Assembly (NCBI RefSeq): GCF_000373385.1 | Contig: NZ_KB891331.1 | Coordinates: 1 to 64,000, forward strand | DNA length: 64,000 nt | Direction: 5' to 3' | Source of the DNA: Thiobacillus thioparus DSM 505 | Lineage (GTDB): Bacteria; Pseudomonadota; Gammaproteobacteria; Burkholderiales; Thiobacillaceae | Shown: positions 1-64,000 of the stretch, piece by piece | Layout of the letters: each line of letters opens with the position of its first letter | Numbering within the stretch: position 1 is the first letter of the stretch | Program-made: the position numbers and the translations under genes | The notes under the pieces: generated by a model | The model's database searches: none | Seen by the model: only the letters and a program-made list of their open reading frames with translations | Told to the model about the DNA's origin: nothing

Positions 1-240
1 GCCAAAAAGGCAGCACCGGCTAAAAAAGTCGCCGCCAAAAAACCGGCAGCCAAGCCCGTAGCCAAGAAAGCCGCCGCCAAGCCGGCAGCCAAAAAATCTG
101 CTGCCAAACCGGCAGCCAAAAAAGCGGCACCGGCCAAGAAGCCTGTAGCGAAGAAAGCGGCACCTGCCGCCAAACCCGCGCCGGCTCCTGCGCCTGCCCC
201 CGCACCGGCGGTACCGGTCATCAAGCCTTTCGGGCTCTAA
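1..240 (+). CDS. Ala/Lys/Pro-rich basic protein, C-terminal part only
   Basis: Frame 1 is open from the first base to a TAA at 238-240, giving the last 79 residues of a protein whose start lies outside the window. The tail is a low-complexity run of AAK, PAAKK and KPVAKK units, followed by an (AP)n stretch and the end VIKPFGL. Such lysine/alanine tails occur in histone H1-like and AlgP-like DNA-binding proteins and at the ends of some phasin-type granule proteins, so a nucleic-acid or polyanion contact is plausible. The part that would decide the family is missing. A strong hairpin terminator follows 25 bases later. Confidence 0.6.
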   Translation, partial: AKKAAPAKKVAAKKPAAKPVAKKAAAKPAAKKSAAKPAAKKAAPAKKPVAKKAAPAAKPAPAPAPAPAPAVPVIKPFGL

Positions 241-264
241 CAGGTCGGGCACTGCCCAATCTGA

Positions 265-290
265 AACGGGGGCGTGTCCCCCGTTTTTTT
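265..290 (+). terminator. Rho-independent terminator
   Basis: AACGGGGG (265-272) pairs with CCCCCGTT (278-285) across a five-base loop and runs into seven T residues. It closes the Ala/Lys-rich gene. Confidence 0.9.
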
Positions 291-366
291 ATTTGAATGC
301 CGCGCGAGTCCGCCCTTGGTTCATGTACGGCCCCTGCCGGCGACTTCTCGCGTCAGGCCTCGTGTC

Positions 367-984
367 TCATCTAGCCAATACCAGCCGGTTCCGCACTGCA
401 TGCAGCGCATTCTGGCCCCATGGCAAGCGCATGGCCAGCAACAGGATCAGCGCCGTACCGAATATCAGGGGTTGCGTCAGGTCTTTCTTCACCAGCCACA
501 GGTAGTGGATCACTCCCAGCGAAGCGATCAGATAGACCAGGCGGTGCAACTGCTGCCAGCGGCGGCCCAGACGACGCATCATGGCGTGGGTCGAGGTGGC
601 GGCGAGCGGGATGAGCAGCGCGCAGGCGGCAAAGCCGACCGTAATGAAGGGGCGTTTGACGATATCCTTTGCGATACCCGCCAGATCGAAGAACTGATCC
701 AGCCATAGATAAGTCATGAAATGCAGCATGGCATAAAAAAAGGCGAACAAGCCCAGCATGCGACGATAGCGGATGAGGTCGGCCCGTCCGGTCAGCCGCC
801 GCAAAGGGGTGACAGACAGCGTCGCCAGCAGCCCGACCAGCGTCCAGGTACCGGTTGAATGAGTGATGAACTCGATCGGATTCGCCCCCAGTTCGTCAGT
901 GAAACCGAGCACGAACAACCGCGCCAGAGGCAGCAGGCAGACGGCAAACAGCCAAAACTTCGGATTGCGCAGGATCGCGCCCAT
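367..984 (-). CDS. msrQ: MsrQ, heme membrane subunit of the MsrPQ methionine sulfoxide reductase
   Basis: A 205-residue integral membrane protein of the ferric-reductase-like (YedZ) family. MsrQ is a b-type heme protein in the inner membrane that passes quinone-derived electrons to periplasmic MsrP, which repairs oxidised methionines in envelope proteins. About six hydrophobic helices are visible, with family-typical histidines in the segments reading AMLHFMTYLWL and HRLVYLIASLGVIHYLW. The chosen ATG at 984-982 ([10 protein letters not shown]) overlaps the msrP stop as TGATG, which indicates translational coupling. A longer frame extends upstream but only shadows msrP. Length fits the family. 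Confidence 0.93.
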   Translation of the reverse strand: MGAILRNPKFWLFAVCLLPLARLFVLGFTDELGANPIEFITHSTGTWTLVGLLATLSVTPLRRLTGRADLIRYRRMLGLFAFFYAMLHFMTYLWLDQFFDLAGIAKDIVKRPFITVGFAACALLIPLAATSTHAMMRRLGRRWQQLHRLVYLIASLGVIHYLWLVKKDLTQPLIFGTALILLLAMRLPWGQNALHAVRNRLVLAR

Positions 985-1922
985 CAGAATAACCTCTGCA
1001 GATCCATGCCGCGATACAGTTGCGCAACCTGGGCACCGTAGCCATTGAACATCAGCGTGTCGCGTTTCAGGAATTCGCCGATACGGCGCTCCTTTGCCTG
1101 GCTCCAGCGGGGATGGTCGACCTGCGGATTCACATTGGAATAAAAGCCATACTCCTGCGGCGCCGCGCGCATCCATGCCGTCAGCGGCTGTTTCTCGACG
1201 AAACGGATCCTGACGATGGACTTGGCGCTCTTGAACCCGTACTTCCACGGCACCACCAGCCGGATCGGCGCACCATTCTGATTGGGCAGCACTTCGCCAT
1301 AGAGCCCGACAGCCAGTATCGCCAGCGGGTGCATCGCCTCATCCAGCCGCAAGCCTTCGACATACGGCCAGTCCAGCACACCCGAACGCTGCCCCGGCAT
1401 CTGCCTGGGGTCGTTCAGGCTGACGAATTCGACGTATTTTGCCTTGCCGGTCGGCGCAGCACGGCGAATGAGCTCGCTCAAGGGAAACCCCACCCATGGG
1501 ATCACCATCGACCACCCCTCCACACAACGCATCCGGTAGATGCGCTCCTCCAATGGCGCCAGTTTCAACAGCGAATCGATGTCGTAAACGCCCGGTTTGC
1601 CCACCTCGCCCTCGACCGTCACCGTCCACGGACGCGTTATCAGGCTGCCGGCATTGTCGGCCGGGTCGCTCTTGCCGGTGCCGAATTCATAGAAGTTGTT
1701 GTAGGTCGTGACCGCCTTGTAAGGGGTTTTCTCGTCGCCCAGCGTGTAGGCGCTGCTCCGCACACCCGCCAGTCTGGTGCCGGCCTGTACATCGGGGGCG
1801 ACTCCCAGGGTGGCACTCGCTGCCAACACACCCATGCCCAGCATGAAGCGGCGGCGTTCCCGGTATATTTCGGGCGGCGTGATTTCGGACGGAAGAATAT
1901 CGCAGGATGGGCGCAGGGGCAT
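984..1922 (-). CDS. msrP: MsrP, periplasmic molybdopterin methionine sulfoxide reductase
   Basis: A 312-residue sulfite-oxidase-fold enzyme that reduces free and protein-bound methionine sulfoxide in the periplasm. The N-terminus carries a twin-arginine export signal (RERRRFMLG followed by a hydrophobic stretch and AGT), as expected for a protein exported folded with its molybdenum cofactor. The cofactor-binding cysteine lies in RMRCVEGW, and the molybdopterin domain continues through [10 protein letters not shown]. It is first in the two-gene msrPQ operon and overlaps msrQ by one base. The start is an ATG near 1922. Confidence 0.95.
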
Positions 1923-2095
1923 GACGGGGTCCTATCAATATAAAAGGGAGCTACTCTGACAGTCGGAACAGGCCGGGCATCCTTACAGTCCATTGCACGG
2001 TTGACTCCGTCATGCCGCGTTTGTTTCGCATGGCCCACCCATTCCCGAAAGCCACTGCTCCCTTCCTCCAAGGCACGCCTGGAATGACGAATCGC

Positions 2096-2129
2096 GTACC
2101 GCGCTGACGAAGCTTCGTCAGCGCGGTAC
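2096..2129. repeat. Perfect 34-bp palindrome in a 333-bp intergenic region
   Basis: The segment between msrP (start 1922) and the small gene at 2256 holds no recognisable gene. Its main feature is a gap-free palindrome centred on the HindIII-type AAGCTT at 2110-2115: every base from 2096 to 2112 pairs with 2113-2129. No T-run follows on either strand, so it is not an ordinary terminator. The preceding stretch (about 2010-2090) contains TTCCCGAAAGCC and GGAATGACGA, which look like remnants of a dispersed intergenic repeat. Confidence 0.75.
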
Positions 2130-2255
2130 CGCCCAGGCTTCATCAAGCCGTCAAACCCCCTTGGTTTAATGCGGTTTCCAGCGCCATCAGACAACACGGG
2201 AGATTGGCATGAACCCTGCTGAAGTCCTTGTACAGGAAAGACAGGAGAGATAGAA

Positions 2256-2522
2256 ATGATTGAACTGGAACCCGGCAACGCGCTGGACATCGCCTTGAAG
2301 GAAGATGCGCATGGCCGTGACCGTGTCGTCGTGACCCTGGAGGCGCACGGGTGCGAACTCAACCTCACCCCGCATCAAGCCCGGGTGCTGGCCACCGAAC
2401 TGATCATGGCAGTGAACCGCGCGGAAGTGCGCGGCAATCTGAAGCATAGCCAGAACATGGTGCGGAGCTCGCAGCCCGCCGAGCATAAGCGCAGCCTGTT
2501 CAACCAGGCTTTTGCCAAATAG
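2256..2522 (+). CDS. Small conserved-looking hypothetical protein (88 aa)
   Basis: A short soluble protein of unknown function. The start ATG at 2256 follows a purine-rich ribosome site (GACAGGAGAGATAG, 2239-2252). The N-terminal half alternates hydrophobic and charged residues (VVVTLEAHGCELNLT) and then forms a likely helix (PHQARVLATELIMAVNRAEV); the C-terminus is polar and basic. No signal peptide or membrane segment is seen. It stands alone between divergent msrPQ and the thioredoxin gene, and its mRNA would end in a chain of hairpins and a terminator at 2662. I do not recognise the family. Confidence 0.65.
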   Translation: MIELEPGNALDIALKEDAHGRDRVVVTLEAHGCELNLTPHQARVLATELIMAVNRAEVRGNLKHSQNMVRSSQPAEHKRSLFNQAFAK

Positions 2523-2526
2523 ATTC

Positions 2527-2662
2527 AGGCCAGTCGGCTTCGACTGGACCGGGGCAGAGGGTTGATCAGCCCACCGCCCGATAAGCCGCCTCCGCATTGT
2601 CGGAGGTCCACCATCCGTGATAGGGTGGCACTAGGCGCGAAGGTTCGTCCTCGCGCCTTTTT
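2527..2662 (+). other. Hairpin-rich 3' region ending in an intrinsic terminator
   Basis: After the 88-aa gene there are, in order: CCAGTC-GGCTTC-GACTGG (about 2529-2546), a GGGTTGATCAGCCC stem (about 2560-2573), CCTCCG-CATTGT-CGGAGG (about 2590-2607), CCACC/GGGTGG (about 2609-2628) and the terminator AGGCGCGA / TCGCGCCT (2633-2640 / 2651-2658) with a T-run. Five consecutive stems in 135 bases are unusual and could be a 3'-UTR-derived small RNA or a leader of the thioredoxin gene. No known RNA family was recognised. Confidence 0.45.
2633..2662 (+). terminator. Rho-independent terminator
   Basis: An eight-base stem AGGCGCGA / TCGCGCCT with a ten-base loop followed by TTTTT. It separates the 88-aa gene from the thioredoxin gene. 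Confidence 0.85.
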
Positions 2663-2713
2663 ATTTCCAGACCCCTGTCGGGTGTCTTCAATTACAACAT
2701 TGCGGGAATCAGC

Positions 2714-3094
2714 ATGGCCGTCATCGAACTCACCCAGGACAACTTCGAATCCACCATCAACGGCAATGACGTCGTCGTCGTCGACTTCTGGGCCCCCTGG
2801 TGCGGCCCCTGCCGTGGATTTGCCCCGATTTTCGAAGCCGCGTCCGACAAGCACGCCAATATCGTGTTCGCCAAGGTCAATACCGAGGTCGAGCAAGAGC
2901 TGGCCGGCTACTTCCAGATCCGCTCCATCCCCACGCTGATGGTGTTTCGCGAGCAGGTCATTCTCTATTCCGAAGCCGGCTCACTGCCCGCCAACGCGCT
3001 GGACTCGCTGATCGAACAAGTAATGGGACTGGATATGGCGCAGGTTCACAAGGACATCGCCGAGCAACAAGCACAGAACCAGAGTCAGGCCTGA
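2714..3094 (+). CDS. Thioredoxin family protein
   Basis: A 126-residue thioredoxin-fold protein with the redox motif WCGPC in the context FWAPWCGPCRGFAP, and the conserved cis-proline region SIPTLMVF. The motif is that of a cytosolic thioredoxin that reduces protein disulfides; there is no signal peptide. It is somewhat longer than the usual 105-110 residues because of a polar, glutamine-rich tail ending in QNQSQA. R replaces the common K after the second cysteine. The gene stands alone; its end overlaps the end of convergent hda by ten bases. A main thioredoxin probably exists elsewhere, so a housekeeping symbol is not assigned. Confidence 0.9.
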   Translation: MAVIELTQDNFESTINGNDVVVVDFWAPWCGPCRGFAPIFEAASDKHANIVFAKVNTEVEQELAGYFQIRSIPTLMVFREQVILYSEAGSLPANALDSLIEQVMGLDMAQVHKDIAEQQAQNQSQA

Positions 3095-3732
3095 TTCAAA
3101 AGCAACTGCCGCAGCAGCGGCAGCGTGATCGGGCGACGCGCCTCAAGGCTGAACCGGTCGAGCGCCTCCAGCATCCGCAGCAGACTCTGCATATCCCGAG
3201 CGGTGTGATTCAACAGATAGTCGGCCACTTGGGGTTCGAGCCGAAACCCCAAGGTTTCGGCATGCTGGCTCAAGGCGGCGCGTTTTTCGGCATCGTCCAG
3301 GCCATGCAACTGGAATACCAGGCCCCAACCCAGACGAGTCTGTAGTTCCGGCATCACCGGCAGTTCGGCCGGCGCCACATTTCCCGCCGCCAGCCACAGA
3401 CCGCCCGCTTCACGAACGCGGTTGAACGCGGCGAATCCGGCATGCTGCTGCGCATCGTTCCAGCCCTCCACCTGATCCGCGATCACGGCCTGCGCAGCCT
3501 GCTGCCCGCTGAACTCCACCGTCATCCCGTGTGCCCGGCAGGCATGCGCCCAGGCTGCCAGCAGATAGCTCTTGCCGCTGCCTGGCGCGCCCCATATATA
3601 GACCATGCGTTCGGCCGCAGTCCCCTCCAGCATGATCTGCAATTGCGCCATCAGCTCGACGTTGCGCCCCACCACGAAACGGGCGAGTTCGGGTTGGGCG
3701 GGCGGCCGGATATCCAGGAGCAGTTGCTGCAT
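3085..3732 (-). CDS. hda: Hda, DnaA regulatory inactivator homologue
   Basis: A 215-residue DnaA-like AAA+ ATPase. Hda binds the DNA-loaded sliding clamp and stimulates ATP hydrolysis by DnaA, preventing re-initiation of replication. The N-terminus MQQLLLDI fits the clamp-binding motif (Q-L-x-L-x), and the Walker A motif GAPGSGKS lies at residues 48-55. The DnaA domain IV DNA-binding region is absent, which distinguishes Hda from DnaA. The start at 3732 is chosen because it puts the clamp motif at the extreme N-terminus, as in the family; the frame stays open far upstream only as a shadow of nadA. Confidence 0.92.
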   Translation of the reverse strand: MQQLLLDIRPPAQPELARFVVGRNVELMAQLQIMLEGTAAERMVYIWGAPGSGKSYLLAAWAHACRAHGMTVEFSGQQAAQAVIADQVEGWNDAQQHAGFAAFNRVREAGGLWLAAGNVAPAELPVMPELQTRLGWGLVFQLHGLDDAEKRAALSQHAETLGFRLEPQVADYLLNHTARDMQSLLRMLEALDRFSLEARRPITLPLLRQLLLNQA

Positions 3733-3855
3733 GGGACGCAAGGATAAGGCATAAGCCCCGGCCTGCTCCAGAAAAACCCGGAGGCTGCCATGTGAAAACG
3801 CCGCGCGCGCGCGGCTATACTTGACGCTTCCACTCCTGATGTCCGAGTCGCCCCG

Positions 3856-4920
3856 ATGAGTTCCGTTTTCCCTGTCCCGGTCAAACCCGTGATCCAGCCC
3901 CCGCCCATGGTGGAAGAAATCCTTGGCACCGAGGAACGCGACACGCTTAAATCCCGCATCAAGACGCTGATGAAGCAGCAGGATGCGGTGCTGGTCGCAC
4001 ACTACTACACCTCGGCCGACCTGCAGGATCTGGCCGAGGAAACCGGGGGCTGCGTGTCCGACTCGCTGGAAATGGCGCGCTTCGGCCACGCCCATCCGGC
4101 AAAAACGCTGATCGTCGCCGGGGTCAAGTTCATGGGCGAAACCGCCAAGATCCTCAACCCGGAAAAGCGCGTCATCATGCCTGACCTGGGGGCCGACTGT
4201 TCGCTCGACCTCGCCTGCCCGGCAGACGAATTCGCCGCTTTTTGCGACGCCCATCCCGACCGGATATCGGTCGTCTACGCTAACACCAGCGCAGCCGTGA
4301 AAGCGCGCGCCGACTGGGTCGTCACGTCCGGCATCGCTGCCAAGATCGTCAAATACCTGCATCAGCAGGGCCACAAGCTGTTGTGGGCGCCGGACCGCCA
4401 CCTGGGCGACTACGTGCGGCGTATCAGCGGCGCCGACATGCTGCTGTGGCAGGGCTCGTGCGTCGTGCACGAGGCGTTCAAGGCCGAAGCGTTGAAGCAG
4501 TTGCGGGCGGCGCACCCCGACGCCGCGGTGCTGGTGCACCCCGAGTCGCCCGAATCCGTGATTGCGCTGGCCGACGTGGTCGGTTCGACCACCCAGCTGA
4601 TCGAGGCGGTGCGCACCCTGCCCAACCCGGAATTCATCGTCGCCACCGACAACGGCATCTTCCACAAGATGCACGCCGCCGCCCCGGGCAAGGTCCTCCT
4701 GGAAGCGCCGACCGCCGGGGAAGGCGCGACCTGCACCTCGTGTGCGCACTGCCCCTGGATGGCGATGAACGGCCTGCGGAAACTCGCCGACGTCCTGGAA
4801 ACAGGCGGCAACGAAATCCATATCGAGGAATCCATCCGCGCCCGCGCCCGGCAGTCGATCCAGAAAATGCTGGATTTTGCCGCGGCCGAAAAGGCCGGAA
4901 CCATCCAGTTGGGCGACTGA
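3856..4920 (+). CDS. nadA: Quinolinate synthase A
   Basis: A 354-residue enzyme that condenses iminoaspartate (from NadB) with dihydroxyacetone phosphate to give quinolinate, the first pyridine ring of de novo NAD synthesis. Cytosolic [4Fe-4S] enzyme. Family signatures seen are [17 protein letters not shown] near the N-terminus and cysteines in [11 protein letters not shown] (about 114), GSCVVHEAF (about 202) and [10 protein letters not shown] (about 293-299), the regions that supply the cluster ligands. The length matches the longer bacterial NadA class. Nine bases separate it from the DUF808 gene downstream. NadB and NadC are not in the window. Confidence 0.96.
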
Positions 4921-4929
4921 GGCGCCCTC

Positions 4930-5865
4930 ATGGCTGGAACCAGTCTGCTTGCCCTCATCGACGACATCGCCACGCTACTTGACGATGTGGCGCTGCTGAC
5001 CAAGGTCGCCGCCAAGAAAACCACCGGCGTGCTCGGCGACGACTTGGCACTGAATGCGGAGCAGGTATCCGGGGTACGCGCCGAACGCGAGCTTCCGGTC
5101 GTGTGGGCAGTATTCAGGGGTTCGCTCAGAAACAAGCTCATCCTGGTGCCGGCAGCGCTCGCCATCAGCGCCCTGGCGCCGTGGGCCATCACCCCGCTCC
5201 TGATGCTGGGCGGGGCCTTTCTATGCTACGAAGGCTTCGAGAAGCTGGCGCACAAATTCCTGCACAGCCGCGGCGAGGACGACACGCACAAAACCGAACT
5301 CGCACAGGCGCTGGCCAATCCGGCCGTCGACCTGGCCGAGTTCGAGCGCGACAAGATCAAAGGTGCCATACGGACCGATTTCATCCTGTCTGCCGAAATC
5401 ATCGTCATCACTCTGGGCACCGTGGCCGCCGCGTCGTTCGGCACCCAGGTTGCCGTGCTTGCCGGCATCGCCATCCTGATGACCATCGGGGTATACGGGT
5501 TGGTGGCCGGCATCGTCAAGCTCGACGATGCCGGGCTCTACCTCAGCCGACGAAGCGGCAATGGCCTCGCCGGCATGCAGCGCAGCATCGGACGCGGCAT
5601 TCTGCGCGTCGCACCCTATCTGATGAAAAGTCTTTCCGTGCTCGGTACGGCGGCGATGTTCCTCGTCGGCGGCGGCATCCTGATCCACGGCCTGCCAGGC
5701 ACGCACGGCCTCATGCCCGCCGTCGCCCAGGCTGCGCACGCCGTACCGGCCTTCGGAAGCGGATTGGCTGCAATTACACCGCTGCTGGTCAATGCGCTGG
5801 CCGGTATCGTGGCCGGAGGGATGGTCCTGAGTGGCTTGACGGTTGCCCGGCGCCTGTTCCGGTAA
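4930..5865 (+). CDS. DUF808 (YedI-like) membrane protein
   Basis: A 311-residue polytopic inner-membrane protein of the DUF808/YedI family, which has no established function. The N-terminus has the family hallmark LLALIDDIATLLDDVALLTKVAAKKT, after which several hydrophobic helices follow (roughly residues 70-95, 155-195 and 235-300). The motif CYEGFEKLAHKF lies after the first helix. It follows nadA by nine bases and is probably cotranscribed with it, although no functional link to NAD synthesis is known. Its end nearly meets the convergent PhnD-like gene. Confidence 0.9.
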   Translation: MAGTSLLALIDDIATLLDDVALLTKVAAKKTTGVLGDDLALNAEQVSGVRAERELPVVWAVFRGSLRNKLILVPAALAISALAPWAITPLLMLGGAFLCYEGFEKLAHKFLHSRGEDDTHKTELAQALANPAVDLAEFERDKIKGAIRTDFILSAEIIVITLGTVAAASFGTQVAVLAGIAILMTIGVYGLVAGIVKLDDAGLYLSRRSGNGLAGMQRSIGRGILRVAPYLMKSLSVLGTAAMFLVGGGILIHGLPGTHGLMPAVAQAAHAVPAFGSGLAAITPLLVNALAGIVAGGMVLSGLTVARRLFR

Positions 5866-5875
5866 CCCGCCCTGC

Positions 5876-6727
5876 CTATTGATAGGGCTGGATCAGCTTG
5901 CGCACCGGATCGTAAGCCTGGTCGTCGACGACAGCGAAGCCATCGTAGACACTGTCGAATGCTTCCAGCGTGGCGCTCCCATCGGGAGAGGTCTTTTTAA
6001 GTGCCAACAAGGCATCTCGCAGCTTGTTGCGCACGGCCACAGGCATGCCCGGGTGTACGGCAAAAATATAGGACGGCAGGGGAGGTGTCCTGCCGATCAC
6101 GACGATGCCCTTGTTCTTGAAATCGTCGGCGACGGAGTCTTTCAGGATGCCGCCGTCAAAATCCCCGGCCAGTACGGCCTTGGCGATATTGTCGTAATGC
6201 CTGAGATAGGCGAAGTGCGAGAAGTCCGTCAGTTTCACACCCATCGACTCGACTGACGCCCTTTGCAACAAGGCCTTCTCATCGCCAAAGGCAAAGCGCT
6301 TGCCCTTGAGTTCGGCTGGAACGTGGAGGCCTGACCCGGCTTTCACTCCGATGACCAGGGAAAAATACGGGCGCCCCTGGTTGGTGGGCGTAACCAGCGG
6401 GACCACTCCGTATTTCTTGCGCGCCTCGATGTAGGCTACCGGCGTGAGATAGGCGATCTGCGTCTGACCCGTGCCCAGGTCTTCCACGGCAGATCCCAGG
6501 TTGGGCGATGGCCGGAAGCGGATATTGAGATCGGTGCTTAGTGCTAGATAGTTTGTCAGCGCGCTCATGCGCTTGATCATCTCGACCGGAATGTCCATGG
6601 CCACCGAGCCCATGGTTACCTGGCCGCCCGGCGTATGCTGTTTCGGCGCAGCCCAGGCAAAGGGAAGCATCGCACCTATCAGAAGCGTGACCAGTACGGC
6701 CTGCGCAGCGACCTGTTTTGGTTTCAT
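5876..6727 (-). CDS. PhnD-like periplasmic substrate-binding protein
   Basis: A 283-residue exported protein of the phosphate/phosphite/phosphonate ABC-transporter binding-protein class (PhnD fold). A signal peptide is evident (MKPKQ, hydrophobic core, AWAAP). Family patterns include LGTGQTQIAYLTPVAYIEA, LKGKRFAFGDE and DGGILKDS. No permease or ATPase gene is adjacent. Instead its ATG at 6727 overlaps the stop of the upstream diguanylate cyclase (ATGA), so the two are translationally coupled. Such stand-alone PhnD proteins often serve as ligand sensors for a membrane partner; here the likely partner is the cyclase. The ligand cannot be inferred. Confidence 0.88.
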   Translation of the reverse strand: MKPKQVAAQAVLVTLLIGAMLPFAWAAPKQHTPGGQVTMGSVAMDIPVEMIKRMSALTNYLALSTDLNIRFRPSPNLGSAVEDLGTGQTQIAYLTPVAYIEARKKYGVVPLVTPTNQGRPYFSLVIGVKAGSGLHVPAELKGKRFAFGDEKALLQRASVESMGVKLTDFSHFAYLRHYDNIAKAVLAGDFDGGILKDSVADDFKNKGIVVIGRTPPLPSYIFAVHPGMPVAVRNKLRDALLALKKTSPDGSATLEAFDSVYDGFAVVDDQAYDPVRKLIQPYQ

Positions 6728-8016
6728 GCTGATTCTTTTCCGTGTAAAGGTGGTGCGTCGGCATCGCGATACACGCTGTAGCAGTCCCGTCCGCTGTGCT
6801 TCGCCTGGTAAAGGGCCTTGTCGGCCGCATAGTAGAGGGCTTGCGGCGTTTTCATGGAATCGTCGCATTGGGCAATCCCGACGCTCAGGCTGATGCTCAG
6901 CCGCTTGTCTTCGTAGTGAAAGCAGTGCGCACGGACACCTGCCAGCAGAATCTCGACGAACATTCCAGCCTGCTCCGCGTTGGTGTGATACAAAACGATG
7001 CCGAACTCGTCTCCTCCGAGGCGCGCGGGCAGATCGGACTTACGGACGTGCAAACGCATGAGGGTGCCGATTTCGCGGAGGACCTCATCTCCGGCGCCGT
7101 GGCCATGGCTGTCGTTGATCAGCTTGAAATGATCGATGTCGAACAACACCAGGGCGATGTCTTCCGCATAACGTTCGGATTGATGGAACATCCGCGACAG
7201 GGTTTCATCGAACTTGCGGCGATTCGGCAATTCGGTCAGCCAGTCGGTCGTGGCCATGGCGCTGAGCAAGTCGAGCGCATGCTCGAGCTCGCGGGTGCGC
7301 CCGCCCAACTGGATGTTCTTGTCCCGCAGCTCCTGGTTCGCAAAATCGATCTTGCTTTGCAACTTGTCGTGGTAACTGGCAAGGGACGTGTTCAAAGTAT
7401 TGAACACCAACACCAGCCGGCCGATCTCGTCGCCGCTTTTGACCTCCAAGTAACGGGCGACGTACGAATCGCCTTTTTCCGTCGCCTCTTCCATGGCCGT
7501 CGTCAGCTTGCGGATCGGAGAAACAATGCCGCGTGCGGTAAACAAATAAACGATCAGCCCGAGTATCGCGCCAAAAACGGCTTGTTCGACAAACACACGC
7601 CAATAGAGCGCAGCCAGCGCTCGTTCCAGTGCATCGGTCGAAATATTGACAGTCACGGCGCCAATGGTCTGGCCGTTGAATACGACAGGGGCTTCGAAAC
7701 GCTGGTGGGTCCGAGCATCGTCTACCTCGGACTGGGCCATGATGCGCCCATCCCGGTTGCGGATGATGACGCGGATCACATTGTCTTGCCGGGCAACGTT
7801 GGCGGCGAGCATTTCCAGATTGCCATAATCGTACCCGGCTATCAGGGAGGCGGCCCCGGAGGCGGTGGCATTGGCGACGCTTTGACCCGCCTTGCCGATC
7901 AGTTCGCTGAGCGAAGTGCGTTCGCTCTGGACGCGAATCACGCCGATGACGGCCGACGTGACCAGTACGCCAACCATGACATAGCCCATGAGCTTGATGC
8001 CCAAACCAAACTGCAA
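6724..8016 (-). CDS. Membrane diguanylate cyclase (HAMP-GGDEF)
   Basis: A 430-residue inner-membrane enzyme expected to make cyclic di-GMP from two GTP. Order of parts: a membrane segment (about residues 8-26), a periplasmic sensor region (about 30-140), a second membrane segment (about 143-165), a HAMP linker (about 165-220), a coiled stretch and a C-terminal GGDEF domain. The active-site motif GGDEF is intact at about residue 335, and an RxxD inhibitory site (RKSD) lies five residues before it, so product feedback is expected. No EAL domain. It is the first gene of a two-gene operon with the PhnD-like protein, which could modulate the periplasmic domain. Confidence 0.93.
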   Translation of the reverse strand: MQFGLGIKLMGYVMVGVLVTSAVIGVIRVQSERTSLSELIGKAGQSVANATASGAASLIAGYDYGNLEMLAANVARQDNVIRVIIRNRDGRIMAQSEVDDARTHQRFEAPVVFNGQTIGAVTVNISTDALERALAALYWRVFVEQAVFGAILGLIVYLFTARGIVSPIRKLTTAMEEATEKGDSYVARYLEVKSGDEIGRLVLVFNTLNTSLASYHDKLQSKIDFANQELRDKNIQLGGRTRELEHALDLLSAMATTDWLTELPNRRKFDETLSRMFHQSERYAEDIALVLFDIDHFKLINDSHGHGAGDEVLREIGTLMRLHVRKSDLPARLGGDEFGIVLYHTNAEQAGMFVEILLAGVRAHCFHYEDKRLSISLSVGIAQCDDSMKTPQALYYAADKALYQAKHSGRDCYSVYRDADAPPLHGKESA

Positions 8017-8226
8017 GTCAATCTCCTCTATGAGGCCAGGCGACCGAATCTTTTTTCCTTATTCGGTAATCGGCTTGCCCAACGAAAGATGAAGTCCCCG
8101 ATGTAGGTAAGGATGACGCGGCCCGCCCGCCCCCGGTCTGCCCGAACCCATCCATATCCCGTAAAATACCGGCTTTGAAGCAGATCGATTCGGCTCCGCC
8201 CCGGCGATGCCCGAGTCCAATCCAGC

Positions 8227-11200
8227 ATGACCGCACGCCTGCGCGAAATCCCCTACAACTACACCTCGTTTTCAGACCGCGAAATCGTCATCCGCCTGCT
8301 CGGCACCGAAGCATGGGGCGTACTCAACACGCTGCGTGGCGAACGCAAGACAGGGCGTTCGGCCCGCATGTTGTTCGAGGTGCTGGGCGATATCTGGGTG
8401 GTTCGGCGCAATCCCTATCTGGAAGACGACCTGCTCGACAACCCCAAGCGGCGGCAGATGCTGATCGACGCATTGCGCCATCGCCTGCACGAAATCGAAG
8501 TGCGGCGTCAGGGCAACGAGCTGGTGGGACAACTGCTGGCGGCGGCGGAGCGCGCGGTGCGCGAATTCGAGGCCTGGTTCGCCGACACGGCCAGTCTGCG
8601 CGCGCGTATCCAGCGCCGTCTGGCCGGCGTGACCCGGCGCGACAACATCGCGTTCGATGGCCTGGCACGCGTCTCGCATGTCACCGACGCGACCGACTGG
8701 CGCGTGGAATACCCTTTCGTAGTGTTGACGCCGGACACCGAAGCCGAGATGGCCGGCCTCGTGGCCGGGCTGATCGAGCTGGGCTTGACCATCATTCCGC
8801 GCGGCGGCGGCACCGGCTACACCGGCGGCGCGGTGCCGCTCACCGAACACGCCGCGGTCGTCAATACCGAAAAGCTCGAAACGATGAGCGTGGTGGAACT
8901 GCAGCATCTGCCCAGCTGCGAATTCGAAGTGCCCACCATTCATTGCGGCGCCGGCGTCGTGACCAAGCGGGTGATGGAAGCGGCCGACGCCGCCGGCCTG
9001 GTGTTCGCGGTCGACCCCACGTCGGCCGATGCCTCGACCATTGGCGGCAACGTGTCGATGAACGCGGGTGGCAAGAAGGCCGTGCTGTGGGGGACCGCGC
9101 TGGACAATCTGGTGTCGTGGAAGATGGTCACGCCCGACGCAAGCTGGATCGAGGTGAGCCGGCTTAACCACAACCTCGGCAAGATCCACGACGCGCCCTC
9201 GGCAACCTTCGAGATCCGCCATTTCGCCGCCGATGGCAAGACGCCGAAAGGCTCACCGGAGATCCTCACCATCCCCGGCAGCCGCTTCCGCAAGACCGGG
9301 CTGGGCAAGGACGTCACCGACAAATTCCTCGCCGGCCTGCCCGGCATCCAGAAGGAAGGCTGCGACGGCCTCATCACCTCGGCACGCTTCATCCTGCACC
9401 GGCTGCCCGCGCACACCCGCACCGTGTGCCTGGAGTTCTTCGGCACGGCACGCGACGCCACCCCGGCAATCGTCGAAATCAAGGATTACTGCGATGGCCA
9501 TCCGGATATCCTGCTTGCCGGGCTGGAACACCTCGACGCGCGCTACGTGAAAGCGGTCGGCTACGCGACCAAGGCGCCTCGCGCCACGCGGCCTAACATG
9601 GTGCTGCTGATCGACGTGGTGTCGGACAACGAAGTCGCGGTCGGCGAAGCCGCCTCGAAAATCGTCCAGCTCGCCAATGCGCGCGGCGGCGAAGGCTTCA
9701 TCGCGGTGTCCGCGGAAACACGCAAGAAATTCTGGCTCGACCGCGCCCGCACCGCAGCCATCGCGGCGCATACCAACGCATTCAAGATCAACGAGGACGT
9801 GGTGATCCCGCTCCCCCGTCTGGGCGACTACACCGACGGCATCGAACACATCAACATTGAGCTGTCGATCGCCAACAAACTGAAGCTGCTCGACGCCTTG
9901 TCCGAGTTCTTCGCGGCGCCACTGCCACTGCTGGAGGACGACGATACCGTCGCCGATCCGGTGCAGGTGGAAGAAAAACAGGTCCAGGCACGCAATCTCA
10001 TCGCTGCCGTGCATGCCCGCTGGGCAGGCTATCTGGCCGATCTCGATGCGCCGCACGAGAGCGGCACCGTGTTCACCGCCCTGCGCGACAAGCATATTCG
10101 CGTGTCATGGAAGCGCGAGGTGAAGCGCGAACTGCATCAGCTCTTCATCGGCCGCGAATACACCAAGGTGCTCGAATCCTGCGACCGCATCCACAAGGCA
10201 GTATTGAAAAGCCGCGTGTTCGTGGCATTGCACATGCACGCCGGCGACGGCAACGTGCACACCAACATCCCGGTCAACTCCGACGATTACGCCATGCTGC
10301 AGGCGGCCAACGCCGCAGTGGCACGCATCATGGCGCTGGCGACCGATCTCGGCGGGGTGATTTCCGGCGAACACGGTATCGGGTTGACCAAGCTGGAGTT
10401 TCTCGACGCTGCGACCATCGCGACCTTTGCCGAATACAAGAAGAAAGTCGATCCCGAGCACCATTTCAATAAAGGCAAGCTGCTGCCCGGCGCAGATCTG
10501 CGCAATGCCTACACGCCTTCATTCAGCCTGCTGGAAGCCGAATCGATCATTCTCGAAGCCTCCGAGACCGGAGCCATCGCCGACTCGATCAAGGATTGCC
10601 TGCGCTGCGGCAAGTGCAAGCCCGTGTGCAACACCCATATCCCGCGCGCCAATCTTCTGTACAGCCCGCGCAACAAGATCCTCGCCACCTCGTTGCTGAT
10701 CGAGGCCTTCCTGTACGAGGAACAGACCCGGCGCGGCGTATCCCTGAAGCACTTCGACGAATTTGGCGACGTCGCCGACCACTGCACCATCTGCCACAAG
10801 TGCAAGAATCCCTGTCCGGTCGACATCGACTTCGGTGACGTATCGATCGCCATGCGCAACATGCTGCGCAAGCAGGGCAAGAAGAAATTCAATCCCGGCA
10901 CCTGGGCGTCGATGGCCTTCCTCAACGCGACGGATCCCGCCACCATCAAGGCGCTGAGAAAGCCGCTGATCGAATGGGGCTACGCCAGCCAGCGCCTGGG
11001 CAACCAGCTGTTCAAGCGCATGGGCCTGATCCAGGCGCAGACCCAACATCCGCCCGCCACGCTGGGCCGGCCGAAGCTCGTCGCGCAGGTGATCCATCTG
11101 GTCAACAAGCCGATGCCGGGCGGGCTGCCGAAGAAGACTTCGCGCGCGCTGCTGGGCCTGGAAGACCCGTCCATCGTCCCCATCCTGCGCAATCCGGCCA

Positions 11201-11997
11201 AGCTGTCCGACGATTCCGACGCAGTCTTCTATTTTCCCGGCTGCGGTTCGGAACGCCTGTTCTCGCAGGTGGGGCTCGCTACCCAGGCCATGTTGTTCGA
11301 GCTCGGCGCCCAGACCGTGCTGCCGCCCGGCTACCTGTGCTGCGGCTATCCGCAGACCGCGGGCGGCCAGGCCGACAAGGGCGAAGCGATCACCGCGGCC
11401 AACCGCGTGCTGTTCCACCGCGTCGCCAACACGCTCAATTACCTCGACATCAAGACCGTGCTCGTGTCGTGCGGCACCTGCATGGACCAGCTCCTGAAAT
11501 ACGAATTCGAGAAGATCTTCCCCGGCTGCCGGCTGCTCGACATCCACGAATACCTGATGGAAAAAGGCGTCAAGCTCGACAACGTAAGCGGCGAGAAATA
11601 CCTCTTCCACGACCCCTGCCACACGCCGATGAAAACCCACGCGCCGATGAAAGTCGCCAACGCGCTATTGGGCGGCGGCGTGCACCTGTCCGATCGCTGC
11701 TGCGGCGAATCCGGCACGCTCGCCGTCAGCCGGCCGGACATCTCCACCCAGATCCGCTTCCGCAAGGAAGAGGAAATCCGCGCCGGGGTCGCCGCACTGG
11801 CCACCGGCAACCAGCCGGTCAAGCTCCTGACCAGCTGCCCGTCGTGCCTACAAGGACTGGCACGCTACAGCGACGACACGAATACCGAGCCGGATTACAT
11901 CGTGATCGAACTGGCGAAAAAACTACTGGGCGAGAACTGGATGACGAACTACCTCACCCGCGTCGGGAATGGGGGGATCGAGCGCGTGCTGTTGTAA
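8227..11997 (+). CDS. Giant FAD-linked oxidoreductase with Fe-S and CCG domains (DUF3683 family)
   Basis: A 1256-residue soluble fusion. An N-terminal DUF3683 region (about 1-130) precedes an FAD-binding type 4 domain ([11 protein letters not shown] near 190), an FAD-oxidase C-terminal domain with [12 protein letters not shown] and SGEHGIG, two ferredoxin-like cysteine motifs ([11 protein letters not shown] near 790 and [12 protein letters not shown] near 853), and paired CCG domains (CCGYPQ near 1038, CCGESG near 1158). This order equals glycolate oxidase GlcD plus GlcF, or a D-lactate dehydrogenase type II with its Fe-S partner, on one chain. A 2-hydroxyacid dehydrogenase feeding electrons to quinone is likely; the substrate is not evident. 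Monocistronic, preceded by 210 bases without a gene. Confidence 0.9.
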
Positions 11998-12127
11998 ACC
12001 TCCAGTTCGACCGGAAAATCCGGGGCGCGATTGCCCCGGAAAACCCGCCATGCTATCGTCCGGCCTGCGGAGACCAGATATAACAAGCTGTTAAATCAAA
12101 TACTTGGTCTTAGGGGAGAGGAAAATC

Positions 12128-13162
12128 ATGCACGTCCGTCTGACGACGCTTGCTGCCACACTCATGGTCGGCGTCACACCTGCTTGGGCAACCGATTTGC
12201 CCACTTACGAAACCTATTCGGCCGCTGCGGATTTCGGCACGAATCTTGTCGGTAGCGATCCAACGTATACGCAGCTACTGGACACCACGACGACGCTAGG
12301 GGCAACTGCGCAAATTAATGGCTCGGGATATACGGCTTCGGCCAGCACGAACATGGGTAGCAACCACGCCTATGCGAGCGCCAGCACCATGCCCGCTAAT
12401 GTGCTCAGCGCAGGGAGTTTCTCGGGCTGGTACGACCAGGTCACGATCACCGGCGGCAGCGGCACGGGCACTGCGAACTTCACGGTGCAATTGAGTGGTA
12501 CGGTCGATGTCGGTGCAATGGCGGGCGGACTCAGCTACACGCTGGGAACCAGCAGCGTGCACCCAAGCCAGCTCACCAGTAGTCTTCAGTATTTCAGTAT
12601 CAACCCATCGCCTTGGCCAATGGATGCGGTCAATCCGATTGCCACTTACTGGCTCGGCGTTTCGCCCTACAACGACACGTCGATTCTTTTCTCCAGCACG
12701 CCTTATCCCACTGATCCCGCGAGTGGAGGGATCCCCGCCCTCGGCCCGACTCTTGGAGGCGACGCGGGCATGGGATTCCCTACCCCAGACCTTGTTCTCA
12801 CTCCCGGTTCGGGACAGAGCGTCAACATCACCCTACATGGCACGCTCAACTTCACCTACGGTGAAGCGTTCTACCTGATTGGCGGCCTGGGTGCATCAGT
12901 GATAGGCGATGGATTGCAGTCCTTTTGTTCCTTCCCTATTGGAGATACGTGCACACCGCCAGTCAAGGACGGCACTGGCGCCACCACCCTCGACTTCTCC
13001 AACAGCGCGAACCTCGTCAACATCGCGCTGCCCGAGGGCGCAACGGCCAGCTTTGCCTCCGGCAACGCCTACAACGTAACCACCGTGCCCGAGCCCGGCG
13101 CATGGTTCATGCTGCTGGCCGGGCTGGGGCTGGTGGGCTGGCGGGCATGCCACCGCTCCTGA
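12128..13162 (+). CDS. PEP-CTERM sorting-domain protein
   Basis: A 344-residue exported protein. The ATG at 12128 follows a strong ribosome site (AGGGGAGAGGAAA); an upstream TTG in frame is rejected. The N-terminus is a signal peptide (MHVRLTTLAATLMVGV..AWA), the body is rich in T, S, G and N as in extracellular beta-rich proteins, and the end has VPEPGAWFMLLAGLGLVGW followed by a short basic tail, the PEP-CTERM signal recognised by exosortase. The protein is probably released or anchored outside the cell together with exopolysaccharide. Unlike the other two PEP-CTERM genes here, no sigma-54-type promoter was found in front of it. Confidence 0.88.
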   Translation: MHVRLTTLAATLMVGVTPAWATDLPTYETYSAAADFGTNLVGSDPTYTQLLDTTTTLGATAQINGSGYTASASTNMGSNHAYASASTMPANVLSAGSFSGWYDQVTITGGSGTGTANFTVQLSGTVDVGAMAGGLSYTLGTSSVHPSQLTSSLQYFSINPSPWPMDAVNPIATYWLGVSPYNDTSILFSSTPYPTDPASGGIPALGPTLGGDAGMGFPTPDLVLTPGSGQSVNITLHGTLNFTYGEAFYLIGGLGASVIGDGLQSFCSFPIGDTCTPPVKDGTGATTLDFSNSANLVNIALPEGATASFASGNAYNVTTVPEPGAWFMLLAGLGLVGWRACHRS

Positions 13163-13186
13163 GCGGCTACTTGCCAAGCCTGGTCC

Positions 13187-13217
13187 CGCCCCGCATCATG
13201 CGGGGCGTCTTGTTTCA
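13187..13217 (+). terminator. Rho-independent terminator
   Basis: CGCCCCGCAT (13187-13196) pairs with ATGCGGGGCG (13198-13207) and is followed by TCTTGTTT. It lies between the PEP-CTERM gene and the HIT gene. Confidence 0.8.
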
Positions 13218-13228
13218 AGGAAGCGCGC

Positions 13229-13636
13229 ATGTCTGATTGTCCCTTATGCGATGCGCCGGGCGGGCGGGTGTTGTGGCAGGATGAGTTCTGCCGCGTGGTG
13301 CTGGCCGACGAACCGGATTATCCCGGTTTCCTGCGCGTGATCCTCAACCGCCACGTCCGCGAAATGACGGATCTGGTGCCGGAAGAACGCTCGCGTTTGA
13401 TGATGTGGGTGTGCAAAACCGAACAGGTCGTCCGCGACGTGATGGGGCCCGACAAGATCAATCTCGCCTCGCTCGGCAACGTGGTGCCGCATCTGCACTG
13501 GCACGTAATTCCGCGCTTTGCGGGCGATCCACATTTCCCGAATCCGGTATGGGGGGAGAAGCTGCGGGAAACGTCTCACGTGGTACCCGCCGACCTGGAT
13601 GCGCAGCTTGCCGCGGCGCTCAACTCACTGGTGTAG
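13229..13636 (+). CDS. HIT family nucleotide hydrolase/transferase
   Basis: A 135-residue histidine-triad protein. The catalytic motif HLHWHVIPR (H-x-H-x-H) is present near residues 89-97, and CPLCD opens the protein. HIT proteins hydrolyse or transfer nucleoside phosphoramidates or dinucleoside polyphosphates; the substrate is not determined. The ending FPNPVWG is typical of a subgroup common in betaproteobacteria. The gene has its own ribosome site (CAAGGAAGCGCGC) and stands alone between two hairpins. Confidence 0.92.
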   Translation: MSDCPLCDAPGGRVLWQDEFCRVVLADEPDYPGFLRVILNRHVREMTDLVPEERSRLMMWVCKTEQVVRDVMGPDKINLASLGNVVPHLHWHVIPRFAGDPHFPNPVWGEKLRETSHVVPADLDAQLAAALNSLV

Positions 13637-13694
13637 TCCCGCCTCAAAACCGCTGAAGCACCAGGAACCACGCTACCACCCGCGAGGGGCAGGC

Positions 13695-13730
13695 CGTGGT
13701 TCTAAAGGCGCTAAAGCGCCAAGAACCACG
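13695..13730. terminator. Long hairpin between convergent genes
   Basis: CGTGGTTCT (13695-13703) pairs with AGAACCACG (13722-13730), and within it GGCGCT pairs with AGCGCC (13707-13712 / 13715-13720). It lies between the convergent HIT and phoR genes and directly abuts the phoR stop, so it probably ends transcription in both directions, although no long T-run follows. Confidence 0.6.
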
Positions 13731-13731
13731 C

Positions 13732-15084
13732 TCAGCCGACGGCTTGCCCGCGTTCGGGAAACGGAATGACCGTGCCGCTTTTCTCTGCGCCGGGGAGTTG
13801 AAGACGCTGAGCAGGGAAAACGGCCGAGAAGGTGCTGCCCTTGCCGGGCACGGACTGGATCTCCAGGCGCGCACCGTGGCGGGTCAGCACATGCTTGACG
13901 ATGGCAAGCCCCAGTCCGGTGCCGCCGGTTTCGCGCGAACGGCTGCGGTCCACCCGATAGAAACGTTCGGTCAGGCGGGGAATATGCTCGGCAGCGATGC
14001 CTTCGCCGGTATCGATGACTGAAAAAACACCCTCCCCGTTGCGCTCGCGCCAAGCCAGGGTGATTTCGCCGCCTTCCGGGGTGTAGCGCACGGCATTCGA
14101 CACCAGGTTACCGAGCGCGCTGCGGATTTCCTGCAGGCTGCCTTTCAACCAGGCCTCGCTCTGGCACTGCAGACCGACCCGATGTCGCCCGCGGCTCAGC
14201 GATTCCGCCTCGGCCTTCAAGGCCTGCGCCAGTTCGGGTACGTTGACGGGTTCGTCCTTGAGCGTGTGATCGGCGCTTTCCAGCCGCGACAGGGTCAGTA
14301 GATCGTCAAGCAGATGCTGCATGCGGCGGGTATGGTCCAGCATCAAGTCAAAATAATGGCGGCTCTCGGCGGCAGGCAGATCGGGGGCATCGGCGAGGGT
14401 CTCGACAAAGCCGCCGACCACGGTCAAGGGCGTGCGCAGTTCATGCGAGACATTGGCGATGAAGTCGCGGCGCATCGCATCGACGCGTTCGAGGTCGGTG
14501 ATGTCGCGGGCGACCATCAGCTTTTGCGACTCGCCGAACGGCACCAGTTGCAGGGACAGGGTGAGCTCGCGATTGACCGGCGATCTGCAGACCAGGCGCC
14601 GCGAATAATCGGCAGCGTCGAGAAAGTCCAGGAACTGCGCCTGCCGCAGCAGGTAGCGGATGAACTGGCCGCGGTCGCGCTCACAGTCCAGCCCCATGTA
14701 GGTACGGGAAGCGGGATTGCACCACTCGATCTGCTCGCTGCGGTTGAGGATGACCATGCCGTCGGGCACGGCCATCGCGGCGTGTTCGAACTGTTCGAGC
14801 GCGGTGGTGAGCTGGCCGCGGCTGGCTTTCTGACGTTTCTGGAGCTTTTGAAGGCGATAGAAAATGTCGCCCCAGGTGCCGGTGGCGTCGGGCGGCTCCA
14901 CTTCGTCCGGATTTTCCAGCCAGCGCGCCAGGCGGAATTCCTGCCACAGGCGGCGCAACATCACGAAGGCCTGGACGCCGGCCAGGAATCCCAGCGCAGC
15001 CACCCATCCGGAACCGGCCCACAAGATCAGCGCCACCAGCAATACGCCGGCCAGCACACTGAGTGGACGCCACCAAAAACCCAT
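13732..15084 (-). CDS. phoR: PhoR, phosphate-regulon sensor histidine kinase
   Basis: A 450-residue membrane kinase that senses phosphate status through the Pst transporter and PhoU and phosphorylates PhoB. Two close N-terminal membrane segments (about 7-23 and 27-43) leave almost no periplasmic domain, as in PhoR. A PAS region (about 95-200) follows, then HisKA with the phospho-acceptor His214 in NVSHELRTPL, and a HATPase domain with NLVSNAVRYTPEGG, DTGEGI and GTGLGLAIVKH. It lies 31 bases downstream of phoB. Confidence 0.95.
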   Translation of the reverse strand: MGFWWRPLSVLAGVLLVALILWAGSGWVAALGFLAGVQAFVMLRRLWQEFRLARWLENPDEVEPPDATGTWGDIFYRLQKLQKRQKASRGQLTTALEQFEHAAMAVPDGMVILNRSEQIEWCNPASRTYMGLDCERDRGQFIRYLLRQAQFLDFLDAADYSRRLVCRSPVNRELTLSLQLVPFGESQKLMVARDITDLERVDAMRRDFIANVSHELRTPLTVVGGFVETLADAPDLPAAESRHYFDLMLDHTRRMQHLLDDLLTLSRLESADHTLKDEPVNVPELAQALKAEAESLSRGRHRVGLQCQSEAWLKGSLQEIRSALGNLVSNAVRYTPEGGEITLAWRERNGEGVFSVIDTGEGIAAEHIPRLTERFYRVDRSRSRETGGTGLGLAIVKHVLTRHGARLEIQSVPGKGSTFSAVFPAQRLQLPGAEKSGTVIPFPERGQAVG

Positions 15085-15115
15085 GTTCGCCTGCTTGAAA
15101 ACCGCGATGGGCGGA

Positions 15116-15808
15116 TTATCCCACGTCGGCCGAAAAGCGGTAGCCCGAGCCGCGCACGGTCTGGATCAGTTCGGAATGACCGGACGGCTCCAGCGCCAGG
15201 CGCAGGCGGCGGATGTGGACGTCGACCGTACGTTCCTCCACGAACACGTCGTCCCCCCACACCTGGTCGAGCAACTGGGTACGCGAGTAGACACGCTCGG
15301 GGTGCGTCATGAAGAAGTGCAGCAGGCGGAATTCGGTCGGCCCCAGTTCCAGCGCCTGGCCCTTGCCCTGCACGCGGTGGCTGGTGGGATCGAGCTTCAG
15401 GCCGTTGATCTCCACCGGTTCGTCGGTCATCTGCGGCGCACGGCGGCGCAGCACGGCCTTGATGCGCGACACCAGTTCGCGCGGCGAGAACGGCTTGGTG
15501 ATGTAATCGTCGGCGCCGGTATCCAGCCCCAGCACCTTGTCGCGCTCTTCTCCGCGCGCAGTCAGCATGATGATGGGAATCGGCTGGTAGCGTTCGTCGC
15601 TGCGCAGGCGCTTGCACAGGTCGATGCCCGACATGCCGGGCAGCATCCAGTCGAGCAGGATGACGTCGGGCAAGGTGTTCTTGAGGAATTTCAGGGCATG
15701 CTCGGCATCGCCGGCGGCGGTGACCTGATGGCCGGCCTGCGCCAGGTTGAACTTCAGCAGTTCCTGGATTCCAGGTTCGTCTTCGACCAGCAAAATATTG
15801 GCAGCCAT
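15116..15808 (-). CDS. phoB: PhoB, phosphate-regulon response regulator
   Basis: A 230-residue OmpR-class regulator. The receiver domain has the acidic pocket ED (residues 10-11), phospho-acceptor Asp53 ([10 protein letters not shown]) and Lys in [10 protein letters not shown]. The C-terminal winged helix ends in [23 protein letters not shown]. Phosphorylated PhoB binds Pho boxes and recruits sigma-70 polymerase at phosphate-uptake genes. A three-repeat Pho box lies 36-64 bases upstream of its own start, so the operon phoBR should be autoregulated. Confidence 0.97.
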
Positions 15809-15843
15809 GGGGTCTCCGGCCTTGTTTTGATGGTGGCCATACT

Positions 15844-15872
15844 ATGACAGCAGTATGACTGATTTATGACAC
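15844..15872 (-). promoter_or_regulatory. Pho box upstream of phoBR
   Basis: Read on the minus strand there are three direct repeats GTGTCAT, CAGTCAT and CTGTCAT, each 11 bases apart with AT-rich spacers (AAAT, ACTG). This matches the PhoB half-site consensus CTGTCAT-N4-CTGTCAT with an additional half-site. It starts 36 bases upstream of the phoB ATG. It also lies 77 bases upstream of divergent ubiE, but no PhoB control of ubiE is expected. Confidence 0.88.
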
Positions 15873-15948
15873 CGGGCGGGCCTGCCCGAATCCGCGCCAG
15901 CCTGTGCGCTGGTAGAATCCCTGGCTGACTCCGCTCACCCCCTCTGCC

Positions 15949-16683
15949 ATGGATAAAACCACCCATTTCGGCTACCAGCAGGTCGCCGAATCCGAAAAAG
16001 CCGCCAAAGTGGCCGAGGTCTTCCATTCCGTCGCCGCCCAATACGACGTCATGAACGACCTCATGTCGGCCGGCCTGCACCGGCTATGGAAGCGCTTTGC
16101 CGTGGCGCAGGCGGGCTTGCGGCCCGGCATGAAGGTGCTCGACGTCGCCGGCGGCACCGCCGACCTCACCCGGCTGTTCCTGAAGGAAGTCGGCGACACC
16201 GGCCAAGTGCTGCTCACCGACATCAACTTCTCGATGCTGCGCGAAGGCCGCGACCGCATGCTCAACGAGGGCAGGACGCCACCCGCCATTCAATGCGATG
16301 GCGAGCGGCTACCCTTCCCCGACGATTATTTCGACTGCGTATCGGTCGCCTTCGGCCTGCGGAACATGACGCACAAGGATCAGGCGCTGGCCGAGATGAA
16401 CCGCGTACTGAAACCCGGCGGCCGCCTCCTGGTGCTGGAATTTTCCAAGATATGGAAGCCGCTGGAACCCGCCTACGACCTGTATTCCTTCAAGCTGCTG
16501 CCGCTGATGGGCAAGCTGGTCGCCAAGGACGCCGGCAGCTACCAGTACCTGGCCGAATCGATCCGCATGCACCCCGGCCAGAAAGAACTCAAGGCGATGA
16601 TGGAGACCGCCGGTTTCGCCAAGGTCAGCTATCACAACCTCACTGCCGGTGTCGTCGCACTGCATAAAGGCTTCAAGGTTTGA
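15949..16683 (+). CDS. ubiE: UbiE, ubiquinone/menaquinone C-methyltransferase
   Basis: A 244-residue SAM-dependent methyltransferase that adds the C-methyl group in ubiquinone (and menaquinone) synthesis. Motif [16 protein letters not shown] binds SAM; the family pattern [16 protein letters not shown] is present, as is the N-terminal [21 protein letters not shown]. It opens the operon ubiE-ubiJ-ubiB, and its stop codon overlaps the ubiJ start. Confidence 0.97.
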
Positions 16684-17258
16684 TCGCTGAAAGCCTTTTC
16701 GAACGCAGCCTCAACCATCTGTTGCGGCAGTCGCCCGGTACGGCCGAGGCGTTGGTCAGGCACGCCGGTGCGAGCGTGCGCTTCGACCTGGCATTCAAGC
16801 AATTCGATTTCCGTATCGCCGACGACGGCTGCTTTTCCGAAGCGGTGGTCGATACCCCCGACGCCGTCATCCGCCCCACCCCCGCGCTCATCGCCCGCCT
16901 GCCGTTTTTCGGCCGCGATGCGCTGCGCGACGCCGACTACACCGGCGACCCGGCCCTGCTCGCCACGCTCGACCGCGTCTTCAAGCAACTGGATTGGGAT
17001 GTCGAGGCCGACCTGGCGCCGTTGGTCGGCGGCATTGCCGCACACAGACTGAACACGATCGGACGCGACGCCCTCGCCGGTATCGCCCGTGCTTTCTCGG
17101 CATTGGGCCACAACGCGAGCGAATATCTGGTCGAGGAAGTCGAACTGATGGCGCGGGGCGTCGACGTCACGCGCTTCAACCAGGCGGTCGACGTGTTGGC
17201 CGACGACACGGCACGGCTGGATGCCCGGCTGCGGCGGCTGAAAACGCGCGACGCATGA
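16680..17258 (+). CDS. ubiJ: UbiJ, SCP2-domain ubiquinone biosynthesis accessory factor
   Basis: A 192-residue protein with an SCP2-type lipid-binding domain in its N-terminal two thirds and a helical C-terminal tail ([16 protein letters not shown]). UbiJ helps assemble the soluble Ubi complex and is thought to hold the hydrophobic quinone precursor. The best start is TTG at 16680, overlapping the ubiE TGA; no ATG or GTG lies near the family N-terminus. Its last codon overlaps the ubiB start (ATGA). The family diverges in sequence, so the assignment rests on position and the SCP2 pattern. Confidence 0.85.
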
Positions 17259-18781
17259 AACTGCTGCGCCTCGCCCGCATTCTCACCATTGGCCTGCGCT
17301 ACGGGCTGGAAGAGTTCTTTCTCGGCCACGAGCGGGTGCGTCCGCTGCGCTGGCTGGTGCGCGTCACCCTGTTCTGGCGGCCGCTCAACGAACCGCGCGG
17401 CGTGCGCCTGCGCCGTGCGCTGGAGGCGCTGGGGCCGATCTTCGTCAAATTCGGCCAGATGCTCTCTACCCGACGCGATCTGGTGCCGCTCGACATTGCC
17501 GACGAACTCGCCCAGCTACAGGATCGAGTACCGCCTTTCCCTTCGGCCGAGGCCATTACCGCCCTGGAGGCGACCTATAAAAAACCGCTGGCCGACGTGT
17601 TCGCCGAATTCGACGCCACGCCGGTCGCGTCCGCCTCGGTGGCGCAGGTGCATTTCGCCCGCCTGCATGACGGTACCGCCGTCGCGGTGAAGGTACTCCG
17701 CCCCGGCATCGCGCCCGTGATCGCGCACGACGTCTCGCTGCTCTATGCCGCCGCCGGCCTGGTGGAGAAACTGTTCGCCGACGGCAAGCGGCTGCGCCCG
17801 CGCGAAGTCGTCAGCGAATTCGAGAAACATCTGGGCGATGAGCTCGACCTGATGCGCGAAGCCGCCAACTGCTCGCAGCTACGGCGCAATTTCAAGGATT
17901 CGCCGCTGCTGAAGGTGCCCGAGGTGTACTGGGATTACTGCGGTCGCGACGTCATGGTGATGGACCGCATGGACGGCATCCCGGTGAGCCAGATCGGGCG
18001 CCTGCGTGAATCCGGCGTCGACATCCCCAAACTCGCCGCCACCGGCGTCGAAATCTTCTTCACCCAGGTGTTTCGCGATGGCTTCTTCCACGCCGACATG
18101 CATCCCGGCAATATCCTGGTGCGCCCGGATTCCGAGCAATACATCGCACTGGATTTCGGCATCATGGGCACGCTCACCGAGGTCGACAAGCAGTATCTCG
18201 CGCGCAATTTCCTCGCCTTCTTCCGCCGTGATTACAAAGGCGTGGCGCTGGCGCACCTGGAGTCCGGCTGGGTACCTCCCGACACCCGCATCGACGAACT
18301 CGAGGCGGCGGTACGCGCGGTGTGCGAGCCGGTATTCGACCGCCCGTTGAAAGACATTTCATTCGGCCGCGTGCTGCTGCAGCTGTTCCAGGCCTCGCGC
18401 CGCTTCAATGTGGAAATCCAGCCGCAACTGGTGCTGCTGCAGAAAACCCTGCTCAATATCGAGGGCCTCGGCCGTCAGCTCGACCCCGAACTCGACCTGT
18501 GGAAAACCGCCAAGCCCTTCCTGGAACGCTGGATGAACGAGCAGATGGGCTGGCGTGCGCTGGTGAAGAACCTGCAAGCCGAGGCACCGAAGTGGGCGGT
18601 GCTGCTGCCGCAACTGCCGCGGCTGGTGCACCACGCTCTGAATGAAAACCGGCTGGCCCAGCTTGAAGCCGGCCTCGCCCTGATGCTGCGGCAACAGCAG
18701 ACACGCAACCGTTGGCACGGATTCATGGCTGTGCTGATGACCTTCATTACCGCTGGGATACTTATTCTGATTTTCCGCTAG
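17255..18781 (+). CDS. ubiB: UbiB, protein-kinase-like ubiquinone biosynthesis ATPase
   Basis: A 508-residue ABC1/ADCK/UbiB family protein, an atypical kinase-fold ATPase needed for ubiquinone synthesis and thought to help extract lipid precursors from the membrane. Seen are the family KxGQ-type motif ([16 protein letters not shown]), an Ala-rich loop ([11 protein letters not shown]), the catalytic-loop region [12 protein letters not shown], the DFG-like ALDFGIMG, and two C-terminal membrane helices. The ATG at 17255 overlaps ubiJ's stop; the same frame extends upstream only as a shadow. Confidence 0.96.
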
Positions 18782-18790
18782 AGACACATC

Positions 18791-20233
18791 ATGCTGATCG
18801 GCTTCGTCATCCTCTATCTGGTCATCTCCATCGGCGTCGGCATGTACGCCGCCACGCGCGTTCACACCGCCCGGGACTACGTCGTGGCGGGCCGTCATCT
18901 CCCGATCTATATCGTCACGGCCACCGTCTTCGCCACCTGGTTCGGTTCGGAAACCGTCCTCGGCATCCCCGCCACGTTCCTCAACGAAGGCTTGCACGGT
19001 ATCGTGTCCGATCCCTTCGGCTCTTCGATGTGCCTGATCCTGGTCGGCTTGTTCTTCGCCCGCAACAAGCTCTATCGGATGAATCTCCTCACGCTGACCG
19101 ACTACTATCGGAAACGCTATGGCCGCAAAGTGGAAGTCATCACAGGCGTGGCCATCATCATTTCCTATCTCGGCTGGGTATCGGCCCAGATGACCGCCCT
19201 CGGTCTGGTTTTCAACATCCTGTCCCAGGGCGTCATCACACACACCCAGGGCACCCTCATCGGCGCCGCCATCGTGCTGCTCTACACGCTTTATGGCGGG
19301 ATGTGGTCGGTGGCGCTGACCGATTTCTTCCAGATGAGCATCATCGTCGTCGGCCTGCTGTACATCCTGTATGTGGCGTCGGACATGGCAGGCGGACTCG
19401 GGCATGTGGTCCAGCATGCCGCGCAGAAGGGGCAGTTCAACTTCTGGCCTGAAGCCAACAGCAAGGACATCATCGCCTTCATGGCCGCCTGGATCACCAT
19501 GATGTTCGGCTCCATCCCTCAGCAGGACGTGTTCCAGCGGGTGATGTCCGCCAAGAGCGAAAATATCGCGGTCGCCGGTTCGATCATGGGTGGCAGCTTT
19601 TACTTCTTCTTCGCCTTCGTGCCGCTGACCATCGCCTATTCCGCCACGCTCATCGATCCCGGCCTGGTCTCGGGCCTGCTGGACAAGGATTCGCAGATGA
19701 TCCTGCCTCAGCTGATCCTCAACCACATGCCCGTCTTCGCCCAGATCATGTTCTTCGGCGCCCTGCTCTCCGCCATCATGAGCACGGCCTCGGGCACCCT
19801 GCTGGCGCCCGCCGTCACGTTCTCCGAAAACATCATCAAACCCTATCTGCCACACCACAACGACAAGACCCTGCTCCTGACCATGCGCGTGGTGGTGGTA
19901 GGCTTCGCCGCCGTCGTCACGCTGTTTGCCCTGTATTCCAACGCCACCATTTACCAGATGGTGGAAAACGCCTACAAGATCACCCTCGTGGTCGCCTTTG
20001 TCCCGCTTGTTTCGGGCCTGTACTGGCCGCGCGCCTGCAAGCAGGGCGCCTACCTTTCCATCGCCCTGGGCCTCGCAGTCTGGCTACCCATGGAAATCTG
20101 GCTGCCGGAAGGTACCGCCTTGTTGCCGCCGCAGTTTGCGGGATTTCTCGCGAGCCTGACCGGCATGGTAATCGGCTCGTTCAAGCCGGAGCTTTTCGGG
20201 GGCCGCCGCCGCCATCCTCGGCATATGGCATAA
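18791..20233 (+). CDS. Sodium:solute symporter (SSS family)
   Basis: A 480-residue inner-membrane transporter with about 13 hydrophobic helices. Family landmarks are ARDYVVAGRHLP after the first helix, WFGSETVLGIPA, LTLTDYYRKRYGR and the Na+-site region STASGTLLAPAV. Members import proline, pantothenate, acetate, iodide or other solutes with Na+. The substrate cannot be read from the sequence. It follows ubiB by nine bases and may be cotranscribed, though it has no obvious role in quinone synthesis. Confidence 0.9.
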   Translation: MLIGFVILYLVISIGVGMYAATRVHTARDYVVAGRHLPIYIVTATVFATWFGSETVLGIPATFLNEGLHGIVSDPFGSSMCLILVGLFFARNKLYRMNLLTLTDYYRKRYGRKVEVITGVAIIISYLGWVSAQMTALGLVFNILSQGVITHTQGTLIGAAIVLLYTLYGGMWSVALTDFFQMSIIVVGLLYILYVASDMAGGLGHVVQHAAQKGQFNFWPEANSKDIIAFMAAWITMMFGSIPQQDVFQRVMSAKSENIAVAGSIMGGSFYFFFAFVPLTIAYSATLIDPGLVSGLLDKDSQMILPQLILNHMPVFAQIMFFGALLSAIMSTASGTLLAPAVTFSENIIKPYLPHHNDKTLLLTMRVVVVGFAAVVTLFALYSNATIYQMVENAYKITLVVAFVPLVSGLYWPRACKQGAYLSIALGLAVWLPMEIWLPEGTALLPPQFAGFLASLTGMVIGSFKPELFGGRRRHPRHMA

Positions 20234-20381
20234 GGTCGCCCGCACCAGATGCCCACTATAAACATTCAACAGCCCGTTCCGCGTCGAAAAAGTTTACATA
20301 TTTAGATTTCCTAGCCATACCGGCATCAGGGAAATGATCATATCAATTTGAAATAAAAGGATTTTATTAAAAAAACTTTCT

Positions 20382-20398
20382 TTGGCACAAAGAATGCT
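20382..20398 (+). promoter_or_regulatory. Sigma-54-type promoter of a PEP-CTERM gene
   Basis: TTGGCAC-N5-ATGCT matches the -24/-12 consensus TTGGCAC-N5-TTGCT with one mismatch and has the invariant GG and GC exactly 12 bases apart (20383-20384 and 20396-20397, counting the GG of TGGCAC). The surrounding 20280-20460 is very AT-rich compared with the window. The coding start at 20498 lies about 100 bases downstream. Confidence 0.75.
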
Positions 20399-20497
20399 TT
20401 ACTCCTTGGCAATTAGATATGCCTCCTGTTTAAGCATATTTAACCTAGTTGCAGCACCATTTTGCGGATCAGTCCACTTCAACCAAGGAGTCACATC

Positions 20498-21301
20498 ATG
20501 AAAAAAATAGCTCTGGCCAGCGCCCTCGCCGCTACAGCCTTGTTCGCGGCAGTGAGCGCTAACGCTGCCCCATTGATCGTCAATACTGCGCTGAGCAATA
20601 TTTCTACTGCTTTTGACAATGTAATCACCGGCACCGGCTCGACAGTTGTTACGTCACAAGTCGTGAACGGTCAAAGCACCTACAACTACATCGACAAGGA
20701 CGGCAACGCGGCAACTGTCGCTGTTACGCGTACGTCGGGTGGTGCGGCTGCCTTCCCCAGCGGCGGTTATAGCAGCAATGGTATTTCCCTGTCGGGAGAT
20801 ACTTGGGACATCAGCCCTTCTTCCAGCGGCTCTGATCCGATCCCCGGTTTTGGCTCCGGCCTGACCTTCACCTTCAGCTCGCCAGTAAACGCTTTCGGCT
20901 TCGAAATCGGCGACTGGGCCACCTGCTGTACGGGTGGCACACGTCCTGCCGCGATTCAGTCAACCTATGGCGTGCCCGCTCAAGGTTCCGGCCTGTGGAT
21001 TGCCTTCGACGGCGGCGCCGCCACCCTTCCCGCCAATGCATTGACCGCCACTGACAACCCCGGCTATGCAGCAGCACAAAGTTTCACCAACTTCATCGGT
21101 GCCATCGATTCGTCCGGCTTCTTCTCGAAGGTCACGTTCTTCGGCGATGGTTTTGGTGAGTTCCTGGTTGCCGGCGGCACCCTGCGTTTTGCCTCGGTTC
21201 CCAAAGGCTCGGTTGGTGGGGTCCCCGAACCCGCTTCCCTGGCCCTGCTGGGCATCGGTTTGGCAGGTCTGGCTACCATGCGTCGTCGCAAGGCTGCCTA
21301 A
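20498..21301 (+). CDS. PEP-CTERM sorting-domain protein
   Basis: A 267-residue exported protein. The ATG at 20498 has a good ribosome site (AAGGAG at 20485). Signal peptide MKKIALASALAATALFAAV..NAA; the body is rich in S, G and T with an FGFEIGDWATCC stretch; the C-terminus reads VPEPASLALLGIGLAGLATM with a basic RRRKAA tail, a textbook PEP-CTERM tripartite signal. Exosortase would cleave near the PEP box. A sigma-54-type promoter lies upstream and a perfect terminator downstream, so it is a single-gene unit, probably under PrsR. Confidence 0.93.
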   Translation: MKKIALASALAATALFAAVSANAAPLIVNTALSNISTAFDNVITGTGSTVVTSQVVNGQSTYNYIDKDGNAATVAVTRTSGGAAAFPSGGYSSNGISLSGDTWDISPSSSGSDPIPGFGSGLTFTFSSPVNAFGFEIGDWATCCTGGTRPAAIQSTYGVPAQGSGLWIAFDGGAATLPANALTATDNPGYAAAQSFTNFIGAIDSSGFFSKVTFFGDGFGEFLVAGGTLRFASVPKGSVGGVPEPASLALLGIGLAGLATMRRRKAA

Positions 21302-21320
21302 CCAGCACACTCCCGGCAAC

Positions 21321-21356
21321 AAACAAAACGGCGACCTTAGGGTCGCCGTTTTGTTT
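21321..21356. terminator. Bidirectional terminator
   Basis: A 16-base perfect stem (21321-21336 with 21341-21356) around TTAG. It carries A-rich and T-rich flanks (AAACAAAA, TTTTGTTT) and serves the convergent PEP-CTERM gene and ATP sulfurylase/APS kinase gene. Confidence 0.92.
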
Positions 21357-21378
21357 GGGTCAGGTGCAACGCGTCGGG

Positions 21379-23007
21379 TTAACGCAAATATCCCTCATGC
21401 TCCAGTTTGAGCAGAATTTGCTGCACCGCTTCATCGATTCCCAGTCCGGTAGTATCAATCGCCAGCTCCGGCTTCTCAGGCACTTCGTAAGGGTCGGACA
21501 CCCCCGTGAACTCGGGAATCAGACCGGCACGTGCCTTGGCGTACAAGCCTTTGCGGTCGCGCGATTCGCAGGTCTCGATCGGGGTGGCGACGTGGATTTC
21601 GATGAAGCCGCCGACCGCCTCGATCATGCTGCGCACATCGCGGCGGGTCTGACGATACGGTGCAATGGGGGCGCAGATGGCGATGCCGCGGTTCTTGGTA
21701 ATTTCGGACGCGACGAAGCCGATACGACGCACGTTGATATCGCGGTGCGCCTTGGTGAAACCTAATTCGGAGGAAAGATGGCGGCGCACGATATCGCCAT
21801 CAAGCAGGGTGACGCAACGCCCGCCCATTTCCATCAGGCGTGCCGCCAGCGCGCGCGCCAGGGTGGATTTTCCGGCGCCGGACAGGCCGGTGAAAAACAC
21901 GGTGAAGCCCTGGCGCTCGCGCGGCGGGCTCTGCCGGTGCAATTCGGCAATCACTTCTGGAAAGCTGTACCAGTCGGGGATTTTCAGCCCGCTCTGCATG
22001 CGACGCTGGAATTCCTCGCCACTCAGGGTGAGCAAGCGCGCACCGGCAGGCGCTTCGGGTTCGGGCAAATACTCGGCGCGATCTTCCACGTACACCATGC
22101 GCGGATAGGGAATGAGGTGTACCCCGATCTTCCCGGCCAATTCCGTCACGGGCAAGTCGGCGTGCGTATGAACGAGATCTTCACCTCGTCTGCAATCGCC
22201 GTCAGACTGATGCTCACCGCCTGCGATCAGCAGGCTGCAGCCGTAGTTGCGCGCAATGATGGCGCGCAGCAGCAGGGCGCGGGCGCTTCCCTCGCGCGGC
22301 GGAGCCGGCAACAACGACAACTGGGTCGTGGCCGCCGGGAAGCGTTCGCGGATGGCGAGAAAGCTCCTCACCAGACCGAAATAGGCCGGTGCCTCGGTGA
22401 TGTCCCCGCCCACCTGGGGATGCAGGAGCAGGTTGGCCTCGTTTTCGATCGCACTTTTCAGACAGAATTCGAATTGCGCGCGATGCATCGGCTGGCGTGC
22501 CTGCCAGGACACCACACGGCGCCAGCCGCGCCGCGCAAACAGCACGCGCAATTCGGCCGGGGTGGCACGCAAACCGGAAAAATCAGGATGCGGCGGCAGG
22601 GCCGCCCCCTCGATCACCCCGCCCAGATGCCGGATGCCGTCAGTCTCCCATGCATCGCTGACGGTCAATATTGCGAGCATGAAACCTTCACCGTCGCGCA
22701 AGGCCACCCGATCTCCCGATTTCAGGTCAGCGGCGGCTTTCTGCTTGCTGGCGAGCGTGACCGGCAGGGGCCAGAACGTGCCATCTTCAAGTTGACTGTC
22801 TGTTTCGACGCGCTCGCATTGCGTACGCGTCATGAAGCCAGTGAGCGGTGAGTAGGCGCCGGTCAGCAGCATTTCAAGTTCGCACTGCTGCCGCCAGTCC
22901 AGATCGAGTGAAGGCAGGCTCAGGGCTTCCTGCTTGAGGGCCGCACTTTTCGCGGGATCGATCAGGTTGACGAGCGTTCCGCCATAAGGTGCGATCAGTT
23001 GATTCAC
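21379..23007 (-). CDS. ATP sulfurylase-like/APS kinase fusion, probably functional only as APS kinase
   Basis: A 542-residue fusion: ATP-sulfurylase-like part (1 to about 360) and a C-terminal APS kinase with P-loop GLSGAGKST (374-382). APS kinase makes PAPS, the sulfate donor. In the sulfurylase part the usual QxRNPxHxxH motif reads QARQPMHRAQ (169-178), and the GRDHAG motif appears as AGGEHQS (262-268), so substrate-binding residues are lost and this half may only support oligomerisation. A Thiobacillus denitrificans protein of this layout has, to my knowledge, been reported to lack sulfurylase but retain APS kinase activity. Start is GTG at 23007 with a GGAG site; last gene of the aroK run. 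Confidence 0.88.
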   Translation of the reverse strand: MNQLIAPYGGTLVNLIDPAKSAALKQEALSLPSLDLDWRQQCELEMLLTGAYSPLTGFMTRTQCERVETDSQLEDGTFWPLPVTLASKQKAAADLKSGDRVALRDGEGFMLAILTVSDAWETDGIRHLGGVIEGAALPPHPDFSGLRATPAELRVLFARRGWRRVVSWQARQPMHRAQFEFCLKSAIENEANLLLHPQVGGDITEAPAYFGLVRSFLAIRERFPAATTQLSLLPAPPREGSARALLLRAIIARNYGCSLLIAGGEHQSDGDCRRGEDLVHTHADLPVTELAGKIGVHLIPYPRMVYVEDRAEYLPEPEAPAGARLLTLSGEEFQRRMQSGLKIPDWYSFPEVIAELHRQSPPRERQGFTVFFTGLSGAGKSTLARALAARLMEMGGRCVTLLDGDIVRRHLSSELGFTKAHRDINVRRIGFVASEITKNRGIAICAPIAPYRQTRRDVRSMIEAVGGFIEIHVATPIETCESRDRKGLYAKARAGLIPEFTGVSDPYEVPEKPELAIDTTGLGIDEAVQQILLKLEHEGYLR

Positions 23008-23010
23008 GAT

Positions 23011-23973
23011 TCAGCTCCGGGAAAAGACCGCAAAGAATGTAGCAATAAACCGGCCAACCTCGGCATCAGGCAGATGATTGATGCCGGCCGCTCCTTTGCG
23101 CCCGCCGCCAGTGTCGAACTGGCTGCACAGTTCGTCCGCGCCGGACTTGGCAACCAGCGGTGCACGCACGCTGACGACATAACCGCCACCCCGCTTGGCC
23201 GTGAGCACGGCATGCGCCTGCGTGGGGGACTCGACTGCCAGTTGGTTGCCGAACACGCCGGAAATCCGCCGCGCCCATTTCTCGGCAGGCAGCATGAAGA
23301 TGCGCCCGGCAGCACGCGCTTCCGTTGCGTCCAAGGCAACGGCGCGCGTCATGTCCTCCCGGTAGCCGGCCTTCAGCGTTCGATAGGCGGCCGACTCGGC
23401 GATGAAAGCGAAGGGATCGGCAAACGGACGCATCTGGCGATACAACTCGGCCGGGTCATAGAACAGATCGTCGAGCGTTTCGCCATAGCCGTTGTAATTG
23501 AGGCATTCGCCCAGGGATTGCAGCTGCGCCAACTGTTCGACCGACAGGTTCAGCGGGGCGGCGGCCTGCCGTGCTGCATCGGCAAGGTTGTCGCCAAACG
23601 CGGCGGTGACCGCCCACGCCAGATGCCGACCCTGCAAGTACCGGTTCACCAGCAGGCTGGTGCAGACATTGGCGTCGGTATCGATGTGCGGCTCGAAATG
23701 GGGATGCGTGGGAATGTCGCCCGGCTGGTGGTGATCGAAGTAGCGCACGACTGCCCCGGCTTCGAGAATCCGGTCCAGCGCTTCACGGTTTTTCGACAGG
23801 GCGATGTCGAGCACGGTGATGCGATCGCCTGCGCGGGCCTGGACCCGTTTCAGCAAGCTGATATCGCGCTTGGGTCCGGTCACCAGTTCGGAATCGGCGG
23901 GATCAGCGAGGCGCAACTGGTGCAGCGCACAGAGACCGTCGGCGTCGCCGTTGAAAACGTCAATGAGGGGCAT
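23011..23973 (-). CDS. DHH-superfamily phosphoesterase-like protein
   Basis: A 320-residue protein with the DHH-family metal motifs: DVFNGDADGLCAL at the N-terminus, DIALSKN and YFDHHQPG. The C-terminus has GGGRKGAAGIN, as in DHHA-type substrate-binding domains. DHH enzymes include oligoribonucleases and 3',5'-PAP phosphatases of the NrnA type. Placed right before an APS kinase gene (gap of three bases), a PAP-clearing role is an attractive but unproven guess. The start is uncertain: ATG 23973 or ATG 23988, both inside the end of the VanZ gene; the former gives the usual N-terminus. Databases often call relatives acetyltransferases without clear support. Confidence 0.75.
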   Translation of the reverse strand: MPLIDVFNGDADGLCALHQLRLADPADSELVTGPKRDISLLKRVQARAGDRITVLDIALSKNREALDRILEAGAVVRYFDHHQPGDIPTHPHFEPHIDTDANVCTSLLVNRYLQGRHLAWAVTAAFGDNLADAARQAAAPLNLSVEQLAQLQSLGECLNYNGYGETLDDLFYDPAELYRQMRPFADPFAFIAESAAYRTLKAGYREDMTRAVALDATEARAAGRIFMLPAEKWARRISGVFGNQLAVESPTQAHAVLTAKRGGGYVVSVRAPLVAKSGADELCSQFDTGGGRKGAAGINHLPDAEVGRFIATFFAVFSRS

Positions 23974-26257
23974 GTCGGGTAAGGGCATGAAGCCGTTGAG
24001 CGGCGCGAAAGTGCGGCCATTGTATGAAGGCGAGCGTTGCAATGACAAGCACATGCAGCACACTGTAACGTAGCCAGATGACAGGCATCGAGGCGTAATG
24101 CTGGCGGTCGGCGCTCAGCAGGAACTGCAGAGCCGAGAATTGCTGGCCATACTTGTCGATTGTGCTGGCGAGTCCGACGTGCAGGAACAAGGCGGCGAGG
24201 GGCAACGAAACCAGCACGCCGATCAGACTCAGCATGCGTTGTGCGCCCATTGGAGGCGAAGCGAGCAAGGCAGATGCCAGGAACACAATATAAAGCCAGG
24301 CACTCAAGGCCGTAAAAGCCAGCGGCTGCGGCGTAGCCATCAACTCGACAAGGTTGTCAGTGTCCGCCTGTATGACCACACCCCAATAGGCCAGGCCCAA
24401 GACCGGAAGCGCCGCCCAGAAATGCAGGGCGCTCAATCGCCGCCCGCGCCAGCGGCGCACGGTTTGCGCAGCCAGATAGATCAACGCACCGGGAATGGCG
24501 GCTAGCGCGACCCAGCGCAACCCGAGTTCCCACTGCCCGGGCCAGCCCAACACCGGGCTGCCGGCCAGATCGAAAAGGCTCTCATCCGGCACGGCTGCAT
24601 CCAGCAATAAAAAAGCGATTGCGCCATACATCAGCAGCCCCAGAGGTAATTGCGCCAGACGGGCCAGGCCGGACACCTGCCGGCGCGCCAGCCACACGGG
24701 CCAGACAGCCAGCCAGTAGCACGCCACCGCCAGAAGTAGTGCCGACAGCAAGGCACTATCCTGTCGGAGCAGTTCGCGCACGTTGTACGGCACGAAGGGC
24801 GCATGGGCGGCACCCCAGAACAGCAGGCCCATGCCGCCCAGGACAAGCGGCATCTGCCAGCGCATAGGTGTCGCTCGGGGCGCGGCCCGGGATTCTGGCT
24901 CCGCGCGCCGTGGCGTGACGGCATGCCGGGGCGCCCGCAAGATGCGGCGTGCCACGCCATAGCCGGCCAGCCCGCCCAGCCAGGCCAGCAGCCAGTCGGT
25001 GGTATCGGCGATCTTTTCCGGCAACATCACTTGCCCCAATTCGATGAGCGCAGGCATCCCGACCAGCACCAGCATGGCTACCGCAAACAGCGTGGCCCGC
25101 CAGCGCCACGGCTGGCGGGCCACGCCCCATGCCAGCAACCCGCCCAGCGGCGCAAAGAACAGCGTCTTGCGCAACACTTCGGTGATAGCCCGGTATTCGG
25201 TGCCGAAGTAATACACCTCGAACGGCACCCGCTGCACAAAATCGAGCCGGTCTTTGATGAACGCGCCGTCGGTACGGAAATCGAAGGGAAACCAGAATAC
25301 GAACAGCAGCACGATCATCCACCCCGCGGCAAGCGCGAAAGGCAGCCACGTCCCCCACTGCATCGGCGTGCCACCGTGCGCTTCGCGTTTGGCCAGACGC
25401 CCGCCGACGGCACTGCCCAGCGCCCCGCCAAGCGAGGCTGTCAGGATGTCGGTCACATCGCTGACACGGGAAAAGACGAACAGCTGCGCGAATTCCAAGC
25501 CGGTCGCGGCCGCGAGCGTCATGCCCCATGCACGCCACGTATTGCGTCGTCCGTCGAGCCGCCAGAGCAAGGCCAAAGGCGTCCAGATCAGCGCATCCGT
25601 GGCAATTTCATAGACGGCCGTGGCAGGGTCATGCGGCAAATCGCCAAACGGAATCAGCACGACCATGCCGTCCCGCCATTTATGAAAGATCTCGACCAGG
25701 CTGATGGTGAGGTCGAGCGGCAGGACGTTGTAAACGACGACGCCTACCAGATAGGTCCAGGCGAGGCGCTCGGCGAGTGCGGCACGGGCATGGTTGCGCT
25801 GCCACGACTGCAGCCAGTCGATGAATCGCCTACCTGTCATCCACCATGCCAGCACCCCGATGAAACCGCCCAGCGTTTCGGCGAAGATGTCGTTCTGCGA
25901 TACCGTGCGCTGCGGGAAAAACAGCTGGGTAAACTCAATGCCGACGCTCAACGCGGTAGCCGCGGGAATCAGCGCCAGCGTGGCGAACAGGTTGTGCAGA
26001 CGGCCGCTCCCGCCTGTCATGGCGCCCATCCACAGATAGGTCAGCGGAATGAACAGAAGCAGGTTGGCGACCCAGTCGGCACGCGACCCGATCCCGAGCT
26101 TGAGAAACGGGATGTCGCCAAACCGGGTCACGGCGACATCCCACGGCAACGCATGAAATTTGAGCGGTACCAGACTGCCATAGATGACAAATACGGTGTA
26201 GCCCAGCGCGACCAGCCACAGCAATGCACGCGGAGGGGACTGTGCGCAATCGCTCAT
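23960..26257 (-). CDS. Large membrane protein with three VanZ-like units
   Basis: A 765-residue polytopic protein. Three successive VanZ-like units can be recognised by their shared signature E-x-x-Q-x(6-8)-R/K-x-x-D-x(6)-GG: GIEFTQLFFPQRTVSQND (near 107), GLEFAQLFVFSRVSDVTD (near 253) and LIELGQVMLPEKIADTTD (near 404). Each is preceded by a short P-F/L-D or P-L-K segment and an N/K-x-L-x-F-x-P loop. A fourth region of about 300 residues holds further helices without the signature. VanZ-family proteins occur in polysaccharide and exosortase loci; the function is unknown. It overlaps the beta-helix gene (ATGA) and the DHH gene. Confidence 0.85.
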   Translation of the reverse strand: MSDCAQSPPRALLWLVALGYTVFVIYGSLVPLKFHALPWDVAVTRFGDIPFLKLGIGSRADWVANLLLFIPLTYLWMGAMTGGSGRLHNLFATLALIPAATALSVGIEFTQLFFPQRTVSQNDIFAETLGGFIGVLAWWMTGRRFIDWLQSWQRNHARAALAERLAWTYLVGVVVYNVLPLDLTISLVEIFHKWRDGMVVLIPFGDLPHDPATAVYEIATDALIWTPLALLWRLDGRRNTWRAWGMTLAAATGLEFAQLFVFSRVSDVTDILTASLGGALGSAVGGRLAKREAHGGTPMQWGTWLPFALAAGWMIVLLFVFWFPFDFRTDGAFIKDRLDFVQRVPFEVYYFGTEYRAITEVLRKTLFFAPLGGLLAWGVARQPWRWRATLFAVAMLVLVGMPALIELGQVMLPEKIADTTDWLLAWLGGLAGYGVARRILRAPRHAVTPRRAEPESRAAPRATPMRWQMPLVLGGMGLLFWGAAHAPFVPYNVRELLRQDSALLSALLLAVACYWLAVWPVWLARRQVSGLARLAQLPLGLLMYGAIAFLLLDAAVPDESLFDLAGSPVLGWPGQWELGLRWVALAAIPGALIYLAAQTVRRWRGRRLSALHFWAALPVLGLAYWGVVIQADTDNLVELMATPQPLAFTALSAWLYIVFLASALLASPPMGAQRMLSLIGVLVSLPLAALFLHVGLASTIDKYGQQFSALQFLLSADRQHYASMPVIWLRYSVLHVLVIATLAFIQWPHFRAAQRLHALTRHAPH

Positions 26258-27504
26258 GGCCTGCCGGCATCCAGTGTGTGCAGCAACGCAGAAGAAACGC
26301 CTGCCCCGGGATACGCCGTCGCCTGCCAGCCCGGATAGGCCACCAGTTCGCGAACCAGATCTTGAGGCAGGCGGTCACCTTGCGGATGCGGTCCCAGCAG
26401 GTCCGGCGTCAGGTCCGATACAGCAACGTTCAGTAGATCAGGTCGATAGGCCAAGGCAACGTTGTACGCTGCCTCACCGCCCTGCAAAGGTGTCGCAGCG
26501 GCTACTACATTGGCTATCACACGTTGGCGATAGGATGTACCTACGGCATGGTGTACCCGGATGCCCCTACCGGATGCCAACACGGTGTTGGAGAAAATGA
26601 CCATGTCACGCGGCACCTCATTGTGCGGCTGGATATGGATCGCATCGCCGCCGCCATTGACGAAGACATTGTCGTAGAGCACCACACGTCCCTCCGCCTG
26701 CAATAATGCCTCGCTGGGATTGTGCTGGAAGAAATTGCCGTAGACCAGATAGCGGTCCTCGCTGCCCACTCCGGCCAGCGGAAAATGCCCAAGCAGGACG
26801 TTGGGACGCGCCTGCGGCCCGGGTAACGCATCCTGCTTGGAAAAGACGTTGTAGCGAATCACCGTGTCGTAGCGACCGGCATGGCCGGCAGGACGGCCGG
26901 CCTGATGCTTGATCTGCAGGTTGTAGCCCAGCGTATGCGAAACCCGATTGCCCTCGATCACGCCACTGACGAAAGGATCCGAACCATCGGCGTCGCCAAG
27001 GTATAGGCCGGTGCCGACCCGCTCGATACGGTTCCCCCGGATCACCCAGCCGAATGCCGGGCATTTGGTTGAAATGCCCACATTCTGTTGCGATGCGGCA
27101 TGGTCATGGATGTAGAGATGGTCCAGTGTAATGAAGTCGGCGTAGCGGCTGTGGCCTTCGGCCTTGACCGCATCCACCGGCTGATTACGTCCATCGAGTT
27201 CCAGGTGGCGTAATACCAGATGGCGAACGTCGACCAGACTGATCGTATTGGCGCCCGGCCGGCCGAGGAAACGCGGTGGCTCACTAGGCAAGGCCGCCTC
27301 GATGACGATAGGCCGGCTGGCTTCGCCGGACAAATTGCGCAAAGGCAAACCCTGCCGGTAATCGCCCGCCTCCAGCAGCAAGCGGTCGCCTGGTTGCAGG
27401 CGACGCACATGATCGAGGTAATCCTGCGCATTCGCACGGTAATCCGTTGCGACCGCCGTTCCCGCCAGCAAGCAAAACCACGCTACGCAGACGACGCGCC
27501 GCAT
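26254..27504 (-). CDS. Exported right-handed beta-helix protein
   Basis: A 416-residue protein with a signal peptide (MRRVVCVAWFCLLAGTAVA) and a parallel beta-helix body with repeating hydrophobic/asparagine rungs such as WVIRGNRIERV, GVIEGNRVSHT, TVIRYNVFSK, YLVYGNFFQHN and VVLYDNVFVN. Folds of this kind bind or cleave polysaccharides (pectin, alginate and related lyases or epimerases) or serve as surface scaffolds. Conserved catalytic residues of a particular lyase family were not recognised. It starts two bases before the aroK stop would end (adjacent genes, 27504/27505) and is coupled to the VanZ gene, so a periplasmic role in envelope polysaccharide is inferred. Confidence 0.8.
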   Translation of the reverse strand: MRRVVCVAWFCLLAGTAVATDYRANAQDYLDHVRRLQPGDRLLLEAGDYRQGLPLRNLSGEASRPIVIEAALPSEPPRFLGRPGANTISLVDVRHLVLRHLELDGRNQPVDAVKAEGHSRYADFITLDHLYIHDHAASQQNVGISTKCPAFGWVIRGNRIERVGTGLYLGDADGSDPFVSGVIEGNRVSHTLGYNLQIKHQAGRPAGHAGRYDTVIRYNVFSKQDALPGPQARPNVLLGHFPLAGVGSEDRYLVYGNFFQHNPSEALLQAEGRVVLYDNVFVNGGGDAIHIQPHNEVPRDMVIFSNTVLASGRGIRVHHAVGTSYRQRVIANVVAAATPLQGGEAAYNVALAYRPDLLNVAVSDLTPDLLGPHPQGDRLPQDLVRELVAYPGWQATAYPGAGVSSALLHTLDAGRP

Positions 27505-28056
27505 TCAGTCCGCCGTGTCAGGCAAAGGCAGCCCGCTTTTAAGCAGATCCAGCTTGCCATAGAGCACGCGGATCATGCCTGCCACGCTCTGCCGGCCCGT
27601 ATCCACCACGATGTCGGCCACTTCACGGTATAGCGGGTCACGTTGCTTGAACAGTTCCCGCAGCCTGGCGAGCGGATTATCGGTTTGCAGCAAAGGGCGG
27701 TTGCGGTCGTGCCGCGTACGCTCATACAAATGCTCGGGCATGCCGCGCAAATAAATCACCACTCCGTTTTTCTTCAGATTGTCGCGATTGGCTGCCGACA
27801 GAACCGCACCGCCCCCCGTGGCCAGAACAATACCGGACAAGCCCGTCAGTTCGGCGATCGCCGCTTCTTCGCGCTTGCGGAAACCCGCCTCGCCTTCGAT
27901 CTCGAATATGACCGGAATCTTGACGCCGGTACGCGCCTCGATCTCGTGATCCGAGTCGTAAAAGGGGCATCCATAATGCTTGGCCAGCAACCGCCCCACG
28001 GTGGTCTTGCCGGCCCCCATCAACCCGACGAGGTATAGATTGTCTCGCTTGCTCAT
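27505..28056 (-). CDS. aroK: Shikimate kinase
   Basis: A 183-residue P-loop kinase that phosphorylates shikimate on the chorismate pathway. Walker [10 protein letters not shown] (11-19), DSDHEIE for Mg/shikimate, the FRKREE segment, the GGGAVL loop and RNRPLL lid arginines are present. In many proteobacteria aroK lies after pilQ and is followed by aroB. Here pilQ precedes it (with a terminator in between), but aroB is replaced by the beta-helix and VanZ genes. Confidence 0.96.
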
Positions 28057-28126
28057 GGCGCCATTCTAATGGAGCACAGCCCAATGGACAGCAGTGCAAG
28101 GGTGAGCGCATGAGAGAAAACCGGAC

Positions 28127-28156
28127 GAAAAAAGCGCGGGGCATGCCCCGCGCTTT
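28127..28156 (-). terminator. Rho-independent terminator after pilQ
   Basis: A 26-base perfect palindrome (28131-28156, AAAGCGCGGGGCA and its complement) with an A-run at 28128-28133 that reads as the T-run on the minus strand. It separates the pil operon from aroK. Confidence 0.9.
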
Positions 28157-28171
28157 GAGGATCAACCGAAA

Positions 28172-30355
28172 TCAGCGTATCGACAGACGATCGTCGAGGA
28201 TACGCGGCGTAAGGAAAATAATCAGTTCGGTCTTGCTATTCTGCTTGTTCGTAGTCTTGAACAGATTGCCAAATATCGGTACGTCGCCCAGCAGCGGCAC
28301 CTTTTTCACGCTCGTGCTCTCGTCGCCGTCGAAGATGCCGCCCAGAACCAAGGTCTCGCCGTTGTTCACGCGCACCTGAGTCTTAATCCGCTTCGTGTTG
28401 ATCGCAGGGTTTCCCTGCACGGACAAAAGGTCGTTCACCGCATCCTTCTGCACCTCGACAGTGAGGATAATCGAGTCGTTGTTGAGAATCTGCGGATCGA
28501 CCAGCAGGCACAGGAAGGCATCCTTGAACGTTACCGTGGCAGGTGAGCCTAGCGAAGCAGGGGTGATGTACGGAATCTGCGTACCGTTGAGAATTACCGC
28601 CGGCTTCTGGTTCGACGTCACCACGCGCGGGTTAGAAATGATCTTGCCGCGGCTGTCGGCTTCCAACGCACGCAACTCCAGGCTCAGCAGGTTGCCATTG
28701 GCGAGGTTCAACAGGGACAGCGACAAATCGGCCGCACCTGTTGCGGTTGGCAGATCCTGCCCGCTGCCAATCCCCTCAAGCTGCTGCTTGTCGCCAAAAA
28801 CATTTCCGACCTTGTTAACCTGCGTGAAGCCCAAACGCGCACCCAGGTCACGGCTCCAGCCATCGGTTGCCACCACGACCCGCGCCTCGATCATGACCTG
28901 GCGGGCCGGCACATCCAGACGCGCGAGCAGTTCGCGAACCTCCTGAATCTTGCGCGCCGTATCGGTGATGATGAGCGTATTGGTCTTCAGTTCGTAGGTC
29001 GCACGGCCACGCTTGGTAAGTATCTTCTGGTCGCTCCCTCCGGTGCCTTGCTGCGAGGCTTGTGCCGCCGCGCTGGTCAGACCTTGTGCCTGAGCCGAGC
29101 AGTTCACAGAGTTGTTGCTTCCAGCAGACCCGGACGAAGTTCCGGACGCACCGTACAGCATCGATTTCGCCTCATCCGCCCGCATGTAGTTGAGCTGGAT
29201 ATATTCGGTGGTCAGGGGCTCCAGGTCTTCAACCGCGTTCTTGGACTCGAACTCCAGTTTCTCTTTGGTCATCAGCTCGTCTTTGGGCGCGATCCAGATC
29301 ACGTTGCCGTTCTGGCGCTTGTCCAATCCCTTGGTCTGCAGGATGAGGTCGAGCGCCTGATCCCATGGCACATCTTTCAGCCGCAGAGTGAGGTTACCGG
29401 TCACGGTGTCGCTGGCGACGATGTTGAGGCCGGTGAAATCGGCGATGACCTGCAGCACCGAGCGCACTTCGACGTTCTGGAAGTTGAGCGAAAGTTTCTC
29501 GCCAGTGTATTTCACCTTGCCGTCAGCCGTTTTCTTCTGGGCGTCGTCGCTCTGTTTGACTTCGACGATAAAGCTGTTGTCGGTCTGGTAGGCGGAATAT
29601 TCCCAGCCGCCCTTGGGCTGGATCACCATGCGCGTGTTGTCGCCCAGGGTATAGGTTTCCACGACCTGCACTGGCGTACCGAAATCCGCCACATCCAGGC
29701 GACGTTGCAAGGCCTTGGGCAGGTCGGTGCCGATGAAGTCGACGACGACGCCGTTGGCCTGCTGGCGGATGTTGATCCCTGCCTGTGCATCGGACAGGGT
29801 GGTCACGATACGCGCCTCGCCTGCCGCGCCGCGTCGGAAATCGACATCACGAATCGTGTGGCGCGCGCCGTCGGCCGCCGCCTCGGCAAAACGCGGGCTG
29901 ACATTCACGGGCGCAGCGCTGGCCCCGACATCGCCCAGGGCAATCAGCAGGGATTTGCCGTCCACGCTGGCTTCATACTCAACCGATTTGTTCAGGTTGA
30001 GCACCAGACGGGTTCGGGTCCCGGCTTGCACTACATTCACGCTCGACAACGGGCCGAGGTTGGCTTCGACGGTGTTGCGACCAAGCGCATTCCCCGTGTC
30101 GGGCAGGTCGAGCGCGATGCGCGGCGGATTGCCGACCGTAAAGCCGGCCGGTGTGGCTACGAGCGCCTTCTTGAGATTGACGCGTACCACAATCTTGCCG
30201 CCAGGCAAGGTCGTGGTTTCAACGCTTTGCACAGCATTGCCCGTGGGCGGCGCGTCGGCGGCGCGCACCGCGAACGGCAGCACCAAACCTGTGAATAGGA
30301 TGAGCCCGAACAGGTGGCGGGTCATTTTCTGGGCAATTTTCGGCAATGCATTCAT
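28172..30355 (-). CDS. pilQ: PilQ, type IV pilus secretin
   Basis: A 727-residue outer-membrane secretin through which the pilus fibre leaves the cell. Signal peptide at the N-terminus (up to about VRAADAP); two AMIN-type domains that bind peptidoglycan (about 45-270); the secretin N0/N1 region with LSLNFQNVEVRSVLQVIADFT-type sequence near 295; a Ser/Gly/Asn-rich insert near 405-440; and the C-terminal secretin domain with VPLLGDVPIFGNLF and TELIIFLTPRIL. Last gene of pilMNOPQ. Confidence 0.96.
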   Translation of the reverse strand: MNALPKIAQKMTRHLFGLILFTGLVLPFAVRAADAPPTGNAVQSVETTTLPGGKIVVRVNLKKALVATPAGFTVGNPPRIALDLPDTGNALGRNTVEANLGPLSSVNVVQAGTRTRLVLNLNKSVEYEASVDGKSLLIALGDVGASAAPVNVSPRFAEAAADGARHTIRDVDFRRGAAGEARIVTTLSDAQAGINIRQQANGVVVDFIGTDLPKALQRRLDVADFGTPVQVVETYTLGDNTRMVIQPKGGWEYSAYQTDNSFIVEVKQSDDAQKKTADGKVKYTGEKLSLNFQNVEVRSVLQVIADFTGLNIVASDTVTGNLTLRLKDVPWDQALDLILQTKGLDKRQNGNVIWIAPKDELMTKEKLEFESKNAVEDLEPLTTEYIQLNYMRADEAKSMLYGASGTSSGSAGSNNSVNCSAQAQGLTSAAAQASQQGTGGSDQKILTKRGRATYELKTNTLIITDTARKIQEVRELLARLDVPARQVMIEARVVVATDGWSRDLGARLGFTQVNKVGNVFGDKQQLEGIGSGQDLPTATGAADLSLSLLNLANGNLLSLELRALEADSRGKIISNPRVVTSNQKPAVILNGTQIPYITPASLGSPATVTFKDAFLCLLVDPQILNNDSIILTVEVQKDAVNDLLSVQGNPAINTKRIKTQVRVNNGETLVLGGIFDGDESTSVKKVPLLGDVPIFGNLFKTTNKQNSKTELIIFLTPRILDDRLSIR

Positions 30356-30385
30356 GTCAGCCTCTTTGAAATTCAGTACTACAAA

Positions 30386-30883
30386 TCATTCCTGCAAATT
30401 CAGGGTGCTGGTACGCTCTGACCAATCCCCGGCGCTATCCTGGACAATTTCACGCAGCGTCACTTCGCTATCGCTGATCTGCGTCACGAGGCCGAAATTC
30501 TGACCCATGTAATTGCCCTTCTTGATGTGGTAAATCGCATTGTCCGGTGTCTTGATCACCGCCTGGTTTACTCCGTTCTGTGACAACACGCCCACCATTT
30601 TCAGCGTCTCAAGCGAGAATGCTTCCAGGGGTTCTTTCGGGCGGGTGAGATCGGGCTGCATCCCGCCGCCGCCGCCGGTAGAGAGCTTTCTCGGCTTGAA
30701 GGGATCCGGCAAGTCGAAGGCTGCATAACTGAACGGCTCGTATGCCTTCACCTCAGGCAGCGGATCGATTTTCCCTTGCATGTCCTTGCCGGTTTCGGCG
30801 ACGAATCGGTGCAGGTCGTCCATGTCGCCGCTGCCGCAGCCGCTCAAACCGGTGATTATCAATACGATGGCCAGGCGCTTCAT
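30386..30883 (-). CDS. pilP: PilP, type IV pilus inner-membrane lipoprotein
   Basis: A 165-residue lipoprotein. Lipobox LSGC at the end of the signal peptide (MKRLAIVLIITGLSGCGS). The C-terminal domain (from about 80) has LETLKMVGVLSQNG and IYHIKKGNYMGQNFGLV, the PilP fold that links PilNO to PilQ. The start overlaps the pilO stop (ATGA). Confidence 0.94.
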   Translation of the reverse strand: MKRLAIVLIITGLSGCGSGDMDDLHRFVAETGKDMQGKIDPLPEVKAYEPFSYAAFDLPDPFKPRKLSTGGGGGMQPDLTRPKEPLEAFSLETLKMVGVLSQNGVNQAVIKTPDNAIYHIKKGNYMGQNFGLVTQISDSEVTLREIVQDSAGDWSERTSTLNLQE

Positions 30884-31500
30884 TTCTTTTGCTCCTTGGC
30901 TTTTTGTTTCCGGGCGATGACCTCGTCGTCGTCCAGGTAACGGTAGGTCTTGACGATGGCGTCCATATTCAGCACGCCATCCTTGGCGGGCTCCATGGAA
31001 ATATCCTGCAGGGTCACGATGCGCGGGAGCTTGGAAACGTCGCTGACGAAGGCGGCAATGTCATGGTAGCCGCCGGTCACTTTGACCTGGATGGGCGTTT
31101 CAGCATAGAACTCGGATACGGTCTCGGCTTGGGGCTTAAATAAATCGAACTGCAAGCCGCGCCCCAGGCCTGCCTGGTTGACGTCCGTGATCAGCGCATC
31201 CATTTCCTGCTTGTTCGGCAATTGTTTCAACAACGCGCCGAACGCCTGCTCAATGTCGGCCAGCTGCTTTTTGTATGCCTCCAGATTGATGGCCTGATTC
31301 TTCTTGGTGGTGAACACGCTGCGCAGCTCGGTTTCCTTCTGCTTCGCGGTATCGAGCGTTTCCATTCCGCCGCGCCAGTCGAACCACCAGCCTGCCAGCA
31401 CGATCGCCACACACAGGAATGCCAGCGCAACGAGCTTGGTCGGCAGTGGCCAGTCGGCCAGCGTCTTCAGATCGAGTTTATTGAGTTCGTCCAGGGTCAT
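30880..31500 (-). CDS. pilO: PilO, type IV pilus alignment subcomplex protein
   Basis: A 206-residue bitopic protein: cytoplasmic N-terminus LDELNKLDLKTLADWP, one membrane helix (about 22-40), a coiled coil, then a periplasmic ferredoxin-like domain with VKVTGGYHDIAAFVSDVSKLPRIV split here as seen. PilO pairs with PilN under the inner membrane and contacts PilP. Coupled by four-base overlaps to pilN and pilP. Confidence 0.94.
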   Translation of the reverse strand: MTLDELNKLDLKTLADWPLPTKLVALAFLCVAIVLAGWWFDWRGGMETLDTAKQKETELRSVFTTKKNQAINLEAYKKQLADIEQAFGALLKQLPNKQEMDALITDVNQAGLGRGLQFDLFKPQAETVSEFYAETPIQVKVTGGYHDIAAFVSDVSKLPRIVTLQDISMEPAKDGVLNMDAIVKTYRYLDDDEVIARKQKAKEQKK

Positions 31501-32075
31501 GCCTTGCCCCCCTTGTCATTCGCGCTGTCCGGCTGCTGATGCGTCTGCTTGACGGTCAGCACGAACTCGTTGGCGCGCAGATTGTTCACGGTGGCGGCCT
31601 TGATTTCGACCAGCGTGGCCGATTCGAACCAGGGTGAACCGTCGAGATTCCGCATCAACGTGGAAACGCGCGCACTCGACTGGGTATAGCCGCTGATCGT
31701 GACGATATCGCCCGCCTGTTTGAAGGACTTGAGATAGAGTCCGTCCGGAAGCAGACGGATCATCTGGTCGAACAAATGGACGACTTCGGTACGGTTGGAC
31801 TGCAAGGTCTCGACGACCTGTTTGCGTGCCAGCAGTGCCTGCGTCTGTTCGCGGATTTTCTTGATTTCGCCGATCTGGCCGTCGAGCTTGGCGATTTCCT
31901 GTTCCAGATAAGCATTGCGGGCTTCCTGGTTGGACTCCCGCGCGGCGATCACGCTATGTCCCAGAACGACAACCAGAACACCCGTCGCAACGGCAATTCC
32001 AAGCAGGATATTGAACTGGCGTCGCCGGGCGGCGCGCGCAAGTTCGCGGTGGGGGAGGAGGTTAATGCGGATCAT
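31497..32075 (-). CDS. pilN: PilN, type IV pilus alignment subcomplex protein
   Basis: A 192-residue bitopic protein. The cytoplasmic N-terminus INLLPHRE is the conserved peptide that docks into PilM. A membrane helix follows (about 23-43), then a coiled coil and a periplasmic domain similar to PilO. It overlaps pilM and pilO by four bases each. Confidence 0.95.
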   Translation of the reverse strand: MIRINLLPHRELARAARRRQFNILLGIAVATGVLVVVLGHSVIAARESNQEARNAYLEQEIAKLDGQIGEIKKIREQTQALLARKQVVETLQSNRTEVVHLFDQMIRLLPDGLYLKSFKQAGDIVTISGYTQSSARVSTLMRNLDGSPWFESATLVEIKAATVNNLRANEFVLTVKQTHQQPDSANDKGGKA

Positions 32076-33160
32076 TGTGGGTCAAACCTCCGCATGGCGA
32101 GGCCGCAAGCGACGAACAGGGAAGGCGCATCAGCGGTCAATGCCTGGGGCCGGATTTTGGAGCCGACGGCCATGTTGGCAAACGGGTTGACCACCATCGT
32201 CGGCGTGCCCGTGCGCTGGGCGACCACTTCGTCGATACCGGGAATCATGGCGCCGCCGCCGGCCAGCAGGATCTGGTCGACCTTGCGATATTGGGTCGAG
32301 GTCGTGAAGAGTTGCAGGGCACGGCCGATTTCCATGGCCAGGGTTTCGCTGTAGGGCTGCAGCACTTCCATGTCATAGCTCTCGGGCAGCGTGCCCTTGC
32401 GCTTTGCATTTTCGGCCTCTTCGCTGGTCATGCCGTAACGGCGCGAGATCTCGTTGTTGAGCTGATTGCCGCCGAAACCGTGTTCGCGCAGATAGACCGA
32501 CTCATTGTCGTTGAGGATGTTGATGTGCATGTTCTGTGCACCCACGTCGATGATCGCCACGGTCTGCCCGGCACCGCTATTGGGTAGCAACTGGGCGATC
32601 TGTTCGTAGGCGGTCTGCGTGGCATACGATTCGACGTCCATGATCAGCGCCTTCAGACCGGCCGCCTCGACGGCCGCCACGCGATCCTCGACTTTTTCCT
32701 TGCGCGCCGCGGCAAGCAGAATCTGCACGTCGTCCGGGCTGCTGGGCGACAGGCCGAGCACCTGGAAATCCAGATTCACCTCATCGAGCGAGAAGGGAAT
32801 GACCTGATTGGCCTCAGCTTCCACCTGATTCTCCAGGTCGATCCCCTTGAGACTGGCCGGGGCCAGGATCTTCTTGGTGATGACGGCCGACGACGGCAAC
32901 GCCAGGGCCACATTCTTGATCCGTGTTCCCAGATCCTTCCAGGCGGTCCGCAAAGCATCGGCCACTTGATCGAGATTGGCGATATTGCCGTCTGTCACGG
33001 CATCCTTTGGTAAGGGCTCGATGACATAGCGTTCCACCCGCAGCATGCCTTTTCCTGCGTCGGACAACTCCACCAGCTTGACCGCAGTCGTACTGATGTC
33101 GAGCCCCAGGATGGGCAGACCCTTGGCAGACAGCCAGTCCAGATTGATATTCAGGTGCAA
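32072..33160 (-). CDS. pilM: PilM, cytoplasmic actin-like pilus assembly protein
   Basis: A 362-residue actin-fold ATP-binding protein that recruits PilN at the inner face of the membrane. Phosphate-binding loops are GLDISTTAVKLVEL near the N-terminus and AIIDVGAQNMHINIL in the middle; a third, LLAGGGAMIPGIDEVV, lies near the C-terminus. First gene of pilMNOPQ; the promoter must lie in the 353-base gap shared with divergent mrcA. Confidence 0.96.
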   Translation of the reverse strand: MHLNINLDWLSAKGLPILGLDISTTAVKLVELSDAGKGMLRVERYVIEPLPKDAVTDGNIANLDQVADALRTAWKDLGTRIKNVALALPSSAVITKKILAPASLKGIDLENQVEAEANQVIPFSLDEVNLDFQVLGLSPSSPDDVQILLAAARKEKVEDRVAAVEAAGLKALIMDVESYATQTAYEQIAQLLPNSGAGQTVAIIDVGAQNMHINILNDNESVYLREHGFGGNQLNNEISRRYGMTSEEAENAKRKGTLPESYDMEVLQPYSETLAMEIGRALQLFTTSTQYRKVDQILLAGGGAMIPGIDEVVAQRTGTPTMVVNPFANMAVGSKIRPQALTADAPSLFVACGLAMRRFDPQ

Positions 33161-33513
33161 GAGTTTTCCTTTACACTTCTGTGGGTTGGCGCTTTTTCTT
33201 ATTATTGTTTTTAGATGCTAGCAACAACACACGGTTTTTAACAGTTTTTTTCTTGCGACAACATTAGAGTTGAACATATGTGTCCAATTTCCAACACCAC
33301 TAACGCCTATAATCGTCGGAAACTTTAGGCATCACTTGGCAGATTCGAGCAACACCGCCGGAGCATGGGGGTACCCAAGTACACTAGCGCGGCACGTGAC
33401 GAATCCAAGCGCATAAGAAACAGCGGGTTATCGAGACGGACCCGCCGCCCATCCTTGGGCTCGATATTTGGTACGGTTTTCCAAATGCATGGCGTCTCCA
33501 AAGAAGGAACCGG
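33161..33513. promoter_or_regulatory. Divergent regulatory region between pilM and mrcA
   Basis: A 353-base gene-free stretch, AT-rich from 33170 to 33320. A perfect -10 hexamer TATAAT at 33308-33313 points to mrcA, but its -35 region is poor. A TTGCGA at about 33253 and TTGAAC at about 33273 offer further weak elements. A TTGGCAG..GAGC stretch near 33339 looks like a sigma-54 core but has GG and GC only 11 bases apart, so it is not accepted. The part after 33380 has no recognisable gene. Confidence 0.45.
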
Positions 33514-35892
33514 ATGTTTTCTAAATGGTGGCATTACGCACTGGCATTGATTGTCAGCCTCGGCGTCGTTGGCACAGCCCTGGCCGGATTGGCTGCAGCC
33601 CTGATTTATCCGAATCTGCCGCCGCTCGAAGCACTGACAGACTACAAACCCAAGCTGCCATTGCGCGTCTACACGGCTGACGGCGCCCTGATCGGCGAAT
33701 TCGGTGAAGAACGTCGGGCTTTTATCGCCATCGACAAAGTTCCGATCTATATGAAGCAGGCGATCATCGCCGCTGAAGACGAGCGCTTCTATGAGCATGG
33801 CGGGGTGGATACTCTGGGCGTGCTGCGCGCTGCGGTTTCGAACCTGGTATCCGGCGGCGCCAAGGAAGGCGCCTCGACCATCACCATGCAGGTGGCACGC
33901 AACTTCTTCCTGTCGAACGAGAAAACGCTCACCCGCAAGCTGTCCGAAGCCATGCTGGCGATGAAGATCGAGCACAGCCTGTCGAAGGACAAGATCCTTG
34001 AGTTGTACCTCAACCAGATTTATCTCGGCCAGCGCGCTTACGGTTTCGAAGCTGCAGCACGTACGTACTTCGGCAAGCCGATGCGCGAATTGTCGCTGGC
34101 GGAATTCGCCATGCTTGCAGGCTTGCCGAAAGCACCGTCACGTTACAATCCCGTGGTCAACTTCCCGCGCGCCAAGGCACGTCAGGAATATGTGCTGGGG
34201 CGGATGCGTGCACTCAAATTCATTGACCAGCCGACCTGGCAAGCCGCAGTCAAACAGAAACTGGTCATCCGCCAGGCGCGCCAGCAAACGGATGTTTCGG
34301 CCGACTACGTCGCCGAAATGGTACGCCAGGCCCTGTTCGAGAAATACGGCGAATCCATCTACAGCTCAGGCTACAAGGCCGTCACCACGCTGCGCCGCGC
34401 CCAACAGGCCGCGGCCGACCTCGCGGTATGGCAAGGCATAGCCGACTATGACCAGCGCCACGGCTATCGCGGTCCGGAGAAGGAAATCAGCTTGCCCGCC
34501 GATAAGGCCGAGCGCGAAACGGCCATCGCCAGCGCACTGGAAGATCTCGCGCCGGTCAACGACATGCAACCTGCCGTGGTCGTCGGCGTCACCCCCAAAC
34601 TGATCCGCGCCCGACTGGAAAACGACACAGTGGTCGATATTTCAGGTGCCTCACTCAAATGGGTGGCCAACTGGATGGCAGAAAAGAAAGGTCGGCAGCT
34701 CGCCCCCGGGGCGATCGTACGCGTGCAGGCGACGGGCAAACCGCAGCAATGGCGGCTCGCGCAGCTTCCCGAAGTGGAAGCCGCGCTGGTGGCCCTGAAC
34801 CCGAATGACGGCGCCATCACCGCCTTGGTCGGCGGTTTCGATTTTCACCGCAACAAATTCAATCGCGTGACGCAGGCCTGGCGACAGCCGGGATCGAGCT
34901 TCAAGCCGTTCATCTACTCGGCCGCGCTGGAAAAAGGCTATACCCCGGCCACCATGATCGACAACATGCCGTTGACACTCAGCGCCGAAGAGGCCGGCGG
35001 CACTGCATGGGAGCCACAGAATTACGACGGCGACACCAGCGGCCCAGTGCGCATGCGCACGGCGCTGACCAAATCGCTCAACCTGGTGTCGGTGCGCATC
35101 CTGCAAGGCATCGGTCCGAACTACGCGCGTGACTACATCCGGCGCTTCGGTTTCGATCCCGCCCGCCATCCGCCTTACCTCACCATGGCGCTCGGTGCCG
35201 GCAGCGTCACCCCGCTCCAGCTGGCCGCAGCCTACGGCGTCTTCGCCAATGGCGGTTTCAGCGTCAAGCCCTATCTGATCGACAAGGTCTACGACAAGGA
35301 CGGCCGGCTGCTGATGGAAGCCAAGCCGCAAACGGTGGGGTCGAATGCACCCCGCGTGATCGATCCGCGCAATGCCTGGCTGATGACGAGCATGATGCAG
35401 GACGTGGTGCGCTATGGGACAGGTGCACGCGCAGGCCAGCTTGGACGCAGTGACATCGCCGGCAAGACCGGCACGACCAACGATGCACGCGACACCTGGT
35501 TCGCCGGTTACACGCCTGGCCTGGTGGCTATCGCCTGGATGGGATACGACCAACCGCGCTCCCTCGGCCGGCACGAAACCGGCGCGCAATCCGCGCTCCC
35601 GATCTGGATGGGATTCATGGGCCCGGCGCTGAAAAACATGCCGCAGCAAGGCTGGACCATGCCCAGCGGCATCATCAGCGTGAATATCGATCCGAACACC
35701 GGCACGCGTCTGCCCGATACCCTGATAGGCGAATTCCTGGGGCATGTCCTCGGCACAACACCAGGCGGGATGGTCGAACATTTCTACCAGGAATTCCCGC
35801 CGCCCGACGCGCCGCCTGCCGGATGGAGCACGGGCACCGAGACGCCAGTGGAGCCCGCCACACCCATGTACGGAACCGGAACGCCACCATGA
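33514..35892 (+). CDS. mrcA: Penicillin-binding protein 1A (bifunctional glycosyltransferase/transpeptidase)
   Basis: A 792-residue class A PBP that polymerises and cross-links peptidoglycan. Signal anchor (about 8-30); glycosyltransferase domain with the catalytic EDERFYEHGGVD (about 88) and TITMQVARNFFL; an OB-like insert; transpeptidase domain with the serine motif SSFK (about 459), SLN (about 527) and KTGTT (about 650). A proline-rich tail ends the protein. Divergent from pilMNOPQ, the usual position of ponA in proteobacteria. Its stop overlaps the next start (ATGA). Confidence 0.96.
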   Translation: MFSKWWHYALALIVSLGVVGTALAGLAAALIYPNLPPLEALTDYKPKLPLRVYTADGALIGEFGEERRAFIAIDKVPIYMKQAIIAAEDERFYEHGGVDTLGVLRAAVSNLVSGGAKEGASTITMQVARNFFLSNEKTLTRKLSEAMLAMKIEHSLSKDKILELYLNQIYLGQRAYGFEAAARTYFGKPMRELSLAEFAMLAGLPKAPSRYNPVVNFPRAKARQEYVLGRMRALKFIDQPTWQAAVKQKLVIRQARQQTDVSADYVAEMVRQALFEKYGESIYSSGYKAVTTLRRAQQAAADLAVWQGIADYDQRHGYRGPEKEISLPADKAERETAIASALEDLAPVNDMQPAVVVGVTPKLIRARLENDTVVDISGASLKWVANWMAEKKGRQLAPGAIVRVQATGKPQQWRLAQLPEVEAALVALNPNDGAITALVGGFDFHRNKFNRVTQAWRQPGSSFKPFIYSAALEKGYTPATMIDNMPLTLSAEEAGGTAWEPQNYDGDTSGPVRMRTALTKSLNLVSVRILQGIGPNYARDYIRRFGFDPARHPPYLTMALGAGSVTPLQLAAAYGVFANGGFSVKPYLIDKVYDKDGRLLMEAKPQTVGSNAPRVIDPRNAWLMTSMMQDVVRYGTGARAGQLGRSDIAGKTGTTNDARDTWFAGYTPGLVAIAWMGYDQPRSLGRHETGAQSALPIWMGFMGPALKNMPQQGWTMPSGIISVNIDPNTGTRLPDTLIGEFLGHVLGTTPGGMVEHFYQEFPPPDAPPAGWSTGTETPVEPATPMYGTGTPP

Positions 35893-36464
35893 AACATCAG
35901 GATATGCGTCGTCGCATCGCCCATGCAGCGGCACGCATGCTGGCCGAGGACGGCAGCCTCGATTACGGCAGCGCCAAACGCAAGGCAGCGCGTCAGCTTG
36001 GCGCGCCCGACAGCGGCAATCTGCCGGACAACCAGCAAATCGAAGAGGCGCTACGCAGCTACCAGGCCATTTACCAGACCGACGAAACCCGGGCGCAACT
36101 GACACTGCTGCGACAAACCGCGATCGAATACATGGAGCAACTCGTGGATTTCGACCCGCATCTCACCGGATCGGTACTCAATGGGACAGCCGGCCCGCAT
36201 GCCGACATCAACCTGCAACTGTTCACCGACCACCAGAAAGACGTCGAATTTCTGCTGATGCGCCTGCCTGCGGCCTATCAAGCCGGCGAATACAGGACCT
36301 CGGACACCCCGGGGCGAATTTATCCGCGCTTCATGATCGACGACCCGCGCGCCCGGGTCGACTTGGTCGTCTACCCCGCCGCCGAACTGCGCAACATGAA
36401 ACGCCTGCAAGCCGATGGCAGCCCCCGTCGCCTGCGCTTGCCACAGGTCAGGACGCTCATTTGA
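35889..36464 (+). CDS. Nucleotidyltransferase-like protein of unknown role
   Basis: A 191-residue soluble protein. The centre has LTGSVLNGTAGPHADINLQLF, which resembles the GS-x(n)-G..SD-x-D/N-x-x motif of minimal nucleotidyltransferases, with a later acidic DDPRARVDLVVYP that could supply a third metal ligand. The N-terminal part (RRRIAHAAARMLAEDGSLDYGSAKRKAARQL) is a helical basic region. It is translationally coupled to mrcA; homologues near envelope genes are sometimes mislabelled as UDP-N-acetylmuramate ligases. Enzymatic activity is inferred only from the motif. Confidence 0.65.
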   Translation: MKHQDMRRRIAHAAARMLAEDGSLDYGSAKRKAARQLGAPDSGNLPDNQQIEEALRSYQAIYQTDETRAQLTLLRQTAIEYMEQLVDFDPHLTGSVLNGTAGPHADINLQLFTDHQKDVEFLLMRLPAAYQAGEYRTSDTPGRIYPRFMIDDPRARVDLVVYPAAELRNMKRLQADGSPRRLRLPQVRTLI

Positions 36465-36485
36465 TCATTCTCATTGCAGCATGCT

Positions 36486-36502
36486 CTGGCATGGAAGATG
36501 CT
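36486..36502 (+). promoter_or_regulatory. Sigma-54-type promoter of the glycosyltransferase-prsK-prsR genes
   Basis: TGGCAT-N5-ATGCT (36487-36502) has GG at 36488-36489 and GC at 36500-36501, exactly the spacing required for RpoN, and differs from TGGCAC-N5-TTGCT by two bases. Transcription would start near 36513, about 25 bases before the GTG at 36538. Confidence 0.72.
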
Positions 36503-36537
36503 CGCTCACCCTCCATGATTCTTATGAGTGAACGGCT

Positions 36538-37932
36538 GTGATCCGATTTTTCCGGCACTATGTGCCGCTGAATTTATTGCTGCTGGTCTTGATCGAAACG
36601 CTGATCCTGGGCGGGTCTATCTACGCCGGGGTAAGCGCCCGCTTCCTTGATGGCAGCATGATTCCGCCTGAGCTCGACCCCCTGTTGCCCAAAGCCCTGA
36701 CCTTCGCTGTCGTCATGCTGGGGCTGATGACCGCGAGCGGGCTGTACGATCTCGAATGGCAGGGCGGAGTACGTGCCTTGCTGCAGCGCCTGGGCCTGAG
36801 TTTCGGACTGGGCCTGGTGACCATGAGCCTGCTGTTCTACTTCTTTCCCGCTTTGCTGGTCGGGCGGGGCGCCTTCCTTCTGTCTTTCGGCCTGGCATTA
36901 CTGGGTATTCTGCTCAGCCGCGCCCTGTTCATTCGCTGGGCACGCGTTGGCGCGCTCAAGACCCGCGCCCTGGTGATCGACACCGGCAGCCGCGCCGCCC
37001 ATGTCGAAGCCATGCTGGCCAAGCGTTCCCGCGCCAGCAATGTCCAGGTCATCGGCTATCTGCCGATGGGCGGTAGTCATCATTTCGTCGATCATGCTCG
37101 TATTCTCGACACCCAGGAACCCCTTCCCGAACTGGCGCTTCGCCTGCAAATCAGCGAAATCATCCTCGCTGTACGCGACCGCCGCGGCGGCGGCATGCCG
37201 GTACAGGACCTGCTCAAATGCAAGCTGTACGGCATACGCATCCTTGAACTGTCCAGCTTCTTCGAACGCGAGAACGGCCATCTGCAACTCGACTCGATGA
37301 ATGCCAGCTGGATGATCCTGTCCGAGGGATTTCACCAGGGCATGCTGCGTGATACTGCCAAACGCCTGTTCGACCTGCTGGTGAGCGCCGCCATGCTGGT
37401 CGTCTGCCTGCCGATCATGGCCCTCACCGCCCTGCTCATCAAGCTGGAAAGCCCGGGGCCAGTGCTCTACCGCCAGGAGCGCGTCGGCCAGGGCTGCCGC
37501 AATTTCACCATCCTCAAGTTCCGCAGTATGTGCGTCGATGCCGAGAAAGATGGCAAGCCGCGCTGGGCCGGCCAGAACGACAGCCGCGTGACGCTCACCG
37601 GACGTTTCATCCGCCGCACCCGCATCGACGAACTGCCGCAGATATTCAACGTCTTCTTCGGTGACATGAGCTTCGTCGGCCCGCGCCCCGAGCGCCCCTA
37701 TTTCGTGGCGGACCTGACCCAGAAAATCCCCTATTACGGCGTACGCCACACCGTCAAACCCGGTATCACCGGCTGGGCGCAAGTGCGCTACCCGTACGGC
37801 GCGAGCGACGAAGACGCCATGCACAAGCTGCAATACGATCTCTACTACGTCAAGAACCACAGCCTGTTCCTCGATCTCATGATCCTGTTCCAGACCGCGC
37901 AAGTCGTGTTGTGGGGAAAGGGCGTGCGCTGA
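36538..37932 (+). CDS. epsB: Polyprenyl glycosylphosphotransferase of the PEP-CTERM/EPS type (EpsB-like)
   Basis: A 464-residue membrane enzyme that should start exopolysaccharide repeat units by moving a sugar phosphate to undecaprenyl phosphate. Four N-terminal membrane helices (up to about 130), a CoA-binding-like cytoplasmic domain (IDTGSRAAHVEAML), a fifth helix (about 280) and the C-terminal bacterial sugar transferase domain with KRLFDLLVSAAMLV, YRQERVG, KFRSM, RIDELPQIFNV and GPRPERP. This is the exosortase-system form of the WcaJ/EpsB family. The start is GTG at 36538. It precedes prsK by 22 bases. Confidence 0.9.
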   Translation: MIRFFRHYVPLNLLLLVLIETLILGGSIYAGVSARFLDGSMIPPELDPLLPKALTFAVVMLGLMTASGLYDLEWQGGVRALLQRLGLSFGLGLVTMSLLFYFFPALLVGRGAFLLSFGLALLGILLSRALFIRWARVGALKTRALVIDTGSRAAHVEAMLAKRSRASNVQVIGYLPMGGSHHFVDHARILDTQEPLPELALRLQISEIILAVRDRRGGGMPVQDLLKCKLYGIRILELSSFFERENGHLQLDSMNASWMILSEGFHQGMLRDTAKRLFDLLVSAAMLVVCLPIMALTALLIKLESPGPVLYRQERVGQGCRNFTILKFRSMCVDAEKDGKPRWAGQNDSRVTLTGRFIRRTRIDELPQIFNVFFGDMSFVGPRPERPYFVADLTQKIPYYGVRHTVKPGITGWAQVRYPYGASDEDAMHKLQYDLYYVKNHSLFLDLMILFQTAQVVLWGKGVR

Positions 37933-37954
37933 GCGCACGCGCCCGGAACCGACC

Positions 37955-40039
37955 ATGCCCGACACCCTGCTTCTCCTGGCCGCCGTCGGTTATGGGCTGG
38001 CAGCGCTCGCCTATCTCGGCCTGTCCGGCCTGATCGTCGCCAGCTGGCGCCGCCGCCCGCAAGGCCGCCAACTGGTGCTCGCAACCGGACTGAGTGCCAT
38101 CTGGGGCGCATTCTCGGCACTCACGGCCTTAGGTGCCCTGCCCCCCCAGCTCGGCCTGGCGGCCGAAGTGGCGCGCAACGGCGCATGGCTGGCGCTCCTG
38201 CTGTATATCCTGCAACTGCGTCTGCCCTCCGACGCCGCCCTGCCTGCGCCGATCCGCCTCATCCGCATCTTGAGCGGGACACTCGTCGGGGTTCTGCTTC
38301 TCACCAGCCTCTACCCCTTCATTGCGCCGACCCAGCCGGTGCTGGCGCGCTGGGCGGGCAATCTCGGGCTGGTTCTGCTGACCGTCATGGGCCTGGTGCT
38401 CACCGAACAGGTATACCGCAGCACCCGCCCGGAAGACCGCTGGGCGATCAAGTTCCTCTGCCTGGGGCTGGGCGGGCTATTCGTTTACGATTTCTACCTC
38501 TACGCCAATGCCGCGTTGTTCAATGCCATGGACGCCCAAGTGTGGGCCGCACGAGGCTATGTGGCCGCCCTGGTGACGCCACTGATTGCGGTGTCCGCCG
38601 CCCGCAATCCGGAATGGGCTGCGCCGGTCGGCCTGTCACGCAGCATGGCGTTCCATACCGCCAGCCTGCTGGCCGCAGGCATCTACCTTCTGCTGATGGC
38701 CAGCGCAGGCTATTACCTGCGCCTGTTCGGCGGCGAATGGGGCGACGTGGTGCAAACCGTCTTCATCTTCGCCGCTGCCATGCTGCTGGTGCTGCTGATG
38801 TTTTCCGGCACCCTGCGCGCCCGCTTGCGCGTGTTCCTGTCCAAGCATTTCTTCAGTTACCGCTACGACTACCGCGAAGAGTGGCTCAACTTCACCCGTA
38901 CTCTCACCGAAGGCCGGCCCGGCGAGCAGCTCTGCGAACGTGCGGTCGAGGCACTGGCGGGGCTGCTCGAAAGCCCAGGCGGGGCGCTCTGGATGCGCGA
39001 GGGCGACGCCGGTTATCAACGCGCCAGCCACTGGAACTGGGCCGATCTCCAGGGAACTGAGCCCGCCGATGCGCCGTTCATTCAATGGCTCTCCAGCAAA
39101 CAATGGGTAGTGGATCTGGACGAAATGAAAGTACGCCGCGATCTGTACGGTGACCTGAGTACGCCGGCATGGCTCGAACACGCCGACAACGCCTGGCTGG
39201 TCGTGCCGCTGATGCTGCACGAGGAGCTGCTCGGATTTGTCGTCTTGAAACACTCATTGGGCAATGTCACGTTCAACTGGGAAGTCAGCGACCTGCTGAA
39301 GGTGGCGGCCCGTCAGGCGGCAGCGCATCTGGCCCAGATGCGGGCATCTAATCAGTTGATCGTGGCACGCCAGTTCGAATCGTTCAATCGCACCACGACT
39401 TTCGTCATCCACGACCTGAAGAATCTGATCGCCCAACTGTCCCTTCTGCTGGCCAATGCCGAGAAACACAAACACAAGCCTGAGTTCCAGGCCGACATGC
39501 TGGATACGGTGGCGAATGCGGTCACCCGCATGAACAAGGTGCTGGCGCAACTGCGCCGGAGCAGCGATGCGACCCAGGCGCAGTCAGTGGCGTTGTCCGA
39601 CATCCTCAATGAAGCTGTTGCCAGCAAACAGGCATTCAAGCTGCGCCCCATCCTGGAATTACCGCCCGCGTCGTTGCGCGTGCGCGCCGAGCGCGACCGA
39701 CTCACCCGCGCGATCGGCCACTTGTTGCAAAATGCACTTGAGGCCACGCCGCCGACCGGCCAGGTCACGCTGCGCGGTTTCGAGGAAGCCGGACGGGCAA
39801 TCATTGAAATCGTCGACACAGGGTGCGGCATGGACGACGAATTCGTCCGCACCCGGCTGTTTCAGCCGTTCGACTCGACCAAGGGAGCCGGCATGGGTAT
39901 CGGTGCCTACGAATGTCGTGAAACCTTGCGTGCCCTGGGCGGGAACATCGAGGTGGACAGCACGCCTGGCCTCGGCACCCATTTCCGTCTCAGCCTGCCG
40001 CTGGACAATCATTCACCTGCTGGAGGAGACGCCGCATGA
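37955..40039 (+). CDS. prsK: PrsK, PEP-CTERM system histidine kinase
   Basis: A 694-residue sensor kinase. About eight hydrophobic helices (1-275), a GAF-like domain (about 310-460), then a kinase core with phospho-acceptor His near 485 in FVIHDLKNLIAQL (not the usual HELRTPL form; typical of this family) and a HATPase domain with LLQNALEATPPTG, DTGCGMD and GIGAYECRETLRALGG. PrsK is the partner of PrsR in exosortase/PEP-CTERM genomes; the signal is unknown. Four-base overlap with prsR. Confidence 0.95.
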   Translation: MPDTLLLLAAVGYGLAALAYLGLSGLIVASWRRRPQGRQLVLATGLSAIWGAFSALTALGALPPQLGLAAEVARNGAWLALLLYILQLRLPSDAALPAPIRLIRILSGTLVGVLLLTSLYPFIAPTQPVLARWAGNLGLVLLTVMGLVLTEQVYRSTRPEDRWAIKFLCLGLGGLFVYDFYLYANAALFNAMDAQVWAARGYVAALVTPLIAVSAARNPEWAAPVGLSRSMAFHTASLLAAGIYLLLMASAGYYLRLFGGEWGDVVQTVFIFAAAMLLVLLMFSGTLRARLRVFLSKHFFSYRYDYREEWLNFTRTLTEGRPGEQLCERAVEALAGLLESPGGALWMREGDAGYQRASHWNWADLQGTEPADAPFIQWLSSKQWVVDLDEMKVRRDLYGDLSTPAWLEHADNAWLVVPLMLHEELLGFVVLKHSLGNVTFNWEVSDLLKVAARQAAAHLAQMRASNQLIVARQFESFNRTTTFVIHDLKNLIAQLSLLLANAEKHKHKPEFQADMLDTVANAVTRMNKVLAQLRRSSDATQAQSVALSDILNEAVASKQAFKLRPILELPPASLRVRAERDRLTRAIGHLLQNALEATPPTGQVTLRGFEEAGRAIIEIVDTGCGMDDEFVRTRLFQPFDSTKGAGMGIGAYECRETLRALGGNIEVDSTPGLGTHFRLSLPLDNHSPAGGDAA

Positions 40040-41388
40040 GCGACGCCAAACAAAAGATACTGCTGGTCGAAGACGATCCCGGACTGCAAAAGCAGCTGAA
40101 GTGGAGCCTCGCCGATTACGAACTGGTCATGGCCGCCGACCGCGACGGCGCCATCGCCCAGTTGCGTCGCCACGAGCCCCCGGTCGTGCTGCTCGACCTC
40201 GGCCTGCCACCCGACGTCGACGGCGCCACCGAAGGCCTGGCGGCACTGCAGCAGATCCTCTCGCTCGCGCCGTCTACCAAGATCATCGTCGTCACCGGCA
40301 ACCTCGATCGCAGCAATGCAGTGAAAGCAATCCATCTCGGTGCCTACGACTTTTTCCAGAAACCCTTCGACCCTGACGTGCTGGCCCTGATGATCGCCCG
40401 TGCCCTGCATGTCCATACACTGGAAATCGAGAACCGGATGCTCGCCGCCAAACAGCGCGGCTCTGCTCTGCAAGGGCTGATCACCAGCAGCGAGCCCATG
40501 CTGAAGATCTGCCGTACCGTGGAAAAAGTCGCGCCCGCCAACGCCACCGTATTGCTGCTGGGTGAATCCGGCACCGGCAAGGAGGTGCTGGCACGTGGCG
40601 TCCACGAACTGTCGCCTCGTGCGGGCAAGCGTTTCGTCGCCATCAACTGCGCGGCGATTCCAGACACCCTGCTGGAATCCGAATTATTCGGCTACGAGAA
40701 AGGCGCCTTCACCGGCGCGGCCAAGCAGACAATCGGCCGTATCGAATATGCCAACGAAGGCACGCTCTTCCTCGACGAAATCGGCGATCTACCGATGCCC
40801 CTGCAGGCCAAGCTGCTGCGCTTCCTGCAGGAACGCGTGATCGAACGCCTGGGTGGCCGCGGCGAAATCCCGGTCGACGTGCGCGTCGTCTGCGCCACTC
40901 ACCGCGACCTCGCCGGGATGATTCGCGAAGGCAGTTTCCGCGAGGATCTGTACTACCGCCTGTCTGAAATCTCGGTGAAAATCCCGCCCTTGCGCGAGCG
41001 TCCCGGCGACGCCGTATTGCTGGCGCAAGCCTTCCTCGAACGCTATGCGCGCGAACAGGGTCGCAACATCCGCGGCTTCACGGCCGACGCGTTGGGAGCA
41101 CTGGAAGCCCATGCCTGGCCCGGCAATGTGCGCGAGATGGAAAACCTGATCAAACGCGCCACCATCATGGCGGAAGGCAACCAGATCACCGCTGCCGACC
41201 TTGGGCTCGACACCGGCCACACCGAGCCTCCTCCTTTCAATCTGCGCCAGGCGCGCGAGAACGCGGAACGTCTCGCCGTCAGCCGCGCCTTGGCGCACAG
41301 CGACGGCAGCATCGCCCAGGCTGCCGAACTGCTCGGCATCACCCGTCCCACTCTGTATGACCTCATGGCAAAAATCGGCATGAAATAG
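40036..41388 (+). CDS. prsR: PrsR, sigma-54-dependent PEP-CTERM response regulator
   Basis: A 450-residue NtrC-class activator. Receiver domain with Asp54 (VVLLDLGLPPD); AAA+ domain with Walker A GESGTGKE, the sigma-54 contact loop GAFTGA (about 223) and Walker B LFLDEIGD; C-terminal Fis-type helix-turn-helix (GSIAQAAELLGITRPTLYDLM). It should open promoters for RpoN polymerase at PEP-CTERM and EPS genes. Sigma-54-type cores occur in front of its own operon and two PEP-CTERM genes in this window. Confidence 0.96.
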   Translation: MSDAKQKILLVEDDPGLQKQLKWSLADYELVMAADRDGAIAQLRRHEPPVVLLDLGLPPDVDGATEGLAALQQILSLAPSTKIIVVTGNLDRSNAVKAIHLGAYDFFQKPFDPDVLALMIARALHVHTLEIENRMLAAKQRGSALQGLITSSEPMLKICRTVEKVAPANATVLLLGESGTGKEVLARGVHELSPRAGKRFVAINCAAIPDTLLESELFGYEKGAFTGAAKQTIGRIEYANEGTLFLDEIGDLPMPLQAKLLRFLQERVIERLGGRGEIPVDVRVVCATHRDLAGMIREGSFREDLYYRLSEISVKIPPLRERPGDAVLLAQAFLERYAREQGRNIRGFTADALGALEAHAWPGNVREMENLIKRATIMAEGNQITAADLGLDTGHTEPPPFNLRQARENAERLAVSRALAHSDGSIAQAAELLGITRPTLYDLMAKIGMK

Positions 41389-41434
41389 CCTTCGCGTACC
41401 ACGCCGCCTACCCGCACGAATACTGGAGATCTTC

Positions 41435-44215
41435 ATGCCATCCCCCCTTCCCGCTCCCCGGCTACTGCCGGCCCTGTTGCTCGGCGCATGTCTGTTGACA
41501 GCCTGCGGCGGGGAAGACAGCGCCACCCTGGTTACCGAAGCCCGGACAAAACTCGCGACCGGCGATTACAAGGCTGCCATGATCCAGCTGAAGAATGCCG
41601 TGGTGAAAGACGAGAAAAACGCCGAGGCCCGCTTCGAACTGGGCAAGCTGTATTTCGCCCAACTCGACCTGGCCAGTGCGGAAAAGGAATTCCGTCGCGC
41701 ACGCGAGGCCGGCTTCCCCGCCGACAAGGTCAATCCCATGATCGCCCGTAGCTTGCTGGGGCAACGCGAATTCCAGCGCGTGTTGGACGAATTGCCGGCT
41801 CCAACCGGCGGCGGGTCAGAAACCGCCACACTGCAAGCGCTGCGCGCCACTGCCGAACTCGGACTGGAACATCGGGAGGATGCGCGCAAAACCCTGCAAC
41901 ACGCACAGCAGATCGCACCCGCCAATGCCGAAGTGCAGCTGGCGTTGGCAAAGCTGGCCCTGACGGACGGCGATTCCACCAAGGCCATGCAAAACCTTGA
42001 CCTCGCACTGCGCATCGATCCCAAACACCTGGACAGTCTGTTGCTGAAAGGCGATCTGCTGCGTGCCACGGGAAAGTCGGCTGAAGCCACAGCGATTTAT
42101 CAGGAAACGCTGCAGGTCGACCCACGCGACACGAATGCCCGTCTGGCCCTGGCAGGTCTCGCCATCACCGAAAACAGGCTGGACGACGCACGCAAGGAAG
42201 TCGACGCGGCCCTTAAAGTGATGCCCAACAGCCTGCTGGCGCGTTATACCCAGGCACTGATCGACTTTCGCGAGAAAAAAACCGAGCGCGCGCGCGACCA
42301 CCTGGCCGATGTGCTGAAGAGCGCACCGGAATTCGTGCCCGCGCTATTGCTGGGTGGCTCGATCGAATATACGCTCGGCAATCTGCAAACTGCCGAAACG
42401 TATCTCAACAAGGTCGTCAAGGCCGCGCCCGGCAACTTGTATGCGCTACGCTTGCTGGCCGCCTCGCAATTGCGTCTGGGACGCCCCAACGACGCAGCGA
42501 ATACGCTGGCTCCGGCTCTCAGAGCGGCCAACCATGACGCCGGCGTCCTGATCGTCGCCGGTGAAGTCGCTCTGGCAAGAAAAGACTTTGCCCAAGCCTC
42601 GGCTTTTTTCGAGCAGGCCGCGCAGCGCAACCCAGACAGTGCCGCCATCCGGACCGAACTCGGCATCTCCCGATTGGCCCAGGGCGACAACCGCGCCATG
42701 GCCGACCTGCAAACTGCTTCCAATATGGAAGGCGCCAGCAGCAGGGCCGACACCTTCATCATTCTCAACCAGCTGGAACACAAGCAGTTCGACGCAGCGT
42801 TGACCAGCATTGCCGCGCTGGAAAAGAAACAGGGTGCGAACCCCCTGGTCTGGAATTACCGGGGTGCCGCCTATCTCGGCAAGCAGGATACAGTCCACGC
42901 ACGCGACAGCTTCGAACACGCCCTCAAGCTCGACTCCAAATTCTTCCCCGCTGCGGCCAACCTGGCGCAGCTCGACCTGAAGGACAAGAAACCTGACGCT
43001 GCGCGCCAACGTTTCGAAGGCATACTCAAGGCCGATCCTCAACACCTCAATGCCATGCTCGCATTGGCGGATCTGGCCCTGCGTAACCAGGATGAAAAGA
43101 CTTACATAAACTGGCTGGAGAAAGCCGCCGCAGCGCATCCGCAAGCATTGCAGCCACGCGTGACGCTGGCGAGGTACCTGCTCGCCAAAGGAAACAAGAA
43201 CAAGGCGCTCGCCGTGGCCCGCGAAGCCGTCAATGCCCAACCCGACAATCCAGCGGCCCTCGATCTTCTCGGCACCACGCAACTCGCGCTTGGGGATACG
43301 ACCAACGCACTGGGCAGTTTTCGCAAGCTCGCCGAGCGCTTGCCCAGACAGGCAGCTCCATTGATCAAGCTCGCCACCGCCCAGATCGTTGCAAAAGACC
43401 TCCCGGGTGCACGCAACACGTTGCTGGATGCATTACGCATCCAGCCCGACTTTCTCGATGCGCAGTTGATGCTGGGCGGCGTCGAAATTCAGAGCGCACG
43501 GTTTGATGATGCACTCAAACTCGCCAAGCAGGTGCAACAGCAAAAACCCGCTTCCCCCGCCGGCTTCACGCTCGAGGGCGACACCGCGTTTGCACGCAAG
43601 GACTACGCTGCCGCACTTGCCGCGTTCGAGCGTGCGCAAAAACTGGCGCCCTCCGGCGCGTTGTTGATACGTCAACTCCAGGTTTTCAATATCACCCAAC
43701 GCGCCGAAGCCGGCGAGAAGCGTCTCGCCGACTGGCTGGCCGCCCACCCCCAGGATGCCAGCACGCGTGCCGCCCTGGCAGAAAACCTGCTCAAGCGAAA
43801 ACAGTATGCAGCCGCAGTCGAGCAATATCTGATGCTGGACAAGAGCAACCCCGGCAACCTGCTCGTGCTGAACAATCTGGCCTGGGCGCTGTCGGAGCTG
43901 AACGACAAACGGGCTATGCTCTTTGCCGAACAGGCATTGAAGCTGAAACCCGACAATCCGGATGTGCTCGATACTTATGGATGGCTACAGGTTCGCATGG
44001 GCAATGCCGCCAAGGGCCTGGATACATTGAAGAACGCGCAATCCAAGGCGCCCGACGATGCGGATATCCAATGGCATCTGACCTATGCGCTCAACGCAAA
44101 CGGAGACAAGGCCCGCGCCCGGCAGGAACTCAAGTCACTGCTCGATCGCCGTGTCGGCTTCCAGGGCGATACCGAGGCCCGTGCGCTCTACCAACAACTG
44201 ACCGTCACCCCCTGA
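41435..44215 (+). CDS. prsT: PrsT, PEP-CTERM system TPR lipoprotein (first copy)
   Basis: A 926-residue lipoprotein (lipobox LTAC after LLLGACL) made almost wholly of tetratricopeptide repeats, e.g. AEARFELGKLYFAQLDLASAEKEFR. PrsT accompanies PrsK/PrsR in exosortase genomes and is thought to be a periplasmic scaffold for export of exopolysaccharide or PEP-CTERM proteins. Ribosome site GGAGAT eight bases before the ATG. Only 46 bases separate it from prsR, so it is likely in the same operon. Confidence 0.92.
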   Translation: MPSPLPAPRLLPALLLGACLLTACGGEDSATLVTEARTKLATGDYKAAMIQLKNAVVKDEKNAEARFELGKLYFAQLDLASAEKEFRRAREAGFPADKVNPMIARSLLGQREFQRVLDELPAPTGGGSETATLQALRATAELGLEHREDARKTLQHAQQIAPANAEVQLALAKLALTDGDSTKAMQNLDLALRIDPKHLDSLLLKGDLLRATGKSAEATAIYQETLQVDPRDTNARLALAGLAITENRLDDARKEVDAALKVMPNSLLARYTQALIDFREKKTERARDHLADVLKSAPEFVPALLLGGSIEYTLGNLQTAETYLNKVVKAAPGNLYALRLLAASQLRLGRPNDAANTLAPALRAANHDAGVLIVAGEVALARKDFAQASAFFEQAAQRNPDSAAIRTELGISRLAQGDNRAMADLQTASNMEGASSRADTFIILNQLEHKQFDAALTSIAALEKKQGANPLVWNYRGAAYLGKQDTVHARDSFEHALKLDSKFFPAAANLAQLDLKDKKPDAARQRFEGILKADPQHLNAMLALADLALRNQDEKTYINWLEKAAAAHPQALQPRVTLARYLLAKGNKNKALAVAREAVNAQPDNPAALDLLGTTQLALGDTTNALGSFRKLAERLPRQAAPLIKLATAQIVAKDLPGARNTLLDALRIQPDFLDAQLMLGGVEIQSARFDDALKLAKQVQQQKPASPAGFTLEGDTAFARKDYAAALAAFERAQKLAPSGALLIRQLQVFNITQRAEAGEKRLADWLAAHPQDASTRAALAENLLKRKQYAAAVEQYLMLDKSNPGNLLVLNNLAWALSELNDKRAMLFAEQALKLKPDNPDVLDTYGWLQVRMGNAAKGLDTLKNAQSKAPDDADIQWHLTYALNANGDKARARQELKSLLDRRVGFQGDTEARALYQQLTVTP

Positions 44216-44222
44216 GGTTCTC

Positions 44223-47030
44223 ATGCGCCCCCACTTCCCACGTATCGCCCCGCTCGTCCTTTCGCTCGCGCTGGTATTTTCCTCGGCGGCCTCACTGTCA
44301 GGCTGCGACCGCAGTGCCCATCTAAGCGTCGAGGAACACATCGAGCGTGCCAAGGATTTCCAAAGCAAAGGTGATACGCGGGCCAGCATCCTCGAACTGA
44401 AAAATGCGGTGCAGAAGGATCCCAACAACGCGCAGGCACGCTGGCTGCTGGGTAACGCCTACCTCGACCTGCGGCTGGGCGGCGAGGCGGAAACCCAGCT
44501 CGACAAGGCGGTAAAGCTCGGCATCAACCCGAAAAGCGCACGCATCCCGATCGCCAGGGCGCAGCTTTATCAGGGCAATTTCCAGCAGATCCTCGACACG
44601 CTGCCCGCGGTCGATACGGAGGAACCCGGCATCCTGGTTCAGATCCTGGATCTGCGCGGCAATGCCCTCCTGGGTCTCGGCAAGTATCCCGAAGGTTGCC
44701 AATTGTTCGACCGCGCGATCCAGTCGGACAAGTCCTTCGCACCCAGCTATCTAGGGCGTGCGCGCTGCGAATACAGTGCGGGCCGCACCGACGCAGCCGT
44801 AGCCAGCGCCAAGCAGGCCACCACCCTCGATCCAAGCCGCCTGGAATCCTGGTATCTGCTGGGCGATCTCTATCGCGCCATCAAACAGCCCGACGACGCG
44901 CTTGCCGCCTATGACCACGCGCTCACGATAAAGGCCCAGGATTTCGATGCCATTGCTTATAAAGCGATGACCTTGCTGTCCGTCAACCGGGTGAAGGAAG
45001 CCGAGGCCGAGATCAAGCGGCTCAGCAGTCTGCGCCCGCAGGCTGTACTGGCCAAATACCTGAAGGCCTATCTGTATTACCAGGAAAAGAAGAACAACGA
45101 AGCCATCAATCTGCTACAGGAAGTCCTCAAGGACAACCCTGACAACCCGCAGGCGAACCTGCTCTACGGCACGATCAACTACGCCCTCAAGAACGACGAG
45201 ATCGCCCTTTCCAGCTTCAACAAGGTGCTCAGTACGACCGAGCTTCCCGAGGCGCGCCTGCTCTTGGCCGCCACCCAGTTGCGCATGGGCGCCAATGCCG
45301 ATGTGATCAAGACCCTGGAACCGCTGCTCGCGCAGCGAAACAACGCCAAGGCTTACCTCCTTGCCGGCCAGGCGACACTCAATCTAGGGCAAACCGAGCG
45401 CGGTATGGCCTATCTGAGCCAGGCAAGCACCATAGACCCGAAAGATACGGTTATCCGCGGAACTCTGGCGCAAAACCAGTTGTTTACTGGCGATCAACAG
45501 GGCATTCAGGGACTTGAGTCCGTCATCACAGCCAACCCGGAAGATCCTCAGGCCTACCTACTGCTCGCAACCTCGGAAGTCGGCAAGGCCGACCTCAAGG
45601 GTGCACTCGACACCTTGCAGAAAATGGCTGCCGCCCAACCCACCAATCCGCTCCCTGATGTACTGGTGGGCCGTATTCACCTCATGCAGCGCAATCCGGC
45701 GGCCGCGCGCCAGGCTTTTGAACATAGCCTGACCCTGGACGCCGGCTTCTTGCCTGCGGCCAGCGCCTTGGCCAATCTGGATATCGAGGAAAAGAAACCC
45801 GCCCAGGCAAGCGAACGCTTCAAACGCATCCTGGCGAAATCGCCTGATAACCTTGGCGCACTCATGGGGCAGGCGCGTATTGCCTTGGCCTTGGGAAATC
45901 AGGCTGAATTCGTGACGTATCTCAAGAAAGCCATCCAGTCGCATCCGGATGCACTTGAACCCGTGAGCCAGCTGACCCTGCATTACCTGAACCAAACGCG
46001 CCAGCCCGAACTGGCCCTTGAGGTGGCGAAGAAAGCCGCCCAGGCCAACAACGGCAACCCGACGTTCCTCGACAACCTGGGTCAGGCTCAACTCGGCGCC
46101 GGACACAAGAAGGATGCAATCGACACCTATACCAATGTCACCAATCGGTCGCCCAATTCAGCCGTTGCCTGGTATCGCCTGGCTTGGGCGCAACGGGTTG
46201 CCGGCGACATGAATGCCGCCCTGAAATCGCTGCAGAAATCAATTCGTCTTGCGCCCAACTATCTTGATGCGCATATTGCGCTGGCCGGCCTGTATGCCGC
46301 ACAGGGCCAGCAGGAGAACGCCCTCCAGGAAGCGCGCGCGATCCAGACGCTGAATCCTCAGGCTGCGACCGGATACAATCTGGAGGCCGAGCTTGCCGCA
46401 CGTTTCAAGAAACCGGATGCGTCCTTGCAAGCCCTGGCACGCGCCTATCAAATCGCACCGTCTTCGGATACTGCGGCCACCTATCATCTGGCCTTGCTAC
46501 GGGCAGGCAAGTCCAGCCAAGCCGAACAAGTTGCTCAGCAATGGCTCAAGCAACATACCAATGACAATGTTTTCCGCATGTATCTGGCGGGACTCTATCT
46601 ACAAAAGCAACAAACCAGCCAAGCCATTGCCGAGTACCAGCAAATTGTTAAAGCCACGCCCAATCATGTGATGGCACTCAATAACCTGGCCGCCCTGCTC
46701 GAGGAACAGAACAATCCTGCAGCTTTCGGTTACGCGCAGCGCGCTTACGGTCTGCAGCCCGCCAATCCCATCGTGATGGACACATATGGCTGGAGCCTTT
46801 TGCAGCAAGGCAAAACCCAGGAGGCAACCCCCTTGTTGAAACAGGCTGCCCAAGCCATGCCGAAAACGCCATCTGTGCAATATCACTGGGCCGCAGCACT
46901 GGTCAAATCTGGACAGATCAGCGAAGCTCGAGCTCTGCTGCAGAAGCTTCTGACGTCATCCCAACGCTTTGACGAACGCGATAAGGCAAGCGCCCTCCTC
47001 AAAACCATTGAGGTTTCTGGCAACCGCTAA
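44223..47030 (+). CDS. prsT: PrsT, PEP-CTERM system TPR lipoprotein (second copy)
   Basis: A 935-residue lipoprotein (lipobox LSGC in SLSGCDRS) with TPR units along its length, starting seven bases after the first prsT. Both open with the same plan (a C-terminal lipobox, then a repeat containing ILELKNAVQKD here and MIQLKNAVVKD in the first copy), so they arose by tandem duplication, but they have diverged over most of the length. Two adjacent full-length copies suggest division of labour or partner-specific scaffolds. A terminator follows at 47061. Confidence 0.9.
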   Translation: MRPHFPRIAPLVLSLALVFSSAASLSGCDRSAHLSVEEHIERAKDFQSKGDTRASILELKNAVQKDPNNAQARWLLGNAYLDLRLGGEAETQLDKAVKLGINPKSARIPIARAQLYQGNFQQILDTLPAVDTEEPGILVQILDLRGNALLGLGKYPEGCQLFDRAIQSDKSFAPSYLGRARCEYSAGRTDAAVASAKQATTLDPSRLESWYLLGDLYRAIKQPDDALAAYDHALTIKAQDFDAIAYKAMTLLSVNRVKEAEAEIKRLSSLRPQAVLAKYLKAYLYYQEKKNNEAINLLQEVLKDNPDNPQANLLYGTINYALKNDEIALSSFNKVLSTTELPEARLLLAATQLRMGANADVIKTLEPLLAQRNNAKAYLLAGQATLNLGQTERGMAYLSQASTIDPKDTVIRGTLAQNQLFTGDQQGIQGLESVITANPEDPQAYLLLATSEVGKADLKGALDTLQKMAAAQPTNPLPDVLVGRIHLMQRNPAAARQAFEHSLTLDAGFLPAASALANLDIEEKKPAQASERFKRILAKSPDNLGALMGQARIALALGNQAEFVTYLKKAIQSHPDALEPVSQLTLHYLNQTRQPELALEVAKKAAQANNGNPTFLDNLGQAQLGAGHKKDAIDTYTNVTNRSPNSAVAWYRLAWAQRVAGDMNAALKSLQKSIRLAPNYLDAHIALAGLYAAQGQQENALQEARAIQTLNPQAATGYNLEAELAARFKKPDASLQALARAYQIAPSSDTAATYHLALLRAGKSSQAEQVAQQWLKQHTNDNVFRMYLAGLYLQKQQTSQAIAEYQQIVKATPNHVMALNNLAALLEEQNNPAAFGYAQRAYGLQPANPIVMDTYGWSLLQQGKTQEATPLLKQAAQAMPKTPSVQYHWAAALVKSGQISEARALLQKLLTSSQRFDERDKASALLKTIEVSGNR

Positions 47031-47060
47031 AGGTATCCATCCGCCAAGCAAACGCGATAT

Positions 47061-47090
47061 AAGGGGCCGTCGTCTAGGCCCCTTTCTGAT
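47061..47090 (+). terminator. Rho-independent terminator after prsT
   Basis: AAGGGGCC (47061-47068) pairs with GGCCCCTT (47077-47084) around an eight-base loop and is followed by TCT. It ends the EPS regulatory operon. Confidence 0.75.
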
Positions 47091-47433
47091 TGGAGGCACA
47101 AGGGTGTTACTGTTGCCTCCGCCAAGATGGCGACAGGATCATGTCTCTATTCGAGAAGGCGAGGCACCAACTCGGAATCCGTCTAGTAGAACCTGAACCT
47201 ACCTCTTACCCGGGCGATTTCCCCATAGGTAGTAGGCACAACAAGCAGGAGCGGCCAGCCAGCCCAGGCTGCAAGCGCCCCTGCCGTTTTGCATTGAAGC
47301 AGGCCTAGGCGCCGGCGATTTTCTTGTGCCGCCTTCAGAAGACACCGAAGGGTAGTGGACAATTCGATAAGCACCACGACGGCGGAGCCAAGGCCAATCG
47401 GATCTTCAATCCCTCTTTTGTGGCAGCCGCCAC
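47091..47433. other. Unexplained intergenic stretch
   Basis: About 340 bases between two terminators. A small plus-strand frame (47142-47309) begins MSLFEKARHQLG and lacks a clear ribosome site; a minus frame encodes a hydrophobic piece (LLLVVPTTYGEI). Neither resembles a known family. A GGAGGCA / TGCCTCC inverted pair lies near 47092-47120. It may be gene debris. Confidence 0.3.
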
Positions 47434-47470
47434 AAAAAAAGCCCCAAGGCTCTGCCTTGGGGCTTTTCAT
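47434..47470. terminator. Strong bidirectional terminator
   Basis: AAAAGCCCCAAGGC (47437-47450) pairs fully with GCCTTGGGGCTTTT (47454-47467) around TCT. The A-run at 47434-47440 gives the T-run for the minus-strand PEP-CTERM gene ending at 47488. Confidence 0.93.
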
Positions 47471-47487
47471 GAACGCGTACAGCGAGA

Positions 47488-48315
47488 TCAGGCTGCTTGC
47501 TTGCGGCGACGCAGGCTAACACCCAGTCCAACCAGGCCCAGACCCATCAGCGCGATGCTGGTCGGCTCAGGCACACCGAACACCACGTCCAGCGAACCGT
47601 TGATAGTCTGCGTACCAGCCACCACGAAGGAGTTCAACTGGCCGGATTCGAACGAAACGTTGTAGAAGGGCACCGGAGCGGTGAAATACTGCGAGCCGAG
47701 CGCCGTCAGCAGGAAGCTGGTCGTCGTGCCGAAGCTGCCGCAGTTAATGCCGCCTTGGCAGGTCTGCAAGGTAGGATCCAGCGTACCTTGGCCACCAAAC
47801 AGGGCACCGGTTGCGATCAGGTAATCAGGATCGCCGGTATTTCCCGTCGTCCATGCGAGATTACCCGTGGCCGGTGCGGTAAAGGTCGTGTTGCTATTGG
47901 GATCGATCCAGACGTTCAGGCTGCCACCCGGGTTAAACGTGAAGGTGGTTACACCCGCGCCGCTGGTCGAGTACGAACCGGAGCCCTGCAAGAGGCCATA
48001 TAGGCCGTACTGTTGCGGGAACAACGAGCCGAGTTGGTTGGAAACGGGGTCCGTTCCGTCATTCTTAACGTACTGGCCAGCCTGCCATTTGATGGAGGTG
48101 GCAAACGTGCCCGAAGTGGCGCTCAGCGGGTTGAACGTAACGACTTCCACATAGTTGCCGGTAATTTTGTCGGCCGTGAAAGTGTTCGCCGTGGCGCCGG
48201 GCACAGAACCTTCGGTCACCTGAAAATCGTTAAACACAGCAGCCATGGAACCGGCACTTGCGGTGGTCATGGCAGCAATCAAACCTGCTTGTACCAATTT
48301 CAAATTGAATTTCAT
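47488..48315 (-). CDS. PEP-CTERM sorting-domain protein
   Basis: A 275-residue exported protein. Start ATG 48315 (MKFNLKLVQAGL) follows the ribosome site CAAGGAGCGCG; an upstream ATG at 48384 lies before the predicted transcription start and is rejected. Signal peptide up to GSMAAVF; Ser/Thr/Gly-rich body with paired TCQGGINC cysteines; C-terminus VPEPTSIALMGLGLVGLGV then RRRKQAA. Exosortase would process it near the PEP box. Preceded by a sigma-54-type promoter on the minus strand, followed by a strong terminator. Confidence 0.93.
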   Translation of the reverse strand: MKFNLKLVQAGLIAAMTTASAGSMAAVFNDFQVTEGSVPGATANTFTADKITGNYVEVVTFNPLSATSGTFATSIKWQAGQYVKNDGTDPVSNQLGSLFPQQYGLYGLLQGSGSYSTSGAGVTTFTFNPGGSLNVWIDPNSNTTFTAPATGNLAWTTGNTGDPDYLIATGALFGGQGTLDPTLQTCQGGINCGSFGTTTSFLLTALGSQYFTAPVPFYNVSFESGQLNSFVVAGTQTINGSLDVVFGVPEPTSIALMGLGLVGLGVSLRRRKQAA

Positions 48316-48377
48316 TTCGCGCTCCTTGAGTTGACTTCTGATCTGGGCATTCGCCTTCCTTGCCTTGGCCAACATAA

Positions 48378-48393
48378 AGCACATGGCATGCCA
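48378..48393 (-). promoter_or_regulatory. Sigma-54-type promoter of a PEP-CTERM gene
   Basis: Read on the minus strand the site is CTGGCAT-N5-GTGCTTT, with GG and GC 12 bases apart and only two departures from the consensus TGGCAC-N5-TTGCT. The -24 part lies in a TGGCATGCCA palindrome. Start of transcription near 48366 gives a leader of about 50 bases. The remaining gap to 48590 is AT-rich and holds no gene; TGTC-N8-GACA near 48496-48511 is a possible activator half-site pair. Confidence 0.72.
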
Positions 48394-48590
48394 GTTAAAA
48401 AATAAACATATATATCAATACATTATTGAAATGCATCTTGAGCGCAATAGGGTGGAATGTAAAAAAAACCGACATCTGCCAAGCTGGGCAACTGTCAAAT
48501 TGTCGACACCTTTCTACTAAAGGGGATTTGAGTAGTTTGAAGTATGCCGGACACGTCTGTTCTTGCCCCGCCTTACGACGAGAATCCGGG

Positions 48591-49472
48591 TCAGGTATGG
48601 GCGCGCGACAGGCGCCAGTTGACGTACGCGATCGCTAGCCGCTGGAGCGGATGGGCATTGCCGCCTGGGCGCCAGACGTGCTTCAGCTTGCCGGTGTAGG
48701 CGTCGAACTGCATGCTGTGGGGCACAGCACGGATCTTCCCGCGGCCCAGCAGGATCTTCAGGGCCTCGGTACCGGCCATCCCTGCGCACAACTGGCATGC
48801 CAAGCCAGTCGACGGGACACGCTGGGCCTTGAAGTCGACGATTTCGGGATAAACCAGATAGCCGCGGTGGAGCAGGGCGGGGGCCAGTCCGACCAGGAAA
48901 CGGGTCGGCCATTCGTCCTCGGGTGTGCCCTCCAGCCGAAAATAATCGTCGAAACTGGGGCCGTCCGGCAGGAAATTGAGCACGGCCGCGCCCATGCCAA
49001 GCGGAACGGCGAAGGTGATAGGGATGCCGCGGGCACGGCAGGCATCGTAGACCAGGCGGCGGGCCGGAAAAACAAAGTAATCCAGGCCATCCACGTACAG
49101 GTCGACGCCGTCCAGGAATGCGTCCACATTCTGCGGCTGCACCCCTTCGTCGAATACCTGGATATCCAGTTCGGGATTGATCTCGCGTGCCAGTCCAGCC
49201 ATGACCCGCGCTTTGGGCTGACCCAGGCTGCCCAGGCTGGCCCCTGCCTGCCGGTTGAAATTCACCAGGGCAAAATCGTCGAGGTCGGCCACGTGGAATT
49301 TTCCAATACCCAGGCGGGCCAGCGTCAGCAGATGCACGCCGCCCGCCCCTCCCAGCCCGGCAATGGCAATTTTCTTGCCGCGCAGCAGGGTTTGCTCATG
49401 CGGCGTTAACCAGCCGATATTACGACTAAACGCTTCGTGGTAATCGAAGGAGGGCGCGCCAGTCGAGTTCAG
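48591..49472 (-). CDS. ThiF/E1-like adenylyltransferase family protein, apparent CTG start
   Basis: A 293-residue Rossmann-type protein. IAIAGLGGAGGV is the nucleotide loop; DFALVNFNRQ, GQPKARVMA and INPEL are E1/ThiF/MoeB signatures including the Arg used in adenylation. The region where MoeB and ThiF have paired zinc cysteines holds only CQLC (about 214-217), and no catalytic cysteine is evident. The family N-terminus (FDYHEAFSRNIGWLTPHE) lies upstream of any ATG, GTG or TTG; the frame is open to 49472, where a CTG overlaps the upstream stop as CTGA after GGGAGGAAAC. This coupled CTG is the proposed start. Substrate unknown. Confidence 0.8.
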   Translation of the reverse strand: MNSTGAPSFDYHEAFSRNIGWLTPHEQTLLRGKKIAIAGLGGAGGVHLLTLARLGIGKFHVADLDDFALVNFNRQAGASLGSLGQPKARVMAGLAREINPELDIQVFDEGVQPQNVDAFLDGVDLYVDGLDYFVFPARRLVYDACRARGIPITFAVPLGMGAAVLNFLPDGPSFDDYFRLEGTPEDEWPTRFLVGLAPALLHRGYLVYPEIVDFKAQRVPSTGLACQLCAGMAGTEALKILLGRGKIRAVPHSMQFDAYTGKLKHVWRPGGNAHPLQRLAIAYVNWRLSRAHT

Positions 49473-50251
49473 GTTTCCTCCCGCAGCAAGCGCCCAAGGA
49501 TGCCTTCCTGGTCATGTGCTGAGAAAAAATACGGATAGAGGCTACGATCCTTGGCGGCCTTGCCCTTGCCGCCAAGCGTCTCGATCTGTTTCCGCATGTA
49601 ATCCAGTTCCAGATGCATCAGCAACACCGGGAAATTGACCCGATTGTTCATTTTTTCCTCGCCAATTTGCTTGAAGCCCAGCATCCTTTCGTAGAAAGCC
49701 TTGTGGCGGGGCACGATCTCGATGATGGCGTCGGTGCATTCGTGGATCACGCCATAGAGATACGCGATATGGATAAGGCTGGCGAGCAGTTGCTTGGAGC
49801 CGATATTCTCGTCGATGGCAAGCTTGCTGAGTTCGCCGACCCGTTTGCCCTGTGCGCGGAGCGCATCGATTTCCGGTTTATAGATTTCGTCGGCCAGCAT
49901 GCCTTCTTCCGAGTCATAGCCGACCGTGACGGTTCCGACGATTTTTTCCTGGTGAAACGACAGAATCGTGATGCGATTGGGGTATTTTTTCAGTTGCGCC
50001 TTGGGGAAGCCGCGCCAGGCATAGCGCTTCTGCACCAGCATGCTGGCATGATTGAACACCTCGTCCTGCTGCGCAAAACGCAGCTTGAAGAGCTTTTCGC
50101 CCAGACGTTCTTCCTGGGTTTCCGGCTCGCCTTCTGACAACGGGCTCAGATCCTTGAGGCGGTAGGGCGACTCAAAGCTGATGATGGTTTTGTCAAAATC
50201 ATCAGCGATGCTCCGGCCGCGCCCGATCAACTTACTCAAACTCAGCGTCAC
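49469..50251 (-). CDS. FeeM-like N-acyl amino acid synthase/acyltransferase
   Basis: A 260-residue GNAT-fold protein of the long-chain N-acyl amino acid synthase class, related to the exosortase-associated acyltransferases. Recognisable parts are FKLRFAQQDEVFNHASMLVQKRYAWRGF, VGTVTVGYDS, RVGELSKLAID (the conserved E-L segment), and HKAFYERMLGFKQIGE near the C-terminus. It probably transfers an acyl group from acyl-ACP to an amine. GTG at 50251 is chosen because AGGAG lies seven bases before it; a further GTG at 50290 lacks one. It is coupled to the ThiF-like gene. Confidence 0.78.
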   Translation of the reverse strand: MTLSLSKLIGRGRSIADDFDKTIISFESPYRLKDLSPLSEGEPETQEERLGEKLFKLRFAQQDEVFNHASMLVQKRYAWRGFPKAQLKKYPNRITILSFHQEKIVGTVTVGYDSEEGMLADEIYKPEIDALRAQGKRVGELSKLAIDENIGSKQLLASLIHIAYLYGVIHECTDAIIEIVPRHKAFYERMLGFKQIGEEKMNNRVNFPVLLMHLELDYMRKQIETLGGKGKAAKDRSLYPYFFSAHDQEGILGRLLREET

Positions 50252-50322
50252 CTTGCGCTCCTGACATATTAGGGAGAAACCGCTCCCCACCTGCTTTCTA
50301 TCGGCCCCTATGGCACGAAAGT

Positions 50323-51372
<1,050 letters not shown>

Positions 51373-51439
51373 TCAGCCCAAGGTTGCTCTATGAAACAGA
51401 CGGTCTCGTATCGTCTCCCGCTTCTCCTCCCTGAGCGGG

Positions 51440-51467
51440 ATGCCTTAATCCCCTTAAGGCATTTTTT
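51440..51467 (+). terminator. Rho-independent terminator (first of two)
   Basis: ATGCCTTAA (51440-51448) pairs with TTAAGGCAT (51454-51462) and runs into TTTTTT. It works on the plus strand, where no protein gene ends, which supports a small RNA. Confidence 0.85.
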
Positions 51468-52152
51468 AGCCCCGATCCCTCCCTTGATCGGGGCTTTTTT
51501 GTGGGGCGTCGTCGGACAATGGGTTGGGGGCGGTCGTACCCGGGTGTACCGGTTGCGCATGGCCCAGCCAGTCTTCGATCAAGGCCGCGGCTTCTTCGGC
51601 CCCCAAACGGGAGAGACTTGAGAACAGCTGCACAGTGACGCGCGCCTGCGGCATGAGTTCCTGCTTGACACGGCGCAGCGTCAACGCCTTCTCGCTGTTC
51701 GAAAGTTTGTCGGCCTTCGACAGCAATATATGTACAGGCTTGCCCGTAGGCGTAAACCAGTCGAGCATCTGCCGGTCCAGCGGCGTAAGCGGGTGGCGCG
51801 CGTCCATGATCAACACCATGCCGACCAGTGCCTCGCGCTCCTGCAGATAACGTGATAGCAGGCCTTCCCATTTTGCTTTCACTTCCGGCGGCACTTTCGC
51901 ATAGCCGTAGCCGGGCAGATCGACCAGATAGGTGTCGGCATCCAATTCGAAAAAATTGATAAGCTGCGTCCGTCCTGGCGTTTTGGACGTGAACGCCAGA
52001 CGGTTTTTACGCGTTAACAGATTGATCGCACTGGACTTTCCGGCATTCGACCGCCCGGCAAACGCAATCTCGGCGCGACTGTAGGGCAAATCGCGCAGCT
52101 GGGCGACCGAGGTATGGAATTGAGCGCGATTGAGCACGGGCTTGGCAGTCAT
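51466..52152 (-). CDS. engB: EngB (YihA/YsxC), ribosome-assembly GTPase
   Basis: A 228-residue GTPase needed for large-subunit ribosome maturation and cell division. G1 GRSNAGKSS (33-41), G3 DLPGYGYA, G4 SKAD and the switch segment [14 protein letters not shown] are intact. The C-terminal tail (about 25 residues, [14 protein letters not shown] and on) is poorly conserved and is encoded by DNA that also forms a plus-strand terminator. The ATG at 52152 is divergent from the cytochrome c4 gene. Confidence 0.96.
51468..51497 (+). terminator. Rho-independent terminator (second of two)
   Basis: AGCCCCGATC / GATCGGGGCT with a CCTCCCTT loop, followed by TTTTTT on the plus strand. The left arm begins at the engB stop codon, so the last engB codons encode the stem. 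Confidence 0.85.
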
Positions 52153-52209
52153 ATTAGTTGCCGCTAAACTACCCGTTTTCCCAAGTTTTGCAAGCTTCAG
52201 GAGCTTTTG

Positions 52210-52836
52210 ATGAAACTCGTCGTCTCACTGGTTGCCGCACTGGCCGCCACCTCCGCTTTTGCCAACGAACCTGCTGCGGGCCCGGCCAGCAAAGGCGATC
52301 CCAAGGCGGCTGAAAGCATCGTCAATCAAGTCTGCGCAGGCTGCCACGCGGCGGACGGCAACAGCACCGTCGCGGCCAATCCCAGGCTGGCCGGCCTGAA
52401 TGCGGAATACATCGACAAGCAACTCACCAACTTCAAGTCGGGTGAGCGCAAGAATGCGGTGATGGGCGGTATCGTCGCCAGTCTCAGCCCGCAGGACATG
52501 CTGAACCTGGCCGCCTACTTCAGCGCCCAGCAGCCCAAGCCGGGTACGTCCAAGGATCAGGAACTGGCGCTGCTCGGCCAGAAGATCTTCCGTGGCGGCG
52601 TACAGGGCGCTGGCGTGCCGGCGTGCGCATCCTGCCACGGCCCGCAGGGCAAAGGCGTCCCCGTCCAGTTTCCGCGTCTGGCTGGACAGCACAGCGAATA
52701 CATTTACGCACAACTGAACAATTTCCGCCTTGAGACGCGCGCCAACGACGGTGCCAAGATGATGCGCACCATCGCGGCGAAGATGACGGATGCTGACATG
52801 AAGGCCGTGGCCGCTTATATTCAGGGCTTGCGTTAG
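52210..52836 (+). CDS. Cytochrome c4, diheme periplasmic cytochrome
   Basis: A 208-residue exported c-type cytochrome with a signal peptide ([18 protein letters not shown]) and two heme-binding sites, CAGCH (about 45) and CASCH (about 139), each in one of two similar domains with [14 protein letters not shown] and [14 protein letters not shown]. It carries electrons, probably to a terminal oxidase. The ATG at 52210 follows CAGGAG. It lies next to the system II cytochrome c assembly genes that would attach its hemes. Confidence 0.95.
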
Positions 52837-52918
52837 AGCGTGGTTGTTGCCGGTTTACCGGCTTTACAAGCACGGCCTACCCCTTGCGGGTAAACTTATC
52901 CGACTTATTTGAGTCGAT

Positions 52919-52948
52919 GAAAGGGTGACGCAGGTCACCCTTTTTTTT
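52919..52948 (+). terminator. Rho-independent terminator
   Basis: AAGGGTGACGC..GGTCACCCTT with a long T-run at 52941-52948 ends the cytochrome c4 transcript. Confidence 0.92.
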
Positions 52949-52977
52949 CTGGTGCCCTAGAGGGTATTGCCGCCCCC

Positions 52978-54990
52978 ATGAATTCCACGTCCCCGTCCTT
53001 CGGAAAATCCGTGTTCGAGTTGTTGAGCTCGATGCGTTTCGCGATCAGCCTGCTGTCCATCTTGGCTGTCGCCTCTATTATCGGGACCGTACTGAAGCAG
53101 GCCGAGCCCTACAACAACTACATCATCCAGTTCGGGCCGTTCTGGTTCGAGGCCTATGAAAAACTGGGGTTGTACGATGTCTATCACGCAGCCTGGTTTC
53201 TGGTCATCCTGACTTTTCTGGTCGTCTCCACCACTGTCTGTATTTACCGTAATGCACCGAATTTCGCACGCGAGATGAAAAGCTTTCGCGAACACGTCAG
53301 CGAACAATCGCTGAATGCATTCAAGCACAAGCACGAGGCTGTCACGACGCAAGCGCCCGAAGCCCTCGCCGCCAGCGTGCAGCGCTACCTCGAAGGCCAG
53401 GGTTACAAGGTGAAGAACCTGCCGCGCGAGGAAGGCGTATTACTCGCCGCCAAAGCCGGCAGCTGGAACCGCCTCGGCTATTTTCTGGCGCACTCAGCCA
53501 TCGTGATGATCTGCATCGGCGGCCTGATAGACGGCAACCTGGTATTCAAGGTGCAGCAATTGCTGGGTTACAAGAAAATCGAGACCCGCGATATTCCCCA
53601 GAGCCAGGTACCGGCGATTTCGCGTCTGTCGCCGTCCAATCCGTCGTTTCGCGGGAGCGTGCAGATTCCGGAGGGTTCCAGTGCCGACGTGGTGTTCCTG
53701 AATGTGGCTGACGGCTATCTGGTGCAGGATCTGCCTTTCACCGTGGCACTCAAGCAATTCCGCATCGAACATTACACGACGGGGCAACCCAAGAATTTCG
53801 AGAGCGATCTCGAAATATTCGACCGATCCGGAAAGAAAATCCGCGATGCGACGATCGCCGTCAACCATCCGCTGATCCAGGACGGCATCGCGATCTACCA
53901 GGCCAGCTTTGCCGATGGCGGCACGCGTCTGAGCCTCCGCGGCTGGAACCTGTTTGCGCCTGCAGCCTCGCCCTTCCCCATCGACGGCACCGTACACCAG
54001 AATGCCACGCTGACCAGCGAGGCCGGCGACTATACGCTGGAGTTCACCGATTTCCGGCCTTTCAATATCGAGAACATGGGCGGCGACGCCGCTGAGACCG
54101 GCAGCACCATGAGCGTGCTGGGCGGCAGCCCGATCAGCGACAAGAAGCATCTGCGCAACGTCGGCCCCAGCTTCCAATACAAGCTGCGCGATTCGCGCGG
54201 GCAGGCGCATGAGTTCAGCAATTACATGCTGCCGCTGGAACTCGATGGCCGCTGGTACATGATGTCGGGCGTGCGCGACGCACCGAACGAGGCCTTCCGC
54301 TACATGCGCATGCCCCTCGACGCGGACGGCAACATCGAGACGTTCATGCGGCTGCGCGGCGCCCTGCTGAATCCAGCATGGCGGCAAGAAATCGCGGCCA
54401 ATTTTGCCCATCAGGCCCTGCCGCAAAATGCATCGGACCCGCAAATCGAGAGCAAGCTGACCAATAGCGCCGCACAGGTGCTGGCCTTGTTTGCCAAAGG
54501 CGGGTTTCAGACCCTGGGCCAGTTCATCGAAGAAAAAGTACCCACCGCCGAGCGCGAAAAAGCGGCGGGGACTTATCTGCGTATTCTTGAACTTTCGGCA
54601 TACGAGGCACTGAGAATCGCCAATCGCCAGGCCCATCTGCCCGAACCCAAGCCCGATGACGCTACCGGCTGGCTGGTACGCGACACCCTCAATAGTGTCA
54701 GCGACATGTTCGTCTACGGCGCGCCGATCTACCTGCAGTTGATGCATTATGACGAGGTCAAGGCGAGCGGCCTGCAGCTTACCCGGTCACCCGGGAAGAA
54801 CGTGGTCTATTTAGGTTCGTTTTTGCTGACACTCGGCGTATTCTTCATGCTCTTTGTACGCGAACGGCGGGTCTGGCTGCGCATCAAACCTGGCCACGCC
54901 CTGCTCGCCATGTCGTCGGCCAAACACACGATAGACTTCGAAAAAGAGTTTACCCAACACGCGCAGGCGCTCGACACGCTTGCCAAGTAA
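52978..54990 (+). CDS. resB: ResB, cytochrome c biogenesis protein (system II)
   Basis: A 670-residue membrane protein that, with CcsA, exports heme and attaches it to apocytochromes c in the periplasm. Three N-terminal membrane helices (about 18-40, 70-90, 165-185), a large periplasmic domain (about 200-600) and a C-terminal helix (about 613-633, VVYLGSFLLTLGVFFMLF). Family patterns LLSSMRFAISLLSILAVASI and WNRLGYFLAHSAIVMICIGG are present. The ccsA gene follows after 16 bases. Confidence 0.94.
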   Translation: MNSTSPSFGKSVFELLSSMRFAISLLSILAVASIIGTVLKQAEPYNNYIIQFGPFWFEAYEKLGLYDVYHAAWFLVILTFLVVSTTVCIYRNAPNFAREMKSFREHVSEQSLNAFKHKHEAVTTQAPEALAASVQRYLEGQGYKVKNLPREEGVLLAAKAGSWNRLGYFLAHSAIVMICIGGLIDGNLVFKVQQLLGYKKIETRDIPQSQVPAISRLSPSNPSFRGSVQIPEGSSADVVFLNVADGYLVQDLPFTVALKQFRIEHYTTGQPKNFESDLEIFDRSGKKIRDATIAVNHPLIQDGIAIYQASFADGGTRLSLRGWNLFAPAASPFPIDGTVHQNATLTSEAGDYTLEFTDFRPFNIENMGGDAAETGSTMSVLGGSPISDKKHLRNVGPSFQYKLRDSRGQAHEFSNYMLPLELDGRWYMMSGVRDAPNEAFRYMRMPLDADGNIETFMRLRGALLNPAWRQEIAANFAHQALPQNASDPQIESKLTNSAAQVLALFAKGGFQTLGQFIEEKVPTAEREKAAGTYLRILELSAYEALRIANRQAHLPEPKPDDATGWLVRDTLNSVSDMFVYGAPIYLQLMHYDEVKASGLQLTRSPGKNVVYLGSFLLTLGVFFMLFVRERRVWLRIKPGHALLAMSSAKHTIDFEKEFTQHAQALDTLAK

Positions 54991-55006
54991 TCCGGAGGTC
55001 ACAATC

Positions 55007-56146
55007 ATGGAACTCGCCCTGCATCAACCCGCCCCGCTCCTGAAGCGCCTGTCGTGGTTCGACTGGCTATTCGCCGTCATCATCGCGTCGAGCGGCCTGT
55101 TCGCGCTCTCACGTTTCGGCGAATTCATGGATCCGTACGAAAAGGGCATCCTGCTGGCAGCCATTCCGGCGCTGGCGGTGTTCGGCTGGTTCTGGAAATC
55201 GTTCCGTCCGCTCTTCATCATCGTCGGCGCGGTCAGCCTGTTCGCCATCAGCCAGTACCACGACAACCTGGCGCGCATGGATGAAGCCTTCTTCCTCAAG
55301 TACCTGATTTCCAGCCAGGCGGCCATCATGTGGATGTGCGCCCTGTTCGGGCTCGCCACCCTGACCTATTGGATAGGTCTGCTGGCGCGTTCCGAGTTCA
55401 CTATGAAAACGGCTACGGCGATGACGTGGTCTGCCGTCGCACTGGGCTTCATCGGCCTGATGGTGCGCTGGTATGAGTCCTATCTGATCGGCACCGACGT
55501 CGGTCACATCCCGGTCTCCAACCTATACGAAGTGTTCGTGCTGTTCTGCCTGATCACCGCGATGCTGTACCTGTATTACGAAGCACGTTACCAGACGCGA
55601 CAGATGGGTGCCTTCGTGCTGCTGGTGATCTCGGCAGCGGTGGGCTTCATCCTGTGGTACGCCCTGGATCGCGGTGCGCATGAGATCCAGCCGCTGGTCC
55701 CGGCGCTCAAATCGTGGTGGATGAAGCTGCACGTCCCGGCCAACTTCATCGGATACGGCTCGTTCTCGATTTCCGCCATGCTGGGCGCCGCCTACCTGCT
55801 GGCGCAGCGCGGCATTCTCGCCAGCCGCCTGCCCAAGCTGGAAGTGATCGACGACGTCATGTACAAGTCCATCGCGATCGGTTTCGCCTTCTTCACGATC
55901 GCCACCATTCTCGGTGCAATGTGGGCGGCCGAGGCCTGGGGCGGCTATTGGTCGTGGGACCCGAAAGAGACCTGGGCGCTGATCGTGTGGCTCAATTACG
56001 CCGCCTGGCTGCATATTCGCCTGGTCAAGGGATTGCGCGGACCGATGCTCGCATGGTGGGCGCTGGGCGGCCTGCTCGTCACAACATTCGCCTTCCTCGG
56101 CGTGAACATGTTCCTGTCGGGCCTGCATTCCTACGGCACGCTGTAA
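55007..56146 (+). CDS. ccsA: CcsA/ResC-type cytochrome c synthase component (system II)
   Basis: A 379-residue polytopic protein, the heme-handling partner of ResB. The tryptophan-rich signature WAAEAWGGYWSWDPKETWAL (about 308-327) binds heme; periplasmic and membrane histidines lie in VPANFIGYG context and in WLHIRLVKG. The ATG at 55007 follows GGAGG by nine bases. Commonly called ccsB or resC as well. Confidence 0.95.
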   Translation: MELALHQPAPLLKRLSWFDWLFAVIIASSGLFALSRFGEFMDPYEKGILLAAIPALAVFGWFWKSFRPLFIIVGAVSLFAISQYHDNLARMDEAFFLKYLISSQAAIMWMCALFGLATLTYWIGLLARSEFTMKTATAMTWSAVALGFIGLMVRWYESYLIGTDVGHIPVSNLYEVFVLFCLITAMLYLYYEARYQTRQMGAFVLLVISAAVGFILWYALDRGAHEIQPLVPALKSWWMKLHVPANFIGYGSFSISAMLGAAYLLAQRGILASRLPKLEVIDDVMYKSIAIGFAFFTIATILGAMWAAEAWGGYWSWDPKETWALIVWLNYAAWLHIRLVKGLRGPMLAWWALGGLLVTTFAFLGVNMFLSGLHSYGTL

Positions 56147-56259
56147 ACAGCCGGCCTGATGGCCGTGTCTCCCTGCGTCCCCCGGCAGGCCTGGCTGTTT
56201 GAATGCCCGGCTCCCATCCCATTTTCGGGGTGGGAAACTTAACGGTGCACCATCACCTT

Positions 56260-56787
56260 ATGCAAAAAAAACTGCTGTATGGCCTTCCCCTGGTCCTGGC
56301 TGCGCTGGCGGCGGGAATCTGGCTGGCGCAGGCACGCTATGCGCCCACAACGCCCACTGCGTCCGCGGTCTCCGGGCTGTGGCAGCTCGGTTTTCCGGAT
56401 GCACAAGGACACCCGCAGCCGCTGTCGCAATGGCGCGGACGAGTCGTCGTCCTGAATTTCTGGGCCAGCTGGTGTGCGCCGTGTCGCGAGGAAATACCGG
56501 ATTTTGTTTCCCTACGTACTCAATATCGGCCCAAAGGCGTGGAATTTGTCGGTATCGCCATCGATAATTCGGCCAACGTCACGCAATTCCTGCAACGCGT
56601 ATCGGTCAATTATCCAATCCTAATCGGCGAGGGCGCTGCGCACAATCTGGCCCGGCAACTCGGCAACCCGAGCGGTGCATTGCCGTACACGATCGTGCTT
56701 GATCGCGACGGTCACATCGCATTGAGCCACCTGGGCCGGCTGCCGCGCGCAACGCTCGAGCAAGCCCTGGGAAAAATCGGCTCATAG
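56260..56787 (+). CDS. TlpA/ResA-like periplasmic thioredoxin
   Basis: A 175-residue membrane-anchored thioredoxin of the TlpA/ResA class: signal anchor (about 4-24), redox motif WCAPC (71-75) in [18 protein letters not shown], and the cis-Pro segment [10 protein letters not shown]. Such proteins reduce apocytochrome CxxCH sulfurs or support other periplasmic thiol steps. Its place after resB-ccsA supports a role in cytochrome c assembly. Start ATG 56260 gives a clean signal anchor; an upstream ATG at 56203 is possible but adds a non-hydrophobic leader. Confidence 0.85.
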
Positions 56788-56845
56788 TTGCGATTTAGCG
56801 TCAATATCTGGACAATTTACCCTCATTTACGGCAAACTCGCCGCC

Positions 56846-57376
56846 ATGACGACCAAACGAACCAGCCGCACGTCGGCCAAATCGGTCCCCAGTCTGCGCC
56901 CACATGTCCTGGTGTTGCATGGCCCCAATCTCAATTTGCTGGGCAGCCGCGAACCCAAACATTACGGCCTCGCCACGCTCGACGACATCAATCGTGCGCT
57001 GGTCAATCTGGGAGAAGCCTCCGGGGCGCACGTCGAAACCTTTCAGCACAACCATGAAGGCACTCTGATCGACCGGCTGCATGAGGCCGCCCGTGACCAG
57101 GTGGATTTCATCGTCATCAACCCGGCGGCCTACACCCACACCAGCGTCGCGCTGCGCGACGCGCTGGCGGCGACCGCCATTCCGTTTGTCGAAGTTCATC
57201 TTTCCAATATTCACGCGCGCGAATCCTTCCGCCACCACTCGTATTTCTCCGACCTCGCCGTTGGCGTGGTGTCCGGTCTGGGCGCGCACGGCTACGAACT
57301 GGCGCTGGAATACGCGCTGCGTCACCTCCAAAACAGGACCCCCCATGGATCTCAGAAAACTGAAAAAGCTCATTGA
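56846..57376 (+). CDS. aroQ: 3-dehydroquinate dehydratase, type II
   Basis: A 176-residue cytosolic enzyme of the shikimate pathway. [21 protein letters not shown] contains the catalytic Tyr region, and the later [20 protein letters not shown] carries the catalytic His. Longer than the typical 145-150 residues because of a Ser/Thr/Lys-rich N-terminus ([13 protein letters not shown]); no later start codon is available. Its last 32 bases overlap accB in another frame, a link between aroQ and accB common in proteobacteria. Confidence 0.95.
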
Positions 57377-57791
57377 CCTGGTCGAAGCCTCGGGCATTGC
57401 CGAGCTGGAAATCACCGAAGGCGAAGAAAAAGTCCGCATCGCCAAAAGCATCGCTGGCGCGCCGATGATGATGGCGCACGCCCCGCAAATGATGCAGACG
57501 GCGGCTCCGGTCGCGGCACTCCCGGTCGCGGCCCCGGTGGAAGATGCTGTCCCCGAGGGACATGTCGTGCGTTCGCCCATGGTCGGCACCTTCTATCGCG
57601 CTCCGGCGCCCGGTTCCAAAAACTTTGCCGAGGTCGGCCAGAACGTGAATGCCGGCGATACGCTATGCATCATCGAGGCGATGAAGCTGCTGAACGAAAT
57701 CGAAGCAGACCAAGGCGGCGTCATCAAGGCCATCCTGGTCGAAAATGGTCAGCCGGTGGAATACGGCGAACCCTTGTTTGTGATTGCTTGA
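57345..57791 (+). CDS. accB: Acetyl-CoA carboxylase biotin carboxyl carrier protein
   Basis: A 148-residue carrier that moves carboxybiotin between AccC and AccAD in fatty-acid synthesis. N-terminal helix [28 protein letters not shown]; an Ala/Pro/Met-rich linker; biotinyl domain with the target lysine in EAMKL (residue 114). The ATG lies inside the end of aroQ. The last base is about 120 bases before the accC leader ORF. Confidence 0.97.
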
Positions 57792-57909
57792 GGAAAGGAT
57801 TCAGGGACCAAGGATCCGGATTCAGCGAACGAGCGGCTTTGCCGCGCCTTTGAACTCGGCGCGCAGCACCTTCCCTGACCCCGGTCCCCTGGCCTCTAGC
57901 CCCTAAACC

Positions 57910-58038
57910 ATGTTTGAGAAAATCCTCATCGCCAACCGCGGAGACCGGCTGCCGTCAGGCAGCGCAGCGGCGAAGCCAAAACGCGCAACGGCCGTAGGCC
58001 GTCAGGGCGATTTCGCCGCGGAGAACCAAAATGTTTGA
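57910..58038 (+). pseudogene. Duplicated accC start fused to a palindromic insert (42-codon leader ORF)
   Basis: An ATG at 57910 begins [11 protein letters not shown], identical to the first 11 residues of AccC but with six synonymous codon differences. The frame then enters a 71-base insert with three hairpins (57948-57963, 57988-58002, 58006-58017) and ends at a TGA at 58036-58038, inside the real accC start (ATG 58031). Both ends of the insert carry CCGCGGAGA (57936-57944 and 58016-58024). If the segment between the CCGCGG sites is inverted, the frame reads ..NRGEIAL, matching AccC further. It is most likely a decayed partial duplication; a leader-peptide role is possible. Confidence 0.7.
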
Positions 58039-59386
58039 AAAGATTCTGATCGCAAACCGCGGCGAAATTGCGCTGCGCATCCAGCGCGCCTGCCGCGAAA
58101 TGGGCATCAAGACGGTCGCCGTGTATTCCGAGGCCGACCGCGACGCCAAGTATGTAAAGCTGGCCGACGAATCGGTATGCATCGGCCCGGCGCCGTCGGC
58201 GCAGAGCTATCTGCACGTGCCGTCGATCATCGCCGCCGCCGAAGTCACCGACGCCGCCGCCATCCATCCCGGCTACGGCTTCCTGTCGGAAAACGCCGAC
58301 TTCGCCGAGCGCGTGGAGTCGTCCGGCTTCACCTTCATCGGTCCGCGTCCCGACAATATCCGCCTGATGGGCGACAAGGTCGCCGCCAAACAGGCAATGC
58401 TCGAGGCCAAGGTGCCCTGCGTGCCCGGCTCCGACGGCGCCCTGCCGGACGATCCCGACGAAATCGTACGGATCGGCGCCCGCATCGGCTACCCGGTCAT
58501 CATCAAGGCCGCCGGCGGCGGCGGCGGCCGCGGCATGCGCGTCGTGCATACCGAAGCTGCGCTGCTGAATGCGGTGACCATGACCAAGACCGAAGCGGGC
58601 GCCGCCTTTGGCAACCCCATGGTCTACATGGAAAAATACCTGCAGACGCCACGCCACATCGAGATCCAGATCCTCGCCGACGAACATGGCAACGCCGTCC
58701 ACCTCGGGGAACGCGACTGCTCAATGCAGCGCCGCCACCAGAAGGTACTGGAAGAGGCGCCGGCCCCCGGACTCGATCCCAAGCTCAGGGACAAGATCGG
58801 CGAACGCTGTGCCGAAGCCTGCCGCAAGATCGGCTATCGCGGCGCCGGCACCTTCGAGTTCCTCTACGAGAACGGCGAGTTCTACTTCATCGAAATGAAC
58901 ACCCGGGTGCAGGTTGAACATCCGGTGACCGAACTCATCACCGGCATCGATATCGTGCAGACGCAGATCCGCGTCGCTGCCGGCGAGAAACTGCCGTGGA
59001 AGCAGAAGGACATCCAGTTCAAGGGCCACGCCGTCGAGTGCCGCATCAACGCCGAGCATCCGACGACCTTCGTCCCCAGCCCCGGCAAGCTGACCAACTA
59101 CCACGCGCCCGGCGGCCCCGGCATCCGCGTCGACTCGCATGTGTACCACGGCTACTACGTGCCGCCGCATTACGACTCGATGATCGGCAAGCTGATCGCC
59201 TACGGCGATACCCGCGACCAGGCCATCGCCCGCATGCGCGGTGCGCTGATGGAAATGGTGGTCGAGGGTATCCACAGCAATATCCCGCTGCACCAGGAAC
59301 TGATGAACGATGCCGCATTCATCGCCGGCGGCACCAGCATTCATTATCTGGAGCACAAACTGGCGGCGGAGAAGGCTGACAGGTAA
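58031..59386 (+). CDS. accC: Acetyl-CoA carboxylase biotin carboxylase subunit
   Basis: A 451-residue ATP-grasp enzyme that carboxylates biotin on AccB. N-terminal [20 protein letters not shown]-grasp glycine loop [11 protein letters not shown] (about 158-168), [29 protein letters not shown] with metal- and bicarbonate-binding residues, and a C-terminal biotin carboxylase domain. The ATG at 58031 has GGAG at seven bases, inside the CCGCGGAGA repeat. The end is close to an inverted repeat (59393-59455). Confidence 0.97.
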
Positions 59387-59392
59387 GCGGCG

Positions 59393-59455
59393 AGCGGTGA
59401 GCAGCAAGCGGAAAAAACCCTCCCTGTCGCCCTTTACCGCTTACTGCTCACCGCT
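59393..59455. repeat. Inverted repeat after accC
   Basis: Two 19-base arms (59393-59411, AGCGGTGAGCAGCAAGCGG, and 59437-59455) pair with a single mismatch around a 25-base spacer. No T-run follows. The word-like AGCGGTGAGCAG style resembles dispersed intergenic repeats of related bacteria. The region lies between accC and prmA, which both read rightward. Confidence 0.7.
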
Positions 59456-59469
59456 AACCACTTGTTACC

Positions 59470-60360
59470 ATGCCCTGGCAATCCGTTCGCATCCTCGTCG
59501 AATCCAAACAGGCCGAGCCGTTGTCCGACGCGCTGATGGATGTGGGTGCGCTGTCGGTGTCACTGGAAGACGCTGACGCCGGCACAGTGGACGAAACCCC
59601 GCTGTTCGGCGAACCGGATCATCCGACTGCCGAATTGTGGCCGCACAGCATCGCGGTGGTGCTGCTGGACGAAAACGCCGACGTGGCGGAAACGCTGGCC
59701 GCCGCGGCAAAGCAGGCAGGCATTTCCGTTCCGACCGACTATACGATCGACATCGTGGCCGAGCAGGACTGGGTACGCCTCACGCAATCGCAGTTCGATC
59801 CCATCCCGATCTCGCCACGCTTATGGATCGTGCCGACCTGGCACGACGCGCCCGACAGCCGCGCGATCAACCTCAAGCTCGATCCCGGCCTGGCATTCGG
59901 TACCGGCAGCCATCCCACCACGCGCCTGTGCCTGCGCTGGCTTGACACGCAACTCGCTGGTAGCGAAACGCTGCTGGACTATGGGTGCGGCTCCGGCATT
60001 CTCGCCATCGCGGCGGTCAAGCTGGGCGCCGCGCGCGTCGACGGCGTCGACATCGATAGCCAGGCCGTCGCCGCGTCGCGCGACAACGCTACGCTAAACG
60101 AAGTTTCCGCCCATTTCTGCCTACCTGGCGAACTCGCGCCGGGCCAGTACGACGTCGTCGTCGCCAACATCCTCACCAATCCCCTCAAGGGCATGGCGCC
60201 GCTGCTGGCCGGCCGGGTGCGCGCCGGCGGGCGGCTGGTGCTGTCCGGCATCCTGGCCGAACAGGCAGACGAGGTCATGGCGGTCTATCGTGATTGGTTT
60301 GACTTCGACCCGCCCACAATCGACGAGGGCTGGGTGCGTCTGGCTGGCATCAAGCGGTGA
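59470..60360 (+). CDS. prmA: Ribosomal protein L11 methyltransferase
   Basis: A 296-residue SAM methyltransferase that trimethylates lysines and the N-terminus of L11. SAM motif LDYGCGSGILAIAAVKLGA, the N-terminal L11-recognition domain (1 to about 110) and the motif VVANILTNPL are present, as is GTGSHPTTRLCL. The GTGA overlap at its end starts the zinc-ribbon gene. Confidence 0.96.
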   Translation: MPWQSVRILVESKQAEPLSDALMDVGALSVSLEDADAGTVDETPLFGEPDHPTAELWPHSIAVVLLDENADVAETLAAAAKQAGISVPTDYTIDIVAEQDWVRLTQSQFDPIPISPRLWIVPTWHDAPDSRAINLKLDPGLAFGTGSHPTTRLCLRWLDTQLAGSETLLDYGCGSGILAIAAVKLGAARVDGVDIDSQAVAASRDNATLNEVSAHFCLPGELAPGQYDVVVANILTNPLKGMAPLLAGRVRAGGRLVLSGILAEQADEVMAVYRDWFDFDPPTIDEGWVRLAGIKR

Positions 60361-61376
60361 ATTACCGCACCACCTGCCCGCACTGCGCCAGCGTATTCCG
60401 TCTCGGCGCCGACCAGCTCGACGCCGCGCAGGGCTGGGTGCAGTGCAGCGTGTGCGGCACGGCCTTCGATGCGCGCCTGAGCCTGCTCATGGAAGACGGC
60501 TCGCCGCTGCCCCAGCCCGCGCCCGAACTGGTCGAACCGCCTGCGCAGCCTGAAACCCGCCCGCCCGCCGAACAAGAAGCCTCGTCGGCCGTCATCCCGG
60601 ACACGGCCGACGAGGCGCAACCCGTCGCACCGTCGCCAGAAGAGGATATCGCCGCAGCCGATATCCCGCGCGGGATCGTCCAGCGCGAGACATCGTTCGA
60701 GCTGGATTCGATCATCCTGATCGACCCGGACATTCCGGTTCCGGACGACCCCGGCCCACTGCCGCAGATTCACACCGCCCCCAGTTATCCGCCCGAACCC
60801 GCCACGCCCCTGCGCCGGCCCACCGCTGCCGAAGCCCCCCCCGCCGCACGCATCGAATATGCCTCCCCGATGCCCGGCAAGGCACGCATACCGTCCTCCC
60901 CCCGCCGCACCAGCCCCTGGGTGTGGGGAACGGCCAGTCTGTTGCTGTTTGTCGTGCTGCTGGCACAAACCGCTTATTTTCTGCGCGACACCCTGGTGAG
61001 CCGGCTGCCGCAAACCCGACCCGCATTCGAACAAGCCTGCGCAGCGCTCGGCTGCACGCTTTCGCTTCCCAAAAACGTGGCACTGTTGCAGATCGTCGGC
61101 TCCGACCTGCAAACCGAGGCCAGCGGGCGCCTCAAACTCACGCTCACCCTGGGCAACCGCGCCAATCATGTCCAGGCCTGGCCGGTACTCGTGCTGACCC
61201 TGACCGACCAGCACAACCGTCCACTGGCGCGCCGCAGCTTCGCCCCCAGTGAGTACCTCGGCGACACGCAGCGCATCGCCGCCGGCATCCCCGCACGCAG
61301 CGAACAGCCCTTGAGCCTGCCACTGACCGTGCACGACCTGACACCAATGGGCTTCAACCTGCAACTGACATATTGA
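60357..61376 (+). CDS. Zinc-ribbon, single-pass membrane protein (DUF3426 type)
   Basis: A 339-residue protein. A four-cysteine zinc ribbon opens it (YRTTCPHCASVFRLG..VQCSVCGTAFDA); a long, acidic, Pro/Ala/Glu-rich linker follows (about 60-180); then one membrane helix (about 186-206, WGTASLLLFVVLLAQTAYF) and a C-terminal domain (about 215-339) with LPLTVHDLTPMGFNLQLTY. This MJ0042/DUF3426 plan is common next to prmA in betaproteobacteria; function is unknown. Starts with GTG, overlapping prmA. Confidence 0.85.
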   Translation: MNYRTTCPHCASVFRLGADQLDAAQGWVQCSVCGTAFDARLSLLMEDGSPLPQPAPELVEPPAQPETRPPAEQEASSAVIPDTADEAQPVAPSPEEDIAAADIPRGIVQRETSFELDSIILIDPDIPVPDDPGPLPQIHTAPSYPPEPATPLRRPTAAEAPPAARIEYASPMPGKARIPSSPRRTSPWVWGTASLLLFVVLLAQTAYFLRDTLVSRLPQTRPAFEQACAALGCTLSLPKNVALLQIVGSDLQTEASGRLKLTLTLGNRANHVQAWPVLVLTLTDQHNRPLARRSFAPSEYLGDTQRIAAGIPARSEQPLSLPLTVHDLTPMGFNLQLTY

Positions 61377-61420
61377 ATAGCGTCAAGCTAGCCGGCCCAG
61401 CGCTTCTTCGGTATAGTGCG

Positions 61421-61632
61421 CTCTCCCGTTGCGGGAGAGCGCACGAATAGCGTGCCGCCGAAGGCGTAACCCACCCGGAATCGCTCAGGCAGAAGGACCG
61501 CAACAACCGGAACACTCTGGAGAGCGCAGTCGCGGACTGGATCAGATCCGCGCAACTGCCACCGAAGGGGCAGCAGCCCGCTGGTTCATAGGATCAGCCG
61601 CTGTAATCTCTCAGGTACCAAGGACAGAGGGG
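61421..61632 (+). ncRNA. Tandem glycine riboswitch (gcvT element)
   Basis: Two consecutive aptamers. The first (about 61430-61505) has GCCGAAGGCG, ATCGCTCAGGCAGAAGGACCG; the second (about 61514-61632) has CACCGAAGGGGCA and TCTCTCAGGTACCAAGGACAG, all hallmarks of the glycine class. The second aptamer has a long variable stem. It lies directly upstream of gcvT and should raise cleavage-system expression when glycine is abundant. A TATAGT at 61412-61417 could be the -10 element of the promoter. Confidence 0.95.
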
Positions 61633-61660
61633 TGGAGCGCATCCTCGCTTCACCTTTTTT
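61631..61660 (+). terminator. Intrinsic terminator of the glycine riboswitch
   Basis: GGTGGAGCG (61631-61639) pairs with CGCTTCACC (61646-61654; one G-U pair) and is followed by TTTTTT. It begins right after the last aptamer stem and 15 bases before gcvT, so transcription may be controlled here. Confidence 0.8.
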
Positions 61661-61674
61661 ATTTTTGGTGCCCC

Positions 61675-62754
61675 ATGCTCAAACACACCCCGCTCAACGC
61701 CACCCACCGTGAACTCGGCGCCAAAATGGTCGATTTCGGCGGCTGGGACATGCCGGTCAACTACGGCTCACAGATCGAGGAACACCACACCGTGCGTTCC
61801 GGCTGCGGCCTGTTCGACGTGTCCCACATGCTGCCGCTCGACATCAAGGGCGCCAACGTGCGCGCCTTCCTGCGGCGGCTGGTAGCCAACAACGTCGACA
61901 AATTGCAGGTCTCGGGCAAGGCGCTGTATTCCTGCATGCTGAACGAGGCCGGCGGCGTCATCGACGACCTCATCATCTATTTCATGGACGAGTCCTGGTT
62001 CCGCCTGGTGGTCAACGCCGGTACCGCAGAGAAGGATCTGGCCTGGATGGAAAGGATGAACACCGACTGGGGCATGGGCCTCACACTGACGCCGCGCCGC
62101 GACCTCGCCATGATCGCGATCCAGGGGCCCGACGCCACGCGCGTCCTCAATGAAGCCCTGCCCGGCGTCGACCAGATCACTGCCAGCCTCAAGCCCTTCA
62201 ACGCCGCCGCCATGGGCGAGATGTTCATCGCCCGCACCGGCTATACCGGCGAGGACGGCTTCGAGGTAATGGTGCTGGCGAAATCGGCGCCTTTCTTCTG
62301 GAAGGCGCTGATGGAAGCCGGCGGCAAGCCGATCGGCCTTGGCGCGCGCGACACCCTGCGTCTGGAAGCGGGGATGAATCTCTATGGCCAGGACATGGAT
62401 GAAACCACCAGCCCGCTGGAATCCGGCCTCGCATGGACAGTGGATCTGAAGACCGCGCGCGACTTCATCGGTCGCAAGGCCCTGGAAGCCAGCGAGGTGA
62501 CAAAGCAGCTCGCCGGCCTGCTTCTGCTCGACAAGGGTGTATTGCGCGGCCACCAGAAAGTCCACACCAAAAACGGCGACGGCGAAATCACCTCCGGCAC
62601 GTTTTCGCCTACGATGCAGCAATCGATCGCGCTCGCCCGCATCCCGCTCGGGATCGCCCCGGGCGAGGAAGTCGAAGTCGAGATCCGCGACAAGAAACTG
62701 AAAGCCAAAGTGGTGAAATATCCGTTCGTGCGCAACGGCAAAGTTTTGATTTGA
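61675..62754 (+). CDS. gcvT: Aminomethyltransferase (glycine cleavage T protein)
   Basis: A 359-residue enzyme that passes the methylene group from lipoyl-GcvH to tetrahydrofolate and releases ammonia. Folate-domain motifs include [49 protein letters not shown] and [23 protein letters not shown] split here as seen. The ATG at 61675 is chosen; the frame extends upstream into the riboswitch without meaning. The ribosome site is weak (GGTGCCCC). Confidence 0.96.
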
Positions 62755-62760
62755 ATTTCG

Positions 62761-62810
62761 TCCACGAAGAACCCGAAGGCTGCAAAGCATGTCTTCATGT
62801 CCTGCGTGGA
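62761..62810. repeat. Dispersed inverted repeat, copy before gcvH
   Basis: Starts TCCACGAAGAACCCGAAGG and ends CCTGCGTGGA. The first 19 bases match the copy at 63236 at 18 positions, and the ends are inverted, with one mismatch in the right arm. Confidence 0.75.
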
Positions 62811-62838
62811 TAAAACCATAATTTATTTGGAGTAAACC

Positions 62839-63228
62839 ATGAGCATCCCCGCTGACCTCAAATACACCCCCAGCCACGAATGGGTGCGCGTCGAAGCCGA
62901 CGGCACGTTGACCGTGGGCATCACCCATCACGCGCAGGATCTGCTCGGCGATATGGTTTTTATCGAAAATCCGGCTACCGGCCGCACGCTTGCCAAGGGT
63001 GAGGAATGCGCCGTGGTCGAGTCGGTCAAGGCCGCATCCGACGTCTACGCGCCCGTGGCCGGCGAAGTGATTGCTGCCAACGGCGACGTGGAATCCAGCC
63101 CCGAGTCCGTGAACAAGGACGCCTACAGTGCCTGGATGTTCAAACTCAAGCCCGCCAATGCCGGCGATGTCGCCGAACTGCTCGACGCCGCGGCTTACCA
63201 GAAGCTGGTCGAGTCCGAAGCCCACTGA
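62839..63228 (+). CDS. gcvH: Glycine cleavage system H protein
   Basis: A 129-residue lipoyl carrier between GcvP, GcvT and lipoamide dehydrogenase. The lipoylated lysine is residue 64 in [12 protein letters not shown]; the family pattern [14 protein letters not shown] opens the protein. Ribosome site TTGGAG. It is flanked on both sides by copies of a dispersed inverted repeat. Confidence 0.97.
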
Positions 63229-63235
63229 CTTTTTC

Positions 63236-63294
63236 TCCACGAAGAACACGAAGGACCATGAAATTTTCTTCGCGTGCTTCGTGCCCTTCGTGGA
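63236..63294. repeat. Dispersed inverted repeat, copy after gcvH
   Basis: TCCACGAAG-AA-CACGAAG (63236-63253) pairs with CTTCGTG-CC-CTTCGTGGA (63277-63294), a hairpin with a two-base internal loop. The sequence recurs at 62761 in shorter form. Confidence 0.85.
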
Positions 63295-63309
63295 CGAGGT
63301 TTTTAAGCC

Positions 63310-64000
63310 ATGCCCTTCATCCCCCACACTGAAGAAGACGTTTCCACCATGCTCGGCGCCATCGGCGCCGCCAGCATCGAGGACTTGTTCGATGAAATCC
63401 CGCCCGCACTGAAGACCGGCAAGCTGAAGGCCGTACCCGACGGCCTGCCCGAAATGGCAGTAACGCGACTGATGCAGGAACGCGCGTCGCAGGACGGCTT
63501 CTGGTCCAATTTCATCGGCGCCGGCGTCTACGAGCACCACATTCCGGCAGCCATCTGGCAGATCACCACGCGCGGCGAGTTCTACTCCGCCTATACGCCC
63601 TACCAAGCCGAGGCAAGCCAGGGCACGCTGCAGCTGATCTACGAATACCAGACCATGATGACCCGGCTGACTGGACTCGACGTCTCGAACGCCTCGCTCT
63701 ACGACGGCGCTTCGGCGCTCGCCGAGGCGGTGCTGATGGCGGTCCGCTCGCACAAAACCTCGCGCCGCGTGCTGGTGCCGAAGACTGTCCATCCGATCTA
63801 CCGCCGCGTGGTTGACACCACCGTCAGGAACCAGGGCATCGAACTGGTCGAGCTCGACTACGACCTCGCCACCGGCCAGACCGTGCTGCCGGCCGATCCC
63901 GGCAGCTTCGCCGGCCTCGTCATTCCGCAACCCAACTTTTTTGGCGTGCTGGAAGACGTGCACGCGTTGACCGACTGGGCACACGACAAGGGCGCGCTGG
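63310..64000 (+). CDS. gcvPA: Glycine dehydrogenase (decarboxylating) subunit 1, 5' part
   Basis: The first 230 codons are seen; the gene runs out of the window. The protein begins [15 protein letters not shown] and carries [40 protein letters not shown] and the nucleophile-region loop [12 protein letters not shown] typical of the split form of P protein (GcvPA/GcvPB), which decarboxylates glycine with pyridoxal phosphate. The PLP lysine would lie in subunit 2 downstream. It is the third gene of the glycine-responsive operon. Confidence 0.95.

Follow-up and report, generated by a model that had tools for sequence, protein, structure and literature searches.

Organization of the accB-accC junction

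The window, the whole 64,000-nt stretch of DNA that was analysed, belongs to a genome of 3.2 Mb in 18 contigs. It carries the biotin carboxylase gene accC downstream of an ORF taken to be accB. By protein, the closest named accC is that of a Sulfuricella MAG (83% identity), in a comparison from which very near records may be missing. Several features reported by a first-pass annotation were verified from the raw sequence. The accC ATG at 58031 and an upstream ATG at 57910 are 121 bases apart, and codons 1-11 of the two starts encode the same peptide with six synonymous and 0 amino-acid differences. A CCGCGG palindrome at 57936 recurs 80 bases on, at 58016. A 42-codon ORF (57910-58038) begins at the upstream ATG, and its terminal TGA overlaps the accC start (ATGTTTGA). 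The reverse complement of 58003-58021, CCGCGGCGAAATCGCCCTG, continues like accC (EIAL).

Positions 57910-58030 form a single 121-bp unit, consisting of S1, a copy of the first 35 nt of accC, and an 86-nt structured insert that ends in a Shine-Dalgarno sequence; accC proper follows, and its first 35 nt are termed S2. The features are listed below.

57345..57791, + strand: presumed accB, biotin carboxyl carrier protein, upstream operon gene (ORF reading, EAMKLLNEI biotin motif)
57910..58038, + strand: leader ORF of 42 codons, TGA overlapping the accC ATG (ATGTTTGA, -8 overlap type; insert frame open in 43/43 loci)
57910..57944, + strand: S1, copy of accC nt 1-35 (codons 1-11 plus GA) at the ancestral accC start position (pN/pS, S1-S2 closeness)
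57945..58030, + strand: 86-nt structured insert (models R1 and R2)
57948..57963, + strand: hairpin H1 (GCTGCC GTCA GGCAGC), covarying
57969..57977, + strand: mini-hairpin H3 (GGC GAA GCC), stem covariation G-C/A-U/U-A
57988..58002, + strand: hairpin H2 (ACGGCC GTA GGCCGT), covarying
58004..58021, + strand: antisense arm (AS), the "inverted EIAL", complementary to accC codons 9-14 (pairing, covariation, folding)
58020..58023, + strand: Shine-Dalgarno-like GGAG of accC, at the base of the AS helix (pattern of SD-like strings)
58031..59386, + strand: accC, biotin carboxylase, 451 aa, with S2 as its first 35 nt (Pfam Biotin_carb_N, CPSase_L_D2, Biotin_carb_C)
58057..58074, + strand: 3' strand of the long helix, within accC (codons 9-15; pairing; fold of 57996-58085)

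The fold of 57996-58085 has z = -3.53. A promoter and terminator scan of 57700-58150 found neither.

Distribution of the unit

Strong matches to the insert (E <= 1.3e-9) lie upstream of accC in 11 of the 56 genus genomes, and all 11 carriers have a spacing of exactly 121 and a leader ORF of 42 codons. Short weak matches alone were obtained from 14 further genus genomes. The unit was not detected in 45 of the 56 and is therefore dispensable; among these 45, G003, G007, G022, G028, and G079 also gave no accC match at threshold. Two covariance models of the insert, R1 and R2, were used for wider searches. R1 matched the insert in 18/117 family genomes (E <= 2.2e-15) and in 23/399 sampled genomes of the order (E <= 3.2e-8), the latter from 10 families; both counts are lower bounds, with 11-38 candidates scored per genome. 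In every strong-match genome, with one locus each examined, the insert is preceded by a leader copy and followed by a biotin-carboxylase-type gene. At the 48 loci compared here the gene is AccC-like (EIAL) in 32 and PccA/ACC-like (EIAC/EITC) in 16. The 80 named accC loci include seven carriers by model (Ferrigenium, Nitrosomonadales, Oxalobacteraceae, Rhodocyclales, Roseateles, and two MAGs).

R2 was also run over the class (369 genomes) and the phylum (398 genomes), and 25 further loci were checked. Three have a biotin-carboxylase start with a unit or degenerate unit, namely G911 (the one genome outside the order that has the unit), G315, and a second G283 locus; no such start was found in the remaining 22, which were taken as chance matches. 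Among the weak R1 matches (E 3e-5 to 0.01), 16 were examined (14 of 29 in the order sample, 2 of 14 in the family sample): 15 lie away from a biotin-carboxylase start, and the one in G493 (E 3.9e-4) lies at one. Loci found later (L102, G911, G315, and the second G283 locus) are outside the 48-locus set.

Because the loci were gathered by a model trained on early members, their shared features partly reflect its reach. As a model-free check, 130 loci (79 of the 80 named accC loci, 50 genus loci, and one outgroup) were scanned for a second copy of the accC start up to 400 nt upstream. Nineteen have a copy at <=7 mismatches of 35, while shuffled accC starts never came closer than 15; the duplicated start thus exceeds chance. 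The scan added L102 (Acidovorax MAG), which has two units with a different insert of similar plan and keeps a GCGAAGC mini-hairpin. Shorter leader variants occur at the named loci L057 and L111, with spacings of 108 and 111 nt, and L111 has a degenerate repeat further upstream. These variants suggest that the family is wider than R1 and R2 detect.

The best other match in the window's own genome was 18 bases long (E 0.02), and a plasmid search with one leader peptide gave no match. Rfam had no match at E <= 1 across 57300-58500 of the window; at ten other loci the only two matches were to mir-1304, and these fell outside the unit and scored far below the gathering score. Both strands of 40 genus loci without a detected unit (G027 among them, cut off at the gene start) were searched with R2 for a flipped unit, and nothing exceeded 15.5 bits, against 32.9-103.6 bits for the units themselves. 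The weak minus-strand matches in these loci lie within accC codons that resemble AS.

In the 80 named loci, two weak minus-strand matches were found, at 25.2 bits (L081) and 20.2 bits (L071). The L081 match was rejected as a flipped unit, since it spans the accB end and the spacer and has no start copy beside it; a weak minus-strand match in L042 was rejected because it sits within accC codons. Separately, L230 (G093:C9:126325-128392) contains what looks like a CRISPR array, in which the CTTCAATAAGGCCGGGGCGAATTAGCCCCGGAAAAC motif is repeated and the spacers differ from one another.

Conserved helices and the antisense arm

Comparison of the loci establishes the unit, its ORF and stop, and a set of covarying helices. 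In the 11 genus sequences, 98.4% of the cells of a three-helix structure are paired, with 10 both-side changes vs 2.5 in shuffles; the alignment (A3) holds 10 of the 11 units, and G016, whose insert is identical to that of G060, was omitted. Across families, 44 of the 48 sequences were aligned (A4/A5; G016, L094, L057, and L111 omitted, the last two being the shorter variant). Four helices are paired in 92.7% of cells vs 83.9% in shuffles, with 109 both-side changes vs 24.5 (0/500 shuffles as high) and a covariation score of 0.283 vs 0.125. In slid controls the paired fraction fell to 30-46%. The outer pair of H3 is kept in 44/44 sequences, with G-C shifting to A-U or U-A in step. The H3 loop is GAA or GCA in nearly all rows, and GGA in G250.

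The AS arm covaries with the third positions of gene codons 10, 11, 13, and 14. At the third positions of codons 10-11 there are 26 cells in which S1 and S2 disagree, and AS is Watson-Crick complementary to S2 in 23, to S1 in 0, and to neither in 3; in 12 of these 26 cells S1 could form a G-U pair with AS. Counted over the nine shared positions together, AS fits S2 in 33/42 cells and S1 in 6/42, and at the third position of codon 9 it fits the two equally (4 and 4 of 8). This match to S2 and not to S1 is the strongest single result of the comparison, with rows that are related and events that are not independent. It argues against a chance origin of the EIAL match, which had been named as the outcome that would defeat the original reading. 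Part of the reverse match comes cheaply, since GGCGAAATCGCC is itself nearly self-complementary; the covariation shows that the match is maintained in spite of this. The signal for an RNA strand is modest, because the AS helix has 31 G-U and 8 A-C cells vs 43.4 and 17.6 expected from column composition. H1-H3 have no excess of G-U over A-C.

Predicted folding around the accC start

Masking of the accC start is a prediction made purely by folding. For the 48 loci, a segment comprising S1, the insert, and 75 nt of the gene was folded. Opening of positions -15..+12 of the gene is predicted to cost 15.5 kcal/mol on average, and 5.2 kcal/mol when AS is kept unpaired. The expected number of AS:gene pairs per locus is 14.9 vs 1.9 with shuffled AS. 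The AS helix is not predicted in G071 (0.4 pairs) and G377 (0.0 pairs), and it is weak in G473 (4.4) and L057 (5.8), both below the 95th percentile of the shuffles (8.3). Covariation, together with folding against shuffled controls, points to an RNA structure able to mask the downstream RBS and start. An SD-like string precedes S2 in 45/48 loci and S1 in 24/48.

The leader ORF

The spacing between the two starts is 121 or 118 in 43/48 loci, and the leader stop codon then begins at +5 or +8 from the A of the gene AUG. The other five loci have a different frame, and their leader stop begins 2-21 nt before the gene AUG. The insert frame is open in 43/43 loci whose spacing mod 3 is 1; the other frames are open in 25/43 and 31/43, and the fraction for shuffled inserts is 0.59. 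In G377 the S1 ATG is replaced by TTT, and an in-frame ATG is present one codon upstream.

The position of the stop depends on synonymous choices of the gene, because TTT or ACT at codon 2 of S2 makes it. Fifteen loci have TTC in S1 and the stop-making TTT in S2, and one has the reverse, with a leader that stops earlier (sign test p = 0.0005, relatedness ignored). Among f28 genomes, four of the MFTK type carry ACC in S1 and ACT, which makes TAA, in S2. Within the genus, codon 2 is TTT in 11/11 carriers and 16/39 non-carriers. TTT is also commoner in named accC loci that have no unit (48 TTT vs 22 TTC of 70; L102 taken out, L051 and L059 left out).

Codons 1-12 of S1 have a pN/pS of 0.04 in the 11 genus genomes. 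Leader codons 13-38 have 0.77, and the other two frames of the same stretch have 0.63 and 1.13; no protein constraint is seen in this second part, since its value is no lower than that of another frame (0.63). These comparisons indicate that the start of the peptide is constrained, and that constraint on the remainder is chiefly on the RNA and on an open frame. Reading through the leader showed no recognisable stall motif. Judged from the alignments, the loci carry a translatable leader ORF that ends close to the downstream start, and the leader is probably translated.

Tandem copies and probable gain and loss

In the other genus loci examined, accC directly follows the accB-accC spacer and there is no start copy. 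S1 therefore occupies the original accC start site, and the start that was added is S2, together with its GGAG. On the accC tree (50 rows including one outgroup, first 60 nt excluded; G008, too short, and G027, without a readable start, left out), the unit needs 8 gains or losses vs 10.1 with shuffled labels, and 26/500 shuffles were as low. The unit is thus only weakly clustered on this tree, as would be expected from loss through recombination across the 35-nt direct repeats, or from movement. Among the 11 genus carriers, insert distance tracks accC distance (r = 0.88, 55 dependent pairs), and descent with loss is therefore favoured.

Two or more units occur at four of the 48 loci. G034 (L006) has at least two with a run of N between them; the tandem units of G080 (L189) are identical, those of G162 (L193) have 14/121 mismatches, and G392 (L209) has two. 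S1 resembles its own S2: the mean difference is 4.0/35 nt vs 5.75 when partners were permuted within gene type (0/2000 permutations as low). Residues 3-5 are equal in S1 and its own S2 in 40/48 loci, including the unusual MFDT and MFTK. S1 and S2 are separated by 160 synonymous and 29 nonsynonymous changes, where the neutral nonsynonymous fraction would be 0.77. In 7/48 loci the 35-nt flanking duplication has 0 differences, as a target-site duplication might, although tandem-repeat dynamics would account for it as well. On a poorly resolved insert tree the two gene types are intermixed (6 changes). From the tandem units and the patchy presence we infer that copy number may change between the direct repeats, with gain, loss, and S1-S2 homogenisation.

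Some unit-less members of the genus have start codons typical of one copy or the other. G013 (L009) has S1-typical codons, with GGA at codon 11; G024, G011, G018, and G031 (loci L015, L020, L022, L025) have the S2-typical TTTGAAAAG. These starts are compatible with precise loss of the unit in the past.

Proposed translational gate and alternative explanations

Taken together, the comparative and folding analyses suggest, with a probability of about three in four, that the unit gates accC translation in cis, as a translation-coupled leader with a hairpin that would hide the gene start unless the leader is translated. AS, at the end of the insert, would pair with accC codons 9-14 and enclose the accC Shine-Dalgarno and AUG in a loop. 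Direct initiation at accC would be costly because the AS helix closes both in this loop. Ribosomes might initiate instead at S1, the original accC start position. Translation of the 42 codons would run through AS and melt the helix; the ribosomes would stop on the TGA within ATGTTTGA and then reinitiate at the accC AUG. By this passage, stop, and reinitiation, accC output would be coupled to leader translation, perhaps with a regulatory input. The duplicated gene start and a likely effect of the leader ORF on accC translation, both considered in the first-pass annotation, are supported.

A wider reading is tentative, with the odds tilted slightly against it. Here the units would be an as yet undescribed family of self-matching leader modules, which copy the first 35 nt of their own biotin-carboxylase gene, carry an AS that tracks its synonymous codons, multiply in tandem or drop out, and move between paralogues and species, so that each gene would be gated through the translation of a duplicate of its start.

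The main rival to the gate is a mutational relic, in which a tandem duplication of the start and a template-switch inverted copy arose, and complementarity was kept by quasi-palindrome correction and direct-repeat recombination with no regulatory selection. It is the main rival because the G-U vs A-C bias expected of a constraint at the RNA level is modest. Tandem copies and S1/S2 homogenisation do occur, presence is patchy (8 changes on the accC tree), and G-U is not strongly favoured over A-C. However, four helices covary, loci with altered spacing still have a stop close to the gene AUG, the stop-making codons are in S2 and not in S1, and the same architecture is seen at one gene class across 10 families of the order. 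We consider this explanation unlikely. A DNA inversion has far less to commend it. The reverse match had been read as an inversion, past or still possible, of the segment between the CCGCGG palindromes; the match (58003-58021) and the palindromes are indeed present in the window. But all 48 of 48 loci compared have the same orientation, and 0 flipped copies were found among them and the 40 genus loci without a detected unit, at one assembly per species. The repeats are merely 6 bp, and the CCGCGG ends are not conserved, being absent from the unit-bearing G033 and G035 and from four f28 genomes. An invertible switch is hardly credible, and an RNA helix between the leader and accC codons 9-14 gives a better account of the match.

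A small site-specific mobile element might home to the conserved ANRG-E site of biotin-carboxylase genes, duplicate the preceding 35 nt, and leave the gene intact, regulation being secondary. Such an element would fit the occurrence of units at AccC-type and PccA-type paralogues with an S1 like the local gene (residues 3-5 equal in 40/48), and the intermixing of inserts from both types on the poorly resolved tree (6 changes). It would also fit G182 and G493, which carry the unit at two genes each, and G283, which has it at one gene with a degenerate second copy. Against it, no copy was seen at another gene class: 23/23 order genomes with strong R1 matches have it at biotin-carboxylase starts, and 13 of 14 exact core-motif matches in 399 genomes are unit copies already found by the model. 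The remaining one (G290) has neither a biotin-carboxylase start in the locus nor a pairing H3 stem. Within the genus the insert also follows accC in distance (r = 0.88, 55 dependent pairs), and a homing element is somewhat less probable than the relic. Ribosome bypassing, with S1 as the true start and a hop over the insert to the S2 codons, draws on the codons that S1 and S2 share on either side of the insert. Trans action, with the arm as a small RNA on other biotin-carboxylase mRNAs, draws on the ANRGEIA coding stretch common to the paralogues. Hopping is unnecessary, because S2 has its own AUG and SD-like string (45/48). As for trans action, AS follows the cis gene at synonymous sites, and L002, the locus for one of two paralogues in the window's own genome, offers a best arm site with 5/19 mismatches. 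Both mechanisms are very improbable.

Comparison with known systems

The translational gate proposed here may be compared with several known systems. Leader-peptide attenuators of the erm and cat type have a short leader ORF and a hairpin that hides the RBS of the next gene, and the accC leader shares both. It differs in that it is without a recognised stall motif, the target is biosynthetic, the leader start duplicates the target start, and tandem arrays occur. Rickettsia palindromic elements and mitochondrial byp elements are short, folded, patchy inserts within coding regions, and are found in many genes. The accC unit is likewise a short, folded, patchy coding-region insert, but it was found at one gene class, and it brings a duplicated gene start and a stop/start junction of its own. 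In the autoregulation of E. coli accBC, AccB has a role and the control is transcriptional. Control of the same operon is common to both; here, however, the unit separates accB from accC or precedes other biotin-carboxylase genes. The E. coli autoregulation is mentioned in PMC4495372.

Translational coupling by RNA unfolding and/or termination-reinitiation is reviewed in PMC12548453, which names a -8 nt spacing, e.g. NTGNNTGA. An upstream ORF, a structure over the downstream RBS, and an overlapping stop and start are common to the accC unit and the coupling described there, and ATGTTTGA fits the -8 type NTGNNTGA. Compared with the same account (PMC12548453), the accC leader ORF is no separate gene and begins as a copy of the first codons of its target, and the masking strand is antisense to codons 9-14 of its own gene. 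A search of open-access PMC titles and abstracts on accC/accBC leaders, upstream ORFs, coupling, and carboxylase sRNA found no description of the unit. The unit, for which no Rfam family or description was found, would belong with the translation-coupled leaders; it is unusual in that its leader starts as a copy of the target's start and its masking strand is antisense to the target's codons.

If the gate is real, a committed step of fatty-acid synthesis and related carboxylases would be controlled by a leader of scattered but wide occurrence (10 families, one order sampled). It would also illustrate a simple origin of a regulatory RNA, in which a gene start is duplicated and the spacer then evolves an arm against the gene's own codons. 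Synonymous sites of the gene would be tied to an upstream RNA arm, which is directly testable.

Neighbouring spacers

The accB-accC spacer (57789-57909) contains a long imperfect hairpin with short purine-rich repeats (ggattcaggg ... ccctgaatcc), and its fold in the window is unremarkable (z = -1.09). In the genus loci L003-L032 the letters of these repeats vary widely, and the arms are often complementary by eye. The spacer between accC and the next gene (59384-59472) folds into a very strong hairpin of -39.4 kcal/mol (z = -6.67, 0/200 shuffles as stable).
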